Shown piece by piece: positions 1 through 64,000 of a stretch of DNA of 64,000 nt. The notes below the pieces were generated by a model that saw only the letters and a program-made list of their open reading frames with translations, was not told the DNA's origin and searched no databases. The stretch's first letter is position 1; the number at the start of each line of letters is the position of its first letter. Location of the stretch: contig JACQAM010000003.1 of the NCBI GenBank assembly GCA_016194975.1, positions 1 to 64,000 of the forward strand, written 5' to 3'. A program made the position numbers and the translations under genes. The DNA is from Bacteroidota bacterium. GTDB lineage: Bacteria; Bacteroidota; Bacteroidia; Palsa-965.

Positions 1-583
1 ATCCCGCGCAGATCGGTGAATTACTTGATGCAGTTGGTGGAGATGGAACAGGATTTACAGTTACAACAGTTGTTGCATTCGTACTTGTGCATCCTGCAAC
101 AGTTACATTCACAGAATATGTTCCGGTTGCTGCAACAGTTGCTCCTGCGATTGAAGGATTTTGCGATGACGATGAAAAACTATTTGGCCCCGTCCACGAA
201 TATGTTGCTCCTGCAACTAAACTCGATGTAAGATTTAAAGTTGATCCCGCGCAGATCGGTGAATTACTTGATGCAGTTGGTGGAGATGGAACAGGATTTA
301 CAGTTACAACAGTTGTTGCATTGCTGCTCGTGCATCCGGCAACAGTTACATTCACAGAATATGTTCCGCTCGCTGCAACAGTTGCTCCGGCAATAGAAGG
401 ATTTTGTGATGACGATGAAAAACTATTCGGACCCGTCCAGGAATAAGTTGCACCTGCAACTAAACTCGATGTAAGATTTAAAGTTGATCCCGCGCAGATC
501 GGTGAATTACTTGATGCAGTTGGCGGAGATGGAACAGGATTTACAGTTACAACAGTTGTTGCATTTGTGCTCGTACATCCATG
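1..583 (-). pseudogene. Continuation of the repeat protein after the frameshift (runs off left edge)
   Basis: In the shifted frame, the minus strand from ~583 down to position 1 stays open. It encodes more copies of the same ~81-residue unit (TASSNSPICAGSTLNLT, TYSWTGPN, TGTYSVNVTVAGCTS). This is what one expects if a single 23-base deletion split one long gene. There is no start codon context or signal peptide, so it would not be made alone. The end of the gene is beyond the window edge. Confidence 0.75.
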
Positions 584-1445
584 TTCCGGTTGCTGCAACA
601 GTTGCTCCGGCAATAGAAGGATTTTGCGATGACGATGAAAAACTATTCGGCCCCGTCCACGAATATGTTGCGCCTGCAACTAAACTTGATGTGAGATTTA
701 AAGTTGATCCTGCGCATATAGGTGAATTACTTGATGCGGTTGGTGGTGCGGGAATCGGATTTACAGTTACAACAGTTGTTGCATTCGTACTTGTACAACC
801 TCCAACAGTTACGTTCACAGAATATGTTCCGGTTGCTGCTGTGGTTGCTGAACCGATCGAAGGATTTTGTGATGACGATGAAAAACTATTCGGGCCCGTC
901 CACGAATATGTTGCTCCTGCAACCAAACTCGACGTAAGATTTAAAGTTGATCCCGCGCAGATCGGTGAATTGCTCGATGCAGTTGGCGGAGCCGGAGTTG
1001 GATTTACAGTTACAGCAGTTGTTGCATTTGTACTTGTACATCCGGCAACAGTTACATTCACAGAATATGTTCCGGTTGCTGCAACAGTTGCTCCTGCGAT
1101 TGAAGGATTTTGTGATGACGATGAAAAACTATTTGGCCCCGTCCACGAATAAGTTGCGCCTGCAACTAAACTCGCTGTGAGATTTAAAGTGGATCCTGCA
1201 CAGATCGGAGAATTACTTGATGCAGTTGGTGGAGATGGAACAGGATTTACAACAACAGTTGTTGTAGAGGTGGAACTTGTGCAACCACTTACTGTTGCAG
1301 TCACTGTATAAGTTCCTGCATTCGCGGCAGCGGCACTTGCTATTGTAGGATTCTGCAACGCTGAAGAAAAACCATTTGGTCCCGTCCACGAATAAGTTGC
1401 TCCTGCAATTAAACTCGCTGTAAGATTTATCGGAGAACCCGTACA
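11..1445 (-). repeat. 243-bp in-frame tandem repeat array (6 copies)
   Basis: The anchor gatcggtgaattac (with small variants) recurs at 11, 254, 497, ~717, 960 and 1203. The spacing is exactly 243 bp (81 codons) except for the third interval of 220 bp, where 23 bases are missing. A related site occurs again at 1446 next to the more diverged N-terminal module. The inner copies are nearly identical and the 1203-1445 copy is more diverged, which suggests recent expansion or gene conversion of the inner units. Confidence 0.9.
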
Positions 1446-2411
1446 CACCGGACTATTACTTGATGCGGTTGGAGGAGACGGAGTAGTGACAGATGTTACA
1501 GTTATTGTCTGCGTTATCGCAGGACACGAATTGGTTTGATCAAGAACACTTACAGTATAAGTACCGGGACTGCTAACAGAAATAGATTGCGTGGTTTGTC
1601 CACCCGGACTCCAAGAATAAGTATAAGGCGGAGCTCCACCGGTGGGATTTGCAGTGAGTGTTACCGACCCGGGTCCAGCAGAGCAGAGAACAGGATTTGC
1701 AGGACTAATGGTCACACTCATTGTAGGAACAACATACATGCGAATCGTATCGCGTGAGGTGCCCGGGCAGGAAGTGTTCGGATTTCCACTCACCATGTAG
1801 TCGATGTAAGTGGGAACTGTAGAAGTAGGAGTGAAATTTGTTGACGCACACGCAGAAGTACAACTCAGCAAAGAATTGTATTGTCCTGTTACACCGGGAT
1901 AGATAGAGGTCCAGACTATCGAAGAAGTCTGCAAACCGGTAACGGACATTGTTCCTGTGCATCCAACACGAACGGTATCATCCGGAGAACCATGCACAGT
2001 ACGTGTTGCTGTAATGTGATAGATGGGAGAATCACCGCCGGGCTTACAATAAACAATGCAAATATTTGTCAGACCAACGATGCAAGCAGGAGTTCCGATC
2101 GGAACCTGTGGACCACATTCAATCTGGTAATATGCGGAGCCGGATGGAGAAGGATTCGTCACATCAAAACTCAGAAGATCCGACGCAGGATTGAGCGTAA
2201 CATTAAAACGAATGCAGTTGGTACCCGTACAGCAATTCCCACTGCGAGTATGCGTGTAGGTCCAGGCCGTATCAGTAGCAGATGAAAGATTAACATTTAC
2301 CGTGTAAGCGCTACAGGCAGTACATTGTCCATAACTTTTTTCAAAGCTGAAAAGAACAGCGAAAAATAAAATAAAAAGAAAGCCTTTGTGGGGAAGGTAA
2401 AATCTCTGCAT
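507..2411 (-). CDS. Secreted Ig/PKD-like repeat protein, frameshifted
   Basis: The protein starts with a clear signal peptide (MQRFYLPHKGFLFILFFAVL, cleavage near SYGQ). A Cys-rich N-terminal domain follows (residues ~30-210), then a PKD/Ig-like module with the SprB-like pattern PPYTYSWSPGG near 265, then ~81-residue repeats carrying TYSWTGPN and TASSNSP. Such proteins are usually surface adhesins or gliding-type proteins exported by the type IX system, with the sorting domain at the C-terminus. Here the frame breaks near position 583: one repeat copy lacks 23 bases, so the last 24 residues (from TWMYEH) are out of frame and a stop follows at 507. The same repeat continues in the other frame to position 1. 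The true C-terminus therefore lies outside the window. The break could be a real mutation or an assembly or sequencing error in a repeat. Confidence 0.85.
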   Translation of the reverse strand: MQRFYLPHKGFLFILFFAVLFSFEKSYGQCTACSAYTVNVNLSSATDTAWTYTHTRSGNCCTGTNCIRFNVTLNPASDLLSFDVTNPSPSGSAYYQIECGPQVPIGTPACIVGLTNICIVYCKPGGDSPIYHITATRTVHGSPDDTVRVGCTGTMSVTGLQTSSIVWTSIYPGVTGQYNSLLSCTSACASTNFTPTSTVPTYIDYMVSGNPNTSCPGTSRDTIRMYVVPTMSVTISPANPVLCSAGPGSVTLTANPTGGAPPYTYSWSPGGQTTQSISVSSPGTYTVSVLDQTNSCPAITQTITVTSVTTPSPPTASSNSPVCTGSPINLTASLIAGATYSWTGPNGFSSALQNPTIASAAAANAGTYTVTATVSGCTSSTSTTTVVVNPVPSPPTASSNSPICAGSTLNLTASLVAGATYSWTGPNSFSSSSQNPSIAGATVAATGTYSVNVTVAGCTSTNATTAVTVNPTPAPPTASSNSPICAGSTLNLTSSLVAGATYSWTGPNSFSSSSQNPSIGSATTAATGTYSVNVTVGGCTSTNATTVVTVNPIPAPPTASSNSPICAGSTLNLTSSLVAGATYSWTGPNSFSSSSQNPSIAGATVAATGTWMYEHKCNNCCNCKSCSISANCIK

Positions 2412-2530
2412 GCAGCAAGGGTTGGTGGTGTTGCTTCCTTTTACGTAAAAAGATCACGAAGGTTTTTGTTTGAAGAGTTTATTAATGAACAAAAAGAGGA
2501 GAAAATGGCTGCATTGTTCCAATGCCATTA

Positions 2531-2572
2531 AAAAAGAAAAAGCGGTTCTCGAATTAATAAGAAACCGCTTTT
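2531..2572 (-). terminator. Rho-independent terminator after tRNA-Leu
   Basis: On the minus strand the sequence AAAAGCGGTT pairs with AACCGCTTTT and is followed by a T-rich tract, 12 bases past the tRNA-Leu end. It fits an intrinsic terminator for the tRNA transcript. Confidence 0.7.
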
Positions 2573-2583
2573 CTGCTTTGTTG

Positions 2584-2671
2584 TACCCGGGGCCGGACTT
2601 GAACCGGCAAGGCCGTTTGACTGGCCAAAGGATTTTAAGTCCTTCGTGTTTACCAATTTCACCACCCAGGC
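2584..2671 (-). tRNA. tRNA-Leu (anticodon UAA)
   Basis: An 88-nt cloverleaf can be drawn: acceptor GCCTGGG with CCCGGGT, an anticodon loop CTTAAAA giving anticodon TAA, a long class-II variable arm built on TGGCC/GGCC, and a T-loop TTCAAGT closed by GCCGG/CCGGC. CCA is not encoded (CAA follows the discriminator A), so it must be added after transcription. Confidence 0.93.
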
Positions 2672-2739
2672 ATTGGTATTTACAATTTTAGGATTTACAA
2701 TTTGATTTGAATGAAATGATAGCAACAAGAAGTCCCGAC

Positions 2740-2766
2740 AAAAAAAAACCTCTTTTAAAAGAGGTC
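2740..2766 (-). terminator. Terminator between tRNA-Gly and tRNA-Leu
   Basis: On the minus strand the perfect hairpin CCTCTTTT/AAAAGAGG is followed by a run of nine T residues, 5 bases after the end of tRNA-Gly. The two tRNAs therefore probably have separate transcripts. Confidence 0.75.
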
Positions 2767-2770
2767 TTTG

Positions 2771-2843
2771 AGCGGAAGACCGGTCTCGAACCGGCGACCT
2801 TAACCTTGGCAAGGTTACGCTCTACCAACTGAGCTACTTCCGC
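2771..2843 (-). tRNA. tRNA-Gly (anticodon GCC)
   Basis: A 73-nt cloverleaf with acceptor GCGGAAG/CTTCCGC, D-arm AGCTCAGTTGGTAGAGC, anticodon loop TGCCAAG (anticodon GCC), and T-arm CCGGTTCGAGACCGG. The discriminator is U, as usual in bacterial tRNA-Gly. CCA is not encoded. Confidence 0.95.
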
Positions 2844-3088
2844 AAATTTGTGATTCAATATTTCAAACAACCGGTGAACTTAATCCGAAACCTAACGCTG
2901 GATGACTTCCGCTTTCAGGGGTACAAAAGTAATGTCCTGACCCTAACTCTCAAAATTTAATTTCAGTCATTTTCCGTTCGAAAAAGTTGGAAAAATTGGT
3001 AATGATTCACACCGCTTTTTATCCTCTGAACTGCTCCTTTCTGCTTACCCTCCTTCGTTATCACTTCGGCGGGCAGGCTGCCTTCTGT

Positions 3089-5710
3089 TCACTTACTTCC
3101 TATCATCTTTTTAATTTCATTCAACTTCATGAGTGCCTCTACCGGTGTAAGTGTATTGATATCGACCTTCAATAATTCTTCGCGTATCTGCTCGAGGGTT
3201 GGATCATCAAGCTGAAAAAAACTCAGTTGAAAATCTTCACTGTTCTGTTTTGAATTTTCTTTCGAAAGTTCTTCGCCGCTGTGCGCTCTTTCAAGTTGAG
3301 TGAGTACCTGCTTTGCGCGTTCAACAACTTTCACCGGCATTCCTGCCATTTTCGCAACATGAATTCCGAAACTATGTTCACTTCCTCCCGGCATTAATTT
3401 TCTCAGGAAGATCACTTTGTTCCCGGTTTCTTTCACACTCACATTGAAATTGCGGATACGCGGAAAACGTTCTGCCATTTCATTCAATTCATGATAGTGC
3501 GTTGCAAAAAGTGTTTTTGCTTTCCCGTTCGCATTCTCGTGAATATATTCGGCGATCGCCCATGCAATGGAAATTCCGTCGTAAGTACTTGTGCCGCGAC
3601 CGATCTCATCGAGCAGGACAAGACTACGATCGGAAAGATTATTGAGAATGCTTGCCGTTTCATTCATCTCGACCATGAAGGTGGATTCACCGGAAGAAAT
3701 ATTATCGGAAGCACCGACGCGTGTAAAAATTTTATCAACGAGCCCGATCTCCGCGTGCGATGCGGGCACATACGAGCCGATCTGCGCGAGAAGAACAATG
3801 AGTGCGCACTGGCGGAGCAATGCAGATTTGCCAGACATGTTCGGCCCGGTGATCATGAGAATCTGTTGCGAAGACGGATCGAGATAAATATCATTCGCAA
3901 TGAAACTTTGTCCGGGCGGAAGCATCTGTTCGATAACCGGGTGACGGCCATTGCGGATATCGATAACACCATTATCATTGAGATGCGGGCGAATGTAATT
4001 GCGGTGATTGGCCAGTGTTGCAAATCCCGCCAGGCAATCGAGTTGCGCCAGGATGAATGCATTTTTCTGAATGGTGGTAATGAAAGGTGCAAGCGACTGA
4101 ACAAGTTCGGCGTACAAACGTGTTTCGATCGCGAGGATCTTTTCTTCGGCGCCAAGAATTTTTTCCTCGTACGTTTTTAATTCCGGGGTGATGTACCGTT
4201 CGGCATTGACGAGTGTTTGTTTCCGGATCCACTCGGCAGGAACTTTTTCTTTATGCGCATTCGTCACTTCGAGATAATATCCGAATATATTATTGAATGC
4301 GACTTTCAGTGAAGGAATTCCCGTCCTTTCCGATTCGCGCTGCTGGATCTGCAGTAAAAAATCTTTCCCGGAAAAAGCCAGTTGTCTCAATTCATCAAGT
4401 TCTGCATTCACTCCTTTTGCTATGACGGAACCTTTATTCACAAGCACAGGCGGATCGGGATGAAGTTCTTTCAGGATTTTCTGATGAACATTTTCACAAC
4501 GATCCATTTGTTCCCCGAATTTCTGCAAGTGGATATTGGTTGTATTCGAACACAACTCTTTCAATTGGGGGAGCAATTCAAGTGTAAGTCGCAGCTGCAT
4601 CAGCTCCCGGGGATTTATTCTGGCTGCAGACGCTTTAGCCACGAGCCGCTCAAGATCGCCGGCCTCACGCAGGAGATCAACAATTTTTTCATGAACACCA
4701 TCCTCCGTAAGTAATGCTTCCACCACGCTGAGTCTTTCATTGATCGGTTGCAGATCCTTGAGCGGGAGTGCGAGCCAGCGCTTGAGAAGGCGTGCGCCCA
4801 TAGGAGAAACCGTGCGATCTATTACATCAATGAGTGTCTTTGCATTTTCATTCGCGCTGGAAAATAATTCGAGATTGCGGATCGTGAAACGATCGAGCCA
4901 CACATATTTTTCTTCTTCGATGCGTGAAATGGAAGCGATGTGCTGCACACGATCGTGCTGTGTTTCGGAAAGATAGTGAAGGCAAACTCCGGCGGCAATG
5001 GTTCCGAGGCCCATTCCTTCCACACCGAATCCTTTCAACGAGGTAGTTCCGAAATGACGTAAAAGTTTTTCCGTGGTGAATTCCTCCGTAAAAACCCAGT
5101 CTTCCATTCCGAAGAAATAATTTTTTTCACCGAAAGTTTCTGTCACCTGTGCACGAATGGATTTTTTGTAAAGCACTTCGGCCGGCCGGAAATTCTGAAT
5201 GAGCTTTTCTGTATAGGCGATCGTTCCCTGTGCGGCAAAAAATTCTCCGGTTGAAATGTCGAGAAAGCTTACGCCCGCACGACTGCCATCGACATGAATT
5301 GCGGCAAGAAAATTATTCGTGCGGTGATCCAGCACTTTTTCATTGAAGGAAACTCCGGGTGTTACCAGTTCGGTCACATCTCTCTTCACGATCGTCTTGG
5401 TCATTTTCGGATCTTCAAGCTGATCGCAAATGGCAACACGAAGTCCGGCTCTTACTAATCTCGGTAAATAAGTGTCGAGCGAATGATGCGGGAATCCGGC
5501 GAGCTCTACGTAAGATGCAGAACCATTGGCGCGCTTGGTGAGTACGATGCCGAGAATGGAAGAAGTTTTTATGGCATCCTCACCGAATGTTTCATAAAAA
5601 TCTCCGACACGAAAAAGTAAAAGCGCATCAGGATGTTTCGCCTTGATCGCATTATACTGTTTCATCAGCGGAGTTTCTGCTGCTCCTTTTTCCGTTTTTA
5701 CTTTTGACAT
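3089..5710 (-). CDS. mutS: DNA mismatch repair protein MutS
   Basis: This 873-residue protein has the full MutS layout and the normal length. The N-terminal mismatch-reading motif is F38-Y39-E40 ([11 protein letters not shown]). Clamp and lever regions follow, and then the C-terminal ABC-type ATPase with Walker [10 protein letters not shown] (~618-626), the signature-like [13 protein letters not shown], Walker [15 protein letters not shown] (~695-708) and the ATHYHEL His switch. MutS binds mispairs and loops in DNA and recruits MutL. The gene stands alone on the minus strand. A TAATTTTG box (complement 5719-5726) lies only a few bases upstream of the ATG, so the leader may be very short. Confidence 0.98.
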
Positions 5711-5904
5711 GAAGGAATCAAAATTACCCGTTTCTCCCTCTGAGAATGACGCAAGTTTTTAACATTAGTTCTTTGCTGTTAATTACTTTTCTCACACCTG
5801 GATAGTGAAAGATGGATGTTGGAGGATGGACTTATAAATCAGTGGTGAAGTACTTTTTTTGTTTACAGTAACTCTGTCCAACTTCCATTATCATCTTCCG
5901 AATA

Positions 5905-5933
5905 TTTGCCTTAGGATAAGAAAACTATCTTCG
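5905..5933 (+). promoter_or_regulatory. Bacteroidota-type promoter of proC
   Basis: A TTTG -33 element (5905-5908) and a TATCTTCG -7 element (5926-5933) are separated by 17 bases. This is close to the TTTG-N17-19-TAnnTTTG pattern of the Bacteroidota primary sigma factor. The start codon follows within 5 bases of the -7 box, so the leader would be nearly absent. Confidence 0.55.
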
Positions 5934-5937
5934 CGCC

Positions 5938-6738
5938 ATGAAAATAACTATCGTCGGTTGCGGAAATATGGGACTCGTGTATGCGCGTGCGTTCCTGCGT
6001 TACAACATTGTGAGCAAAAATGAATTGCTGCTCGCTGAAAAAAATGAATTGCGCCGCGATGAATTGCGAAAATTAGATCTCGGCGAAGTAGTTGTTGCCG
6101 ACGATGCGAAGATCAGCGAGAGTGAATTAATGATCATTGCCGTGAAGCCACAGGATCTTCCGGCGCTTCTTCCTTCTATTTCTCCATTGGTAAAACCGGG
6201 AATGCTGGTGCTTTCGATAATGGCGGGAATAAAAATTTCTCATCTTGAAAAAGAACTTTCACATAAAACAATTGTCCGCGCCATGCCGAATTCGCCGGTG
6301 GAAGTGGGAATGGGAATGACCGGTTTCAGTGCGCACGCGAGCGTGTCGGTCGAGCAGGTGCGTACGGTAGAAAATTTACTTTCCACTACGGGGCGGACTG
6401 TTTTTTTTGAGAAGGAAGAAATGCTGGATGCCGTGACTGCGCTCAGCGGAAGCGGGCCGGCCTATTTTTATTACGTAGTGCGTGCGATGATGGAAGCAGG
6501 AAAAGAAATGGGAATGAGTGAAGCCGTTGCTGCAACCTTGGTAAAGCAAACCATGCTCGGTTCTTTCCAGCTGATCAATAACGCGAATAAATCTTTTGAT
6601 GAACTGATAAAAACTGTTGCGTCGAAAGGCGGAACTACAGAAGCGGCACTCACTGTTTTCGATAAGTGTGCGATTCATCGTTCACTCATCGACGGAATAA
6701 TTGCCGCTGAAAAAAGAGCGAAGGAACTTGCCGGTTGA
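5938..6738 (+). CDS. proC: Pyrroline-5-carboxylate reductase
   Basis: The 266-residue product matches ProC in length and motifs. It has an N-terminal Rossmann nucleotide site IVGCGNMG (residues 4-11), an AVKPQDL segment after the third strand, and the C-terminal dimer and active-site signature LSGSGPAYFYYV (~170) followed by the TVASKGGTTEAAL motif. The enzyme makes L-proline from pyrroline-5-carboxylate with NAD(P)H, in the cytoplasm. It is monocistronic, with its own promoter and a terminator downstream. Confidence 0.97.
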   Translation: MKITIVGCGNMGLVYARAFLRYNIVSKNELLLAEKNELRRDELRKLDLGEVVVADDAKISESELMIIAVKPQDLPALLPSISPLVKPGMLVLSIMAGIKISHLEKELSHKTIVRAMPNSPVEVGMGMTGFSAHASVSVEQVRTVENLLSTTGRTVFFEKEEMLDAVTALSGSGPAYFYYVVRAMMEAGKEMGMSEAVAATLVKQTMLGSFQLINNANKSFDELIKTVASKGGTTEAALTVFDKCAIHRSLIDGIIAAEKRAKELAG

Positions 6739-6775
6739 CTGTTCAGGATTTAAGGTTCAAAGTTGAATTGTGAAA

Positions 6776-6807
6776 AATGCCGGGAGAAAAATCAACCGGC
6801 ATTTCAT
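6776..6807 (+). terminator. Terminator downstream of proC
   Basis: AATGCCGG and CCGGCATT form an 8-bp stem around an A-rich loop and are followed by a short T-containing run. The position, ~40 bases after the proC stop, fits an intrinsic terminator. Confidence 0.6.
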
Positions 6808-6810
6808 TTA

Positions 6811-6851
6811 GAGGTTGTTTAAAATTCATTTTTTGGAATTTAAACAGCCTC
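6811..6851. mobile_element. Internally deleted relic of MITE family C
   Basis: This 41-bp inverted repeat begins gaggttgtttaaaattcat and ends gaatttaaacagcctc. Both ends match the ends of the 163-bp element at 32796-32958 with one or two differences, while its whole interior is missing. TTA precedes it, but TTC, the first bases of the 13-bp minisatellite, follows it. The right target duplication therefore appears lost. Confidence 0.7.
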
Positions 6852-6968
6852 TTCAATCAGATTCTTCAATCAGATTCTTCAATCAGATTCTTCAATCAGA
6901 TTCTTCAATCAGATTCTTCAATCAGATTCTTCAATCAGATTCTTCAATCAGATTCTTCAATCAGATTC
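6852..6968. repeat. 13-bp minisatellite, 9 perfect copies
   Basis: The unit ttcaatcagattc is repeated nine times without a single mismatch (117 bp). It runs from the MITE relic right into the 3' end of the outer-membrane protein gene and supplies that gene's last residues and its stop codon. The unit length is not a multiple of three, so the frame rotates through the array and a TGA occurs within 39 bases in any frame. Confidence 0.95.
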
Positions 6969-7576
6969 TTTGTAACACCATAACGGAATGGATTGATATT
7001 ATAATCATCTTTTGTTTTACGATCCTGTTCGTTCCCGTTCACATTGTATTCCTGGATCATTTTGTTGCGGAAAATATTGTAGCCGAAAGTTCCGCCGACA
7101 GCGAGGTGAAATGAATTATCCTCGTCTTTGCCTGTATTGAATTCGAGAAGAAGCGGGGCATCCAGCCACGTAGTGCGTAATTTATTTTTATCAAAATCGA
7201 TATTTTCATAGGTCGCAGAAACAGAATTTGAATTGGTGGAAAGAGAAATATTCTGCCGGAAAGAATAGGTATTCCATTCGAGGCCGAAGCCGGTAACAAG
7301 ATTCACGTGATTTTTATAAAGATGAATATTGTACTGCATCATATTCCACGCTATGCTGTGCGAACGCGCGTAATCAAGATCCAGAAAATCATATCCGCCG
7401 GGAGTTTCAATACTTGAATTATTATTGAAATACCCGTTGACGCCGATATCCAGTCCTTCCCAGTAATGGAATCCCTGGTCAATGCCACAATTGATGCGGA
7501 GTGAGTCGTTGCAGGCCAATGCTACAGAAGAAGAAAGTGCGCTGGCCGCGAGGAGAGAAAGTAGTTTAGTTTTCAT
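6944..7576 (-). CDS. Outer-membrane beta-barrel protein, 3' end replaced by minisatellite
   Basis: The 210-residue protein has a signal peptide (MKTKLLSLLAASALSSSVAL) and alternating aromatic and polar stretches typical of small Bacteroidota porin-like or OmpW-like barrels (YNIHLYKNHVNLVTGFGLEW, FHLAVGGTFGYNIF). In this family the NPFRYG segment is normally followed by two or three more strands and an aromatic last residue. Here it is followed by VTK and then by minisatellite-encoded NLIEESD and a stop. The C-terminal strands are therefore most likely missing, and barrel closure and BAM recognition would be impaired. I regard it as a truncated gene. Its original function is not recognised. 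Confidence 0.6.
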   Translation of the reverse strand: MKTKLLSLLAASALSSSVALACNDSLRINCGIDQGFHYWEGLDIGVNGYFNNNSSIETPGGYDFLDLDYARSHSIAWNMMQYNIHLYKNHVNLVTGFGLEWNTYSFRQNISLSTNSNSVSATYENIDFDKNKLRTTWLDAPLLLEFNTGKDEDNSFHLAVGGTFGYNIFRNKMIQEYNVNGNEQDRKTKDDYNINPFRYGVTKNLIEESD

Positions 7577-7695
7577 TTTGAGTTTTGAGTTTTGTGGAAA
7601 TTGACCAATGGCTTTTATTTGAACATACGACGCACGGGTTAATCTGAAAGTTACAGCCCATGAAATTTATTTCTTCCGCTTATCTTTCGGGTGCA

Positions 7696-8235
7696 ATGGA
7701 AAAAAGAAAAATCCCGAACGAAGAACTCGGGCGTAAGTCGGTGAAAGAATTCCGTGCATCGGAAAAAACGCCGGCCATCATCGTTCTTGAGAATGTGAGG
7801 AGTATGAATAATGTAGGATCAGTTTTCAGAACGGCAGATGCATTTCTTTTTGAAGCGGTTTATTTATGCGGCTACACACCGGTTCCTCCACACCGTGAAA
7901 TTCACAAAACAGCTTTAGGCGCCACAGAAACTGTGACGTGGAAACATTTCAATACAATAGCTGAAGCGGTGGAGTCGATCCGTGAAATGAACGTGAAAAT
8001 TTTTTCGGTGGAACAAACAGAACAAAGTATTTCGCCGGAGAAGATCAGTTTAACGAACGGCGAAAGGATCGCGCTTATTTTCGGCAACGAGGTAGAAGGG
8101 GTGAGCGAAGAAGCGATCGGCCTGAGCGACGGTGTGATCGAGATCCCGCAAGCGGGAATGAAACATTCTCTGAACATTGCGGTAAGCGCAGGAATTGTAT
8201 GCTGGGAAATTTTCAAAAAAAATTTGAAAAAATAA
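7696..8235 (+). CDS. TrmH-family (SpoU) RNA 2'-O-methyltransferase
   Basis: A SPOUT-fold RNA methylase that transfers methyl from S-adenosylmethionine to a ribose 2'-OH of tRNA or rRNA. The three SpoU motifs are present: ENVRSMNNVGSVFRTADAF, IFGNEVEGVSEE, and the knot-forming IPQAGMKHSLNIAVSAGI. The start at 7696 (MEKRKIPNEELGR) gives the ~180-residue length usual for the Bacteroidota form and follows a TATCTTTC box at 7681-7688. An in-frame ATG at 7660 would add 12 residues. The exact RNA target cannot be told from sequence. It converges with the gene at 8257. Confidence 0.88.
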   Translation: MEKRKIPNEELGRKSVKEFRASEKTPAIIVLENVRSMNNVGSVFRTADAFLFEAVYLCGYTPVPPHREIHKTALGATETVTWKHFNTIAEAVESIREMNVKIFSVEQTEQSISPEKISLTNGERIALIFGNEVEGVSEEAIGLSDGVIEIPQAGMKHSLNIAVSAGIVCWEIFKKNLKK

Positions 8236-8256
8236 TTCCGGGAAGAAAGAGTGATC

Positions 8257-8940
8257 TCACTTCCCCTCCTTTTTCGGCGTTTTTTTTGAAACTACTTTTC
8301 CGGGAACGGGCCGTTTCAGCGAATCTGATGCTGAGGTTGCGGAATCGGTTGTCGTTTTTTCTTTCCGTTTCAGCGCATAATAATCCCTGTACATTTTCTG
8401 CAGCGATCCGTTAACCATACTCGTATAACCCACATCGTATGAAAATATTTTTTCAGTCGTATGGTATTTTACTTTTGCGATGGGTTTGCTCAGTATTGAA
8501 ACATCAAGCCCTTGTATACTTTCGAAAATATCGACATTGAAAGCGAATGTGTAATTTTTCTTTTCATCCACCGGCACGTGCGTATCCACTTCAATCATTT
8601 TCTCGACATATCCTTTTTTCGTGATGTGAACGACAAACTTTCTCGAAAACGGGAGGCGAAAAGAAAGCCTGCCCTGCTTATCCGTAAGTCCGTACAACAC
8701 TTTTTTTCCTGATTCATTTGTAACCGTCACCTCTGCACTGTCCAGGTTTTTTTTATCCTCATCCTTTTCCTGTCCCCGCGATTCCAGAACTCTGCCGTTC
8801 AATTCAAGGTAGAACTGATCATCCCCGACTAGAGAATCGCGTTCGTCCTGAGCTTTCAATTCAGAAAACGAAAAAAAATAAATGAAAATAAATGGTATGA
8901 AAAAAGTGAAGCCGGGGATAAGAAGAAGGTTCTTTTTCAT
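8257..8940 (-). CDS. Secreted carboxypeptidase-regulatory-like domain protein (paralogue 1)
   Basis: A 227-residue hypothetical with an N-terminal signal or membrane segment (FIPFIFIYFFSFSELKAQ). It then has an Ig-like CarboxypepD_reg-type domain (SAEVTVTNESGKKVLYGLTD, GRLSFRLPFSRKFVVHITK, ~65-120) that resembles the small beta-sandwich found in many secreted Bacteroidota proteins. The C-terminal half (YDVGYTSMVNGSLQKMYRDY) is conserved in the gene at 9135. The tail is rich in Lys, Ser and Pro. The two genes are tandem paralogues, separated by a mobile element at 8991-9118. Function unknown. Confidence 0.75.
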   Translation of the reverse strand: MKKNLLLIPGFTFFIPFIFIYFFSFSELKAQDERDSLVGDDQFYLELNGRVLESRGQEKDEDKKNLDSAEVTVTNESGKKVLYGLTDKQGRLSFRLPFSRKFVVHITKKGYVEKMIEVDTHVPVDEKKNYTFAFNVDIFESIQGLDVSILSKPIAKVKYHTTEKIFSYDVGYTSMVNGSLQKMYRDYYALKRKEKTTTDSATSASDSLKRPVPGKVVSKKTPKKEGK

Positions 8941-8990
8941 CCCCTCAATTTACGAAACCTTCCGTTTACTTTACTTTTAAAGCACGTCTC

Positions 8991-9118
8991 GGTAGTGGGT
9001 CAGTTTGAAAATTCTTAGCGCCTTAGCGTCTTTGCGGTTTAATAAAAGAATGGTTTAGGAACCGCGAAGGCGCCAAGGCGCGAAGTTGAATCGGAAAAGA
9101 GCAAACTGAGCCACTACC
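8991..9118. mobile_element. MITE family A, copy 1 (128 bp, 8-bp TSD)
   Basis: The element has terminal inverted repeats GGTAGTGGGTCAGTTTG / CAAACTGAGCCACTACC and an inner near-palindrome built on cgccttagcg...cgccaaggcg. It is flanked on both sides by the identical octamer CACGTCTC (8983-8990 and 9119-9126), a target-site duplication. It has no coding capacity. Related copies lie at 29353-29502 and 52579-52720. Confidence 0.9.
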
Positions 9119-9134
9119 CACGTCTCTATTCTTC

Positions 9135-9779
9135 TCACTTCGGCTTATTATTCTTACCGTATGGAACAGATTTTTTTGTTCCTGCAGAACGCGATGCAGT
9201 AGGTTTGGAAGAAGGAACAGAATCATTGAGCACGATCTCTCTTCTTTTCAGCACATAATATTCGCGGTACATTTTCTGAAGGCCGGCATTTACTTTTGAA
9301 GTGTACGCAATGTCGTATGAAAATTCATGGCTGATGGAATTGAATGAAATTTTTGCGACGGGCTGATCGAGAACAGAAACATCCAGCCCATCTACTTTCT
9401 CGAAAATATCAACATCGAAAGCGAACGAATAATTCTGAATGAAGGCCTTCCCTACTTTTGTATCCACGCTGATGATCTTGCAGATGAAACCCGGTTTGGT
9501 GATACTGACGGTGAATTTTCTATTGAGCGGTAATCTCAGATCAACTTTTCCTTTTACATCAGAGAGTTGGGAAAGAACAATAAGGCCGCTTTCGTTCTTC
9601 ACAGAAATAACTGCGCTGTCGAGTACAGTTTTATCTTCATCACGCTGTTGTCCTTGCGACAATAATACTTTTCCTTTCAGTTCCAGGAAATCGCTCCCGT
9701 TTTTCACGAGTGTATCTCCCGCCTTAGCGGTGAAGACAGAGAATAAAATGACGGGGCAGAGAATAATTATTTTTTTCAT
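9135..9779 (-). CDS. Secreted carboxypeptidase-regulatory-like domain protein (paralogue 2)
   Basis: A 214-residue protein with a signal peptide (MKKIIILCPVILFSVFTAKA) and the same build as the product at 8257. Shared blocks include DEDKTVLDSAVISVKNESG, VDLRLPLNRKFTVSITKPGF, FAFDVDIFEKVDGLDVSVL and SYDIAYTSKVNAGLQKMYRE. The order on the minus strand is this gene first and then the 8257 gene, so they may have formed one operon before the mobile element inserted between them. Their role is unknown. The family features point to a periplasmic or surface location. Confidence 0.75.
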   Translation of the reverse strand: MKKIIILCPVILFSVFTAKAGDTLVKNGSDFLELKGKVLLSQGQQRDEDKTVLDSAVISVKNESGLIVLSQLSDVKGKVDLRLPLNRKFTVSITKPGFICKIISVDTKVGKAFIQNYSFAFDVDIFEKVDGLDVSVLDQPVAKISFNSISHEFSYDIAYTSKVNAGLQKMYREYYVLKRREIVLNDSVPSSKPTASRSAGTKKSVPYGKNNKPK

Positions 9780-9804
9780 GAAAATATTTTCAGAACAATT
9801 GAAA

Positions 9805-9843
9805 AAGAAAAAGGCCTCGTCCGGAGATCAGGAGAGGCCTTTT
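9805..9843 (-). terminator. Terminator after the TPR lipoprotein gene
   Basis: AAAAGGCCTC pairs with GAGGCCTTTT around a 15-base loop, and on the minus strand a T/C-rich tract follows. It lies 18 bases beyond the stop at 9861. The stem is symmetrical, so it could act in both directions. Confidence 0.75.
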
Positions 9844-9860
9844 AATAAATTCATCATTGA

Positions 9861-11585
9861 TTATTGAATGATTCCTTTGAAGTCAGCATCATCACGATAT
9901 TTGAGGAACTCAACATCTGATTTTGCTTTGTCTTTCATAGAAGGATCTTTTTCGCAAGCGGTACGAAGATTATTGACGAGCATATCTTTATTACCCTTAC
10001 GTGCACCTATAATTGCTTTCAGGTAATAAGAAAGTGCATCTTCTTTTTCTGAGCTCTTATCGATCGTGGTCAAAGCGCCATCAAGATCGCCTGCGAGTAC
10101 CTGCGCGAGCGCTACGTTGAAAGTTTTGTTTGAACCGAAATCGGTAACTGCATCTGCATATTGTCCGTCCTGAACTGCGATGAGTCCGAGATTGTAAGAA
10201 ACTTCAGGCCCTGCAGATTTTGCATTCATGAGCATTCCTTTAGCAGTTTTGCGGTCACCTTCCCAACGAGCGCAGATCGCAAGATTGTTCTGGATGATCG
10301 GGTTATTCGGATTCAGTTTATCTGCTTTGGTGAATTCTGCTTTTGCATCAGCGAGTTTATTCTGCATAAGAAGAACACAACCTACGTTGTTGGAAGTTCT
10401 CCAGTCATTACCATACATACGCTCACCTGCTTTATAGAAATTCAGTTTTTCATTCAGATCATTGGTAAGTGATCCTGCATAAAGAATTTCTTCGATAGAA
10501 AGACTGTCCGGAGTGGAACGTGCAAGCTGGAGAATGCGCTCATCGGTGCGATTGTGTTTGATCGCGTTGATGGTAACCATTGAACGACGCAACTGGGGAA
10601 GAATATCCTTTGCAAGTTCCTGATAAGTAGCAGCCATATTTTTGATCTCAGCTTCGCGTTTTTCTCCGTCAGGATAAGTAGAAAGAACACGAAGAATAAG
10701 ATCCTTGTCCTTAATATCTGATTTGGAAACAAGATCCTGGAAACCATTCCAGTCTTCTGCCGTTACCTGCTTCATATAGAATCCATCTTTTGTAGCAGGA
10801 TCATACCCGGTTTTTTTGTCTTTCGCCATCGCCTGCATATCCTTCATCGTTTTTGTGTAACGGTCTTCAGCAAGTTTAGCGTTGCCATCCGTTTCACCAT
10901 CAGGAGAAGCATAAGAAGAAATATTTATGCTTGGCATTTCCATATTCGGATCGGTACGGTGCGCTTTCATGAAATCATTCAGCACTTTCATGTCCTCACC
11001 TTTCACATCATGTTTAGAAGTGTAAGTGGTAGTGCTGATCACGAAATGTGTAGAACCGTCGACCGGATTCGGAACTGTTTTCTGGAATTTATCTTTCCCG
11101 ATGATCGGTTTATCATCATTCTTAAGAAGATAAGGTGTGATGATAGTACCATGTCCGATAGTGCGCGCCGGCATGTCTTTTGTTTTTTTCTTGACCGCGC
11201 CGCTCGCATCCAGTTTCAGATCGGCATCTTTCATATCCGAAGTGTAGGGCTGCTTATCGGTATAAGTGTAAGAGCCGCCTGTTTTATAAGCGATCTTGGT
11301 TCCGGTACCCTGTGCTTTTTCACCGAGCAGTGTTGCGGATTTGAATTTATGATCACCGCACTGTGGAGTAACGGTAAGCACAACTTTTTTACCGAAATAT
11401 TTTGGAGGATATTTTACACTGATGGTTACCATAACGGAATCGTCGTGCATTTCGAGAGGATTCGGGGTTACGGTGTATTGGACAGTTGCTTCTTTCTTTG
11501 ACATTTTTCCGAGTCCGGTACAGGACGCGAATGACAGGGAGGCTACAGCAGCGAGTCCGAAGATGTAAAGATTCGTGTGTTTCAT
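9861..11585 (-). CDS. TPR-containing lipoprotein
   Basis: With the ATG at 11585 the 574-residue product starts with a lipoprotein signal (MKHTNLYIFGLAAVASLSFA then Cys, lipobox FASC). A longer frame upstream has no signal peptide and is unlikely to be used. Residues ~35-230 are beta-rich. The middle has an SSYASPDGE motif, as in the OmpA-like region of Bacteroidota TPR proteins. The last ~200 residues hold tetratricopeptide-type repeats (NNVGCVLLMQNKLADAKAEF, QNNLAICARWEGDRKTAKGM, YNLGLIAVQDGQYADAV). A periplasmic or outer-membrane scaffold role is likely. No specific function is recognised. The gene is monocistronic with a strong terminator. Confidence 0.8.
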   Translation of the reverse strand: MKHTNLYIFGLAAVASLSFASCTGLGKMSKKEATVQYTVTPNPLEMHDDSVMVTISVKYPPKYFGKKVVLTVTPQCGDHKFKSATLLGEKAQGTGTKIAYKTGGSYTYTDKQPYTSDMKDADLKLDASGAVKKKTKDMPARTIGHGTIITPYLLKNDDKPIIGKDKFQKTVPNPVDGSTHFVISTTTYTSKHDVKGEDMKVLNDFMKAHRTDPNMEMPSINISSYASPDGETDGNAKLAEDRYTKTMKDMQAMAKDKKTGYDPATKDGFYMKQVTAEDWNGFQDLVSKSDIKDKDLILRVLSTYPDGEKREAEIKNMAATYQELAKDILPQLRRSMVTINAIKHNRTDERILQLARSTPDSLSIEEILYAGSLTNDLNEKLNFYKAGERMYGNDWRTSNNVGCVLLMQNKLADAKAEFTKADKLNPNNPIIQNNLAICARWEGDRKTAKGMLMNAKSAGPEVSYNLGLIAVQDGQYADAVTDFGSNKTFNVALAQVLAGDLDGALTTIDKSSEKEDALSYYLKAIIGARKGNKDMLVNNLRTACEKDPSMKDKAKSDVEFLKYRDDADFKGIIQ

Positions 11586-11693
11586 GTTAAGATCAGGATA
11601 GTTCCTTTTTTTGGTACGGCGCAAAAATAAACAAAATCCTAAAAAAAGAAAGGAAAATCGACAGGAAGAAGCGATTCGTCGCAATTAACCGAT

Positions 11694-12311
11694 TTATTGC
11701 AATTCAGGGATTAAATGCAGCCCCGGCGAATAATTCTTCTGAACCAGATTGAGCACATGCTGTGTGAGCGCTTCCGGACCCAATTCATTATTGATCCACA
11801 GCACCGGCATCCTTTTCTCAGCAGCGAAAAAACTGGAATACCCGGCGGCCACCTTTGCCAGATATTCTTTCGCTATCTGCTGCTCGAATTCGCGCCCGCG
11901 TTTGTTGATATGTTTCAATAACTTTTCCGCAGGACGATGCAGGTAAACGATGATATCCGGAATTTTTGCCTGAACAGAAAATGAAGATGAAATACGTTCG
12001 AATAATTTCAATTCCTCCCCCTTGAGGTTAACCCGGGCAAATACCAGCGATTTTTCCCAAAAATAATCGGCCACAACTGATTCATTTCTTTTTATTGCAT
12101 CGCGCACATTGCGAAGCCGCTCTTCGAGAAAAGAGAGTTCGGCTGCAAACGCATAACGCTCCATATCGGAATAAAAATCGCCGAGAAACGGATTATCCTC
12201 GAATTGTTCGCGGACATAAACAGAACCTGTGCGACGTGCAAGCATTTCTGCCAGCGTGGATTTTCCCGCACCGATGTTTCCTTCGATGGCTATGTAACGC
12301 AAATTTTTCAC
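11694..12311 (-). CDS. Deoxynucleoside kinase
   Basis: A 205-residue dNK/dGK-family kinase that phosphorylates deoxynucleosides for nucleotide salvage. It has the P-loop GNIGAGKST (residues 10-18), the Bacteroidota-type substrate motif VVADYFWEKSLVFARVNL (~78-95), and the lid region with KRGREFEQQI. The start codon overlaps the folK stop by 4 bases (ATGA), which suggests translational coupling with folK. The substrate base cannot be decided from sequence alone. Confidence 0.92.
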   Translation of the reverse strand: MKNLRYIAIEGNIGAGKSTLAEMLARRTGSVYVREQFEDNPFLGDFYSDMERYAFAAELSFLEERLRNVRDAIKRNESVVADYFWEKSLVFARVNLKGEELKLFERISSSFSVQAKIPDIIVYLHRPAEKLLKHINKRGREFEQQIAKEYLAKVAAGYSSFFAAEKRMPVLWINNELGPEALTQHVLNLVQKNYSPGLHLIPELQ

Positions 12312-12823
12312 GAATGAAATTCAGTTTTCCGAACAGGAAATATCTTCGATCCATCGACACACTCTTCCATAAGATTAAGCATTGATTTGCCAATGACCGG
12401 ATGAATTTTATGAGGATCGAGTTCGCACATGCCTGCGAGTACAAATATTCTTTGTGCCATGTGCGGATGCGGAATCTGAAGATGCTCTTCCCGGATCGCT
12501 GCATCATTGAAAAAAATAATATCGATATCGATCATTCGGGGACCCCACTTTTCCTGTCGCGTCCTGCCCATTTTTTTTTCAATGGCAATAAAATGCACCA
12601 ACAATTCTTCAGGCGTTAAAGAAGTTTCAATCTGAATCACACAATTCAGGAAGAATGGCTGATCGGTCTTTCCCCATGGCTCCGTTTCGATCATTGAAGA
12701 GAAGCGCGTGATTGTTGTTCCATTCAATTGCCCGATCATCTCACAGGCATTCCTAACATTTTTTTTCCGGTCACCGAGATTGGAACCCAGCCCTGCGAAA
12801 ACATTATTGAACACAGAATTCAT
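12308..12823 (-). CDS. folK: 2-amino-4-hydroxy-6-hydroxymethyldihydropteridine pyrophosphokinase
   Basis: FolK transfers pyrophosphate from ATP to 6-hydroxymethyl-dihydropterin in folate synthesis. The start at 12823 (MNSVFNNVFAGLGSNLGDR) gives the normal length of ~171 residues. A longer upstream frame overlaps the divergent gene and is not supported. Motifs seen: GLGSNLGDR, EPWGKTDQPFFLN, and the PPPK signature RxxxWGPRxIDIDI (RQEKWGPRMIDIDIIFF) with IPHPHMAQR after it. It is coupled to the deoxynucleoside kinase downstream. Confidence 0.96.
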   Translation of the reverse strand: MNSVFNNVFAGLGSNLGDRKKNVRNACEMIGQLNGTTITRFSSMIETEPWGKTDQPFFLNCVIQIETSLTPEELLVHFIAIEKKMGRTRQEKWGPRMIDIDIIFFNDAAIREEHLQIPHPHMAQRIFVLAGMCELDPHKIHPVIGKSMLNLMEECVDGSKIFPVRKTEFHS

Positions 12824-12917
12824 GACACGAATGTACCATATCAAGTTGAAAAATGAGAGTGGCAACCACTGGCCAATTTTACTATCTTCGATAAAATTTT
12901 CACCAAAAAAAATCATC

Positions 12918-14447
12918 ATGAGATCCTTCCGCCAGATCCTTGTCCTGATTGCACTTGTTTCCGCCGGATTCCTCCGCGCACAAGTGTACACGACTACCAC
13001 GCTTATTTCTTCACTTCAAAACCCGGTTGCTTTTGCAATCTCTCCTGACAACAGAATTTTTCTCACGCAGAAAGGAGACGGAAGTATTCCCGCTGTTGCC
13101 GGTTCTGCTACCATCAGGGTTTATACACTCACCGGAACTTTCCTTTCCACTTTCTACGATCTTTCTGATTCGGTGAATTCCGATTTTGAACGCGGACTGC
13201 TTGGAATTGCCCTTGATCCATCGTTCACCACCAACCATTACGTTTATGTTTACTACGTGCATTATTACAATGCAAGTGAACGTATCCGTATCGTTCGTTT
13301 CACTGAAGTCAGTAATGCAGGAACAAATCCGCAGGTGATCTTCGATCTCGATATTACCTCGTACAACATTGCAGGAAATCATGTCGGTGGAAATGTTCAC
13401 TTCCGTCCATCTGACCCCACACATATTTATTTTACGATCGGAGATCTTGCTTACCAGCAAACCAATCCGACTTTGAATTATGCGAATAAACTCACCAAAC
13501 CATTCGGAAAAGTTCTTCGCATAGGAAAAGATCCGATCACGGTGGGAATGCCTACTTACAATGTACACGGTGTCGGAACCTGCGGAGCAAATATTCCAAC
13601 TGATAATCCCTATTACGACGATGGAAATATTTACACAGGTAATTGCGATATCATCTGGAGTTACGGCCATCGCAATCCGTTTGATTTTTGTTTCAGTCCT
13701 GTGAGTGATTCCATGTACGTTTCGGAAAACGGATTGAATACCTGGGACGAAATAAATATGATTCACAAAGGCGCAAATTACGGATGGGCAACCTGCGAAG
13801 GAAGAATGATGAACAGTTCAACTACTGTTCCTTGTAATCTTACCGGCGATGTTTTACCAATGGATGTGTGGGGCGCACCACTTCCCGCTCTTACCGGCAT
13901 CGTTTATTATTCCAGTTCTGTGATGCCGGAATTCAATAACCACCTGCTCGTTACTGATAATGATTATGCAAGAATTTACGATCTCACATTGGGAAATCCT
14001 CCCGCATACGACACCGTGCTCTCGCGCACACAATGGCAGGACATGCCCGGCGGGCACACTACATTAATGCAGGGGCCCGAAGGCTGCATTTATGTAATGC
14101 GTGGCGGATATGAAGCAGGAACCGGTGCAGTGAAAAGAATTTGTCCGCAGGGATTGGGAACCGGTGATTTCATCAATCCTTATTTCACCATGCAGCAAAG
14201 CAATCCGAATCCATTTTCAGTTTCAACCACGCTGACGTATTCTATGAAACAGGAGGCACTCGTTCGTATTGCACTTTATGATGTGTATGGAAAAGAAGTT
14301 GCAGTGCTCGTTGATGGACAACAAACAGAAGGCAGTCATACCTACGATATCAACGCAGCTACTTTGAATCTTGCTCCCGGAATGTATTTCTGTTATATGG
14401 AAAGCAACACCTACGCGCAAAGCCTGAAACTTACAGTAGTAAAATAA
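12918..14447 (+). CDS. Secreted PQQ-dependent sugar-dehydrogenase-like protein with T9SS sorting domain (1)
   Basis: The 509-residue product begins with a signal peptide (MRSFRQILVLIALVSAGFLRA). The body is a six-bladed propeller of the glucose/sorbosone dehydrogenase family: RIFLTQKGDG, RGLLGIALDPSFT, GGNVHFRPSD, GDIIW-type NCDIIWSYGHRNPFDF, and GANYGWATCEG. The last ~85 residues form a type-A T9SS sorting domain (QQSNPNPFS, YDVYGKEV, GMYFCYM, SLKLTVVK). It is expected at the cell surface or outside the cell, where the family oxidises aldoses or related compounds. Whether PQQ is bound cannot be told. The next gene is a close paralogue. Confidence 0.88.
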   Translation: MRSFRQILVLIALVSAGFLRAQVYTTTTLISSLQNPVAFAISPDNRIFLTQKGDGSIPAVAGSATIRVYTLTGTFLSTFYDLSDSVNSDFERGLLGIALDPSFTTNHYVYVYYVHYYNASERIRIVRFTEVSNAGTNPQVIFDLDITSYNIAGNHVGGNVHFRPSDPTHIYFTIGDLAYQQTNPTLNYANKLTKPFGKVLRIGKDPITVGMPTYNVHGVGTCGANIPTDNPYYDDGNIYTGNCDIIWSYGHRNPFDFCFSPVSDSMYVSENGLNTWDEINMIHKGANYGWATCEGRMMNSSTTVPCNLTGDVLPMDVWGAPLPALTGIVYYSSSVMPEFNNHLLVTDNDYARIYDLTLGNPPAYDTVLSRTQWQDMPGGHTTLMQGPEGCIYVMRGGYEAGTGAVKRICPQGLGTGDFINPYFTMQQSNPNPFSVSTTLTYSMKQEALVRIALYDVYGKEVAVLVDGQQTEGSHTYDINAATLNLAPGMYFCYMESNTYAQSLKLTVVK

Positions 14448-14511
14448 ATTTACTGTTTTCAGCGTTTAGTGATTTGTTGTTTCCTGATGAACAATAAATC
14501 ATTATTCTGCC

Positions 14512-15969
14512 ATGAAAAAAATTTTACTGCTCTTCTTTTTTCTCCCCATTTTCATTCCTGCACAGACTTACTGGATAGATACACTCTGCACCGGCCTCAT
14601 TAATCCTGTTGCTTTCGATCAAACGCCCGATGGAAGAATTTTTCTGACGCAGAAAGGCGGATCGGTTGCACAGGCAGTAAATGCGAAAATAAAAGTGTAT
14701 TCGTCAACCGGAACTTTCATCAGCGATTTTTATGACCTGAGCGATTCCGTAGATGCTGATTATGAAAGAGGATTGCTCGGTATTGCAGTCGATCCGGATT
14801 ATGTGAACAACAAATACATTTACGTTTATTACGTGCATCGTTACCCGATCGATGAACACATTCGCATTGCACGATTCACCGACGTGAATAATCTCGGAAC
14901 AAATCCCACAATTATTTTTGACATTGATGTTCCGGATAATTTACCCGGCGAACATTTCGGCGGCAATCTTCACTTCCGCCCTTCTGAACCCGGCAAAATT
15001 TATTTCACAGTGGGTGATCTTCAATTGAACCCAACCGATACTTCGCTCAATTACGCGCACATGCTCACTAACGCGTACGGAAAAACGCTGCGCATCAATA
15101 AAGACGGTACCATTCCAACTGACAATCCATTCTACGACGACGGAAATATCTATACAGGAAATTGCGACATCATCTGGAGTTATGAGCACCGCAATCCATT
15201 CGATTTCTGTTTCAGCCCGGTGAATGATTCATTTTATGTTTCTGAGAATGGATGGAATGCGTGGGATGAAGTAGATCTTATTCACAAAGGAAAAAAATAC
15301 GGATGGAATGAATGCGAAGGAAATTTCCTGAACAGTTCCACTACCATTCCCTGCGACGACACTACTGCAGTACTACCGATTGAAACCTGGGGAGCGCCGC
15401 TCGGCGGATTGACAGGAATTGTTTTCTATTCGGGAAATGTACTTCCGCAATTTGACGATCATCTTCTTGTTGCCGATAATGATTATGGAAATATTTTCGA
15501 TCTCACAATGGGAAATTCTCCGGCATACGACACCGTTCTTTCAAAAACTTTATTCATGGATGCTACTACTGTGGGCGGACTCACTACGCTGCGTGAAGGA
15601 AGTGACGGCTGCATTTACGCGATGAACGGAGGATACACGGGAAACGGATCGGTGATAAAAATCTGTCCGTCGTGGATGAATGTAGAAGAAAAAGAGAATC
15701 CGTTTTTTTCTTTGCAACAGAATTTTCCGAACCCGTTCATTGAAACTACTTCCATTCATTATTTCCTCAAACAGAATTCCCCATTGGTAATTTCCCTTTA
15801 TGATATTTCCGGAAAAGAAATTGCTCTTCTTAAAAACGGAAGCGAACAGGAAGGAGTACATGAATTGACGATCGATGCGAAGACACTTCGCCTTTCCCCC
15901 GGAATTTATTTTTGCGCGTTTGCGTGCGAAAATTCAACACTGAGCGTGAAACTTATTGTAACGAAATAA
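14512..15969 (+). CDS. Secreted PQQ-dependent sugar-dehydrogenase-like protein with T9SS sorting domain (2)
   Basis: A 485-residue paralogue of the preceding gene in the same order, with 64 bases between them, which suggests tandem duplication. It has a signal peptide (MKKILLLFFFLPIFIPAQ), the same propeller motifs (RIFLTQKGGS, ERGLLGIAVDPDYV, GGNLHFRPSEPGKIYFTVGD, CDIIWSYEHRNPFDFCFSP), and a C-terminal type-A sorting domain (QQNFPNPF, YDISGKEIALL, LSPGIYFCAF, KLIVTK). Compared with copy 1 it lacks a ~15-residue Cys-containing insertion before the IPTDNP segment. A surface or secreted sugar-oxidising role is inferred from the family only. Confidence 0.88.
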   Translation: MKKILLLFFFLPIFIPAQTYWIDTLCTGLINPVAFDQTPDGRIFLTQKGGSVAQAVNAKIKVYSSTGTFISDFYDLSDSVDADYERGLLGIAVDPDYVNNKYIYVYYVHRYPIDEHIRIARFTDVNNLGTNPTIIFDIDVPDNLPGEHFGGNLHFRPSEPGKIYFTVGDLQLNPTDTSLNYAHMLTNAYGKTLRINKDGTIPTDNPFYDDGNIYTGNCDIIWSYEHRNPFDFCFSPVNDSFYVSENGWNAWDEVDLIHKGKKYGWNECEGNFLNSSTTIPCDDTTAVLPIETWGAPLGGLTGIVFYSGNVLPQFDDHLLVADNDYGNIFDLTMGNSPAYDTVLSKTLFMDATTVGGLTTLREGSDGCIYAMNGGYTGNGSVIKICPSWMNVEEKENPFFSLQQNFPNPFIETTSIHYFLKQNSPLVISLYDISGKEIALLKNGSEQEGVHELTIDAKTLRLSPGIYFCAFACENSTLSVKLIVTK

Positions 15970-15990
15970 AAAAATAAATTCAATATAATT

Positions 15991-16335
15991 ATGGGCTATA
16001 TCTGCATTGCACTCTTCTTTATGTTTGTTTATTTCGGATACTTGAATTTCAACGATCCCGATCCTGTTCATTGGGTAGCTATTTATTTTGCTGCTGCCAC
16101 AGTTTGTTTGCTGGCCTATTTTAAAATGGCGTGGTGGTATGTGGATGCGCCCTTAATATTAATTTATGTGATCTATTCAATAGTAAACTGGCCGAATACA
16201 TTCAAGGGATTTAGAATGCCGATGAACGATCACGATATGAATATAGAGAAGGGAAGGGAATCGGTCGGATTGTTGATTGCGGCGGCGTGTACGGTGTTTA
16301 GTTATTGGGTTGGAAAAGGCGGATGGATATTTTAG
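15991..16335 (+). CDS. TMEM220-like small membrane protein
   Basis: A 114-residue protein with four predicted membrane segments. Its NFNDPDPVHW motif near residue 25 is typical of the TMEM220 family found in bacteria and animals. No biochemical role is established for that family. The gene lies 21 bases after the dehydrogenase-like gene on the same strand and could share its transcript. Confidence 0.75.
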   Translation: MGYICIALFFMFVYFGYLNFNDPDPVHWVAIYFAAATVCLLAYFKMAWWYVDAPLILIYVIYSIVNWPNTFKGFRMPMNDHDMNIEKGRESVGLLIAAACTVFSYWVGKGGWIF

Positions 16336-16611
16336 TCGGGAGATTGGAGGGACGGGGTGGGAAATAATCACTGAAATGCTTTTCTTAATTAGAGTTTATT
16401 CCGAATAAGATACTAAATGCGAAACAGGAAACTTTTTGACATTCAAATGAATCAGACTGAGCATCGGGAATACCTTGCAAATGCTCCGTTTTTAATAATA
16501 GAGCGCTTGCAATCATAGTTATACAACTCTTAATCGATATAAACTCTATTCATCAAAAACATTTGTCGCGGAAATCTCAGTTTCAATTTTCTACCGTACA
16601 ATACCCCCGGA
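16336..16611. other. Gene-free stretch
   Basis: 276 bases between the TMEM220-like gene and the convergent toxin gene. I see no credible open frame, tRNA, terminator or repeat here. Confidence 0.5.
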
Positions 16612-16914
16612 TTATTTTTTGAGAATAGCTTTATTCAGCAATCTTGAGCTATGATGAATAGAAATGATATCAATGTTCTTCACTGAAACAATTTTATAAA
16701 CGATCCTGTAATTTCCCAGAATTATCTCTCTGATATTCTTATTACCAATTTCAGGTACGATCTTTCCAGCCAAAGGATATTTCTCCAGTTTTAAGGTAAC
16801 CTCAAAAAATCGTCTTGCTTGAATTCGTGCAAACTTTGCGGAATCTTTCGCGATAAACTTTGCAATATTATCAATGTCGTCAATTGCCTGCTCAGTCCAA
16901 CTTACTTCAACCAT
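16612..16914 (-). CDS. ParE/RelE-type toxin
   Basis: A 100-residue protein of the RelE/ParE superfamily. It has the N-terminal WTEQAIDDIDNIAKFI helix pair, a central strand region (YPLAGKIVPE), and the conserved REIILGNYRIVYKI plus IISIHHSSRLL strands. ParE toxins poison gyrase and RelE types cut mRNA on the ribosome. The basic HHSSR end favours ParE, but this is not decisive. It overlaps the upstream small gene by 13 bases, the usual antitoxin-toxin arrangement. Confidence 0.88.
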   Translation of the reverse strand: MVEVSWTEQAIDDIDNIAKFIAKDSAKFARIQARRFFEVTLKLEKYPLAGKIVPEIGNKNIREIILGNYRIVYKIVSVKNIDIISIHHSSRLLNKAILKK

Positions 16915-17084
16915 TTCTTCAATTTTTCCTTTGCTTGCTTCGTAGAAACCTTTTTTCCTTTAGCAGATTGTTCCAGCCCGGTTTCAACTTTTTGGAGGAA
17001 TAAGACACGATCCAGAAGATCCTCAATCGAAAATTTTTCCGGAAGATCCTTAATGGACAAGAGTAATTTAGTTTTAGTCAGCAT
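16902..17084 (-). CDS. Putative antitoxin of the ParE-type module
   Basis: A 60-residue, charged, mostly helical protein (FSIEDLLDRVLFLQKVETGL then a Lys-rich tail). It is the first gene of a two-gene operon with the ParE-like toxin and overlaps its start. This type of small protein is often paired with ParE toxins in Bacteroidota. The antitoxin role is inferred from size and position, and no DNA-binding domain is obvious. Confidence 0.7.
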   Translation of the reverse strand: MLTKTKLLLSIKDLPEKFSIEDLLDRVLFLQKVETGLEQSAKGKKVSTKQAKEKLKKWLK

Positions 17085-17125
17085 AGGAAAAGAATTTGAC
17101 CCTAAGTTACAAAATAAAGCACGAA

Positions 17126-18487
17126 TTATTTCAAGATATCCCGGAGAATACCAAAGACATCACGCGAAGTGATTTTATTCTCGTTTTTTCCTCCACCAAT
17201 GAAAACCGGCCAGTCATTCTTCGATTCCGGAATTCTTCCGTGTGATCCTTTCACCAAAGTTGCGTCGAGCGGAATTACATCCATCAGGTAGCGGAATCCT
17301 AATTTCTTTTTAATAATTTTTGATCCGACTTTCAATGCAGGTGCAGCGATCTGCGGATCAAGAAATAATTCTACAGGATCGTAGCCGGGCTTTTTATGGA
17401 TCTCTACCGTGCGCGCGAAGTCAGGCGCTTTTTTATCATCGAGCCAATAATAATAAGTGAACCAGGAATTTTTGTCGGCAACACAAATCAAATCGCCTGA
17501 ACGATCATGATCCAGGAAATATTTTTTCTGCTCGTTTTTATCCAGCACCATTTCTACTCCGTTGGTTTTTACGAGGAGGGCTTTTACTTTTTCAATTTCA
17601 ATTTTTTCCTTCACATATACATGCGCGAGCTGGTGATCGCACACCGCGAATGCGCGCGATGCACCTGCGTCAAGAAGTTCAAGACCGCTTTCTTCCCGAA
17701 TGGAGATGAAATTATTTTTCCGAAGCACACGATTCAGATGAACAGGATTATTCACCGAAGTAATTCCATATTCAGACAGCACGACCGCTTTCACATTTCT
17801 CTTTTCATAAAATGAAATTAATTTTTCACAAACACGATCAATCTCATTCAGATCAATTTTATTTTTCGCTACATCATTTCCATTCCTCTGAAAACAATAA
17901 TCGAGATGTGGCAGATATACCAATGAAAGTGTGGGCGAATATCGCTCTTCTACTTTCATGGAAGCATCAGCAATCCATTGCGAAGAACGGATACTTGTCT
18001 TCGGCCCCCAGAAATCAAACAGCGGAAAAATTCCAAGCTCATTCTGCAATTCATCGCGCAGCGCAGAAGGATGAGAATAAATATCGGGCAATTTCAATCC
18101 GTCGGCGTGATATTGCGGGCGCGGCGTTACGGAAAAATCGGCTGACGAATACATATTGTACCACCAGAACATATTTGCGCAGGTGAAATCCGGATTCTCT
18201 TTCTTCATCACTTCCCATATCTTTTCCGCCTGCACCAGTTTATTCGACTGACTCCAGAATTTTACCTCACACTCCTCGGAAAAATACCAACCATTGCCAA
18301 CGATCCCATGTTCCTTCGGATTTTTCCCGGTGAGATAAGTGGATTGAACGGAACAGGTGACAGCGGGAAGAATGGGATGCACAAGAGAAATATTTTTTTT
18401 CTCCGACCATTTTTTTAGAAACGGAGCGTGCTCCCCGATGAGAGACCGGGTAAGTCCAACGACGTTGATGACTGCGATTCGATTCAT
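17126..18487 (-). CDS. eboF: EboF-like alkaline phosphatase / type I phosphodiesterase family protein
   Basis: A 453-residue alkaline-phosphatase-superfamily enzyme of the nucleotide pyrophosphatase/phosphodiesterase type. The N-terminus INVVGLTRSLIGEHAPFL and the nucleophile region PAVTCSVQSTYLTGKNPKEHG (catalytic Thr/Ser) are visible, as are YLPHLDYCFQRNG and the metal-binding DHDRSGDL and KGSHGRIPES motifs. It closely resembles the phosphodiesterase encoded with eboABCDE in ebo clusters, which are linked to export or maturation of periplasmic metabolites such as scytonemin precursors. Here it lies 5.2 kb from eboE, on the same strand, beyond an inserted redox module. It has no signal peptide. 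Confidence 0.85.
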   Translation of the reverse strand: MNRIAVINVVGLTRSLIGEHAPFLKKWSEKKNISLVHPILPAVTCSVQSTYLTGKNPKEHGIVGNGWYFSEECEVKFWSQSNKLVQAEKIWEVMKKENPDFTCANMFWWYNMYSSADFSVTPRPQYHADGLKLPDIYSHPSALRDELQNELGIFPLFDFWGPKTSIRSSQWIADASMKVEERYSPTLSLVYLPHLDYCFQRNGNDVAKNKIDLNEIDRVCEKLISFYEKRNVKAVVLSEYGITSVNNPVHLNRVLRKNNFISIREESGLELLDAGASRAFAVCDHQLAHVYVKEKIEIEKVKALLVKTNGVEMVLDKNEQKKYFLDHDRSGDLICVADKNSWFTYYYWLDDKKAPDFARTVEIHKKPGYDPVELFLDPQIAAPALKVGSKIIKKKLGFRYLMDVIPLDATLVKGSHGRIPESKNDWPVFIGGGKNENKITSRDVFGILRDILK

Positions 18488-18868
18488 TTATTATAGTTGC
18501 GAATTATCCCGAAAATGTTCGGGACGAATATACAAATTACGAATGCGGGAACGGAATGAGGAAAGTGCGGATATACGAATTACGAATAGGGGAACGAAGT
18601 GCGAATAGGTGCGAAAATGCGAAGTGCGAATTTACAAATTACGAATGCGGGAACGGAATGCGGAAAGTGCGGATATACGAATTACGAATGAAATCATCGG
18701 TACTGATTTCCCTCACCAACTTAAGTGAGCATCATCATTCAGTAAACTTTTCATCGAATCTACTTTTGAAATGATTAATAGCATAATCATTCATCCCATT
18801 GAATTTTAACCGCTAACTATTCATCTTCTATTCTTATTCTCAGAAGGTGAAGAAAATTTATCGACAAA
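18488..18868. other. Divergent intergenic region with spacer-type repeats
   Basis: 381 bases between eboF (minus) and the Fe-S gene (plus). It must hold both divergent promoters. It contains two 57-bp direct repeats (listed separately) and several shorter tacgaattacgaat-like motifs of a kind often seen in Bacteroidota spacers. No open frame is supported. Confidence 0.6.
18531..18689. repeat. 57-bp direct repeat pair
   Basis: Copies at 18531-18587 and 18633-18689 differ at one base (gaatgag versus gaatgcg). Each starts tacaaattacgaatgcggg and ends tacgaattacgaat. The 45-bp gap is a degenerate version of the same motif (gcgaataggtgcgaaaatgcgaa). Confidence 0.9.
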
Positions 18869-19765
18869 ATGGATTCAGAAAATAAACCGGACAGAAGAAA
18901 ATTTCTCCGCTCCTCTTTTCTTGCATTGGGCGCCGGTTTTTTATCCGGTTCATTGCTTGAGTCGTGCGATCCTGAAAATGATACTGGAGAACAAGTGGCT
19001 GTTCTTACTCCGGATGGGAAATTAGTTTCGGTGCCGAAATCAAAATTATCCAGTGAACATTCAGTAATTACAAATGCCGAAGGGCGCGAAGGAATTCCTG
19101 GAAGAAAATTTGTAATGGTCATTGATCTTTCAAAATGTGATGGCTGTGGAAAATGCACTGAAGCCTGCAATAAAATGCACTTTCTTCCTCCCACGAAAGA
19201 ATGGATTGAAGTTTTGAAAATGCAGGATAACACGGAAGAAGCGCCTTACTGGTTTCCGAAAAACTGTTTTCATTGCGACAACCCACCCTGTACAAAAGTT
19301 TGCCCGGTTGATGCAACTTTTAAACGCGAAGATGGAATTGTTGCAATTGATAATGAGCGATGCATTGGTTGCAGATTTTGTATGGCAGCATGTCCTTATT
19401 CTGCGCGCACGTTCAATTGGGCTGAACCCATTAAACCAAATATCATAGAATCAAATGAATCAATAGAACATGTTTTTCAGAGTAAAAAAGGTTGCGTTGA
19501 AAAATGTGATTTCTGTCCGCACATGGCGAGAGAAGGAAAACTTCCTGGTTGCGTAACAGGTTGCCCTATGGATGCTATTTATTTCGGAGATGAAATTGAA
19601 GATGCGGTTACAGATGGGTCGGGCAATACGTTCCGCCTTTCGCAAATGCTCGAAGAAAAATCTGCGTATCGCTTCATGGAAGAATTAGGAACACAACCGC
19701 GTGTATATTATTTGCCGCCGTATAGCAGGATGTATCCTGGGCCGGAAAAAAATCAGCAATCTTAA
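18869..19765 (+). CDS. Tat-exported 4x[4Fe-4S] ferredoxin-like subunit (NrfC/PsrB/DmsB type)
   Basis: A 298-residue periplasmic electron-transfer subunit. The N-terminus has a twin-arginine motif (RRKFLRSS, residues 9-16) followed by a hydrophobic stretch and a lipobox-like LLESC (Cys33), so it may be a Tat lipoprotein. Four ferredoxin Cys sets follow: CDGCGKCTEAC, CFHCDNPPCTKVC, CIGCRFCMAAC, and CDFC...CVTGC, enough for four cubane clusters. Such subunits pass electrons between a quinone-reactive NrfD subunit and a catalytic or cytochrome partner. The stop overlaps the nrfD-like start (TAATG). Confidence 0.93.
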   Translation: MDSENKPDRRKFLRSSFLALGAGFLSGSLLESCDPENDTGEQVAVLTPDGKLVSVPKSKLSSEHSVITNAEGREGIPGRKFVMVIDLSKCDGCGKCTEACNKMHFLPPTKEWIEVLKMQDNTEEAPYWFPKNCFHCDNPPCTKVCPVDATFKREDGIVAIDNERCIGCRFCMAACPYSARTFNWAEPIKPNIIESNESIEHVFQSKKGCVEKCDFCPHMAREGKLPGCVTGCPMDAIYFGDEIEDAVTDGSGNTFRLSQMLEEKSAYRFMEELGTQPRVYYLPPYSRMYPGPEKNQQS

Positions 19766-21078
19766 TGACAAAGCAACTGTCCATACAGAATGAATTGATG
19801 AGTAAGATGCAGCCATTTTCTGTGAAAGGAAAAATACTGATCTGGCTGCTTACATTAATTTTTCTTGCAGGAATTTTTGCCTACATCTATCAACTGAAGA
19901 ACGGGCTTGTGGTGACAGCTATGAGAGATTATGTGAGTTGGGGATTATATATTTCTGTTTTTATTTTTTTTATCGGGATCAGTCACGTAGGTGCGCTCAT
20001 GTCGGCGATCCTGAGATTAACAAAAGCAGAATGGCGATATCCCATTACGAGAATGGCGGAAGCGATTACGTTTTCATCTTTGCTCTTCGCTGCGCTGATG
20101 CCGATCTTCGATTTAGGCCGCCCCGATCGCTTGCTGCATCTTTTATTTTATGGAAGAATTCAGTCGCCAATACTCTGGGATGTAATGGCCATCCTGACTT
20201 ATTTTTTCGGGAGTATTCTTTTTCTTTATCTCCCGATGATTCCGGATCTCGCTTTGTTGCGCGATTCAAAAAAAATTTCAACGGTAAGAAAATTTATTTA
20301 TTCAAAACTTTCTCTCGGATGGAACAATCTTCCCGAACAGAAAAAACTTCTTGATAAGTGTATTGGCATAATGACCCTAATAATTATTCCGATTGCTGTT
20401 TCCGTTCACACCGTTGTTTCGTGGTTATTTGCAATGACGCTTCGCCCGGGATGGTCAAGCACCATCTTCGGCCCCTATTTCGTTGCAGGTGCAATTATGT
20501 CGGGATGTGCTGCTGTAATTATTGCGATGGCTGGCTTCCGCAAAGCATATCATCTTGAAAAATATATTACGCTTAAACATTTCCAGCGGTTATCGATTTT
20601 ACTGCTCACACTGGCATTGATTTATTTTTATTTCAATGTGAATGAATATGGAGTTCCCGCTTACAAAATGGAGCGCGGCGAAAAAGAATTACTTACTGAT
20701 CTCTTCTACGGAAAGTACAGTTGGATTTACTGGATGGTACAAACTGCAGGATTGTTTATTCCAATGGTAATGCTTGCGTTTTCAGCAATAAGAAAATCTG
20801 TTCCCTCGATGGTAATTGCTTCAGTTTTGATTGTGCTGGGCTCATTGGTAAAAAGATATCTCGTCGTTATTCCAACACTGCTTCATCCGTTTATCCCTAT
20901 ACAAAATGCAGTTAAAGGATATGGCAATTATTTTCCAAGTGCAGCCGAATGGATGATAGTTGCAGGTTCTTTTGCAGGTTTTTTCCTGGTGTACATAGGG
21001 TTCTCAAAATTATTTCCAATTGTTCCAATCGTAGAAACAGCAGAGAATTTCACCATAGAAAAAAGCATCGATGAATAA
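19765..21078 (+). CDS. NrfD/PsrC-type quinone-interacting membrane subunit
   Basis: A 437-residue polytopic protein with about ten membrane helices and the NrfD-family core (WGLYISVFIFFIGISHVGAL, AEAITFSSLLFAALMPIFDL, GRPDRLLHLL, SPILWDV). NrfD proteins oxidise or reduce the quinone pool and are partnered by a four-cluster Fe-S protein, here encoded just upstream with overlapping stop and start. The direction of electron flow cannot be decided from sequence. The size and helices resemble the NrfD subunits of alternative complex III as well as PsrC. Confidence 0.93.
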   Translation: MTKQLSIQNELMSKMQPFSVKGKILIWLLTLIFLAGIFAYIYQLKNGLVVTAMRDYVSWGLYISVFIFFIGISHVGALMSAILRLTKAEWRYPITRMAEAITFSSLLFAALMPIFDLGRPDRLLHLLFYGRIQSPILWDVMAILTYFFGSILFLYLPMIPDLALLRDSKKISTVRKFIYSKLSLGWNNLPEQKKLLDKCIGIMTLIIIPIAVSVHTVVSWLFAMTLRPGWSSTIFGPYFVAGAIMSGCAAVIIAMAGFRKAYHLEKYITLKHFQRLSILLLTLALIYFYFNVNEYGVPAYKMERGEKELLTDLFYGKYSWIYWMVQTAGLFIPMVMLAFSAIRKSVPSMVIASVLIVLGSLVKRYLVVIPTLLHPFIPIQNAVKGYGNYFPSAAEWMIVAGSFAGFFLVYIGFSKLFPIVPIVETAENFTIEKSIDE

Positions 21079-21616
21079 AATAAAATTCATAGTATTTTTT
21101 CTGTTGACCCTTGTTTTCGCAAAAGTTTCAGGAGCAGAAAAAGATTCGTGTACAATAAAAATGAATGTGCTTAAAACCGATAGCGGTTATATCATTTCTG
21201 CATGGGTTCATAAAAAAGAAAAAGAAATTCCACTTAAAGATATTTCAGTGGTTTTCGAAGTGAAGAGATTATTCGGATGGATGGAATTGCCGGAAGAAAC
21301 AACCGACAGTACAGGACGCGCACAGGTATTTATTCCAATGGATCTTCCTCCACAACCAGATCATGGGTTAATGACTATTAAAGTTGTAATTGAAGATAAT
21401 GATGATGTGAATGACGCATCAGGCCAAATTGAATTTAAAACAATACGTCAGCCCGATTTGAAAACGCAAAAAACAAGTAGAGCAATATGGGCATCCAAAG
21501 CGCCGGTATGGCTGATCATTGTGGTGAGTGTTCTGCTTGGCGGCGTCTGGCTAACCTATGCCTTCGTACTCAAAACTATGCGCTCTATTAAAAAGATAAA
21601 TAAGTCCAACACATGA
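21071..21616 (+). CDS. Periplasmic beta-rich protein with C-terminal membrane anchor
   Basis: A 181-residue unknown. It has a signal peptide (MNKIKFIVFFLLTLVFAKVS), a ~115-residue beta-rich domain (ISAWVHKKEKEIPLKDISVV, GRAQVFIPMDLPPQPDHGL), and one membrane helix near the C-terminus (APVWLIIVVSVLLGGVWLTY) with a short basic tail. It overlaps the NrfD gene by 8 bases and the cytochrome gene by 4, so it is probably a co-translated accessory part of the redox complex. No family is recognised. Confidence 0.8.
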   Translation: MNKIKFIVFFLLTLVFAKVSGAEKDSCTIKMNVLKTDSGYIISAWVHKKEKEIPLKDISVVFEVKRLFGWMELPEETTDSTGRAQVFIPMDLPPQPDHGLMTIKVVIEDNDDVNDASGQIEFKTIRQPDLKTQKTSRAIWASKAPVWLIIVVSVLLGGVWLTYAFVLKTMRSIKKINKSNT

Positions 21617-21999
21617 AAAAAATAATATTACTTCTGTCTTTTACAATTTTTGCGTTCCAGCAAAAAACACAATGGGTGGCTCCGCCCTCTGCCGATAAAT
21701 TAAAGAATCCGGTTGCTGCTGATGAGAATTCGATTAATGCAGGCAAACTGATTTATTCGCCACAATGCAAATCCTGCCATGGATCAAAAGGAAAAGGTGA
21801 TGGCCCGAAAGCAGCAGACTTTGATGTTTCAGTAGGAGATTTTACTTCCGAAAATTTCAGGTCGCAGTCCGACGGAGCCATCTTCTGGAAAATCGGTGAA
21901 GGGAAAAAACCGATGCCCGCTTTCAAAGGAAAACTCAGTGATGACCAGCGATGGAATCTTGTGAATTATATCAGGACACTTGGAGCAATAAAAAAATAA
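21613..21999 (+). CDS. Small monohaem cytochrome c
   Basis: A 128-residue exported class-I cytochrome. It has an N-terminal signal segment, a haem motif CKSCH (residues ~54-58) in SPQCKSCHGSKGKGDGPKA, and a distal methionine in GEGKKPMPAFKGKLSDDQRW, followed by the final helix WNLVNYIRTLG. It would carry electrons in the periplasm to or from the Fe-S/NrfD complex. It overlaps the preceding gene by 4 bases. Confidence 0.9.
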   Translation: MKKIILLLSFTIFAFQQKTQWVAPPSADKLKNPVAADENSINAGKLIYSPQCKSCHGSKGKGDGPKAADFDVSVGDFTSENFRSQSDGAIFWKIGEGKKPMPAFKGKLSDDQRWNLVNYIRTLGAIKK

Positions 22000-22087
22000 T
22001 TTGAGGAAAGTCATTATTCCTCCTGACTGAAATCATTTTGTACTCATTTCAATTTTCAAATTTTTGTGTCACAAATTTTTATTAGCC

Positions 22088-23359
22088 ATGAAAAACATTC
22101 TTACACTATTTGTATTTGTTATAGTTATTTCTGGAAATGTTTTTTCCCAGGACAGCATTAAACCTTCTCCCACCTTTGGAGAATTGAAATACGTGATCAC
22201 CGGCGATGTGTTTTACGGATTCAAATATCTTTCATCACCAAGAGGAAACACCGCCACATTTACAACACTCGGTTACAACCCGGTGATCCTGTACAAACTT
22301 TCTGATAAACTATTCTTTGAAGGTGAAATAGAATTTCAAACCAGCCGCTGGCAGGAAGATCCCTCACTCACGAGCGGAAATGCTGCAGCAGAAGGGGTGG
22401 CAGTTGAACTTGAATATGCAAATATGAATTATGTTATAAATAAATATATGCTGTTTAAAGCAGGAGCGCTGTTCACTCCTTATGGAGTTTTTGAAGATTG
22501 GTATCACCAGCGAATCTCCAACCGTTTCACGAGTCGCCCGGTTGGAATTGGCCACGGAGGTATTGAACCCGGATCGGATGAAGGAATTGAACTGAATGGC
22601 GGAATTCCCATTGGCATAGCCAAGATGCATTACGCTGTTGCTTTACTCAATGGAGCGAAATTGATTACACAGCAGGAAGACGCATCAAATACCACAACAC
22701 AAAACATAGGCAACCTCGAGTATGAAAATATTATTGATAATAATACGAACAAAGCATTGGTCGCCCGAATAGGAATTCTGCCTTTCTCTGATAATTGTTT
22801 AGAATTCGGAGGATGGTATGGAAGCCAGGTGGTAAGCGCAACCGGTGATAAATTAAATTCAAATGTGAAAGCAATTCATTCCGGAGTTTATTTTTCTTTT
22901 GCGAAAGATATTGAACCCATTAAGGGAACAATCACTGTTCGTTCTCAATATTCAATGCTGTCGGTTGGAAATTTTCTTTACACTTTATCGAGCGATACAG
23001 GAACAAACATCGGAAAGCAATACTCATTTGCAAACAACAATAGTCACGCCTATTATGCTTCTTTTAATTATCGCGGGGCAATGATGAAAAATAAATACCT
23101 CAAGCGAATTGAAGTAGGCGTTCGTTATGGTTCTGTTACTTATCCTGACAAAGCCTATGGCAACTGGATAATGCCAACTACATCTTCTGCGGCAAAAAGC
23201 AGAACGCAATTAGCTTACGTGGTGGATTACTGGCTGAAATGGAATGCAGTTATTAAAATCGCTTATGAACAGAATTACATTGCTAAAGACCCGGTTAAGG
23301 GAACAACACCTGCTACCCCGCCGGGAACATTGGTGATACAATTTGCAATGGGATTATAA
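22088..23359 (+). CDS. Outer-membrane porin-like beta-barrel
   Basis: With the ATG at 22088 the product has 423 residues and a signal peptide (MKNILTLFVFVIVISGNVFS). The rest is alternating beta strands of a phosphate-selective-porin-like barrel (FFEGEIEFQ, YMLFKAGALFTPYGVFEDW, KALVARIGILPF, VVDYWLKWNAVIKIAYEQNY). The last residues (LVIQFAMGL) look like a barrel end. Porins of this kind are often encoded with respiratory modules, where they let small substrates or ions into the periplasm. Substrate unknown. Confidence 0.78.
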   Translation: MKNILTLFVFVIVISGNVFSQDSIKPSPTFGELKYVITGDVFYGFKYLSSPRGNTATFTTLGYNPVILYKLSDKLFFEGEIEFQTSRWQEDPSLTSGNAAAEGVAVELEYANMNYVINKYMLFKAGALFTPYGVFEDWYHQRISNRFTSRPVGIGHGGIEPGSDEGIELNGGIPIGIAKMHYAVALLNGAKLITQQEDASNTTTQNIGNLEYENIIDNNTNKALVARIGILPFSDNCLEFGGWYGSQVVSATGDKLNSNVKAIHSGVYFSFAKDIEPIKGTITVRSQYSMLSVGNFLYTLSSDTGTNIGKQYSFANNNSHAYYASFNYRGAMMKNKYLKRIEVGVRYGSVTYPDKAYGNWIMPTTSSAAKSRTQLAYVVDYWLKWNAVIKIAYEQNYIAKDPVKGTTPATPPGTLVIQFAMGL

Positions 23360-23377
23360 AATTTTAAATTGAAGGTC

Positions 23378-23650
23378 ATGAAAAAAATAAAAAATATTCT
23401 GTTCGTTGCAATAACGTTAATCGCACTTGCAACTATCGGTGGAAGTTGCGGCGCAAGTAAAGATATTGAATCGGAAAAAAGCGGCTCACAACTCTGGGGC
23501 GAAAATTGTTCCAGATGCCACAATGCGCCTGCCTCGTCTGTTTATTCTCCCGCCCAATGGGAGGTTCTGGTGATGCACATGAAGACACGGGCCATGATCC
23601 CCGATGAAGAATGCAAAAAAATTCTTGAGTTTCTTCAGTCAGGACAATAA
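23378..23650 (+). CDS. Small exported c-type haem protein
   Basis: A 90-residue lipoprotein-like product with a signal (NILFVAITLIALATIGGSCG, Cys in a GGSC lipobox), one haem motif CSRCH in WGENCSRCHNAPASS, and a possible distal Met in HMKTRAMIP. It resembles single-haem cytochromes encoded next to respiratory complexes. It ends the redox operon and is convergent with eboE, with only 5 bases between the two stops. Confidence 0.82.
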   Translation: MKKIKNILFVAITLIALATIGGSCGASKDIESEKSGSQLWGENCSRCHNAPASSVYSPAQWEVLVMHMKTRAMIPDEECKKILEFLQSGQ

Positions 23651-23655
23651 GCGAT

Positions 23656-24864
23656 TCATTTCATTTTTTCCAAAAGCCATTTCAATTCACGGATGATGGA
23701 TTCATCAATCGGCAATTTTTCTTCTTTTGGTAAAACATCCCACGTGTAGGTTTCTACTTCGAGATGAGAAGTAAATTTATTTTTTTTCAGGATCTCAAAA
23801 ACTTCCAGGATGTCTTCCTGCGTAGAAGCGAGCGCACTATAAGCGGGCATGAACACAGGCACATGGTAATGCGTGCGCCACTCGACCCAGTCTTTATTTT
23901 CAAATTCTTTTAATGCATCAGGAAGATCTGTAAAATGGCGCAGTTCTCCTTTATTATTTTTTGCAATCGTCTGGTGGAGATAAGTTGACTCTGCGAATGA
24001 AGAATATTTTTCCAGGATATTTTTTCGATCTGCTTTTTCTTCCGTGAGGACTTTCAGCGCGGAACTGATCTGCACTTTCCCGATTTTAATTCCTGCATTC
24101 TGAAATTTCGCGATCACGCTTCCCGGTTCTTCAAATTCCACAGCAAAATGGCAAACATCATAACAGATGCGGATGTGGTCAAGGATGAGTTTTGTTGCTT
24201 CTTCATTATTCAAACCATTTTTGTCGTTGAAATAATTTACGCCGAATGGAATGAGATAATTTTTAAAAAAGAAAATTGTTTCATCAGAATTCTCCAGCAG
24301 GCAACGCGGCTCCGGTTCAATATCGAGATGAATTATTTTCCCTGTCGAATTCCTGATCGCCGCCATTTCCTCCACGCATTTCATCAAATGAAAACAGGAA
24401 GACTTAATAATAAAATCCAACTGGGCGGTGTCTTTGATCCACGGTTTGAAAGATAACGGAGAAGTTGAAATTCCTCCTTCGGAATTTTCTGAGATTAATT
24501 CGGCCATCACATTGATGAGGTCAAGCGTGTATTGCAAACGAAGATCGGTGGTCCAGTCGGGTTTGTACACTTCATCTTTTACAATGGAATGATGAAAATT
24601 CCCGAATGGAAATCCATTCATCGTGAAAACATAACAATCCTTCCCCTTCAACCACGATTTGAATTCATCGAGATGATTTTCCGTCAACAGGACGCCTGCT
24701 GCTTCCGCACTCAATCGTAAACCAATTCCGAATTTTTTATCGGGAGAAACTGAATTTTTAATTCCGGGAATATTTTTCTTCAGCGCAGCGAAAACTTCTT
24801 CCCACGTTTCACCGGGATGAATGTTGGAACAATACGTGAGATGTAAATTCTCCGCGATCTCCAT
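23656..24864 (-). CDS. eboE: EboE-like TIM-barrel metabolite traffic protein
   Basis: A 402-residue protein of the sugar-phosphate isomerase/AP-endonuclease (TIM-barrel) type. It has the N-terminal LHLTYCSNIHPGETWEEVF, typical of EboE, and candidate metal ligands in HLDIEPEPRC, CYDVCHFAVEFEEP and SHLEVETYTWDVLP. EboE belongs to the conserved eboABCDEF set, which helps move or mature a secondary metabolite at the cell envelope. Its reaction is not known. It lies 2 bases downstream of eboD. Confidence 0.9.
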   Translation of the reverse strand: MEIAENLHLTYCSNIHPGETWEEVFAALKKNIPGIKNSVSPDKKFGIGLRLSAEAAGVLLTENHLDEFKSWLKGKDCYVFTMNGFPFGNFHHSIVKDEVYKPDWTTDLRLQYTLDLINVMAELISENSEGGISTSPLSFKPWIKDTAQLDFIIKSSCFHLMKCVEEMAAIRNSTGKIIHLDIEPEPRCLLENSDETIFFFKNYLIPFGVNYFNDKNGLNNEEATKLILDHIRICYDVCHFAVEFEEPGSVIAKFQNAGIKIGKVQISSALKVLTEEKADRKNILEKYSSFAESTYLHQTIAKNNKGELRHFTDLPDALKEFENKDWVEWRTHYHVPVFMPAYSALASTQEDILEVFEILKKNKFTSHLEVETYTWDVLPKEEKLPIDESIIRELKWLLEKMK

Positions 24865-24866
24865 TT

Positions 24867-25988
24867 TCAGGATTTGAAATTCTTCAGAAAACCAACAGCA
24901 TTCATCATCAGTTGCTCATGCACTTCATGAACTTCAATTCCTTTCCCGATCTTCTCCAGCAACATAATGGTCAATTCTCCCCCGAGATGTTCACGGAATT
25001 CCTGCAACCCTTCAAGTAAATTATTTTCCATCTCATTCGCGAACAATTTGAAATTTAATTTTTCCGAAAGATTGATGAGGCGCAACAATTCTTTTTCGCT
25101 CAATTTCCCAATGAGATTTGAATAAACGGCATCCAAACACATTCCAATAACCACGGCCTCACCATGACGAATTTCATACTTGCTCAATTGTTCAATCTTG
25201 TGCGCACTCCAGTGTCCGTAATCCAGCGGGCGCGAACTTCCTTGTTCAAAAGGATCGACGCTGGCAATATGTTGCAAATGCATCGAGGCGCAAACGTAAA
25301 TTAATTGCTTAATAATTTTTTCATCACGATTATTTAATTCGTCTGCATGCTTCTCGATGAAATCAAAAAAATCTGCGTCTTTCACCAACGCAACTTTTAT
25401 CGCTTCCGCAATTCCACAACGGAAATCACGATCATCTAAAGTTTTCAGAAAAGAACAATCGTTGATAACAGCAAAGGGTGGGGCAAAAGTTCCCAGAAAA
25501 TTTTTCTTCCCGAAATAATTTATTCCATTTTTCACACCAACACCAGAATCGTTTTGAGATAAAACAGTTGACGGAAAACGAATGTGACGAATTCCACGAT
25601 GAGAAATCGCAGCAGCGAATCCAACAACATCAAGAACGGCTCCTCCTCCAATTGCAACAACATAAGAATGTCGATCCATTTTATTTTCATCAATTGCCGA
25701 AAGAATATTTTGAAGAACTCCGAAATCATTTTTTGCTGTTTCTCCTCCACCAACAATCATTCTTGCTGTTGCCAATTTGTAAGGGGAATTTTTAAAATAA
25801 TTTTCAATTCGATTTACTAAATCCAAATCAGTTCCAACAACTGCATTGTCGATTACAAAAAGAAATTTACTCCCTGCTTGAATTCCACATTGTGCGAAAA
25901 TATCTTCTTTGTTTTTTTCTCGATCAAAAAATGAATCGACAAAAAAAACCGGGTAGGAAAAATTTATTTTGAATTGCTGGCGGATCAC
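24867..25988 (-). CDS. eboD: EboD-like 3-dehydroquinate synthase homologue
   Basis: A 373-residue member of the dehydroquinate-synthase/sugar-phosphate cyclase family, starting at a GTG. The NAD site GGGAVLDVVGFAAA (~116-129), the AEAIK glutamate, and the two metal histidines in DYGHWSAHKIE and RHGEAVVIGM are all present, so catalysis is plausible. In ebo clusters this paralogue is thought to make a cyclitol-type product rather than serve the shikimate pathway, and its context here (between eboC and eboE) supports that reading. Confidence 0.9.
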   Translation of the reverse strand: MIRQQFKINFSYPVFFVDSFFDREKNKEDIFAQCGIQAGSKFLFVIDNAVVGTDLDLVNRIENYFKNSPYKLATARMIVGGGETAKNDFGVLQNILSAIDENKMDRHSYVVAIGGGAVLDVVGFAAAISHRGIRHIRFPSTVLSQNDSGVGVKNGINYFGKKNFLGTFAPPFAVINDCSFLKTLDDRDFRCGIAEAIKVALVKDADFFDFIEKHADELNNRDEKIIKQLIYVCASMHLQHIASVDPFEQGSSRPLDYGHWSAHKIEQLSKYEIRHGEAVVIGMCLDAVYSNLIGKLSEKELLRLINLSEKLNFKLFANEMENNLLEGLQEFREHLGGELTIMLLEKIGKGIEVHEVHEQLMMNAVGFLKNFKS

Positions 25989-26084
25989 GGCGGTTTTCTG
26001 AAATTGATTCCGAAATTACCAATAAGTTCTCTCCCGATAACAATCGGGATTCTCCAGAACGGACAAAAAACAAAGATCAAAAAA

Positions 26085-26981
26085 TCACGTTACAGAAAAA
26101 ACCTTTGCAAGTAAAACAGAAACAGGAAGCAGCGCGAGGACGATCAAAGCATAGTGCCAGCCCATGAATGAAACGGAAATGGTAGCGTCCATCGCTATGA
26201 GTGCGAGCACGCCTGCTTTCACTGCCTTGCGGATATTCATTGGTGCGGGATCGGAAAACGCATTGAAAAGCGGCTGGTAAATGAGCGCGGCGAACAGGAT
26301 GGCAAAAGCATCTGTGATGAAAATATCTGTTTTATGGATCACATAAAATGGAATAAAAAGTAATCCGGCGATCACCATCAAATAAAAAAATCCGGCAACA
26401 AGAATTGCTTTTTTATTTCCGCCCATTACTTCCCCGCGGCTGATCATGGTAATTGCAGCAATGTAAATGACCGGCAGGATCGCGAGCGGATAGCAATTGC
26501 GCAGGATCCAAACGGACGCGCTCATTCCTAATAATAAATTCCCACCGCGGCATAATCCCATATTGAGTGGGCCGAAAAATTTATGCGGCTTTGCGAAAAA
26601 ATCGTAATTCAATGCGAATAACGCAACGAAAAAAGCTACTACTCCGCTGAGAAGTGAAACCATGCACGCCGCGCAAATCCCAAAGATCAGAAGGCAAATT
26701 CCGAAAATGGAGGCGCCTTTCCTGCTTGCCAATCCACTTGGAATAGATCGTTCCGGCCTTTCAATTTTATCCAGTTCAGCATCCGCAACATCATTCATTA
26801 CCACACCACCGCCATACAAACCGATCGTTGCAATAATGAGAAAAAAAAGTTTTGAAGAATGATCCGTTACCGTGTCGTAATCTTTCCAGGTTACTAATGA
26901 AAATCCCGCGAGGATATCGGCGACTGCCGTCACAATATTTGCGGGACGCATCAATCGTAAATACGCGAGAATAGTTTTCAT
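26085..26981 (-). CDS. eboC: EboC-like UbiA-family prenyltransferase
   Basis: A 298-residue membrane protein with about eight to nine helices and the first Asp-rich motif NDVADAELDKIERPERSIPSG (residues ~63-83), which binds Mg-prenyl diphosphate in the UbiA family. The second Asp-rich motif is weak (NAFSDPAPMNIRKA near 241), as in other Ebo UbiA homologues. It probably attaches a prenyl chain or handles a lipid carrier for the Ebo metabolite. Its start codon lies in the first copy of a 110-bp tandem duplication, so the spacer to eboB is unusually long. Confidence 0.9.
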   Translation of the reverse strand: MKTILAYLRLMRPANIVTAVADILAGFSLVTWKDYDTVTDHSSKLFFLIIATIGLYGGGVVMNDVADAELDKIERPERSIPSGLASRKGASIFGICLLIFGICAACMVSLLSGVVAFFVALFALNYDFFAKPHKFFGPLNMGLCRGGNLLLGMSASVWILRNCYPLAILPVIYIAAITMISRGEVMGGNKKAILVAGFFYLMVIAGLLFIPFYVIHKTDIFITDAFAILFAALIYQPLFNAFSDPAPMNIRKAVKAGVLALIAMDATISVSFMGWHYALIVLALLPVSVLLAKVFSVT

Positions 26982-27190
26982 TTCACCAATGGATAAATCA
27001 CATTCAACGATTATTTTTCAGGAAAGAAAAATACACAATGCCAAATGACATTGAACATTATTTTTTTCACCTGATGATTTATAGTTTTCATTTCACCAAT
27101 GGATAAATCACATTCAACGATTATTTTTCAGGAAAGAAAAATACACAATGCCAAATGACATTGAACATTATTTTTTTCACCTGATGATTT
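26971..27190. repeat. Perfect 110-bp tandem duplication
   Basis: 26971-27080 and 27081-27190 are identical. Each copy carries the first codons of eboC, the spacer, and the last 14 bases of eboB. The duplication leaves both genes intact but doubles the spacer between them. It is either a very recent slippage event or an assembly artefact. Confidence 0.95.
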
Positions 27191-28085
27191 TCGGATCCTT
27201 CTCTTCCACCAATGGTTTTTGTCCGCCGCGCAGAATGGAATTGCCATGATATTTCAGGTTCTGATCAACGGGATCTGCATTCAGCCAATCGCTCTCGTTG
27301 AATTGTCCGCTTTGTCCGAATGCTTCAAGCGCATTGGAGTAACAGACTTTTTTCACATCGTCTTCAGAAATTCCGCGCTCCAGCATCAGCGCGGCAGTTT
27401 TCGGAACGGCCAGCGGATCGCTCACGCCCCAGTCGGCTGCGGAGTTGATGAAAATATTCTTTGTACCATATTGCTTTACAATTTCCACCATACGTTCATT
27501 TCCCATTTTCGTGTGCGGGTAAATGGTGAAGCCCGCCCAGAATCCGCGGTCGAGCACTTCTTTCACGGTCTCTTCATTGTTATGATCGACGATCACCATG
27601 CGCGGGGAAAGGTTGTGTTCCAATACAACATCCATGCTGCGTGAAGTTCCTTTTTTCTTGTCGCGGTGCGGCGTATGGATCTGCACGGGAAGTTTTGCTT
27701 CTTTCGCCAATTCCAGTTGCAACCGGTAATATTTATCTTCAAGATCCGTCTGGTCGTCATAGCCGATCTCTCCTACTCCAACCACTCCGTCTTTGTAAAT
27801 GAATTTCGGAAGCAGGTGCATCACCTGTTCGGCGAGCGCTTCGTTATTTGCTTCTTTTGAATTCAACCCGATGGTACAGTAATGTTTTATTCCGAATTGA
27901 CTGGCACGGAATCTTTCGAAACCCACGAGCGTATTGAAATAATCGAGAAAAGTTCCGGCCGAAGTGCGCAATTGTCCCTGCCAGAAAGAAGGTTCAATGA
28001 TGGCCACAATTCCGGCCTTGCGCATGGCTTCATAGTCGTCGGTCGTGCGCGAGACCATGTGTATGTGAGGATCGATGTATTTCAT
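27177..28085 (-). CDS. eboB: EboB-like TatD-family metal hydrolase
   Basis: A 302-residue amidohydrolase-fold protein with the N-terminal DPHIHMVS metal motif, VGVGEIGYD, LPVQIHTPHRDK and IVDHNNEETV blocks, and the NSAADWG Asp near the end. TatD enzymes are metal-dependent nucleases or hydrolases. The Ebo paralogues form their own branch whose substrate is unknown. It follows eboA by 80 bases. Confidence 0.88.
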   Translation of the reverse strand: MKYIDPHIHMVSRTTDDYEAMRKAGIVAIIEPSFWQGQLRTSAGTFLDYFNTLVGFERFRASQFGIKHYCTIGLNSKEANNEALAEQVMHLLPKFIYKDGVVGVGEIGYDDQTDLEDKYYRLQLELAKEAKLPVQIHTPHRDKKKGTSRSMDVVLEHNLSPRMVIVDHNNEETVKEVLDRGFWAGFTIYPHTKMGNERMVEIVKQYGTKNIFINSAADWGVSDPLAVPKTAALMLERGISEDDVKKVCYSNALEAFGQSGQFNESDWLNADPVDQNLKYHGNSILRGGQKPLVEEKDPKIIR

Positions 28086-28165
28086 TCTGATAATTTACGA
28101 TGTACAATTTACGATTTGAAATTCTGACTGGCTATTTTAAACTGACGCTGAGAACTGTCGCTTTT

Positions 28166-29068
28166 TTATTTAGTAGTCCATATTTCAACCCCGAGATTTC
28201 TCCAGTTGAGTTCTCCGCTTTCCACTTTCATTTTGTATTCACTCATCGCATAAATTTCTTCAGCATCAGTGATCTGGCATTGCGAACAACAGATTGCAGC
28301 TGCCATTCGCTCGAAATAATTTTCACTTCGCGATAGGCGATACATATCAGTCATGTCTTTCATTTCAAGAAAATCTCCAACCAATTGCCAGGTCTCCGGA
28401 TTCAGTTCTCTTCCCGCAGCCCAGCGCTCGTGCGCGTAATCGCTTGCCATGTGCGCGAGTTTTTTATTCGGCCGCTTGTGTAAATTCTGAATTTTATACA
28501 ATGGCTTTCCTACAAAAAGAGACTTCAACACCATCTGGTTGAATGCATCTTCCGGAAGATAATTCGACGGAAACGGGTTTTCATTGGCAACAGCTTCAAA
28601 AACTTCTCCCATATTTGAACGAACACCTTCCATGCATCGCGGAATAAATTTTTCCGGAAAATAAAAAAGAGGAAGCGCAGAATAGATCACCACCTGCTCA
28701 CCGGCATCGGCCGTAGAAAAAAGATCTTCAATAGTATGCACATATTCAGTTTCATTCTCATTAGGAATCTGCAAAAGGATCAGCGTGCGGACCGCTTTAT
28801 CAATTGAACGCGGCGGCCTCCATCCTTCACAGATCTTTCCGGCTTGCGCATATTCATCTGCAGAAAATTTCAATTCCGATCTTCCGAATAAGCGAACTGC
28901 TTTACTGAATGCATTCGATAAATAATCCGCCGAAGTATTTTCTTTCAGCCCGCTCAGCACGCTTTCCAGTTCCTCGTTAATATTTTTTTCAAGAATACCG
29001 CCCAGTTTTTCCTTCAGGAATTTCTTCGCCTTGGAAACATCAGTCGGTAAAAATGAAATTATACTCAT
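28166..29068 (-). CDS. eboA: EboA-domain protein
   Basis: A 300-residue, mainly helical protein without a signal peptide. It carries the features of EboA, the first gene of ebo clusters: WRPPRSIDKAVRTLILLQI, AGEQVVIYSALPLFYFPE, PFPSNYLPEDAFNQMVLKSL and LAHMASDYAHERWAAGR, where the last two look like repeat-type helical blocks. Function unknown. It starts the eboABCDE operon. Its promoter region has been changed by insertion of a small mobile element 5 bases upstream of the -7 box. Confidence 0.87.
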   Translation of the reverse strand: MSIISFLPTDVSKAKKFLKEKLGGILEKNINEELESVLSGLKENTSADYLSNAFSKAVRLFGRSELKFSADEYAQAGKICEGWRPPRSIDKAVRTLILLQIPNENETEYVHTIEDLFSTADAGEQVVIYSALPLFYFPEKFIPRCMEGVRSNMGEVFEAVANENPFPSNYLPEDAFNQMVLKSLFVGKPLYKIQNLHKRPNKKLAHMASDYAHERWAAGRELNPETWQLVGDFLEMKDMTDMYRLSRSENYFERMAAAICCSQCQITDAEEIYAMSEYKMKVESGELNWRNLGVEIWTTK

Positions 29069-29087
29069 CGTGCTTTTTATTGCATTG

Positions 29088-29095
29088 CAAATATA
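29088..29095 (-). promoter_or_regulatory. -7 box of the ebo operon
   Basis: TATATTTG on the minus strand matches the Bacteroidota TAnnTTTG -7 element, 19 bases before the eboA ATG. The expected -33 position now falls inside the mobile element that starts at 29101. Confidence 0.5.
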
Positions 29096-29100
29096 CTAAT

Positions 29101-29205
29101 GGGCATCTCTAAAAACACCGAAATGCAAGGCGGGATTTACTATTGGTAAATGAGGATTTTGAGGACGTAGCCCAACGCAGCAGTTCGAAGTTATTAGAGA
29201 TGCCC
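29101..29205. mobile_element. MITE family B, copy 1 (105 bp, 4-bp TSD)
   Basis: Ends GGGCATCTCTAA and TTAGAGATGCCC are perfect inverted repeats. TAAT flanks the element on both sides (29097-29100 and 29206-29209). It has no coding capacity. A second copy lies at 51027-51149 and shares nearly all of the interior (gaggattttgaggacg, cccaacgcagcagttcgaag). Confidence 0.9.
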
Positions 29206-29352
29206 TAATGTCATTGGCCAAATGTCATTAGCTATTGGACATTCGGAAATTCTCATTGGAAAATCATTTGCTTTTTTCTTTGGGCGTGCCCGACTCAGCA
29301 TCATTCGGGCGGGCCTCACGCAAGGGAATATTTAGTTGCCTCTGAAACACCA
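29206..29352. other. Spacer between two mobile elements
   Basis: 147 bases separate the family B and family A elements upstream of menG. They hold several copies of an attggcca/tcattgg-type motif and no gene. The whole eboA-menG divergent spacer (29069-29553) is therefore more than half mobile-element sequence. Confidence 0.5.
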
Positions 29353-29502
29353 GGTAGTGGGTCAGTTTGAAAATTCTTAGCGCCTTAGCGTCTTTGCGGT
29401 TTAATAAAAGAATGGTTTAGGAACCGCCCTTCAATTCTTCAGGGCAGGCTGCGGCGCCAAGGCGCGAAGTTGAATCGGAAAAGAGCAAACTGAGCCACTA
29501 CC
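29353..29502. mobile_element. MITE family A, copy 2 (150 bp)
   Basis: Same terminal repeats (GGTAGTGGGTCAGTTTG and CAAACTGAGCCACTACC) and same first ~80 bases as copy 1. It carries an extra inner hairpin segment (cttcaattcttcagggcagg). The flanks aaacacca and gaacacca agree at 7 of 8 bases, an aged 8-bp target duplication. Confidence 0.88.
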
Positions 29503-29553
29503 GAACACCAACCGAAAACAGGCAACTGCCAACAGTTAGCTACCTTTGCACGT

Positions 29554-30297
29554 ATGTCATCCACCATTACGCCTTACGATTCCACGACCGGAAAAAAAAC
29601 GCAGGTCGCAAAGATGTTCGACAACATCGCGCATCGGTACGATTTCATCAATACGTTGCTTTCGTTTGGAATTCACAAAAGCTGGAGAAGAAAAGCGGTG
29701 AAAAAACTTCTGAAGTTTCATCCCAAAACAGTTCTTGATGTGGCAACCGGCACCGGCGATTTTGCGATTGTAAGTCTGAAAAAACTTAATCCCGAAAAAA
29801 TTGTCGGCGTGGATATTTCCGAAGGCATGCTCGCGTGCGGGAGAGAAAAACTGAAAAAAGCAGGACTCGAAAAAAAAATTAAATTGCAATATGGCGATTC
29901 GGAAAATCTTCCATTTGCTGATAATACTTTTGATGCGATCACCGTGGGATTCGGCGTCAGGAATTTTGAATCGCTTGAGAAAGGGCTTGCTTGCATGCTG
30001 CGTGTTCTTAAACCCGGCGGCACACTGGTGATCCTGGAATTTTCACGCCCTTCGAAATTCCCTGCAAAGCAATTCTACAATTTTCATTTTTATAAATTGA
30101 CTCCCGCTATTGGCGGAATGATCTCGAAAGACAAAAAGGCCTATCGTTATCTTCCTGAATCGGTGAAAGTATTTCCCGACGGAAAAGCATTCACCGATAT
30201 TCTTGAAAAAACCGGATTTGTGAATACAACAAGGCAACCTTTGGCTTTTGGCATCGCCTCTATCTATACAGGGATGAAGGAACAGGTTAAACAATAA
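29554..30297 (+). CDS. ubiE: Demethylmenaquinone methyltransferase (MenG/UbiE)
   Basis: A 247-residue class-I SAM methyltransferase that makes the last step of menaquinone synthesis. Motifs: NTLLSFGIHKSWRR near the N-terminus, the SAM site LDVATGTGDFAI (~60-71), GVDISEGMLACG, and the UbiE signature VGFGVRNFES. Bacteroidota use menaquinone, so the demethylmenaquinone substrate is the natural reading. A TACCTTTG -7-like box lies at 29541-29548. The porT gene follows by 31 bases, an order often seen in Bacteroidota. Confidence 0.95.
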   Translation: MSSTITPYDSTTGKKTQVAKMFDNIAHRYDFINTLLSFGIHKSWRRKAVKKLLKFHPKTVLDVATGTGDFAIVSLKKLNPEKIVGVDISEGMLACGREKLKKAGLEKKIKLQYGDSENLPFADNTFDAITVGFGVRNFESLEKGLACMLRVLKPGGTLVILEFSRPSKFPAKQFYNFHFYKLTPAIGGMISKDKKAYRYLPESVKVFPDGKAFTDILEKTGFVNTTRQPLAFGIASIYTGMKEQVKQ

Positions 30298-30328
30298 ACT
30301 TATCTTTGAACCCGTTAAATAATTGACA

Positions 30329-31057
30329 ATGCGTTTCATTTTTTTGCGGTTCATTCTTTTTGTTTCACTGCTGCCGGCAGCACTTTGTGCACAACAGGGC
30401 GCGCAGTCGGCCATGAACCGTGCCGAATATTATGGCGACCCTATCCACTTCGGATTTTATCTCGGCGTAAACAGGACGAATTTCGTAATCACGCCCGTGC
30501 AAAACTGGAGAAGTGTGGCCGGCGATTCATTGAAAACAATTTTATCAAAGCCGGCTACCGGGTTCAACCTGGGAATTGTTTCAGAATTGCGAATGATGGA
30601 GTATGTAACGCTGCGTTTCACTCCCGATATTGCTTTCGGTTCGCGCGAACTCGAATACCATTTTGCCGGACAGGACACGTTCGATATTGTAAAAAAAGTA
30701 GAATCTACTTTTCTTGATTTCCCGCTCGATGTAAAAGTGCGTTCGAAACGTCTCGGAAATTTTGCAGCTTACATGATCGGTGGTGGAAAATATGTGCTCG
30801 ATCTCGCATCGCAGAAAGATGTAAATAATGCTTCTGTTTCTTCGGCGCAGCAAGTGGTGAAGATCGCGAGAGACGACTGGGCCTACGAAGCAGGAGCCGG
30901 TGTCGATTTTTTTCTTCCTTATTTTAAATTCGGAATTGAGTTGAAACTTTCCATGGGACTGCGCAACCTGCTCATTAAAGACGACACCGTTTACGCACGC
31001 ACGCTCGATTCGCTGAAATCGCAGGTGTTTCTTGTTTCCTTCACATTCGAGGGATAA
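30329..31057 (+). CDS. porT: Type IX secretion system protein PorT
   Basis: With the ATG at 30329 the product has 242 residues and a signal peptide (MRFIFLRFILFVSLLPAALC). Its beta-barrel pattern and the segments IHFGFYLGVNRTNF, TGFNLGIVSELRMMEY, TFLDFPLDVKVRSKRLGN and KFGIELKLSMGLRNLL match PorT. PorT is an outer-membrane part of the type IX secretion machine needed to export proteins with C-terminal sorting domains, several of which are encoded in this window. It sits after menG, as in many relatives. Confidence 0.9.
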   Translation: MRFIFLRFILFVSLLPAALCAQQGAQSAMNRAEYYGDPIHFGFYLGVNRTNFVITPVQNWRSVAGDSLKTILSKPATGFNLGIVSELRMMEYVTLRFTPDIAFGSRELEYHFAGQDTFDIVKKVESTFLDFPLDVKVRSKRLGNFAAYMIGGGKYVLDLASQKDVNNASVSSAQQVVKIARDDWAYEAGAGVDFFLPYFKFGIELKLSMGLRNLLIKDDTVYARTLDSLKSQVFLVSFTFEG

Positions 31058-31063
31058 TCCGAC

Positions 31064-32635
31064 ATGATCCGTTCACTTCAATTAGCGCTCACGCCTGCAC
31101 AGGCGAATGACGCGCGGGAAATACGTGCGCAGATATGCGAAGCCACTGGTATCGATCCTGAATCACTGAATGGTTTTCTATTGCGCAAAAGATCCATTGA
31201 TGCACGTTCGCGTTTTGTGAAGATCATGCTCAGCGTAGATGTTTTCATTGACGAACCGGTGATGAATAAAATTTTCTCCTGGCAACCGAAAGAGGTGAGT
31301 GGAAAAGAAGAAGTGGTTATCATCGGGGCAGGCCCTGCGGGATTATTCGCAGCACTGCGTTTGATTGATCTCGGGAAAAAACCAATTCTTCTCGAACGCG
31401 GAAAAGATGTACGAAGAAGAAGACGTGATCTTGCTATACTCAATAAAGAAATGATCGTGGATCCCGATTCCAATTATTGTTTTGGCGAAGGCGGAGCAGG
31501 AACCTATTCCGATGGAAAATTATACACGCGTTCCGGAAAAAGAGGAGACATCAATTCTGTACTGGAATTATTTGTGGCCCATGGCGCCGATGAAAATATT
31601 CTCATTGATGCGCATCCGCACATAGGAACCAACAAACTACCGGAGATCATCGTGAAGATCCGGGAGAATATTCTTGCTTCCGGCGGAGAGATTCATTTCG
31701 ATACGCGCGTAACTGATTTTATGCTCAATGAAAAAAAGATCATTTCAGTCACTGCTGTCCGGAATGGAACGGAAAAAGAATTTCCTGCAAAGAATATTAT
31801 TCTCGCCACCGGCCATTCTGCGCGCGATATTTTCGAACTGCTTCATCGCAAAAAAATTCTGATCGAGGCAAAACCATTCGCGATGGGCGTGCGCGTGGAG
31901 CATCCGCAGGAACTGATCGATTCATTGCAATATCGTTGTCGTGTGGAAGAAGTGCAGAACCTGAGAAAATATTTACCGCCTGCTCCCTACTCGCTCGTTC
32001 ACCAGGTGGATGGAAAAGGAGTTTATTCTTTCTGCATGTGCCCGGGCGGAATCATTGCGCCATGCGCGACCGCTCAGGAAGAAATTGTGACGAATGGATG
32101 GTCGCCTTCGAAGAGAAATAATCCATTTGCAAATTCCGGCATCGTTGTTCCGGTTGATCCGTTGGAATTGAAAAATGAAAATGGTAGTGCGGAATTTTCA
32201 GGATTGAATTTTCAGCGTCAGCTCGAACGTGCAGCATGGGAAGCCGGCGGAAAAACCCAAGTCGCACCCGCGCAGGCGCTCGCTGATTTTGCCTATGGAA
32301 ATTTTTCGCGCAAACTTCCGGAATGCTCCTATACGCCGGGAATTATTTCTGCGCCGCTGCACGAATTACTTCCCGCATCTATCGGGAAAAGATTGCAGGA
32401 AGGATTCCGTGAATTCGGAAAAAAAATGAAAGGATACCTTTCGAATGAAGCCGTGGTGGTTGGAGTGGAATCGAGAACATCTTCTCCCGTGCGCATTCCG
32501 CGCGATAAAGAAAAATTGCATCACGTAGAGATCACGAATCTTTTTCCGTGCGGAGAAGGAGCAGGATATGCGGGAGGAATTGTTTCTGCGGCAATGGACG
32601 GGCAGAAATGTGCGGAGATGATCGCGGTTCTGTAA
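31064..32635 (+). CDS. FAD-dependent oxidoreductase of unknown substrate
   Basis: A 523-residue NAD(P)/FAD-binding protein of the widespread uncharacterised family with an N-terminal ~80-residue domain. The dinucleotide site is VVIIGAGPAGLFAALRL (~85-101), then ERGKDVRRRRRD, CFGEGGAGTYSDGKLYTR, an ATGHSARDIFELL strand, and the C-terminal GEGAGYAGGIVSAAMDG that closes the FAD site. The family is conserved in many bacteria with no firm reaction. It follows porT by 6 bases and may share its transcript. Confidence 0.9.
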   Translation: MIRSLQLALTPAQANDAREIRAQICEATGIDPESLNGFLLRKRSIDARSRFVKIMLSVDVFIDEPVMNKIFSWQPKEVSGKEEVVIIGAGPAGLFAALRLIDLGKKPILLERGKDVRRRRRDLAILNKEMIVDPDSNYCFGEGGAGTYSDGKLYTRSGKRGDINSVLELFVAHGADENILIDAHPHIGTNKLPEIIVKIRENILASGGEIHFDTRVTDFMLNEKKIISVTAVRNGTEKEFPAKNIILATGHSARDIFELLHRKKILIEAKPFAMGVRVEHPQELIDSLQYRCRVEEVQNLRKYLPPAPYSLVHQVDGKGVYSFCMCPGGIIAPCATAQEEIVTNGWSPSKRNNPFANSGIVVPVDPLELKNENGSAEFSGLNFQRQLERAAWEAGGKTQVAPAQALADFAYGNFSRKLPECSYTPGIISAPLHELLPASIGKRLQEGFREFGKKMKGYLSNEAVVVGVESRTSSPVRIPRDKEKLHHVEITNLFPCGEGAGYAGGIVSAAMDGQKCAEMIAVL

Positions 32636-32647
32636 ATTGCTTCGTTA

Positions 32648-33212
32648 ATGAAGGCGATAAAACTAATTGCATTTATCATTTTAATTTTTCCATTGACGGA
32701 ATGCCGTGAAAAGAAAGCAATATCTATTGAGCATCCGACCTATATTCCTACTTACGAAATTGCAGATTGTTCCCAACTTGACACGCTGGTTATTAGAGGC
32801 TGTTTAAAATTCATTTTTTGAAATTGTTATGATGCCATTTTTGTTCAGCCGAGGCGCATTTTGCAGGCCATAGTGGAGCGACTACGGCCAAGAAATGCAA
32901 CGAAGGATGGACAAAAATGGCGCATAACAAAACAGAAGGATGAAATTTAAACAGCCTCTTAATGTAAGTTTTCAGGGTAAGAATATTTACTTCCAAAATC
33001 CTGAATTGATTTGTAAAGATTCAATCCCGGTATTCACCACAAGAAAAGTAGTGGTCAACGATTCGATTGAACTTTCGTTCGACAGCATTAATTCCAGCGC
33101 ATTCGAAATTGCATTGACAAGGATGAAATTTCAGATGAATGATCCGGTGAAAATAAAATTGATCCATGTTTCAGAAGTGAGGCCGAAGATGCTTGGCCCT
33201 GAAGTGCGCTGA
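32648..33212 (+). pseudogene. Small lipoprotein gene broken by a mobile element
   Basis: An ATG at 32648 opens a lipoprotein: MKAIKLIAFIILIFPLTEC with Cys in the lipobox, then ~30 residues ending DTLVI. The frame then enters the 163-bp element at 32796 and stops at CLKFIF. After the element the same protein resumes as NVSFQGKNIYFQNPELICKD and ends at 33212. Removing the element and one TTA copy joins DTLVI to NVSFQG in frame and gives a protein of ~132 residues. The downstream half alone can be read from an ATG in the element (32940) but would lack an export signal. Original function unknown. Confidence 0.85.
32796..32958. mobile_element. MITE family C (163 bp, TTA target duplication)
   Basis: Ends GAGGCTGTTTAAAATTCAT and, in reverse complement, GAGGCTGTTTAAATTTCAT are near-perfect inverted repeats. 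TTA flanks both sides (32793-32795, 32959-32961). The interior holds an imperfect palindrome (gatgccatttttgt ... acaaaaatggcgcat) and no gene. A relic with the same ends is at 6811-6851. Confidence 0.9.
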
Positions 33213-33743
33213 TCATGCATTGAGAAAACGTATTCCTTCTTTCATCAGCTCAGCGAATTTTTTTTCAAGCGGTTCATTTATTCCTTTTATTTTTTCTATC
33301 ACCGCTTCTGCCCAGAATAAATAATCGCGCCTGCGATCCATTCCCCAGTTTCCCGGAGGTGCATAAAGAATATCGTACACATTGCAGATCTTATCACTCA
33401 GGCGAATGAATCGCGCTTCCCGCGACAACGAAGCAGCAGAATCAAGTTGTGCTTTTTTTCTTTCATCTTTCGAAAGCGATTTATCATCCGTCAATTCAAG
33501 AACGATTTTTTCTACCCGCTTCCCGAATTTTTCACGGATGTCCTGACCCGTCACCTGCGTATCTTCTACTACATCGTGCAGCACGGCAGCAATAAGAATT
33601 TCATGATCATCAATTCCTCCTTCTGAAATGAGCAGGTGCATCACTTCAAGCGGATGATTGATATAAGGCGTGTGTCCGTCTTTCCGCACTTGGCCCGAAT
33701 GACATTCAGAAGCAAAAAGAATAGCGTCTATCAGGAGTTTCAT
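33213..33743 (-). CDS. HD-domain phosphohydrolase (SpoT hydrolase-like)
   Basis: A 176-residue stand-alone HD protein resembling the ppGpp-hydrolase domain of RelA/SpoT and MESH1. It has the first His (AILFASECHSGQVRKDG), the YINHPLEV segment, the HD pair in IAAVLHDVVEDT (~51-62), and the later RLSDKICNVYDI Asp (~138). It lacks synthetase and regulatory domains. It may hydrolyse ppGpp or another nucleotide. It overlaps the upstream DUF721 gene by one base. Confidence 0.85.
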   Translation of the reverse strand: MKLLIDAILFASECHSGQVRKDGHTPYINHPLEVMHLLISEGGIDDHEILIAAVLHDVVEDTQVTGQDIREKFGKRVEKIVLELTDDKSLSKDERKKAQLDSAASLSREARFIRLSDKICNVYDILYAPPGNWGMDRRRDYLFWAEAVIEKIKGINEPLEKKFAELMKEGIRFLNA

Positions 33744-34039
33744 CAGCGTAATACAATATCATCGATCACATTTGCGCCTGCTTCGGAATTGAGCATACTG
33801 ATGATCTTTGTTTTTCCATAAGAAAGTTCTTCACGAAGCGGAGCAGAATTCAATTCAATAAAAAGAATCCTGTTATTGATCTGCATTTTCTTCGTGTATT
33901 TTGATATCACCGGCCCCATCACTTTTTCCCAGGAATTCAGGACTTTCAGTTCATTTATTTTCCCATCAAGCCGGTAAGTTTCCATCATTTCCCGTATCGC
34001 CTCAGCTATCGTGTACTCATTTCCTTTTTTGACTGTCAT
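33743..34039 (-). CDS. DUF721-family (DciA-like) protein
   Basis: A 98-residue protein with the DUF721 pattern: an N-terminal helix (YTIAEAIREMMETYRLDGKI), the NSWEKVMGPVISKYTKK motif, and NRILFIELNSAPLREELSYG. Members such as DciA bind the replicative helicase. In Bacteroidota the role is usually inferred to be nucleic-acid binding. It forms a two-gene operon with the HD hydrolase. Confidence 0.85.
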   Translation of the reverse strand: MTVKKGNEYTIAEAIREMMETYRLDGKINELKVLNSWEKVMGPVISKYTKKMQINNRILFIELNSAPLREELSYGKTKIISMLNSEAGANVIDDIVLR

Positions 34040-34272
34040 CGCGATCAGGATTAATTGTTTGTGAATTTAAGAAGACGATGTTAAAAAAATTATCCTGTTC
34101 AAAAGATTTCCGGCTGGTTAACAACGTAGTTTATCAATTAATTTTCAATAATTTACGAGGAGATTGTACCCTTTCTGATCTTTGGCGTTATGTGAATATA
34201 AACTTGCCAATGACTTGACATTCAAAGGATAACTTTAGTATATTAGCAGGTCTGGCAGACACCCTATTTACC

Positions 34273-36270
34273 ATGAAAAAAAAACTTACTCTATTCATCG
34301 CAGCCTGCTCATTTTCTGCGATTCCTGTGTTAGCACAGGTTTCCACGCAAACTGATAATGACATCGTGTTGGATTCTCTTGCAGGATTCCAGGTTGATGT
34401 TGCATTACAGCAATGCGGTGAAGCAAGCGACCCTGTTGAAGCAAACAACCAGATCGAACTCGCAAAACGCAATTACATCGATCAGAAATTCCATCTCGGA
34501 AAATATTCTGCCGGATATACTCCTCCGAATCTGAAACAGAATAATCCTTCCTATCCGGATGTAGCTTGTGATAACGTCGATTTTGAATTAGGTGATTTTA
34601 CAGGTTGGGCAGGAGCGATCGGTGACAATACCGTGAGTTCACTCGGCCCTCTTCAGTCTCAAACTCCTGGTATTTTCACTATGGGATTGAATGCTGCGCT
34701 CAGCAATTCTTCTGCGCGTCATACTATTGTTTCAAATGCTTTTGGTCCCGATCCTTATGGCGGATTTCCTGTTGTACCAACAGGTGGCGGAATTTATGCT
34801 GCAAGAATGGGAGGCACCACACCAAACTACCAGGGAGAAATTCTCGAACAAACTTTTATTGTGGGCCCGAATTCTACAAGTTTTGCTTACCAGTATGCTT
34901 GTGTGCTTTGGAGCGGAGGACACCAACCGAGTTGGCAACCTTATATGCGTATTGAAGTGCTCGATCCAAGCGGACAACCGATTAATTCATGCACACAGCT
35001 TTATGTGGTTGCAGGAACTTCCGCAACTATAAATGGATTTTTCCAGTATGCTCCTGACACTACTATTTATTATAAACCGTGGACAACAGTGAACTTTGAC
35101 TTATCTGCTTATCTCAATCAGCAGGTGACTGTTCGTTTCACTGTTGCAGGATGTACGCAGAGTGGCCATTGGGGATATGCTTATGTAGATTGTGCATGTT
35201 CTTCACTCGCAGCTCAGGTTCACTTCTGCCCTGGCAATACTCAACTGATACTTACTGCACCAACCGGTTACGGTTCTTATCAGTGGCTCGATCCGAATCA
35301 TACTCCTATCAACGGCGCAACGAATGATACATTGATCGTAAGCAATCCAACCGTTGGAGATACTTTCTATGTTTATCTCGTTTCTTCGGTGGACACAAGT
35401 TGTCATAATACTCTTCCGGTTGCTCTTGAGTACACTCATATTTTCCCGAACGCCACAGCCACGCCTGCGAGTTGTTGGCGTTTCTCAGATGGTACACTGG
35501 CCGCAAGTGCCACAATGGGAATTCCTCCTTACACCTACGCGTGGAATACAACTCCACCTGCAAGTACGGCCAATGTTACCAATGTACCACCCGGCACTTA
35601 CATCGTTAATCTCACCGACTCGCTGGGTTGTACTGATTTCGATACGGTCACGGTTAATGAACCGGCGCGATTAGACACGTCAAATATTATTTATGATTTC
35701 TGTCCGGGTGATCCTGATATCAAACTCATCGCTCCTTCCGGTTACCAGAATTATACCTGGATCGGTCCGAATTCAGATACACTTGCTTACCTCAGTTCTT
35801 CGAATACAATCACTGTAACGGGTCCGCAGATAGGTGCTGAATATATGTGTGTGCTCTGGTCACCGCCCGCTTGTCCGATCTACGATAGTATTATTCTGAA
35901 TCTGAATCCGCCAGTAAACTTCTTCAACCCGGATACAACTGTGAACGTGTTCACGCCTAACGGCGACATGAAGAATGATTTCTTCTACCCGTATTATGAT
36001 CAGACGGTAGCGAACCAGACTTCAACCACGAATTCTACTCCTGCTTATGATTTCCGTTATCTCTACATTGATGTTTACGAGATATGGATCTATGACCGCT
36101 GGGGCAACCAGGTTTTCTACTCCAATGATTACAATATTGGTTGGGATGGAAAAGCGCACGGCAAAGATTGTACAGAAGGCGTTTACTATTGGGTAACGAA
36201 AATGACATCGCGCTGCAAACCGGGAATGGCTCCAATAGAAAATCACGGATTCGTTCACGTCATCAGGTAA
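34273..36270 (+). CDS. Secreted protein with T9SS type-B (gliding-motility-associated) C-terminal domain
   Basis: A 665-residue surface protein with a signal peptide (MKKKLTLFIAACSFSAIPVL), an N-terminal lectin/jelly-roll-like region (DFELGDFTGWAGAIGDN, IEVLDPSGQPIN) of the kind seen in secreted Bacteroidota proteins, Ig-like and SprB-like modules near 380-470 (PPYTYAWNTTPPAS), and a C-terminal CHU_C/type-B sorting domain (NVFTPNGDMKNDFF, EIWIYDRWGNQVFYS, GWDGKAHGKDCTEGVYYWV). It would be exported by the PorT-dependent system. Adhesion is a likely role. A terminator lies just downstream. Confidence 0.87.
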   Translation: MKKKLTLFIAACSFSAIPVLAQVSTQTDNDIVLDSLAGFQVDVALQQCGEASDPVEANNQIELAKRNYIDQKFHLGKYSAGYTPPNLKQNNPSYPDVACDNVDFELGDFTGWAGAIGDNTVSSLGPLQSQTPGIFTMGLNAALSNSSARHTIVSNAFGPDPYGGFPVVPTGGGIYAARMGGTTPNYQGEILEQTFIVGPNSTSFAYQYACVLWSGGHQPSWQPYMRIEVLDPSGQPINSCTQLYVVAGTSATINGFFQYAPDTTIYYKPWTTVNFDLSAYLNQQVTVRFTVAGCTQSGHWGYAYVDCACSSLAAQVHFCPGNTQLILTAPTGYGSYQWLDPNHTPINGATNDTLIVSNPTVGDTFYVYLVSSVDTSCHNTLPVALEYTHIFPNATATPASCWRFSDGTLAASATMGIPPYTYAWNTTPPASTANVTNVPPGTYIVNLTDSLGCTDFDTVTVNEPARLDTSNIIYDFCPGDPDIKLIAPSGYQNYTWIGPNSDTLAYLSSSNTITVTGPQIGAEYMCVLWSPPACPIYDSIILNLNPPVNFFNPDTTVNVFTPNGDMKNDFFYPYYDQTVANQTSTTNSTPAYDFRYLYIDVYEIWIYDRWGNQVFYSNDYNIGWDGKAHGKDCTEGVYYWVTKMTSRCKPGMAPIENHGFVHVIR

Positions 36271-36282
36271 AAATACTTTTCT

Positions 36283-36316
36283 AAAGCCCGGCCTCCAAAG
36301 CCGGGTTTTATTTTTG
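36283..36316 (+). terminator. Terminator after the T9SS type-B protein gene
   Basis: The stem CCCGGC/GCCGGG with a 7-base loop is followed by TTTTATTTTT, 13 bases after the stop codon. Confidence 0.75.
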
Positions 36317-36328
36317 CATGGATATTTT

Positions 36329-36356
36329 TTTAGACAAGTCTAAATTATTATTTTTG
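36329..36356 (+). promoter_or_regulatory. MntR-type operator overlapping the mntR promoter
   Basis: The palindrome TTTAGAC-AA-GTCTAAA (36329-36344) is a perfect 7-bp inverted repeat of the kind bound by DtxR/MntR dimers. It lies directly before a TATTTTTG -7 box (36349-36356), between the -33 and -7 positions, where a bound repressor would block polymerase. Metal-dependent autoregulation of mntR-mntH is the natural inference. Confidence 0.65.
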
Positions 36357-36373
36357 TTAACTGAAATATTGAA

Positions 36374-37042
36374 ATGTCACATTCCGAAGAAAACTATCTC
36401 AAGGCGATCTGGAAACTCGTTGCAAAGAACGGCGAACCGGTCAGTACGAATGATATTGCCGCTATCGTGAGTACGAAGGCAGCTTCCGTTACCGATATGC
36501 TGAAAAAACTTTCTGAGAAAAAACTCATACGCTATAAACCCTATCGCGGCGTTTCACTTACCGGGAAAGGATTTTCTGTTGCAATAGAAGTAGTGCGAAA
36601 ACACCGGCTCTGGGAAGTTTTCCTCGTCGAACAACTCGGTTACAAATGGGATGAAGTGCATGATATTGCCGAACAACTTGAGCATATTCACTCTTCTTCA
36701 CTTACAGAAAAACTCGATGCTTACCTCGGTTTCCCGAAAACAGATCCGCATGGAGATCTTATTCCCGATAGCGAAGGAAAATTTCCGGACAACCGGAGTG
36801 TTCTTCTTTCAGAATTGCGCGCCGGCGACAAAGGCGTTGTGACCGGCGTAACAGAAGACAATCCTGTTTTTCTCCGCCACCTCGATAAAACCGGGACGCG
36901 GATTGGTAGTGCATTTGAAATAAAAAATATCGTTGAATACGATCGCTCCATAGTGGTCCGAATCAACAGAAAAAAAATCCACATGAGCCCGCAGATCACA
37001 AAAAATATTCTCGTTAAAAAAACAAGATCTGCTTCCCGATGA
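36374..37042 (+). CDS. mntR: DtxR/MntR-family metal-dependent repressor
   Basis: A 222-residue regulator with an N-terminal winged helix (SEENYLKAIWKLVAKNGEPV, AASVTDMLKKLSEKKLI), the metal and dimer domain (VRKHRLWEVFLVEQLGYKWDEVHDIAEQLEHI, with His and Glu ligands), and a C-terminal FeoA/SH3-like domain (LSELRAGDKGVVTGV). It senses Mn or Fe and represses uptake genes. Its stop overlaps the transporter start by 4 bases, so the two are co-translated, and a palindromic operator precedes it. Confidence 0.92.
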   Translation: MSHSEENYLKAIWKLVAKNGEPVSTNDIAAIVSTKAASVTDMLKKLSEKKLIRYKPYRGVSLTGKGFSVAIEVVRKHRLWEVFLVEQLGYKWDEVHDIAEQLEHIHSSSLTEKLDAYLGFPKTDPHGDLIPDSEGKFPDNRSVLLSELRAGDKGVVTGVTEDNPVFLRHLDKTGTRIGSAFEIKNIVEYDRSIVVRINRKKIHMSPQITKNILVKKTRSASR

Positions 37043-38934
37043 AATACAGTTCGCAAAATAGTAATTCACTCGGCGACGTTCATCAAACCATTGATGCTTC
37101 TGTGAAAAGAACCGGGTGGAAAAAATTCGCTGCATTCTTTGGCCCCGCTTATCTCGTGAGTGTCGGTTACATGGATCCGGGAAACTGGGCCACAGATATT
37201 GCCGGCGGAAGTAAATATGGTTTCACTTTATTGTGGGTGCTTGTCGTTTCAAACTTCATGGCACTGCTGTTGCAAAGCTTAAGCGCCCGGCTCGGATTGG
37301 TAACAGGGCTTGATCTCGCGCAGGCAACACGCGCACATTATCCGCGCACGATCAATTTTGTACTCTGGATATTTGCCGAGATCGCGATCGCCGCCTGCGA
37401 TCTTGCTGAAGTTCTTGGTATGGCGCTCGGTTTAAAATTACTTTTTGGTTTGCCAATGATCGCCGGAGTTCTCATCACATTTTTCGACACGTTCCTCCTG
37501 CTCGCTTTGCAGCGATTCGGAATAAGAAGAATGGAAGCATTCATCATCGGACTCATTAGTGTGATCGGCCTTGCATTCATTGCAGAATTATTTCTTGCTA
37601 AACCTTCTGCACACGATATCATTGGCGGACTCAAGCCAGTGATCCCCGATTCATTTGCATTGTACATTACGATCAGCATCATTGGTGCAACAGTGATGCC
37701 GCATAATTTGTACCTGCATTCCGCACTCGTGCAAACGCGGAAGATCGATCGTTCGCCGAAAGGAGTGTGGCGCGCGATACGTTATAATGTTTTCGATTCG
37801 GCGATCGCGCTTAATCTTGCTTTGTTTGTGAATGCAGCGATTCTCATTCTTGCCGCCTGCGCATTTTTTATGAAAGGAAGAACAGATGTACAAACAATAG
37901 AAGCAGCACATCCGTTACTCGCAGGTTTACTCGGTGCGAAAATTGCACCTGTTCTTTTTGCGATCGCATTGATCGCGGCAGGGCAAAGTTCAACACTTAC
38001 CGGAACACTCTCGGGCCAGATCGTGATGGAAGGTTATCTCAACATTCGTTTGCAACCGTGGATACGCCGTCTCATCACACGATTTCTCGCGATCATTCCT
38101 GCGGTGATCACGATCATGATCGCTGGAGAAAAAATGACGAACGACCTTATCATCCTCAGCCAGGTGATCCTGAGTCTTCAACTTGGATTTGCGATCATTC
38201 CGCTTATCCATTTTGTGAGCAGTAAAAAACTCATGGGAAAATTCAAAATCAATCTGCAACTCATCATTCCGGCATGGATCACCGCGGCACTGATCATCGT
38301 GCTCAATATTTTTCTTGTAAAATTTTCCATTCACGACTGGCTTTCAAAACCCGGCGATCACACGGTGATCCGTTTTCTCATTATCCCTGTTTCCATTCTT
38401 GTCGGAGGTTTATTATTGTGGATCACATTTCGTCCGCTGGTTTCCAAAGCACTTTCAGAAAAGAAAACAAAACCTCATGATGTTTCACATCTGCCGGCGA
38501 TACACGAGAATATTTCATTCAAGCGTGTGGCGATGTGTGTTGATTTTTCTGCGAGCGATGAAGTGGCCATCAGCAATGCTATTGGCCAGGGTGGAAAACA
38601 TGCAACTTACATCCTGATCCACGTAACCGAAACTGCGGGCGCGCGCGTAATGAGTGCCGAAACGGAAGACATGGAAACCACCTTCGATGAAAAAATGCTG
38701 GAGGTTTATGGAAAAAAACTACGCGAGAAAGGTTACCAGGTGGAAACCATTCTCGGTTTTGGTAATCCGAAAGAAATGATCCCGAAGATTGTGATCGAAG
38801 CAAAAAGTGATCTGCTCGTGATAGGAGCGCACGGACATAATTTTTTCAAAGACCTTCTTCTCGGAACGACTGTAGAAACTGTGCGGCACCGGATAAATAT
38901 TCCTGTTCTTATTGTAAGAAAAAGTAAACATTAG
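37039..38934 (+). CDS. mntH: Nramp-family divalent metal transporter fused to a UspA domain
   Basis: Residues ~1-470 form an Nramp transporter for Mn/Fe coupled to protons, with the substrate motifs DPGNWATD in helix 1 and MPHNLYLHSA in helix 6. Residues ~485-631 form a universal-stress-protein domain with the ATP-type loop GAHGHNFFKDLLLGTTVETV near the end. Nramp-UspA fusions are known in Bacteroidota. The added domain may sense nucleotide, but this is inference. It is controlled together with mntR. Confidence 0.92.
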   Translation: MKYSSQNSNSLGDVHQTIDASVKRTGWKKFAAFFGPAYLVSVGYMDPGNWATDIAGGSKYGFTLLWVLVVSNFMALLLQSLSARLGLVTGLDLAQATRAHYPRTINFVLWIFAEIAIAACDLAEVLGMALGLKLLFGLPMIAGVLITFFDTFLLLALQRFGIRRMEAFIIGLISVIGLAFIAELFLAKPSAHDIIGGLKPVIPDSFALYITISIIGATVMPHNLYLHSALVQTRKIDRSPKGVWRAIRYNVFDSAIALNLALFVNAAILILAACAFFMKGRTDVQTIEAAHPLLAGLLGAKIAPVLFAIALIAAGQSSTLTGTLSGQIVMEGYLNIRLQPWIRRLITRFLAIIPAVITIMIAGEKMTNDLIILSQVILSLQLGFAIIPLIHFVSSKKLMGKFKINLQLIIPAWITAALIIVLNIFLVKFSIHDWLSKPGDHTVIRFLIIPVSILVGGLLLWITFRPLVSKALSEKKTKPHDVSHLPAIHENISFKRVAMCVDFSASDEVAISNAIGQGGKHATYILIHVTETAGARVMSAETEDMETTFDEKMLEVYGKKLREKGYQVETILGFGNPKEMIPKIVIEAKSDLLVIGAHGHNFFKDLLLGTTVETVRHRINIPVLIVRKSKH

Positions 38935-39064
38935 CGGCAGGAAATAACGGCAGTAGCCAGAAAACGAGAAAAATTTACATTGAACATTTTTCAATTCCAA
39001 AAAAAATACAAAGGGTAATTTTAATCATTGCCATTCATTTTACGACTTCTACCTTAGCGCTTCA

Positions 39065-40192
39065 ATGGAAGAACAGAACAACGATAACACAGGGAACGGA
39101 ACTCCGGAAAGAAATCCGTGGTGGAAGAATTTTCTGAATGCGTTTATTCCGAAAGGCGATTACTTTTTCACTGCGATCATTCTTGATCTGAATATTCTGG
39201 TGTGGATCGCGATGTGTTTGACCGGATCAAATCCCATTGCGCCTGACTCCAATGATCTTGTTATTTGGGGAGCGAATTCGAGAAACCTGACGCTTGTTCA
39301 CGGACAAATCTGGAGAATGTTCACCTGTATGTTCGTGCATTTTGGTATCATCCATCTTGCTGCGAACATGTACGCGTTCTTTGTCATTGGAAGAATGCTT
39401 GAAACTTTCATCGGCAAATGGAGATTTTTAATTCTCTACATCTGTTCAGGATTAGGAGCAAGTGCAGTAAGCATGTGGTGGCACGAAGATTCTGTTGCAG
39501 TTGGTGCATCGGGCGCCATCTTCGGAACATTCGGGGTTTTTGCAGCGTTACTCACAACGGATCTTATCAATAAAGAAGTTCGCGGAAGAATGCTGAGAGG
39601 AATGTTGCAGGCGATAGGAATTAATTTACTCATCGGCCTTTCGTGGCACATTGATAATTCTGCGCACATCGGCGGACTTATTACCGGAACCATTGGAGGA
39701 TATCTCATTTATTTCGATCTTAAAAAATTCTATTACCAGAAGATCAACAGTCACACTTTTGTTTTTTTATCGGCTGTGATCACCTTTATCGGTATTCTTA
39801 TTTTTCGTTTCATAACTCCGCTTGGCGGCGATGTGGAATCGCTGATGCTTCACTTCGAACAAACGGAAACATCAGCGCAGCATTATCTTATTGCTCATAC
39901 GAATGAACAGCTTCTTGAAAATGTAGAGAAGAATTTCATTCAGCCCTGGCAGCGTTGCCGCGCCATTGCCGATTCGCTCGAAGGAAAAAATGATATTACC
40001 GACAGTGCACGGATTTATTTTCACGGCCTTGGCGCTTATGCAGAAATGAAATTGAATGCCGGCGATTATTTTCTCAAAGCAAAAAAAGAAAAAAACAGTT
40101 CTTTCATTGACAGCGCATACAATTTGAACCGTAAGGCAGATGAGGTCAGAAAAAAAATGTTGCTGCTAAATTTTGAAACGGAATCAAAATAA
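39065..40192 (+). CDS. Rhomboid-family intramembrane serine protease
   Basis: A 375-residue membrane protease with the rhomboid signature set: HFGIIHLAANMYAFFVIGRMLE (HxxxN), the catalytic Ser in VAVGASGAIFG (~S149), and the catalytic His in DNSAHIGGLITG (~H200). About six or seven membrane helices are visible, followed by a ~130-residue soluble C-terminal tail with helical repeats. It cuts membrane proteins within the bilayer. Substrates are unknown. A TACCTTAG -7-like box at 39050-39057, with TTG 19 bases upstream, is its probable promoter. Confidence 0.92.
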   Translation: MEEQNNDNTGNGTPERNPWWKNFLNAFIPKGDYFFTAIILDLNILVWIAMCLTGSNPIAPDSNDLVIWGANSRNLTLVHGQIWRMFTCMFVHFGIIHLAANMYAFFVIGRMLETFIGKWRFLILYICSGLGASAVSMWWHEDSVAVGASGAIFGTFGVFAALLTTDLINKEVRGRMLRGMLQAIGINLLIGLSWHIDNSAHIGGLITGTIGGYLIYFDLKKFYYQKINSHTFVFLSAVITFIGILIFRFITPLGGDVESLMLHFEQTETSAQHYLIAHTNEQLLENVEKNFIQPWQRCRAIADSLEGKNDITDSARIYFHGLGAYAEMKLNAGDYFLKAKKEKNSSFIDSAYNLNRKADEVRKKMLLLNFETESK

Positions 40193-40212
40193 CGCGAAAA
40201 AAAATCTGAAAT

Positions 40213-42507
40213 TTATTTTACTGAATCCGCTTTCTCTATTTTCTTCATCTTCGCATCTACGTCATCCACCAGATATTCGCCGCCTAAACGGGATTTCTGA
40301 ATCCCGAACAAATGATAAGCAAGTAATTTTCCTGCAAAACTATATTCGAAATCCTCTACATGGAATGATCCTTCCAACGGGTTTGAATCACCGATGGCAG
40401 AAGTGTGTGCGCCTTCCACGCTGTAATGAATATCCATTCCATCTTTCTTCACATCGAATTCCACGTGCACAACAGGAACATCAGAACGATTGCTGAAATC
40501 GATGGAGCATTCTTTCAATTGACGAATACAATTGCTGGCGGGATCATTTTTCTCACCGGCTTTCGAACCCCAGATGAGAATGGCCGCGAATAAAATGAAG
40601 AGCGTTGTTATTCCATAAACAAATTTCATTTTAATTTTCACACGGCCGGAACTAACGAGATAATACATTACAATTCCACCGAGTAATCCAATGCAACCAA
40701 AGAACCATCCGAATTTTCCAACTGCACTCACTCCTGAATCATTGATGTCGTTGCTGATGTCGAGATTGAATTTCATTTTTACATCGGAGAACGGAACGAG
40801 TTGTGGAAATGCTTCATACATTTTTCTCGTGTAGTAATAACGATCATCAGCGTTTGAAGTGGTGAGTGCAATTCCTTCGCACGCACGCGCGTAAAGCAAT
40901 TTGTTGTATTCGTCATCAATATCCGGATCGTCGAGCACCTGGTTGAAATAATCCAGCGCCTTTGCATTGTCTCCTTCTGATGCATAAAGTTTTCCCAGAA
41001 AATATTTATAATATTTTTTGATGAGCGGACGTTTGTCTTTCTCCAGGAGATCAGAATAGAATTTGATGAAATAATCTGTTCCGAATCCATCGATCACGGT
41101 CCACACTTCATCAAAGTTGATGAGATTCTCACTCGAGAATATCGGGTAGATGACCTGCGCACGCTCGGGATTTGCGGCGACCATAGAAGCAAGAACAAGT
41201 TTCAGTTCACGGTTCTTCACAGAATATTCAAAAAGTTTCCACCAGTTAACCGGGTTGAACCAGAAATACCATTGATCATTCTCGAATAAATATTCTCTTT
41301 CAAAACGCAACTGATTGGAATAATTCAGCGTCATCACTGCGAGATTGTACTGTTCTTTTCCCCACGTGGTAGAAATATGTAGCTCGTCAAAATTTTGCGC
41401 TTTAATATTCCGCTGTTCACTTTCAGCCGTTAGTCCTTCATAATACAACGCACGTGCAAGTCCGATGGAATGCCATCCGAAACCGGGAGTCGATCCCTGC
41501 TTTTCGATCACCTGGCTGAGCAAAGTGTCGGCGAGATCAGGACGCGCACGGAACTCATCGAGATTGCCGCGCATATAATAAAATTCGCGCGTACGTTTTT
41601 CGGAAGTTCCTTCCCGTTGTTCTGCTTCATGAAAATAATCGTCGGCCGTTTTAAAATCTCCCAATGCATATTTGAATTCTGCATAATTGTTACTGCTGTA
41701 ATAACCGGTGCGGAGAAGAATGTCGTAATAATAATTCGCGGAATCGATATTGAGTTTGTAATCGAAGAGTATCGCTTTGTAATGATAAACGTAGAGGTAT
41801 TGCTGGTTGATGAACGTTGCATCGAAGATCCCCACATTCAGTTCTGCATTCTGCTGGTAAGTGGTGATCGCAGAATCGAGATACATCATCGCAACAGAAT
41901 CATTGGCAGCGACAGAATTTTTCAGGAATTTAAAATTCTTCGAAGTATAAACACGATTCCTGTGATAGATCCACGCCATCGTGTTGTACGTATCTATCCC
42001 GTTTTCATACTGCAATCTTTTGTCGCGCACATGTTCGAGCACTGCAAACGCTTTGTCCGGCTCATCAATATTCTGGTAACTCTGTTCGAGCCAATAAGCG
42101 ATCGTACAATAATCATTCTGGAGCGGACTCACTTTTAAATAACTGAAAAGGTCATTCGTGCGTGTACGCAACTGCGCATCGAATTCTTTTTCCATCAGTC
42201 GCATTGCATTCGAAAGCGGAACAACGACCTGTGTGAAACCGAGTTTATCATTCGCACGATAAAAATGAAACGCACCCATATACATATAGCCAACGTAATA
42301 CGATGTGTCCATCCGGATGAATTCCCTCGCCTTCTCCAGCGTTTTTTCGTCTTCGTAAGAAAGTGAACGCCGGTCGGCATCGATCTGTTCGCGCACGGAT
42401 TGCGCACGCATCACCTGCGGAAAAAAAATAATTGCCACACTCATCATTGCTATACAACGACAATCAGATAAAATAAACAGCAATATTTTTTTCAACGCAG
42501 TTCTCAT
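40213..42507 (-). CDS. TPR-rich membrane protein, last gene of the DUF58-transglutaminase-MoxR operon
   Basis: A 764-residue unknown. After an N-terminal signal or membrane segment (MMSVAIIFFPQVMRAQ), residues ~40-600 are helical repeats of TPR type (DKAFAVLEHVRDKRLQYENG, YAEFKYALGDFKTADDYFHE, LGKLYASEGDNAKALDYFNQ). Two membrane helices follow near 620-665 (FGWFFGCIGLLGGIVMYYLV, MKFVYGITTLFILFAAILIW), and then a ~110-residue beta-rich domain. It overlaps moxR by 4 bases, so its production is coupled to the ATPase. A scaffold role for the MoxR system is an inference. Confidence 0.8.
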   Translation of the reverse strand: MRTALKKILLFILSDCRCIAMMSVAIIFFPQVMRAQSVREQIDADRRSLSYEDEKTLEKAREFIRMDTSYYVGYMYMGAFHFYRANDKLGFTQVVVPLSNAMRLMEKEFDAQLRTRTNDLFSYLKVSPLQNDYCTIAYWLEQSYQNIDEPDKAFAVLEHVRDKRLQYENGIDTYNTMAWIYHRNRVYTSKNFKFLKNSVAANDSVAMMYLDSAITTYQQNAELNVGIFDATFINQQYLYVYHYKAILFDYKLNIDSANYYYDILLRTGYYSSNNYAEFKYALGDFKTADDYFHEAEQREGTSEKRTREFYYMRGNLDEFRARPDLADTLLSQVIEKQGSTPGFGWHSIGLARALYYEGLTAESEQRNIKAQNFDELHISTTWGKEQYNLAVMTLNYSNQLRFEREYLFENDQWYFWFNPVNWWKLFEYSVKNRELKLVLASMVAANPERAQVIYPIFSSENLINFDEVWTVIDGFGTDYFIKFYSDLLEKDKRPLIKKYYKYFLGKLYASEGDNAKALDYFNQVLDDPDIDDEYNKLLYARACEGIALTTSNADDRYYYTRKMYEAFPQLVPFSDVKMKFNLDISNDINDSGVSAVGKFGWFFGCIGLLGGIVMYYLVSSGRVKIKMKFVYGITTLFILFAAILIWGSKAGEKNDPASNCIRQLKECSIDFSNRSDVPVVHVEFDVKKDGMDIHYSVEGAHTSAIGDSNPLEGSFHVEDFEYSFAGKLLAYHLFGIQKSRLGGEYLVDDVDAKMKKIEKADSVK

Positions 42508-43505
42508 TGAGAAATATGCAGGCGGGTGAGGCGTTCAAGTTCTTTATCGACGACCTGCGCCAGTGCAACGCGCGATGCTTCTTTATTACGGAAGATCAAA
42601 CGGTGATGAAGCACAGGGCGTGAAATGGCGCGGATATCATCTTCAATCACATAATTTCTTCCGTTCACCAGCGCCCACGATTTTAAACATTTTATGAAAG
42701 TGATTCCTCCACGCGTTGAACAACCGAGCGCGATCTCAGGGTGACGGCGCGTATTCTGCGCGATGCTCACCACGGCTTTCACAAGTTCAGGATGAACAAA
42801 AATTGCTTCCGACTGTTTCTGCAATTCCACCACATCGTGATAAGAAAGAACTTGCTTCACATTCGCTTTGATGTCGCCGATAGCGATGTAATTATTATAA
42901 ATGTCGAGTTCCACATCTTCTGTTACATAACCGAAAGAAATTTTCATGTAGAAACGATCGAGCTGTGCAGCAGGAAGCGGATACGTTCCTTCCATCTCGA
43001 TAGGGTTCTGCGTTGCGATCGCGAAAAATAATTTATCGAGATGCCAGGTGCGATCTCCAACGGAGATCTGGTTCTCTGCCATGCACTCGAGCAACGCGCT
43101 CTGAACTTTAGGTGATGCGCGATTGATCTCATCCGCAAGAAGAATATTCGTGAAGAGCGGACCTTTTTTGAAAATGAATTCTTTTTTCGAATCATCGAAA
43201 ATATGTGAACCGATCAGATCCATCGGGAGAAGATCGGGCGTGAATTGAATCCTGCGGAAAGCAACTGTTCCTGTCACTTCCACCGGCGCTTCGTCGAGCC
43301 CGCCGGAAATGGATTGCGCAAGCGTTTTTGCAAGAACAGTTTTTCCTGCGCCCGGATTGTCTTCGAGCAGGATGTGCCCGCGCGAAAGAAGCGCAGTGAT
43401 CACAAATTTTATTTCTTTTTCTTTTCCGCGGATGATCTTACTGATGTTATCAATAAGCAGCGGAATTTTATTGGGGCCGGTTGTCGGCGCTAAGTGGTCC
43501 GTCAT
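42504..43505 (-). CDS. MoxR-family AAA+ ATPase
   Basis: With the ATG at 43505 the product has 333 residues, the usual MoxR length. Motifs: Walker A EDNPGAGKTVLAK, Walker B ILLADEINRASPKVQSALLE, sensor-type FAIATQNPIEMEGTYPLPAAQLDRF, and the C-terminal lid with the GCSTRGGITFIKCLKSWAL Arg region. MoxR ATPases act as chaperones that activate or insert metal in partner proteins, often encoded with DUF58 and transglutaminase or VWA proteins, as here. It overlaps the upstream transglutaminase gene by 38 bases. Confidence 0.94.
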   Translation of the reverse strand: MTDHLAPTTGPNKIPLLIDNISKIIRGKEKEIKFVITALLSRGHILLEDNPGAGKTVLAKTLAQSISGGLDEAPVEVTGTVAFRRIQFTPDLLPMDLIGSHIFDDSKKEFIFKKGPLFTNILLADEINRASPKVQSALLECMAENQISVGDRTWHLDKLFFAIATQNPIEMEGTYPLPAAQLDRFYMKISFGYVTEDVELDIYNNYIAIGDIKANVKQVLSYHDVVELQKQSEAIFVHPELVKAVVSIAQNTRRHPEIALGCSTRGGITFIKCLKSWALVNGRNYVIEDDIRAISRPVLHHRLIFRNKEASRVALAQVVDKELERLTRLHISQ

Positions 43506-46308
43506 GTTCTTTGTTTTTATTTTGGTCTGCTTCCAACGGTCTTCTGAAAAAACGATTTGCGCGGGAAATGTTTGTGTAACTGATGAGAATTGAGAAAAAT
43601 CCTTTTGCTTTTCTTGCAGATGAGAGAATGGATGAAGCGAAATTGCGGATGATCTGCTCATCACCATTCATCATTTGTCCACCGGAATATTTCAGCCGCA
43701 GATAAACGTTCATGAAATTTCCGAACCCGTTTCTGAAAACCGGATCTGATTTTATGGTGGCGTACTCCAGCGGAGTTTCATTGGCGATCTCCGTTCCGCT
43801 CATGTGATAATGATAAAGCGCAAGACGATAAGCGCGGTCTGCTTTTTTCTTCGCCGCCGAAGATAATTTCATCCGCACAAAAAGTATCCACATCCAGAAT
43901 AACGGGAGGAGAAATGTGAAAACGGTTACTGCTGCGACGATGATGAGCATGCGCACGATGATCTGCATCCACGTTATGGGTTTTGCATTTGCTTTTCCAT
44001 TCTTCTTATCGATCTCTTCTTTTTCCTTTGGTTTTTCCTTCGGCTGCTTATGTATTTCATCGGCAATAACAGGAACCGGAAATTTTTCCACCTGGTCTTC
44101 GATCTTCATACCGGTTATTGGCTGAGGAACCTTTTTTGCCGCATCGTCATACGACACAACGAAAATGGAATCTCCTGCATGAATTGCTGCGAGTGTAGTA
44201 TCTTTTTTTCCATACATCACACGACAAACTGTTGCATCCACATCACGCGTGAACGAGCGATTCAAATGATATTCATCGTTGAAAAAAATAATTTTATCAA
44301 ATGAAACGCTGAGATGTTTTGTTTTCGGATCGGGATCTGTTTCAGCTTTCCCTTCTATGACGAGCCACGGTTCCGGTGGAGGAAGCGGGGGAGTTCCGTC
44401 GGGCTTCGGCGCTTCTTTCTGATCTTCATTACCGATCGTCATATCAAAATCAAGCCAGCCGTATCCCGGAAAATAAACCTGTGTCCACGCATGCGCCTGG
44501 CTCGCGTAAAACCAATACCATCCTTTATTCTTATCGCTTCGATCGATCGTTGCAAATCCCGTTGTGAATCGCGCGGGAACTCCAACAGAACGCAAAAGGA
44601 AAAGTGAAGCGCCTGCGTAATACGTGCAATAGCCCGTGTGTGTTTTAAAAAGAAAATTCCTGAGCATCGATGCATTCGGAATATTCGGATCGCTCGGAAC
44701 ACCGGCATCGAGTGAATAGCGATAGATCCTTTTTCCATTCTCATCGCGCTGTAAAAAATAATCGCGTACTGCTATCACTTTGTCGACCGGAGTTGTTGCA
44801 TTCTTCGTGATGCGTTGTGCGAGCGCGCGAATGGAATCGTAAAGCACGCCCGTAGGCATGTCGGTGTAGTAATTGTAAAGTTTTTTATCGGCAGAAAAAT
44901 AATCAGTTACTTTTCTCAGTTCGTTAAAACGCTCCTGCTGGTAATCTTCGAGTTGCGGATTGGCGGAAGGATTGTAAACGAAATACGCATTGTTCAGATC
45001 AGAAACATAAGAGCGAACCTTGTATGCATTGCGAAACATATTTTTGTAAGTGCAATCGACCGGAATGGTCTGCACCGAATACGTTCCGGACGGACCTAGT
45101 AATGCATGTTTCCACGTGTTGGAAGAAACGTAAACTTCCGACTCCACTGTTTTTCTTTCTTTCGTTGCGAGCGAATTTTTTATCACCGAACTATCTGTTC
45201 TCGAACGATACATTGGCAAAGTGGAAGGATCCACGCGCATCTCATCGAAGTAAGGCATCGCAGTGTCGCGGATAAAACTTTCGGAATGCGGATCGTATTT
45301 GGTGAGGTAGTGATAAACGAAGTATAAAGGTTTGGGAGTTCCGTCGGGAAAATAATTTTTGATCTTAGCACAGAACATCACGAAATCGGCCTGGCTCATT
45401 TTATCACTCATCTTCATCGTGTCCTTCATCTTGTAACCACCATCACCATTATCATCCGGCTTGTTCCCGCCCTGTCCGCCTTTTCCGTCTTTATTTGGTT
45501 TCTGTCCTTTATCACCGCGCTCGAGCAGTCCGTTATTTTCATCGTACGGATTTTTTTTATCGCCGTTATCAGGAGGATGCGGGCCAATTCCTCCTCTTGA
45601 CTCGAGAATTTTTTCAACGGCTTTCAGCGGATTCGATGTGGTGATATTCATTGTGAAAATAAAAATGGCGAACATCAGCGCCATGAACGCGATCGCACGC
45701 ATCACAATTCTTCCGCTTCTCTTTAAACCGGTATCAGGAATTTCCACCAGTACAGGTGAAATGAAAAGCATGAACATCACGTAAGCAAATAAAGCGAAGA
45801 GGTGATCGAAGATGTATGATTTTAAAACGTCGTCGAATGTTTTTCCATCGGGAACGGTCATGTCCATATTCTGCCCGATGGAACTGATCGTAGTAATTCC
45901 GAGTCCGATGGCAATGGCGATGAAAGCAAATCTCCATCTCGAAAGAAGTAACCCGAAAGCCCAGCCGATGAAAAATAAAGTTGAAAATATCTGGTACTGA
46001 ACTTCGCGTTTGAAAAGATCGAATTCTCCCGGAGTTTTTGAAATTATTTTTGCGACGATCCAATTAGCAAGCAAAAGAAGAATAATCGTAACTGCAATGC
46101 GGGCGCGATAAAAATAAAGTACGAATGAAATAACAAGTCCGGCGGCGAGCCAGATGGCTTGTGTGGCAACAGAAGTTTCGAGCGCTGTGAAATAATTATT
46201 GATATAACCGAGCGTAACGTAGCTGATGAAAATGGTAGGCGCCACCTCGAAGAGCAGCCGGAACAAAAGCTGCAGGATCGTTTTCCGTGTATGGATCTCC
46301 TCGCTCAT
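43468..46308 (-). CDS. Membrane-anchored transglutaminase-like protein
   Basis: The 946-residue product has an N-terminal bundle of about six helices (residues ~15-225), a low-complexity Gly/Asp/Asn/Lys linker (~235-300), and a transglutaminase core with the catalytic triad in HTGYCTYYAGASLFLLRSVGVPA (Cys), SQAHAWTQVYFPG (His) and GWLDFDMT (Asp). A charged linker, another helix (~795-820) and a cytoplasmic tail complete it. This layout resembles TgpA-type proteins encoded with MoxR and DUF58. The triad is complete, so peptide cross-linking or hydrolysis in the periplasm is plausible. It overlaps the genes on both sides. Confidence 0.9.
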   Translation of the reverse strand: MSEEIHTRKTILQLLFRLLFEVAPTIFISYVTLGYINNYFTALETSVATQAIWLAAGLVISFVLYFYRARIAVTIILLLLANWIVAKIISKTPGEFDLFKREVQYQIFSTLFFIGWAFGLLLSRWRFAFIAIAIGLGITTISSIGQNMDMTVPDGKTFDDVLKSYIFDHLFALFAYVMFMLFISPVLVEIPDTGLKRSGRIVMRAIAFMALMFAIFIFTMNITTSNPLKAVEKILESRGGIGPHPPDNGDKKNPYDENNGLLERGDKGQKPNKDGKGGQGGNKPDDNGDGGYKMKDTMKMSDKMSQADFVMFCAKIKNYFPDGTPKPLYFVYHYLTKYDPHSESFIRDTAMPYFDEMRVDPSTLPMYRSRTDSSVIKNSLATKERKTVESEVYVSSNTWKHALLGPSGTYSVQTIPVDCTYKNMFRNAYKVRSYVSDLNNAYFVYNPSANPQLEDYQQERFNELRKVTDYFSADKKLYNYYTDMPTGVLYDSIRALAQRITKNATTPVDKVIAVRDYFLQRDENGKRIYRYSLDAGVPSDPNIPNASMLRNFLFKTHTGYCTYYAGASLFLLRSVGVPARFTTGFATIDRSDKNKGWYWFYASQAHAWTQVYFPGYGWLDFDMTIGNEDQKEAPKPDGTPPLPPPEPWLVIEGKAETDPDPKTKHLSVSFDKIIFFNDEYHLNRSFTRDVDATVCRVMYGKKDTTLAAIHAGDSIFVVSYDDAAKKVPQPITGMKIEDQVEKFPVPVIADEIHKQPKEKPKEKEEIDKKNGKANAKPITWMQIIVRMLIIVAAVTVFTFLLPLFWMWILFVRMKLSSAAKKKADRAYRLALYHYHMSGTEIANETPLEYATIKSDPVFRNGFGNFMNVYLRLKYSGGQMMNGDEQIIRNFASSILSSARKAKGFFSILISYTNISRANRFFRRPLEADQNKNKEHDGPLSADNRPQ

Positions 46309-47678
46309 TTTCCGTTCACATCAATTAAAAAAGCATTTCCTCTCCGGTTGAAAAGTGACTGTAATTCGCGTTCGTTTTTTTTCAATCGTGCTCTCATAGG
46401 AGAAAGCAACCAGCGGCTGCGGAGTGAATCAGCGGGTTGCGGTTCGGGTTTGAAAAAAATATTTTTAAAACGAAAACGGAACACGGAAGGAATTCCATCG
46501 GAAAGTTTTATAGCTACAACCGGAACATACATCGGCAGGTTGTCCATCGCACGCGCCACATCCTGCGCAGGCACGAGCGAGGACACGCACACAAAAGCAG
46601 CTTTGCGCGGTTCAACAAATTCTACGGGGCGTTTGTCTTTCTGCCAATGCGCAGCGGTGATATGGAAGAGATCATTTTTCTTATCTCCTACGCCGGCGAG
46701 TTTCGGTGTTTCCTGGTCGTGAGGCATGCGCACTTCAAATCCGTTCAACTGAAGTGAATCCAGGATATTCCGCAGACGGTCTTTGTAACCATTGAGCAAT
46801 TCTGTTTCAAAAACTTCTTCGCTCACATCGCGATCTGCGCGGAAAAAACTTGCATAGAAATAAAGATGCGATGCATAAGGATCCATTGTTTCCGGAATGC
46901 GCACAACGAGTTCTTTACTGCGCGCGTAAATTTTCCATACGATCCTGCGCACATCATCACCGGTTTCAAAATCTTTATAGTTGAGGTATTCTCCTTCTAC
47001 ACGTTTCGGAATTTCAATACGCTGCAACTGTTCTTCGGTGGTATTCGGATTTGCCTTGATGAGTTTCTCTTCCTGTTTCTGCGGAAGTGTATAGAATTGA
47101 TTCGAAACATGAATGGAAAAAGGAAGCATGATGATGCGGAGTGCATCGAAGAACTGGAGATGAATTTCCTCCACGTCATAAATTCCACGATCATGCAGCA
47201 TGGTTTCCCCTTTGCCGGAAATGGATTGGCGGAGAATACTTCCTTTCGGAAAATTATTTTCATCAAGCAATACCGGGGAAGAAAGTTTCATTCCTGTAAA
47301 AACAAGTTTGCCGCGGACCGTGCCGAGCAGCGGACGAAAAATCCCTTTTACCGTCAACCGGTACGGAACCATTCCTGCGAGTGCCTGTTGGCCATCGCCG
47401 AATTTCAGAGTAACGGAAACTTTTTTTGAACGATAGCGGAAAATAAACCAGAGGTAGGAACAGAGCGAAGTGAGCACACTGAAACCGAGTACGAGCAGGA
47501 GCGCGCGCGCGAGCACAGGAAGAAATGCATGGAGGATAAGTAATGATTGATCGCTGTTGTCGTAAATCTTGAAATGCTCATCAGTGAATCCGTAAATGGC
47601 CCAAACGCAGAGGAGCGTCGCGATCAGTTGCCATCGCATTACGGTAAATCCAAGCCAGTAGGAGATCTTTCTAAACAT
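46305..47678 (-). CDS. DUF58-domain protein, first gene of the MoxR operon
   Basis: A 457-residue protein with two N-terminal membrane helices (MRWQLIATLLCVWAIYGFTD and LPVLARALLLVLGFSVLTSL) and a DUF58 core whose hallmark is GEYLNYKDFETGDDVRRIVWKIYARSKELVVRIPE-like (residues ~220-255: the E-x-x-YKDFETGDDVRRIVWK block), followed by a VWA-like fold. DUF58 proteins are standard partners of MoxR ATPases. It starts a four-gene coupled operon. Confidence 0.9.
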   Translation of the reverse strand: MFRKISYWLGFTVMRWQLIATLLCVWAIYGFTDEHFKIYDNSDQSLLILHAFLPVLARALLLVLGFSVLTSLCSYLWFIFRYRSKKVSVTLKFGDGQQALAGMVPYRLTVKGIFRPLLGTVRGKLVFTGMKLSSPVLLDENNFPKGSILRQSISGKGETMLHDRGIYDVEEIHLQFFDALRIIMLPFSIHVSNQFYTLPQKQEEKLIKANPNTTEEQLQRIEIPKRVEGEYLNYKDFETGDDVRRIVWKIYARSKELVVRIPETMDPYASHLYFYASFFRADRDVSEEVFETELLNGYKDRLRNILDSLQLNGFEVRMPHDQETPKLAGVGDKKNDLFHITAAHWQKDKRPVEFVEPRKAAFVCVSSLVPAQDVARAMDNLPMYVPVVAIKLSDGIPSVFRFRFKNIFFKPEPQPADSLRSRWLLSPMRARLKKNERELQSLFNRRGNAFLIDVNGK

Positions 47679-47908
47679 AAACTATTGTACGAACTACGAA
47701 ACGGACGAATTACGAAATACGAATGACCGAAAAATACGAAGTGTTGTTCATTTGCTGATTATTTGCAGGTTGAGTGTTTTAGCAATCAGTATTTCGTGAT
47801 CTGGCCAATCATCTTGTCTAAAGTTAGCAAGTTTGATTTGGCACCAAAATACTATTTTTCAATTGAGCGATTCTTAACAATAGTTGGGAGTTTCGTGAGG
47901 ATATGTGA
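47679..47908. other. Gene-free stretch
   Basis: 230 bases between ispE and the DUF58 gene. The right-hand part after the DUF58 start carries tacgaa-type spacer motifs. A promoter for the DUF58 operon is expected here, but I cannot place it with confidence. Confidence 0.4.
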
Positions 47909-48748
47909 TCAGAAATCACAACTGCCACTCCAGCAATTGTACCCTGAAAATATTTCCGTTGCAATTTCTTTTTCGGATATCCCGAAAACAGCAGAGCCGC
48001 TTCCACTCATAGATGCATAGATGGCGCCTTTTTCATACAAACGCATTTTCAGTTTTTCTATTTCAGGATATTTCTTAAAAATAGTTTTTTCGAAATCATT
48101 CACGAGTACATCCTTCCACTTTTCGATCGGCATTTCAGTGATAATTTTTGCAGGAGAAATTTCACTCTTGCGCGGAGTCATGCCGGCATACGCTTCCGCC
48201 GTACTCACGTGCGCGGGAGGATGGACAATGACAATGAATTTTCCCCGTCCGACCGCTTCGCCCGGGCGGGCTTTCATAGAAAATTGAATTCCTTCGAGAT
48301 CATCTCCTTTTCCCTGCGCAAATACCGGTTTATTGGTAACAAAAAAACTGCAATCCGATCCGAGTTGTTTTGCGTAATGATGCAATTCTCCCCACGACAA
48401 ATTCAGATCATAAATTTCATTGAGCATTTTCAGAACAGAAACTGCATCGGAAGAACCGCCGCCTAATCCGGCCCCACTTGGAATATTTTTATGCAGATGA
48501 ATTTTTACGGGAGGAATCCTATGATCTTTTTTCAACAACTCATACGCACGCATACAGAGATTTTCGTTCAACTTTCCTTCCACCGGGTTCCCCGTGATCT
48601 TCAGTTCGGTTGCTTTGGAAGGGGTGATCTCGATAATATCCTTCCACCCTACCGGATAGAAAACCGTCTCGATGTTGTGAAATCCGTCGGGGCGTTTTTC
48701 GACGATATTGAGGCCGAGATTTATTTTGGAGTTGGGGAAGGAGATCAT
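47909..48748 (-). CDS. ispE: 4-diphosphocytidyl-2-C-methyl-D-erythritol kinase
   Basis: IspE phosphorylates CDP-methylerythritol in the MEP isoprenoid pathway. The ATG at 48748 (MISFPNSKINLGLNIVEKRP) gives 279 residues, the family norm, and leaves room for the separate gene upstream. Motifs of the GHMP kinase fold: SKINLGLNI, the ATP loop NIPSGAGLGGGSSDAV (~90-105), and the C-terminal ASMSGSGSAVFGI. The pathway feeds menaquinone side-chain synthesis (see ubiE). Confidence 0.96.
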   Translation of the reverse strand: MISFPNSKINLGLNIVEKRPDGFHNIETVFYPVGWKDIIEITPSKATELKITGNPVEGKLNENLCMRAYELLKKDHRIPPVKIHLHKNIPSGAGLGGGSSDAVSVLKMLNEIYDLNLSWGELHHYAKQLGSDCSFFVTNKPVFAQGKGDDLEGIQFSMKARPGEAVGRGKFIVIVHPPAHVSTAEAYAGMTPRKSEISPAKIITEMPIEKWKDVLVNDFEKTIFKKYPEIEKLKMRLYEKGAIYASMSGSGSAVFGISEKEIATEIFSGYNCWSGSCDF

Positions 48749-48767
48749 TTCAATTCTGATGCAAAAT

Positions 48768-49235
48768 TTATTTATGTTTTCTCTTGTAAACAAAAAGCAC
48801 ATCGCATAGCCCCTTTTGCTTATCAAAATAGAATTCGGCACTAGTTTGCCTTTTTAATAGAATCAATTCTTCATTGTTACATTCGTAAATTTCCATATCA
48901 CTACACCAATTTGCGGTTTTGTATTTTAGACAATCGTTCCAGAATACAAAAAGTAATTTATTATCCTTTTCGACAATATTTCCCCCTTCAGCTGCTTCGC
49001 TTAGATTCATAATAAATTGGTTTGAATCAATTTCCAGATTTGTGGCAAAATAATTTTTCTCTTTTGAATGCTTTTTATTCAGGATCATTATGCAGTCGAA
49101 TTCCCAACTACCCTGAATCAATTTCATAGTATCTGCTGAAGAAATATGGGTTTTGGAAACGGAAATGGTTCTGACCGAAAAACCCCCGAACAGAATCAAG
49201 CAAAACGAAACACAGAACATTCTGACCAACAACAT
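48768..49235 (-). CDS. Hypothetical secreted protein
   Basis: A 155-residue protein with a hydrophobic N-terminus (MFCVSFCLILFGGFSV) and a beta-rich body (GSWEFDCIMILNKKHSK, NNEELILLKRQTSAEFYF) in the size range of small lipocalin-like proteins. No family is recognised. It lies 19 bases upstream of ispE on the same strand, without overlap once the ispE start is set at 48748. Its lower GC and lack of relatives I can name leave its role open. Confidence 0.6.
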   Translation of the reverse strand: MLLVRMFCVSFCLILFGGFSVRTISVSKTHISSADTMKLIQGSWEFDCIMILNKKHSKEKNYFATNLEIDSNQFIMNLSEAAEGGNIVEKDNKLLFVFWNDCLKYKTANWCSDMEIYECNNEELILLKRQTSAEFYFDKQKGLCDVLFVYKRKHK

Positions 49236-49357
49236 AATTTCACTGAATATCTGATAAAAGCAGCTTTATTCCCCCCCGAAATATACCCATTTTCCCAATG
49301 ATATTGTCGTATTCCACCCCTTCGTCGAAACAGTAACTTTCCAGTCCCAGTATTCTG

Positions 49358-49365
49358 TATTTTTG
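49358..49365 (+). promoter_or_regulatory. -7 box upstream of accA
   Basis: TATTTTTG matches TAnnTTTG and lies 24 bases before the accA ATG. A weak TTT-type -33 element is present about 17-19 bases upstream. Confidence 0.4.
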
Positions 49366-49389
49366 TCGCCAATCAATATTACTCCCGGA

Positions 49390-50349
49390 ATGAACTATCT
49401 TGATTTTGAGAAACCACTCGAAGAGCTTGATGAGCTTCGTGAAAAAATAATCTCCACCGCCGAAAAAAGCAAAGTGGATGTTTCCAAATCACTCGCCGAG
49501 GTTGATGAAAAAATTCAACTGAAGCGCAAAGAATTATACAGCAATCTTACGCCATGGCAATGCGTGCAGGTATCGCGTCACCCCGATCGCCCGTACACGC
49601 TCGACTACATCAAAAGTTTATGCGGCGATACGTTCATCGAACTGCACGGCGACCGCACGGTGAAAGATGACAAAGCGATGGTGGGCGGATTCGGACAAGT
49701 GGATGGAGAAACCATCATGTTCATTGGCCAGCAGAAAGGAAGAAATACAAAGCTGCGCCAGTTTCATAATTTCGGAATGCCGAATCCCGAAGGATACCGC
49801 AAAGCATTGCGCCTGATGAAACTCGCTGAGAAATTCAACAAACCGATCGTCACGCTCATCGATACTCCCGGCGCTTATCCCGGAATCGAAGCGGAAGAGC
49901 GTGGACAAGGCGAAGCGATCGCGAGAAATCTTTTAGAAATGTCGAAGCTCACTGTTCCCGTCATCTGCATCATCATCGGTGAAGGCGCATCGGGCGGTGC
50001 ATTGGGAATAGGTGTGGGTGATAAAGTGCTGATGCTGGAAAATTCCTGGTACTCGGTGATCTCTCCCGAAAACTGCTCGACCATTTTGTGGAGAAGTTCC
50101 AATGAAAAAGAAAAAGCTGCTGTTGCGATGAAACTCACTGCGAAAGATATGCTCGGACAACATCTTATTGACGGAGTGATCAAAGAACCTGTAGGTGGCG
50201 CACACGTGAACTGGGATGAAATTTTTGCAACAGTAAAAACAGAAATTCTGAAACAGGTGGCCGAACTGAAAATGCCGGATGCAAAAACGTTAGTAAAAAA
50301 CCGCATCGAAAAATTCTGCGCGATGGGAGTTGTAATTGAGGAAGGATAG
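49390..50349 (+). CDS. accA: Acetyl-CoA carboxylase carboxyltransferase subunit alpha
   Basis: AccA transfers the carboxyl group from biotin to acetyl-CoA, with AccD, in the first step of fatty-acid synthesis. The start at 49390 ([20 protein letters not shown]) gives the normal ~319 residues. Typical segments are [59 protein letters not shown], and [20 protein letters not shown] (oxyanion-hole region). It is monocistronic in this window. Confidence 0.97.
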
Positions 50350-50471
50350 TTATTTGGCGGGAGGATTACGGATTTTCTACGGAGAATACAGATTACAGAT
50401 TCAGACAGATTCTGGGTTAAGATTTTTGGCTATTGAGCCAACTATATTCGTTTAGTTGCGTCTGAATGTTA

Positions 50472-51002
50472 ATGCTGAAGCGAATTATTCCATTTCTTCT
50501 GATTTTTCTGTTTTCCTGCACGCATTACAGGAAAACAAATATTGCATCAGCAAAAATTTATTTTGATTTCACTAATTCATGGAATCAACAGCCGGTCGTG
50601 AATGATTTCGGCGCATTTCCTAAGAAAATAAGACATGCTTTGAACAATTGTCACTACAAATACAGTAGTGATTCGACCGATGCATGCAGAAAAAAAATCG
50701 CTCGTTTTTATCAGGGCACATATTCACTTGATGGTTCAGTCGCCTGCATTATTTCTGATTATCCTTCTGATTCATTTCCAACCAACAGTGCTTTACTGCT
50801 GGGAATCGCCGGGGATTCTGTTCAAACTTTTTGCTTCCGAATTCCAGATTCCGTGAAAACAATTTCTGGAGCAATACCTTTCATGACCTGGAATAATGAA
50901 CTGTTATTCGGCGGAGGTATTATGACAAAACACCAATCCGAAAAGTATGAGCGAAAATTGAAAAGAAAATATGCACAGAGCGAGAAAAGAGAAAAAAAAT
51001 AA
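50472..51002 (+). CDS. Hypothetical lipoprotein
   Basis: About 176 residues with a lipoprotein signal (MLKRIIPFLLIFLFSC, Cys in a LFSC lipobox). The mature part has two Cys (NNCHYKY, DACRKKIARF) and a basic, Lys-rich C-terminus. An in-frame ATG at 50466 is an alternative start. No domain is recognised. A mobile element of family B lies 24 bases past the stop. Confidence 0.65.
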   Translation: MLKRIIPFLLIFLFSCTHYRKTNIASAKIYFDFTNSWNQQPVVNDFGAFPKKIRHALNNCHYKYSSDSTDACRKKIARFYQGTYSLDGSVACIISDYPSDSFPTNSALLLGIAGDSVQTFCFRIPDSVKTISGAIPFMTWNNELLFGGGIMTKHQSEKYERKLKRKYAQSEKREKK

Positions 51003-51026
51003 AATCCAAACTCCAAAATTAAATTG

Positions 51027-51149
51027 GGGCATCTCTAAAAACACAGAAATGCAAGGCGGGCAAGTCCGAAAAACCGGAATTTACTATTCGTAAATGAGGA
51101 TTTTGAGGACGCAGCCCAACGCAGCAGTTCGAAGTTATTAGAGATGCCC
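51027..51149. mobile_element. MITE family B, copy 2 (123 bp, 4-bp TSD)
   Basis: It has the same ends as copy 1 (GGGCATCTCTAAAAAC and GTTATTAGAGATGCCC). It is flanked by ATTG on both sides (51023-51026, 51150-51153). It is 18 bp longer than the copy at 29101 because of an extra caagtccgaaaaaccgg segment. Confidence 0.9.
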
Positions 51150-51189
51150 ATTGGAAATTTCTGAGCTAAGTATTGGTATAACTCAAAGC

Positions 51190-52479
51190 TCACCGATTGT
51201 ACCACAAACTCAGATCAAGAATATTGGAAGAAGACGTATACGTGCGCAACAGCGCCGCGGTAGAAAAAGAATATTTTTTCAGCGCACTTCCTTCCGTCCA
51301 GAAAACAGCATCGTCGGGCTGATCGTATTCCACCAGCGAAGGATAGACGCCCGCTTTCCATGTGAGCAATCCTACAGGAGAATAAGTGAATTTATAAACA
51401 ACGCTGTTGCTCATAGCGATCAGCAAAGTAGTGTTGTCGATCTGTGCAGCGCAGGTAATTGTTGCGCCGGCTGCAAGCGAAACCGGTTCCCAGAATCCAT
51501 TGGAATTATAATCGTAAATAAAAAGATGCCCCTGCCCGGCCCAGTTTCCAAGTGTATAAATATTATCAGCGTCTTTTTCAAAAAAAGAAACCACATCGAG
51601 ATTCATCGGTGATTCCTGCAATCCGACGCCGGAAGTATTATACACCACGATCTTCGAATCGAACGTAGTAACATTTCTCTGCTCGGTAAACACGCGCGAA
51701 CCAACATTGAAAATTTTCAGTGCATAATAACCGGCATCCGTTGCACCCTGCGCTTTGGTAAGGCCGGTCTCGTCAAAACTCCTGATCATTCCTGAACCGG
51801 GCATCGTTACCCAATAGCGTTGGCCTGTTGAACAGATACCGCCCCACACCGGTGAAGCAGCGCCGGAAGAATAATAATTGAATGCATTTATTGTTCCCAA
51901 TGAATAACCGTTTACATAACCCAGATCATTTCCTTCCACAACGGCCTGCTGCCAGTAAGAATTGACAAACATATCGGTGAAACCATAATAGAATCCGGAA
52001 ATATTTGCCACGTTGATCATTGCAGTGTCAATGGAATTCACCTCGAAATAATTTGCAGAAGGCGAGATCACCACGCAAGCGCCTTTCAGTTTTCTCGGAA
52101 CTTCGGTAACGTAAATATTCCGGAAAATCCTTTTCAGATTGGTTCCATCGCTCACTTCTATCACGAGATAATAAGTTCCGGATGTGAGACGGATTTCGCT
52201 GATCGGGTAATCGAATGAAATATCGGCACTCATTCCGGTGAGCGTTCCCGAAACTCCGGGAATCACAGAAATGTTATTCGCATCTTCGAGTTTCACATTG
52301 TAATTTGTGAGTTGCGTTTCATCGTGCGCCGTGAAGTGAACATGAATAGTATCGAACACATTGAATTGCTGCATGTCATAAGGAGTCACTACTGAAATAT
52401 CCGGCGGCGCAGTGTCGGTATCTCTTTTACAAGTAGCAAAAAAAAGGCACAACAAAAAAAATGGTAATGCTCTTCGCAT
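51190..52479 (-). CDS. Secreted lipoprotein with Ig-like and propeller-like regions
   Basis: A 429-residue lipoprotein (MRRALPFFLLCLFFATC, Cys in FATC). Residues ~25-125 look like an Ig/cadherin-type domain (PPDISVVTPYDMQQFNVFD, IRLTSGTYYLVIEVSDGTNL). The rest is rich in short beta repeats with Asn and Gly (VVISPSANYFEVNSI, YTLGNWAGQGHLFIYDYNSN) that suggest a beta propeller. Likely surface-exposed. Function not recognised. Confidence 0.7.
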   Translation of the reverse strand: MRRALPFFLLCLFFATCKRDTDTAPPDISVVTPYDMQQFNVFDTIHVHFTAHDETQLTNYNVKLEDANNISVIPGVSGTLTGMSADISFDYPISEIRLTSGTYYLVIEVSDGTNLKRIFRNIYVTEVPRKLKGACVVISPSANYFEVNSIDTAMINVANISGFYYGFTDMFVNSYWQQAVVEGNDLGYVNGYSLGTINAFNYYSSGAASPVWGGICSTGQRYWVTMPGSGMIRSFDETGLTKAQGATDAGYYALKIFNVGSRVFTEQRNVTTFDSKIVVYNTSGVGLQESPMNLDVVSFFEKDADNIYTLGNWAGQGHLFIYDYNSNGFWEPVSLAAGATITCAAQIDNTTLLIAMSNSVVYKFTYSPVGLLTWKAGVYPSLVEYDQPDDAVFWTEGSALKKYSFSTAALLRTYTSSSNILDLSLWYNR

Positions 52480-52828
52480 GAATCTAATTTACGAAAAACA
52501 AAAAGACCACTCACATCTGGAATATTCCATGATTTAACAGGTCAAACGCAATTGCTGATCTTTCATTGGTGAAAAATAGGTAGTGGCTCAGTTTGCTCTT
52601 TTCCGATTCAACTTCGCGCCGGAGCTTGCCCTGAAGAATTGAAGGACGGTTCCTAAACCATTCTTTTATTAAACCGCAAAGACGCTAAGGCACTAAGAAT
52701 TTTCAAACTGACCCACTACCTGAAAATACCATCTTGTGTTCGCATCTTCTTCTTTGCTAATTTTGGCTCATGCCTATTCCAATTTATTTTCCGCATAAAG
52801 AAGAACACGTCAAAAAGCATTGTGCTAA
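52480..52828. other. Divergent spacer carrying a mobile element
   Basis: 349 bases between divergent genes. A family A element fills 52579-52720 (listed separately). The remainder has no open frame I can support and should contain the two divergent promoters. Confidence 0.5.
52579..52720. mobile_element. MITE family A, copy 3 (142 bp), inverted orientation
   Basis: It begins GGTAGTGGCTCAGTTTG and ends CAAACTGACCCACTACC, the reverse of copies 1 and 2. Inside is the same fragment (accgcaaagacgctaagg, aaccattcttttattaaacc). The flanks tgaaaaata and tgaaaata match except for one A in an A-run, fitting a decayed 8-bp target duplication. Confidence 0.85.
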
Positions 52829-53710
52829 ATGAAAAAATTCCTCTTCTTCTACATTCTCCTCCTTCCGTTCTCCGAACTCATTGCGCAGATGCCGGAAACG
52901 GATATCTGGGTGTTCGATACGTATGGAGAAGCTGCATTAGGGACATTCACCAATGGAAAGAATATCACAAATCGCCCCGGCTATGATAATCAACCGTGGT
53001 TTTCCTCTGATGAAGAAAATATTTTCTGGACATCCGTTCGTGACAGTGGTGAAACGGATATTTATTGTCACAACTCCAACGGAACTTCACGCGTCACGAG
53101 TACTAACGTCAGCGAATATTCTCCGATGTTTATTCCGGGAACACATTTCATGACTGCTGTTGTGGTAGAACAAGATTCAACACAAAGATTATGGAGCTAC
53201 GATGAAACAAAAGCAGATGTCGTTCATCCTAAAACAGAAATTCTTTTTCCCGATCTGAAAGGTGTTGCTTATTACAGATGGCTTGACGCTAACACCGTTT
53301 TCATTGCTGATCTTCCGGAACCGATGACACTTTACATTGGTTATCTGAACAGCGGGAAAACAATAAAAGTTGATGAGAGCATCGGCCGTTCTTTCGGTGT
53401 TTACGGTGATATTATGTTTTACACCAAAACAGATACCAGTGGCAATTGTTGGGTCACTGGATTGACAAATACGGGTGTACACAATGATTCTCTGGCTCCG
53501 GCGATCATACTTCCTAAGGGCAGTCAGGATTTTGCCATTGATAAAAACGGGCGGATCTTCTCAGCGCAAGGAACAAAACTCTACAGCACGATGTTCAATT
53601 CCGGAGTCTGGAAACTCGAACACGATTTCGCCACCAACGGATTACACAAGATCACCCGCATTGCTATTTCTCCCTATGGGGATCTCATTGCATTAACCGA
53701 CAACCTCTGA
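52829..53710 (+). CDS. Secreted TolB-like beta-propeller protein
   Basis: A 293-residue protein with a signal peptide (MKKFLFFYILLLPFSELIAQ) and repeats of the PD40/TolB type (NQPWFSSDEENIFWTSVRDS, TDIYCHNSNGTSRVTS, YSPMFIPGTHFM, TRIAISPYGDLIAL). Such propellers usually bind other proteins or ligands in the periplasm. The next gene starts 3 bases downstream on the same strand. Confidence 0.75.
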   Translation: MKKFLFFYILLLPFSELIAQMPETDIWVFDTYGEAALGTFTNGKNITNRPGYDNQPWFSSDEENIFWTSVRDSGETDIYCHNSNGTSRVTSTNVSEYSPMFIPGTHFMTAVVVEQDSTQRLWSYDETKADVVHPKTEILFPDLKGVAYYRWLDANTVFIADLPEPMTLYIGYLNSGKTIKVDESIGRSFGVYGDIMFYTKTDTSGNCWVTGLTNTGVHNDSLAPAIILPKGSQDFAIDKNGRIFSAQGTKLYSTMFNSGVWKLEHDFATNGLHKITRIAISPYGDLIALTDNL

Positions 53711-53712
53711 TC

Positions 53713-54051
53713 ATGTACGAAAGCAAACACAAACCATTAGCGACAAAAAAAGAATTCACGAAGCGGCTCATAGGTAGTTTCATGCTTGCGATGCTGTTGC
53801 TTTTCATTTCGCTGATGATCGGCGTACTTGGTTATCATTTTTTCAATTCACTGGGTTGGGTTGATTCATTACTGAACGCGTCAATGATCTTAACCGGAAT
53901 GGGGCCAATAGATCCGATGAAAAATGAAACAGCAAAAATTTTCGCTTCGTTCTACGCTATCTTCAGCGGTGTAGCTTTTCTCACAACAGTTGGCGTTCTC
54001 CTCGCTCCTGTCATTCACCGCGCCATGCATAAATTTCACGTGAAAGAATAA
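53713..54051 (+). CDS. Small two-helix membrane protein, pore-loop-like
   Basis: A 112-residue protein with two hydrophobic helices (FMLAMLLLFISLMIGVLGYH and ASFYAIFSGVAFLTTVGVLL) separated by a short loop ILTGMGPIDPMKNETAKIF. The helix-loop-helix plan with a Thr-Gly-x-Gly loop recalls a two-helix potassium-channel pore (TVGYG), but the match is partial. It could be a divergent ion channel or an unrelated membrane protein. It is packed between the propeller and GNAT genes and is probably co-transcribed. Confidence 0.65.
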   Translation: MYESKHKPLATKKEFTKRLIGSFMLAMLLLFISLMIGVLGYHFFNSLGWVDSLLNASMILTGMGPIDPMKNETAKIFASFYAIFSGVAFLTTVGVLLAPVIHRAMHKFHVKE

Positions 54052-54053
54052 GT

Positions 54054-54485
54054 ATGGAAATTGTTTTCGGAGAATTCATCATCAATGATTCAACAGAAAA
54101 AGTTGATATGAATTTTATTCATCATGAACTGTCGAACAGTTACTGGTGCAAAAATATTCCCCGTACTCTTTTAGAAAAAGCAATTCAAAGCGGAATCAAC
54201 TTCAATGTTTATCAAGGAGAAAAACAAATTGCATTCGCGCGCGTGATCACAGACAAGGCGACGTATGCGTACCTGTGCGATGTGATCGTGAATGAAAATT
54301 ACCGCGGAAAAGGAATCGGTAAGGCGATGATGAAATTCATCATAGATCATCCCGATCTGCAAGGATTACGAAGATTCACGCTCGCCACGCGCGATGCACA
54401 CACGCTCTACACGCAATTCGGTTTTGAAGTGACGAAGAATCCGCAGAACATGATGGAAATTATCAGGAGAGATATTTATATGTAG
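54054..54485 (+). CDS. GNAT-family N-acetyltransferase
   Basis: A 143-residue GNAT enzyme with the acetyl-CoA site VIVNENYRGKGIGKAMMKFI (~80-99, R/Q-x-x-G-x-G/A) and the C-terminal THDAHTLYTQFGFEV-type block (here TRDAHTLYTQFGFEV). It acetylates an amine of a small molecule or protein using acetyl-CoA. Its substrate cannot be read from sequence. It is the last gene of a tight three-gene plus-strand group. Confidence 0.9.
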   Translation: MEIVFGEFIINDSTEKVDMNFIHHELSNSYWCKNIPRTLLEKAIQSGINFNVYQGEKQIAFARVITDKATYAYLCDVIVNENYRGKGIGKAMMKFIIDHPDLQGLRRFTLATRDAHTLYTQFGFEVTKNPQNMMEIIRRDIYM

Positions 54486-54531
54486 GCAGTAGACAGTAGA
54501 CAGAAGCGAAGAAGAAAAAAAAATCAAAAAT

Positions 54532-57333
54532 CTAATCGATCCGCTGGCCGTAGAAATCTTTTGCTATCAGTTGCTCGAGTGTGAATCTTTCTCCTTTGTA
54601 AGTCACGGTGATCCACGCATCTTTAATTCCAAGGCGAATGCATTGCTGCCGGAAAATTTCTGCATCACGCACGGTATCGAAAGTTTTCATAGTGAAGCGA
54701 GTGAGTGTGTCGGGATAATCTTTAATAGTTGCCGGGCCGAATTTATCCAGTTGAGAATATTTGAAATTCTGCGGGTGATGATAAGCGCCGATCTGCACAG
54801 TGTAGGTCAATCCCGGGCGACAATAATTTCCTGCGAGCCCGAGAAATTTATGATAGACTGCTGTATCGTTGAGTGATTTATTTTTAAATGCGGTAAGATC
54901 GACGGGGTTGTTATTGCAGGGAAGATTATTGAAGAAATCCGGAACGGTTTTACGCTGGCCGAAATAGAAAACAGTGATAAGAGATTTTGCCGCAGTAGAA
55001 TCGCTGCTGATAAGATTGTTCCTGAAATCTTCCGCTTCCTTCAGTGTTTTCCACGGGCCGAGATAATAGCGCACAGTTCCATCCGGGTATTGCTTGCGTT
55101 CTATTTTTCCATGCTTGGCGAAAAAAGTTGTGTCGTTCGGATTTTTTATTTCAAGTTTATATTCGAGTCCGTCGGCCTGGAATGTTCCGTAGTCATTCAC
55201 AATTTTATCATAACCGTAATCGCTGCCAATAGTTGTATTGAGCGTTCCTTTTTTGCTCATCACAACGCGCGTATCCGTGCGCGGCGTGTAACCCGATCTT
55301 TTATAATCATTGCGGTAGTAAGAAGGAATAGTAGAACGTTTTCCATTCTTGTAAATCACCACTTCCGAATTTGATGCGATGGTGGAATCGTGTGAAGTCA
55401 ATCGCGATCGGTAAAGCTCAGCGTCGATCAGATTTTTGAATGGCCCCACCGAATAACGCACGTATCCATCGGCGGTAACGGTTCGTGTGATCGGCCCCAT
55501 ATCAGCAACTTTTGATGAATCAAAATCTTTTGCGTTCTCATACGTGCCGAGTTCAACTACATAATTCATTGTAGAATCATAATCTGTTCCGTGTTTTTTC
55601 AGCACCTGTTTGTAAATGCGCTGTTCATACACCTGGTCATTCTGCTCTGCACGGATCTCTTTTAATTGCGTATCTATCTTTTTCTGCAACACATCATTTG
55701 AATCTTCAACTGCGGGAGTAACTGTTGTTCCCGAATCAGTTTTCATTGTGGTGAAATTGTAATCTTTATTCACCTGCACATACGTATCGAGCCCTTTCAC
55801 ATTCACATATTCGAAATAAGGATCAGCACCTTCTACTTCGATCGCAACTTTATAAGTATTTCCGGGTTTGAGGGCAATAAGATATTTTCCGCTCATTGAA
55901 TTGGAATGATAATTTCCATACACTTTCCCAGTGGTAGAATCAGTGACGTTGATATTTGCATCAGTCGGCGCTCCGTCTTTCGTAACAAAACCAACAACAA
56001 GTGCGAGTATCGGCGGCTCTCCCTGGAATCCCGGACTCACCGTATAAATATCCTGCTGGCCATATCCGCCTTTCATATCTGAAGAATAATAACCCGTTGC
56101 TCCGTCAGCAGAAAGTGTGTAATATCTTTCGTTCGAAGGAGTATTCACCGGGTAACCGAGATTCACAGGATCTCCCCATTGGCCATCTTTGAAAGTGGAA
56201 TAAAAAAGATCATACCCTCCCATACTGTTGTGTCCTTCGGAACTGAAAAATAAATTGATGCCATCAGGATGAATGAAAGGCGCATCATCATTGTAAGGCG
56301 TGTTGATAGTGGGTCCCATGTTGATCGCAGGCCCCCATGATCCGTCGCTCTGCTTATTGGAATAATAAATATCTCTTCCACCTAATCCGCCGGGACGATC
56401 AGAAGCGAAATACAGAATTTGCCCGTCACTGGAAAGCGAACAACTTCCTTCCCAATATTTATCGGTGTTGATGGTCGGCCCTAATCTTTCAGGCGTTGAC
56501 CAATTATCACCGTTGAGTGTGCTCATGTAAATATCGCCGCCGTCTTTTGAATTGCTTTTAAAAATGAAAAGTATTTGCCCGTCATTCGACAACGCAATAC
56601 TTGCATCGTGTCCTTTTGTGTTGATGTTATTACTGATCGGTTCCGGGTCGAGCCAGCGATCGCCCACGCGCATGGAATACATGATGTCTTCATAATAATC
56701 GCCGGTAGTATCTGATCTGAATTTTGCATCCTCGAGTCCGCCCGTACTTCTTTCCCCACGGTAAGTGAAAATAAGATTCGATTCATCAATAGAGATCACC
56801 GGAACATATTCTGAATTCGCAGTATTGATCGGGTCGCCGATATTTTTCAATTCCACATCGGCAGTATCCTGCATGAGTTTTTTTGCACTTTCGCAATAGC
56901 CGATATACTGGTTGAGTTCTTTTTTATCCTTGTCATTGAGTTCATCATTCTGCATGGAGAGATTGAATTCATTGATGGCGTCATCGAAACGATAATTCAG
57001 ATGATAAGCACGGCCTAAATAATAATCAATCCGCGGTAATGTATTGTCCAGTTGTTTTGCAGATTCAAGATTGGTGATCGATTTTTCTTTTTCGTCTCCT
57101 TTGTACAGGTAACAAATTCCCAACTGGTAATGGAAATACGCATCATCAGTATGGGCGTCCGACAATAATTTGTAATACGGCAACGCGCGGAGATAATTTC
57201 CTTCTTCGTAAAAATATTCTGCGGTCTCCAGCCATTTTTCCTCTTTCTTCTCCGTCGCTTTATCTTTCTTCTGCGCCAATAAATGACTGGCACAGAAAAC
57301 CAATGCAACGAGCAGAAATCGGAGCTTTCTCAT
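54532..57333 (-). CDS. TPR / PD40 propeller / SPOR-like envelope protein
   Basis: With the ATG at 57333 the product has 933 residues and a signal peptide (MRKLRFLLVALVFCASHLLA). Order of domains: TPR region ~35-140 (AEYFYEEGNYLRALPYYKLL), PD40 propeller ~190-470 (GHDASIALSNDGQILFIF, DIYYSNKQSDGSWGPAINMG, NDDAPFIHPDGINLFFSS), a carboxypeptidase-like Ig domain ~475-560 (GKYLIALKPGNTYKVAIEV), then three SPOR-like repeats from ~600 (RYSVGPFKNLIDAELYRSRL, RYYLGPWKTLKEAEDFRNNL, TYTVQIGAYHHPQNF). The front resembles the TPR-PD40 outer-membrane proteins linked to T9SS (PorE/OmpA type), but the C-terminus has SPOR-like repeats rather than an OmpA domain. Peptidoglycan contact is inferred. Confidence 0.85.
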   Translation of the reverse strand: MRKLRFLLVALVFCASHLLAQKKDKATEKKEEKWLETAEYFYEEGNYLRALPYYKLLSDAHTDDAYFHYQLGICYLYKGDEKEKSITNLESAKQLDNTLPRIDYYLGRAYHLNYRFDDAINEFNLSMQNDELNDKDKKELNQYIGYCESAKKLMQDTADVELKNIGDPINTANSEYVPVISIDESNLIFTYRGERSTGGLEDAKFRSDTTGDYYEDIMYSMRVGDRWLDPEPISNNINTKGHDASIALSNDGQILFIFKSNSKDGGDIYMSTLNGDNWSTPERLGPTINTDKYWEGSCSLSSDGQILYFASDRPGGLGGRDIYYSNKQSDGSWGPAINMGPTINTPYNDDAPFIHPDGINLFFSSEGHNSMGGYDLFYSTFKDGQWGDPVNLGYPVNTPSNERYYTLSADGATGYYSSDMKGGYGQQDIYTVSPGFQGEPPILALVVGFVTKDGAPTDANINVTDSTTGKVYGNYHSNSMSGKYLIALKPGNTYKVAIEVEGADPYFEYVNVKGLDTYVQVNKDYNFTTMKTDSGTTVTPAVEDSNDVLQKKIDTQLKEIRAEQNDQVYEQRIYKQVLKKHGTDYDSTMNYVVELGTYENAKDFDSSKVADMGPITRTVTADGYVRYSVGPFKNLIDAELYRSRLTSHDSTIASNSEVVIYKNGKRSTIPSYYRNDYKRSGYTPRTDTRVVMSKKGTLNTTIGSDYGYDKIVNDYGTFQADGLEYKLEIKNPNDTTFFAKHGKIERKQYPDGTVRYYLGPWKTLKEAEDFRNNLISSDSTAAKSLITVFYFGQRKTVPDFFNNLPCNNNPVDLTAFKNKSLNDTAVYHKFLGLAGNYCRPGLTYTVQIGAYHHPQNFKYSQLDKFGPATIKDYPDTLTRFTMKTFDTVRDAEIFRQQCIRLGIKDAWITVTYKGERFTLEQLIAKDFYGQRID

Positions 57334-57455
57334 AATCAGGCTAAATTGAACAAATCGGAATAGCGCGCTTATTAACAAATTCTCAACTTTTGAACACAAG
57401 AAAGTTAAGAAGGACTGACATTGTAGCAGTTTTTACGTTTTTTTCCACGGGATGT

Positions 57456-57463
57456 TACCTTTG
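57456..57463 (+). promoter_or_regulatory. -7 box upstream of the O-methyltransferase
   Basis: TACCTTTG matches the TAnnTTTG element and lies 14 bases before the ATG at 57478. Confidence 0.45.
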
Positions 57464-57477
57464 AAAAAACATTTAAG

Positions 57478-58116
57478 ATGAATTTTATTGATCCGAAAAT
57501 TGAAGAATATTCCATTGAGAAAACTACAGCAGAAAGTGAATTACTCAGGCGGCTTTCCCGGGAAACACATCTGAAAACATACATGCCCCGAATGCTGTCG
57601 GGACATCTGCAGGGACGTTTGCTCAGCATGATCTCGAAAATGTGTAATCCTTCGCTTATCGTTGAAGTAGGAACGTTCACCGGTTATTCTGCGCTTTGCC
57701 TTGCGGAAGGATTGCCCGCAGAAGGAAAACTGATCACGATCGATATCAATGAAGAATTGAAACCATTAGTACAGCCATTTTTTGAAGGATCAATTCACGG
57801 AAAAAAAATAGAAATGCGTTATGGCAATGCGCTGACTATTCTCAAAGAGATCAAAGACCCGATCGATCTTGCGTTCATTGATGCTGACAAAGAAAATTAT
57901 CCGGCTTACTGGGAAATTATTTTTCCAAAAATGAAAAGCGGCGGCATCATCATAGCCGATAACATGCTCTGGAGTGGAAAGGTCATTGATGAAAATGAAA
58001 AAGACATAGAAACGGAAGGCGTCAGAAAATTTGCAGCAATAGCGCTGAACGAAAAAAAAGCAGAACAGGTTTTACTTCCGGTGCGCGATGGTTTGCTCAT
58101 CATCCGGAAAAAATGA
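57478..58116 (+). CDS. Class-I SAM O-methyltransferase (CCoAOMT/COMT-like family)
   Basis: A 212-residue methyltransferase of the caffeoyl-CoA/catechol O-methyltransferase family common in bacteria. It has the SAM site IVEVGTFTGYSALCLAEGLP (~60-79), ITIDINEE, the metal and active-site Asp in LAFIDADKENYPAYWE, and GGIIIADNMLWSGKVID. Mg-dependent methylation of catechol-type compounds is known for the family. The natural substrate is unknown. It is convergent with the gene at 58117, with no spacer. Confidence 0.9.
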   Translation: MNFIDPKIEEYSIEKTTAESELLRRLSRETHLKTYMPRMLSGHLQGRLLSMISKMCNPSLIVEVGTFTGYSALCLAEGLPAEGKLITIDINEELKPLVQPFFEGSIHGKKIEMRYGNALTILKEIKDPIDLAFIDADKENYPAYWEIIFPKMKSGGIIIADNMLWSGKVIDENEKDIETEGVRKFAAIALNEKKAEQVLLPVRDGLLIIRKK

Positions 58117-58704
58117 TCAGCGTTTTTTTTCCTGGAATTTTTTCGGCCCGTCTTTATACGGATCACCGGCAATCATTGAGATCAAACCCAGGAAAGGAAT
58201 GATCCCGAGAAAAAGCATTGCAGCGCCGAGCAGGATAAGCAATGCGCTCGGCGCGAGAATTCCCACGACCAGTATTCCACCACCGTATCCCATCAGGAAA
58301 AGTCCGACGATGATCATGCCCAGAATAATAATTGCGGAATGGTCATTGGGCGGATCTCCCTTGCGAAAATTCTTTTTGAATGGAAAATTTTTTCTGAGCA
58401 CGCCTGCATGCAGGAAAGAGGAAATTTTTTTTTCTCCGCGCATTAAATGAGAAATGGAATCGTTCCCGGAAAAACAGGCGGGCTTAGCCGGAAGTACAAT
58501 TTCATTCGCGTATAAATTTTCATTTTGTGCGGCCACTAAAGCGGCTTGAGTATCCGGATCATTTTTTCTGATGGCTGCACATTTTTCTTCACTGGGAATG
58601 CCGTGAGCAGGAATTTTTTTCAGCGATGAATAGCGCTCGTGAAAAAAACTATTGCATCCCGTGGAAAGAATGATGATAGCCGATATGAAACTGATTTTTT
58701 TCAC
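58117..58704 (-). CDS. Hypothetical lipoprotein with two membrane helices
   Basis: A 195-residue protein with a lipoprotein signal (MKKISFISAIIILSTGC), a ~100-residue polar region, and two Gly-rich membrane helices near the C-terminus (IIILGMIIVGLFLMGYGGGI, LAPSALLILLGAAMLFLGII). It starts 4 bases inside the end of mtgA, so the two are coupled. This layout is common in Bacteroidota hypothetical proteins. No function is recognised. Confidence 0.7.
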   Translation of the reverse strand: MKKISFISAIIILSTGCNSFFHERYSSLKKIPAHGIPSEEKCAAIRKNDPDTQAALVAAQNENLYANEIVLPAKPACFSGNDSISHLMRGEKKISSFLHAGVLRKNFPFKKNFRKGDPPNDHSAIIILGMIIVGLFLMGYGGGILVVGILAPSALLILLGAAMLFLGIIPFLGLISMIAGDPYKDGPKKFQEKKR

Positions 58705-59429
58705 TTGGTGCCGGTTGTATTTTCCAATGGAGATCCGCCTTTGTCAAAATCAATTTTATTTCCGTAATTCTTCATTTGCCCGAGTGCCCATGTCATTCGA
58801 TTAATAACAATTCCACTTGCAGCATCTGCTTTCATCCCGAGAGGATTAGGAAGTACCACGGCAAGCCGCGCCGCTTCGGCATTGGACAGAAGGGAAACAT
58901 CCTTATGAAAAAAATGCTCTGCGGCCGACCCGCATCCGTAAATTCCGTTTCCGAATTCGATCGAATTCAGGTAAACTTCCATGATCCTTTTTTTGCCCCA
59001 TAAAAATTCTATCAGCAGTGTGAACCATACTTCAAATCCTTTACGCACATACGTGCTGCTGGGCCAGAGAAAAACATTTTTCGCCGTTTGCTGACTGATA
59101 GTGCTGGCCCCTCGCGTTCTTCCGCCATCTTCTGCTTCCTTACTTGCGCGTTCTATTTCTTCGAGATCAAATCCGTGATGAAGAAGAAAACGCTGGTCTT
59201 CGCAACACACCACTGCAAGCTCGAGATTGTCCGGAATACTTTTGAACCCCACCCATTGATGATCGATCTTTTTTTCCTTTTCATTGTGCTGGCAAAGCCG
59301 GATGAACATGAGCGGTGTATAGGAAACGGGGAGCCATCGGAGAACCAGCACAAGCAGAAAACTGAACGTAATAAAAAATATTCCGGCGCGAATGAAAAAC
59401 CGGAAAATCTTCAATGGGAATTGAGTCAT
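58701..59429 (-). CDS. mtgA: Monofunctional peptidoglycan glycosyltransferase
   Basis: With the ATG at 59429 the product has 242 residues: one N-terminal membrane helix (FFIRAGIFFITFSFLLVLVL) and a family-51 glycosyltransferase domain with the catalytic Glu in CCEDQRFLLHHGFD, GASTISQQTAKNVFLW, and KKRIMEVYLNSIEFGNGIYG. No transpeptidase domain follows, so it is MtgA rather than a class-A PBP. It polymerises lipid II into glycan chains at the outer face of the inner membrane. Confidence 0.95.
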   Translation of the reverse strand: MTQFPLKIFRFFIRAGIFFITFSFLLVLVLRWLPVSYTPLMFIRLCQHNEKEKKIDHQWVGFKSIPDNLELAVVCCEDQRFLLHHGFDLEEIERASKEAEDGGRTRGASTISQQTAKNVFLWPSSTYVRKGFEVWFTLLIEFLWGKKRIMEVYLNSIEFGNGIYGCGSAAEHFFHKDVSLLSNAEAARLAVVLPNPLGMKADAASGIVINRMTWALGQMKNYGNKIDFDKGGSPLENTTGTK

Positions 59430-59610
59430 AAACAAATTTACTTCGTTTCGGGCAGAAGTTTCCCCCACTTCATCCACAGTTATTAAACCATAGTGAATGA
59501 AAACCCACTCTTTTCGCAATGAAAATGTTCAATAAATCGTCCATTTACACATTGCCTGATAACCTGTTTTTTTCTATCTTGTCGCTGGCAAACCTGTGTA
59601 TTGAACTCCA

Positions 59611-62600
59611 ATGAAAAAAGGGCTACATTTCTTATCCTTATTTTCTTTCTTTTTGATTTTTCTGTTTTCCCCGCGTACGACACGCGCACAGGCGTCTGCA
59701 TGTCCTGCAGTTGACGCCGGGCCTGATCAGAGTATCTGCTCCGGCCAATGTGTAAATCTCAATGCAAGTGTCCAGGGTTCTGTAGGAACAACTTCATACA
59801 CGGTGAATCCTATTGCTTATAATCCATATCCGTACACTGGCGGAAATTCTGTACTCATCAATATTGATGATACCTGGTCCGGAACAATTGCTCTTCCATT
59901 CTGTTTTGAATTTTTCGGAAACACTTATAACTCGATCGTCATCGGTTCAAACGCAATCATCACTTTCGATCTTACTCAGGCGAGTGGTTATTGCCAATGG
60001 CCCATTGGCGCTGCGATTCCTTCGAATGCAGATCCGATGAACAGCATCATGTGTCCGTGGCACGATATTGATCCTTCAGTTGCTACTGCCAATTCCGCCA
60101 CCGATGTTAACTGGCAGGTTTATGGTTCTGCTCCTTGTCGCGAATTTGTGGTGAGCTGGAATGATGTTGCGATGTATCAATGCAACAACCTCATCGCTAC
60201 TTCTGAAGTTGTGCTTCACGAAACTACCAACATCATCGATGTCTATTGCCAGGATAAACCGGTTTGCACAACCTGGAATGGAGGAGCAGCAATAGAAGGA
60301 ATACAGAACGCAACAGGTACAAATGCATTTTTTGTTCCGGGAAGAAATTATCCTACACAATGGACCGCGACTAATGACGGACAACGATTTATGCCGGCGG
60401 GCGCACCGAATTATTCTGTTTCGTGGACAGGACCAAGCGGTGTGATCGGAACAACGAACACTGTGAACGTGTGTCCGACTGCAACTACTACTTACACTGC
60501 AACTGTTACCAACACAAGTTGCTCCGGTCCTATTGTTGTCAATGACCAGATCACGATCAATGTTTCGAATTCATTAACTGCAACAACATCCACAACGGCA
60601 TCTTCGTGTGCTTCCAATACAGGATCGGCAACAGTTGTTCCTTCTGGCGGATCCGGAACTTACACTTACAATTGGACTCCTTCAGGTGGAACAAATGCCA
60701 CAGCAATTAATCTTGCTTCCGGAAATTACACTTGTGTGATCACTGATGCAAATACAGGTTGCGCAACTACTGTAACACTCACTGTTCCGAATACAGGAAA
60801 TCTAACCGCGACTTCTTCTTCCGCATCGCCAACATGCACTGGAGGAAATAATGGAAATGCATCCGTCACCGCAAGTGGTGGTTCCGGAGTTTACACTTAC
60901 AGTTGGGCACCTTCCGGCGGAAATGGAGCAACTGCAACCAATCTTTCTTCCGGAACTTATACCTGCACAATCACCGACAGTAATGGCTGCACAAATCTAC
61001 AGGTGGTTAATGTAACTCAACCTCCTCCCATTACTGCAACAAGTACGCAAACAAATGTTTTGTGTAATGGTGGAAATAACGGAAGTACTACTATCAGTCC
61101 GTTCGGAGGAACACCATCATACAATTATTCATGGGCACCGACTGGAGGAACAAATGCAACAGCTTCAGGTCTTACAGCAGGCACTTATACTTGCATGATC
61201 ACTGATGCGAACGGATGTTCCGGTACTGCCACAGTAACAATTACAGAACCCAATATTCTTGCTGCTACGATTACGGTCGTCAATGCGGGCTGTTCTTCCA
61301 ATGGATCAGCGACCGCAAATCCTTCCGGAGGAACTATGCCTTATTCTTACAGCTGGTCGAGCGGTGGCAATGCACAAACAGAAAATAATCTCGTTCAGGG
61401 AACCTACACGTGCACGATCACGGATGCCAATGGTTGTACTACAACACAAACCTGTTCTGTTACGAATCCTACAGGTGTTACAGCAACTTCCACTTTTACC
61501 GATGTTCAGTGTTTCGGGAATAATAACGGAAGTGCCTCGGTAACCGCTTCCGGCGGAACAGGAATTTATTCTTACAGCTGGGCTCCATTCGGTGGAAATG
61601 CAGCAACGGCTTCCGGACTACCGGGCGGTAGTTATACTTGTACTATCACTGACAGCAACGGATGTTCAACCGTGCAGATCGTGACGATCTCGGAACCCGC
61701 TCAACTGATCACCAGCACGAGTGCAGTTCCCGTGAGTTGTTTTGGCTGGAGTGATGGTTCGGGAACGCTGAATGTTTCCGGCGGAACCCCGGCGTATACT
61801 TTCAACTGGGCTCCATCAGGAGGAACAGGCCAAACTGCGAACAGCCTGCCTGCCGGGAACTATACCGTAACGGTGACCGATGCGAATGGTTGTATTTCAA
61901 CACAACCGCTTTCGATCACGCAGCCGACACAGATCGCGGTGAATACTTCCGGCAATTCTGTTTGTTACGGTGTGAATTCTGTTATTACTTCAGGTGCATC
62001 CGGTGGAACCGGCCCTTACTTTTACACCTGGTCACCCGGCGGACAAACGACTCAGAATATCAATGTGAATCTCATCAGCACCACGTCCTACACTGTGACG
62101 GTTACTGACTTGAACGGATGCACAGCAACAGGCACTGTTACTGCAACGGTGAATCCTCTTCCGCTTGCAACGATCAGTTCGAATGCAACCAACGGTGTTT
62201 TTCAATTGACCGGATCGTCGGGACAATTATGTTTCACCGGGAATTCCGGCGTGGTCAGCTGGAACTGGTTACTCGGAACATCTGATACTTCTTCTTCGCA
62301 GAATCCCTGCATTACCATAACATCAGGTAACATCGGAAGTTATTGTGCGCAACTCATTGTCGAAAATTCATTTGGTTGTACCGATACAACAAACACCTGC
62401 ATCGAGATCACTAATTCATCTTACAGCATTCCGAATGTATTCACACCGAATGGTGACGGCAACAACGACCTGTTCGTGATAACCAATACTGGAATGCAAT
62501 CGTTACAGTGCTCCATTTATAACCGATGGGGCGAACTTATTTACCAATGGAATTCCACCTCCGGTGGTTGGGATGGAAAAACAAAAAATGGTTCGCCGGC

Positions 62601-62697
62601 AAGCGACGGTGTTTATTATTTCACTGCACGACTCACTGATTATTCTGAAAAAGTATATGATGAAAGTGGATTCATTCATCTCATCAAAGACAATTAA
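59611..62697 (+). CDS. Large T9SS-exported SprB-repeat protein
   Basis: A 1028-residue surface protein with a signal peptide (FLIFLFSPRTTRAQA). Residues ~30-270 form an N-terminal domain (SICSGQCVNLNASV, LPFCFEFFGNTYNSIVIGSN). Residues ~320-840 contain about eight SprB-type repeats of ~70-75 residues (GGSGTYTYNWTPSGGTNATA, YTCTITDSNGC). A type-B (CHU_C) sorting domain ends it (VFTPNGDGNNDLFVITN, CSIYNRWGELIYQW, GWDGKTKNGSPASDGVYYF). SprB-type repeats occur in gliding adhesins. Export by the PorT system is inferred. Confidence 0.9.
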   Translation: MKKGLHFLSLFSFFLIFLFSPRTTRAQASACPAVDAGPDQSICSGQCVNLNASVQGSVGTTSYTVNPIAYNPYPYTGGNSVLINIDDTWSGTIALPFCFEFFGNTYNSIVIGSNAIITFDLTQASGYCQWPIGAAIPSNADPMNSIMCPWHDIDPSVATANSATDVNWQVYGSAPCREFVVSWNDVAMYQCNNLIATSEVVLHETTNIIDVYCQDKPVCTTWNGGAAIEGIQNATGTNAFFVPGRNYPTQWTATNDGQRFMPAGAPNYSVSWTGPSGVIGTTNTVNVCPTATTTYTATVTNTSCSGPIVVNDQITINVSNSLTATTSTTASSCASNTGSATVVPSGGSGTYTYNWTPSGGTNATAINLASGNYTCVITDANTGCATTVTLTVPNTGNLTATSSSASPTCTGGNNGNASVTASGGSGVYTYSWAPSGGNGATATNLSSGTYTCTITDSNGCTNLQVVNVTQPPPITATSTQTNVLCNGGNNGSTTISPFGGTPSYNYSWAPTGGTNATASGLTAGTYTCMITDANGCSGTATVTITEPNILAATITVVNAGCSSNGSATANPSGGTMPYSYSWSSGGNAQTENNLVQGTYTCTITDANGCTTTQTCSVTNPTGVTATSTFTDVQCFGNNNGSASVTASGGTGIYSYSWAPFGGNAATASGLPGGSYTCTITDSNGCSTVQIVTISEPAQLITSTSAVPVSCFGWSDGSGTLNVSGGTPAYTFNWAPSGGTGQTANSLPAGNYTVTVTDANGCISTQPLSITQPTQIAVNTSGNSVCYGVNSVITSGASGGTGPYFYTWSPGGQTTQNINVNLISTTSYTVTVTDLNGCTATGTVTATVNPLPLATISSNATNGVFQLTGSSGQLCFTGNSGVVSWNWLLGTSDTSSSQNPCITITSGNIGSYCAQLIVENSFGCTDTTNTCIEITNSSYSIPNVFTPNGDGNNDLFVITNTGMQSLQCSIYNRWGELIYQWNSTSGGWDGKTKNGSPASDGVYYFTARLTDYSEKVYDESGFIHLIKDN

Positions 62698-62728
62698 GAT
62701 CATGTTCACAATCCCAATTTAATCGACC

Positions 62729-64000
62729 ATGAAAAAATTTTACAACACTTTAATTCTTCTTGCGGGTATTTTTCTGGCCGCTGAGATCCCTGCACAGGTG
62801 CAAACTTCTACCGGATGTCCAGGCGTTCCCGGTGCATGCGGTTATCATCATACGAATAACAATAATGCAAATCACTCCGGCCCGAACCAAACTCCGCAGG
62901 ATGGTAATGGTTCTCTCGGAAGTATTTATTCAAATACCGAATGTGGATTGAATTTTACAACTGCATCTCAACGACTCGGACAACGGTTTTCTCCAGCGGG
63001 AATTGCTCAACCTGCGCCATTCGTTATCTCCGGAATTCCTGCTTGTGCAACAATTGATAAAGCTTTTTTGTGGGCTGAAGGTTCCGGAAATGGTGCCGCT
63101 CAAACAGCAACAGTCAACGGCCCGCTAGGAAGTGCAAATTATCCGATGACGATTTCCGGTGCGGGTCCGGATAAATGCTGGGGCTATGTGGGATCCTATA
63201 CTTACCGTGCAGATATCTCTGCATCTGTAAACGGAAACGGAACATACAACGTCAGTGGTTTGTGGACAAGTCTCACTTCCGGTTCTGCAAATGATATGGA
63301 CGGAGCAACACTCATGATCATTTATTCTGATCCTACTCAAACTTACCAGGGAAATATTTACATCAGCGATGGTGCAATCATTATCGGAGGAGGAGCCACT
63401 TCTTCTACGCTCACTTATCCTGCAGTTTGCGGAACTGCTTCCAATGTAATTGCATTCGGAGGATTCGGTGATATTCAGATGGCAGTGAATTCTCTTGACC
63501 TGAATGGAACACCAGATCCGATAACCTGGAACTGGTGGAATTTCGAACAGGTGAATAGTACACTCGCTGTAGGGCAAACCTCATCACTCTACGACATTTC
63601 TACTGGCGGTGATTGTTACAATTTCTGTATCGCCGGATTATATTTTCAAACGAGTTGTAGTACATGTACGCCTTCTGCATCTTCTATTACTGCAACGGGA
63701 AGTTCTACTGCAGCAACATGTTCTGCTTGCGATGGAACCGCAACTGTTACACCATCACCGGCAGGATCCTATACTTACTCCTGGACACCCGGTGGACAAA
63801 CTACGCAAACAGCAACAGGATTATGTCCCGGATCATATACCGTTACTGTTACAGGAACATGTGCAACTGCAACTCAAGTTGTGACTGTCACCAGCAATGG
63901 GAATTTATCCGGCAGTGCAGCAGTTACAAATATTCCTTGCGCGAATGGAAATAATGGGTCCATCACTGTTACACCATCCGGAGGAACCGGACCTTATACT
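62729..64000 (+). CDS. Secreted SprB-repeat protein, runs off right edge
   Basis: An ATG at 62729, 31 bases after the previous stop, opens a frame with no stop through base 64000 (424 codons). It has a signal peptide (MKKFYNTLILLAGIFLAAEI, cleavage near PAQ), a ~300-residue N-terminal domain resembling DUF3344-type modules (CATIDKAFLWAEGSGNGAAQ, DMDGATLMIIYSDPTQTYQG), and then SprB-type repeats (YTYSWTPGGQTTQTATGLC, GNNGSITVTPSGGTGPYT) as the window ends. It is probably co-transcribed with the previous gene. The sorting domain should lie beyond the edge. Confidence 0.85.
   Translation, partial: MKKFYNTLILLAGIFLAAEIPAQVQTSTGCPGVPGACGYHHTNNNNANHSGPNQTPQDGNGSLGSIYSNTECGLNFTTASQRLGQRFSPAGIAQPAPFVISGIPACATIDKAFLWAEGSGNGAAQTATVNGPLGSANYPMTISGAGPDKCWGYVGSYTYRADISASVNGNGTYNVSGLWTSLTSGSANDMDGATLMIIYSDPTQTYQGNIYISDGAIIIGGGATSSTLTYPAVCGTASNVIAFGGFGDIQMAVNSLDLNGTPDPITWNWWNFEQVNSTLAVGQTSSLYDISTGGDCYNFCIAGLYFQTSCSTCTPSASSITATGSSTAATCSACDGTATVTPSPAGSYTYSWTPGGQTTQTATGLCPGSYTVTVTGTCATATQVVTVTSNGNLSGSAAVTNIPCANGNNGSITVTPSGGTGPYT

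Follow-up and report, generated by a model that had tools for sequence, protein, structure and literature searches.

A putative menaquinol dehydrogenase operon with a monohaem porin-cytochrome cassette in a Bacteroidota genome

Gene content and surroundings of the operon

The window, by which we mean the whole stretch of 64,000 nucleotides that was analysed, comes from a Bacteroidota genome of 4.1 Mb in 28 contigs, 99.78% complete. Between positions 18869 and 23650 it holds six co-directional genes on the + strand, FeS, NrfD, BETA, CYT1, PORIN and CYT2, which make up one operon with successive gene junctions of -1, -8, -4, +88 and +18 bp. All six reading frames lie on one strand where the first-pass annotation had placed them, with two starts revised: that of PORIN is better placed at the ATG at 22088 than at the TTG at 22064, and that of CYT2 is better placed at the ATG at 23378. 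A literature search gave no description of this operon.

The flanking genes (17126-18487 and 23656-24864) are both on the opposite strand. The operon sits between the parts of an ebo-like cluster (17126-18487 and 23656-29068), recognised by EboE (493 bits, cut-off 250), an AroB-like protein and a Phosphodiest match, together with UbiA-like and TatD-like proteins assigned by eye; EboE was not found in six other genomes of the genus. The GC content of the operon is 40.2%, against 43.4% in the rest of the window, and the idea of a genomic island was dropped because this value is less than two standard deviations away from the window mean. A single TAnnTTTG element occurs at 18761; as chance can produce one such element, no promoter was inferred from it.

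The quinone-side proteins and the search for a catalytic partner

FeS (18869..19765, + strand) carries a Tat signal (RRKFLRSS), a lipobox-like Cys33 and four complete four-cysteine [4Fe-4S] motifs (C90-93-96-100, C133-136-141-145, C165-168-171-175 and C213-216-228-232), as the first-pass annotation had described; besides these sixteen cluster cysteines and C33 it has C209. The protein matches Fer4 families in Pfam and NCBIfam and is of the DsrO/PsrB/ActB C-terminal type: its best equivalog is DsrO (193.2 bits, below the 200-bit cut-off), and it matches the C-terminal domain of ActB, a subunit of alternative complex III (ACIII). Its third motif is complete (CIGCRFC), whereas the ActB of the same genome has Thr for Cys at this place (CVGTRYC). 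The second cysteine of the first motif is kept in the window and at loci L033 and L036, and is lost in many FeS relatives (L038-L050, L090-L100 and others).

NrfD (19765..21078, + strand), a predicted quinone-binding membrane subunit, matches PF03916 with 131 bits and stays far below the cut-offs of the DsrP (100.9 bits, cut-off 350) and QrcD models. Among solved structures it matched ActC of ACIII (E 5e-61 to 3e-54), and the other NrfD matches were two weak ones of the ActF type, with no further NrfD kind. In a tree of 29 module NrfD proteins, 19 ActC proteins and E. coli HybB, NrfD and DmsC, built without PsrC, QrcD, DsrP and HmcC, the module proteins form one clade (93/87) beside the ActC rows (95/99); the E. 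coli proteins fall far from this clade, with long branches that make their exact position unsure. The window NrfD thus belongs to a separate clade that is sister to ActC, and it does not group within any known catalytic complex.

The residues of R. marinus ActC named by Calisto and Pereira (PMC8076601) were used as reference. S164, D169 and R395 are retained in the window NrfD (S134, D139 and R364). The H139 position is Asp (D116), as in 26 of the 29 module rows, and the D253 position is Leu (L221), a site occupied by Leu, Ile or Val in 29/29 rows; all 19 ActC rows carry His and Asp at these two positions. Asp at the H139 position is common among other quinone-active NrfD proteins (PMC8076601). 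This residue pattern, along with the complete third motif of FeS, suggests that NrfD is quinone-active and related to ActC, yet not part of an ACIII. Two relatives near the module clade (L098 and L099) have as neighbours a pentahaem protein resembling ActA and a split protein resembling ActB, which in L098 is a full molybdopterin enzyme; this arrangement is possibly an intermediate between the module, Qrc and ACIII.

BETA (21071..21616, + strand) has a signal peptide and a C-terminal transmembrane helix at about residues 146-180, so that its earlier description as a membrane-anchored beta protein stands, whereas its assignment to an unknown family does not: the model is a seven-strand Ig-like sandwich followed by the C-terminal helix (pLDDT 72), its profile has a weak match (E 4e-6) to intimin Ig domains, and Foldseek returned weak Ig-like matches. 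Most relatives have a longer, two-domain BETA.

No catalytic subunit is encoded among the six genes, as had been noted at first pass. The genome-wide search for an orphan partner, which covered molybdopterin, NrfA and NiFe hydrogenase families, with octahaem reductases and DsrMK outside it, found no molybdopterin enzyme besides the genome's own ActB, no NrfA (no PF02335 match) and no NiFe hydrogenase. Two NrfD-family loci exceed the cut-off in this genome: that of the window and the ActC of a full ACIII (G000:C8, about 155-164 kb), which is adjoined by the only COX1 of the genome. Several known assignments were rejected for the operon. An ACIII would require the multihaem ActA and the molybdopterin-like domain of ActB, both missing here, and the residues are D, D, L, S and R for H139, D169, D253, S164 and R395. 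The PsrABC/TtrABC type (CISM) was set aside because there is no molybdopterin catalytic subunit in the operon and ActB alone in the genome, NrfABCD because of the lacking NrfA, and DsrMKJOP because the DsrO and DsrP scores are both below the curated cut-offs.

The porin-cytochrome cassette and its distribution

CYT1 (21613..21999, + strand) is a periplasmic monohaem class I cytochrome c (CKSCH) by Pfam and NCBIfam. CYT2 (23378..23650, + strand) is a monohaem lipoprotein with a lipobox-like Cys, the haem motif CSRCH, a conserved W61 and a conserved H67-M68, of which M68 is likely the distal haem ligand; it falls below every Pfam cut-off (Cytochrome_CBB3, 18 of 27 bits). With one CXXCH each, these are indeed the two single-haem proteins reported earlier. 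PORIN (22088..23359, + strand) is a predicted outer-membrane beta barrel that matched nothing in Pfam or NCBIfam and whose profile found no relative among solved structures. Its model is barrel-shaped but poor (pLDDT 52), which makes the strand count weak. Foldseek with this model returned general porins, the top query TM among the matches listed being 0.53 (OprP) and 0.52 (OprO), likewise a weak resemblance.

Profile searches over 395 genomes of the class showed that PORIN and CYT2 travel together. CYT2 lies directly downstream in 42 of the 46 PORIN matches (E<1e-40), in 41 of these at 144 bp or less, and among 43 CYT2 matches (E<1e-25) the single one that has no adjoining PORIN is at a contig start. 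CYT1 is upstream of PORIN or fused to it in 24 of the 29 loci fetched, and CYT1-PORIN-CYT2 is also found as a stand-alone cassette lacking NrfD. In three genomes of two families (L174, L175 and L176), CYT1 and PORIN are fused in one open frame of 539-642 aa, with a CYT1 part (E about 1e-43 to 1e-45) followed by a PORIN part (E about 1e-94 to 1e-97), and a separate CYT2 gene comes after each fusion. Gene fusion is a usual sign of two proteins working together. CYT1-PORIN-CYT2 is therefore itself a conserved cassette and PORIN-CYT2 a unit; given this conservation and the natural fusions, the cytochromes and the porin seem to form the system's output side, a second half that the first-pass annotation had missed. 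Some PORIN cassettes are flanked by copper or cation efflux genes, Met-rich proteins or a multicopper oxidase (L036:530-8800, L101 and L103, by eye). A distant CYT2-like monohaem protein is encoded elsewhere in the source genome (L183:8283-8606, G000:C26), beside a 276-aa protein that has no assigned family.

A Fibrobacterota MAG (L035), Hydrotalea (L036) and locus L037 have all six genes in this order, and the identities between L035 and the window are 57/54/26/43/28/48% in operon gene order. The same genes in the same order in L035 and L036 indicate that the arrangement is not due to chance. FeS-NrfD-BETA-CYT1 recurs in Bacteroidota and in the Fibrobacterota MAG, and a Gemmatimonadota MAG (L043) has at least FeS-NrfD-BETA. 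In the phylum sample, NrfD was found at E<1e-80 in 12/395 genomes and 12/171 genera, a count that takes in the window's own genome and two genomes (G201 and G429, loci L098 and L099) in which NrfD sits with ActA- and split ActB-like genes instead of the module partners. When this last type was left out, an outer-membrane barrel gene was counted by hand in the neighbourhood of 33 of the 36 module loci that are untruncated and come from other genomes, not all of them independent, the exceptions being L043, L056 and L062. In some loci the set around the barrel is PORIN and CYT2. In others the barrel is DUF5777, mostly accompanied by a monohaem lipoprotein (CX4CH or CXXCH) and in many cases by an EB_dh or YceI lipoprotein; the DUF5777, EB_dh and YceI families were confirmed, and DUF5777 was nowhere mentioned in the literature searched.

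The source genome has a second outer-membrane set, which lacks NrfD (L185:7139-8770, G000:C20 about 122-124 kb), composed of a DUF5777 barrel and two monohaem proteins, one CXXCH and one CX4CH. CXXCH proteins of one family adjoin the module at L060:6471-7298 and L061:14442-15218 (phmmer 2e-52 to each other); the L060 protein ends in a type IX secretion tail, recognised by profile, and both may therefore be haem proteins of the cell surface. At L173 (G026:C34 49-65 kb) one contig carries two tandem NrfD modules and, a few kb away, two CYT1-PORIN-CYT2 cassettes, together with Crp and MarR-like regulators.

Proposed electron path and related systems

Taken together, we consider it fairly probable that the operon encodes a menaquinol:cytochrome c oxidoreductase like SirCD that lacks a dedicated catalytic subunit and is connected to a monohaem porin-cytochrome conduit resembling a split Cyc2. 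Menaquinol would be oxidised at a P-side site of NrfD, and electrons would then travel by way of the four [4Fe-4S] clusters in FeS, which is Tat-exported and lipid-anchored, to the monohaem CYT1, which might dock at the PORIN barrel, with BETA as a putative periplasmic scaffold. CYT1, PORIN and the outer-membrane lipoprotein CYT2 would form a split, Cyc2-like cytochrome-porin, in which the PORIN-CYT2 unit may hand electrons on to an acceptor located on the cell surface or beyond it. From the parts, their cofactor motifs and quinone-site residues, the gene order, its modular conservation, the CYT1-PORIN fusion and the missing searched-for partners, all read from sequence, we infer complex formation, the electron path, the crossing of the outer membrane, its outward direction and the acceptor. 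Single haems must be closely packed to span the outer membrane, which counts against such a conduit, as do the copper-resistance genes by some PORIN cassettes (L036, L101 and L103), which would fit another role, and the three modules that have no barrel. Outward flow is favoured for two reasons: the cassette comes with a quinone module dedicated to it, and SirCD, the nearest working precedent, runs outward (PMC11434368); the stand-alone cassettes could work in either direction.

Other explanations were considered as well. FeS-NrfD might be a minimal ACIII substitute that oxidises menaquinol while CYT1 feeds a caa3 oxidase, the porin and CYT2 being an unrelated transport unit. The match of CYT1 to class I cytochromes of the cbb3/caa3 type, the proximity of NrfD to ActC and the presence of one COX1 would agree with this, but the genome already has a full ACIII beside that sole COX1, other genomes have CYT1 fused to PORIN, and nearly all modules adjoin an outer-membrane set, so that we regard the substitute as unlikely. 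Equally unlikely, in our view, is an inward conduit that works in the manner of Cyc2: an extracellular donor, for instance Fe(II) or a reduced metal, would feed CYT2-PORIN-CYT1, from which electrons would go to an oxidase or, uphill, through FeS-NrfD to quinone. It draws on the layout that the CYT1-PORIN fusion shares with Cyc2 (PMC8406198), on the EB_dh proteins of sister operons, archaeal FoxC resembling EB_dh gamma (PMC10654088), and on the stand-alone cassettes, which lack NrfD; outward flow is nevertheless the simpler fit for a dedicated quinol-type NrfD partner. Named carriers, for example Mucilaginibacter and Pontibacter, are moreover heterotrophs, which also speaks against an inward conduit.

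A role of the cassette in redox metal homeostasis, in which it would oxidise or reduce copper or some other metal at the outer membrane, would be suggested by the CusA/CusB-like genes that flank L036, the multicopper oxidase at L103 and the Met-rich proteins at L101 (by eye), but no such neighbours occur at the window operon or at most PORIN cassettes, and we hold it to be very unlikely. Least credible is a pairing of the module with a catalytic partner whose gene lies at another place in the genome, as the first-pass annotation had offered. The nearest non-module NrfD relatives, L098 and L099, do sit with split ActB-like proteins, a full molybdopterin enzyme in the former and a pentahaem protein in both; the source genome, 99.8% complete, has in contrast no molybdopterin enzyme save ActB, no NrfA and no NiFe hydrogenase, which largely refutes the pairing; what is left for it is a new class of enzyme or a reductase, octahaem or other, beyond those searched.

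Surveys of extracellular electron transfer search for multihaem cytochromes or fused Cyc2. More tentatively than for the operon itself, we propose that Bacteroidota may use interchangeable monohaem-only outer-membrane conduits (PORIN with CYT1 and CYT2, or DUF5777 with monohaem lipoproteins and EB_dh or YceI), fed by a dedicated ActC-related quinol dehydrogenase, as a form of this process that multihaem-cytochrome searches would miss. If single-haem proteins and a small barrel do suffice, many Bacteroidota thought to be without such respiration may have it, including the culturable Mucilaginibacter and Pontibacter, which carry the sister form of the module and in which the proposal could be tested in laboratory strains. 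The CYT1-PORIN fusions also offer a plausible intermediate on the way from separate genes for porin and cytochrome to a single chain of the Cyc2 kind.

Among known systems, SirCD of Shewanella, CbcTU of Geobacter Cbc4 and DsrOP are Fe-S and NrfD quinol dehydrogenases that have no catalytic subunit of their own and feed periplasmic cytochromes (PMC11434368). The window operon also combines an FeS with an NrfD that bears quinone-site residues, and it too lacks a catalytic subunit, but it differs in its partners BETA and monohaem CYT1, in the porin cassette of the same operon and in its ActC-type NrfD. The quinone:cytochrome c oxidoreductase of new composition proposed at first pass fits the inner-membrane half, where NrfD retains S164, D169 and R395, shows the H139 to D and D253 to L changes and forms a clade beside ActC; this part is less new than was proposed, since such pairs are known from SirCD. 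ACIII (ActABCDEF) resembles the operon in the sister relation of NrfD to ActC and in the match of FeS to the ActB C-terminal domain; the operon differs in having no ActA, ActB molybdopterin-like domain, ActD or ActF, in a third motif that lacks the [3Fe-4S] Thr, and in not keeping H139 and D253. The iron-oxidising Cyc2 has one haem in an N-terminal cytochrome followed by a porin in one chain, with a 16-stranded barrel modelled on OprP and OprO (PMC8406198), the porins that also head the matches listed for the poor PORIN model, although the resemblance there is weak. The CYT1-PORIN fusions share this layout, and the likeness is one of layout, whereas the window has separate CYT1, PORIN and CYT2 genes and a second haem lipoprotein. 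MtrAB, PioAB and OmbB-OmaB also join a porin with periplasmic and outer-membrane cytochromes in one operon; in the window operon, in contrast, the cytochromes are single-haem and the barrel is of about 400 aa. The inner-membrane half of the operon already has known kin, and the monohaem outer-membrane half is its more novel part.
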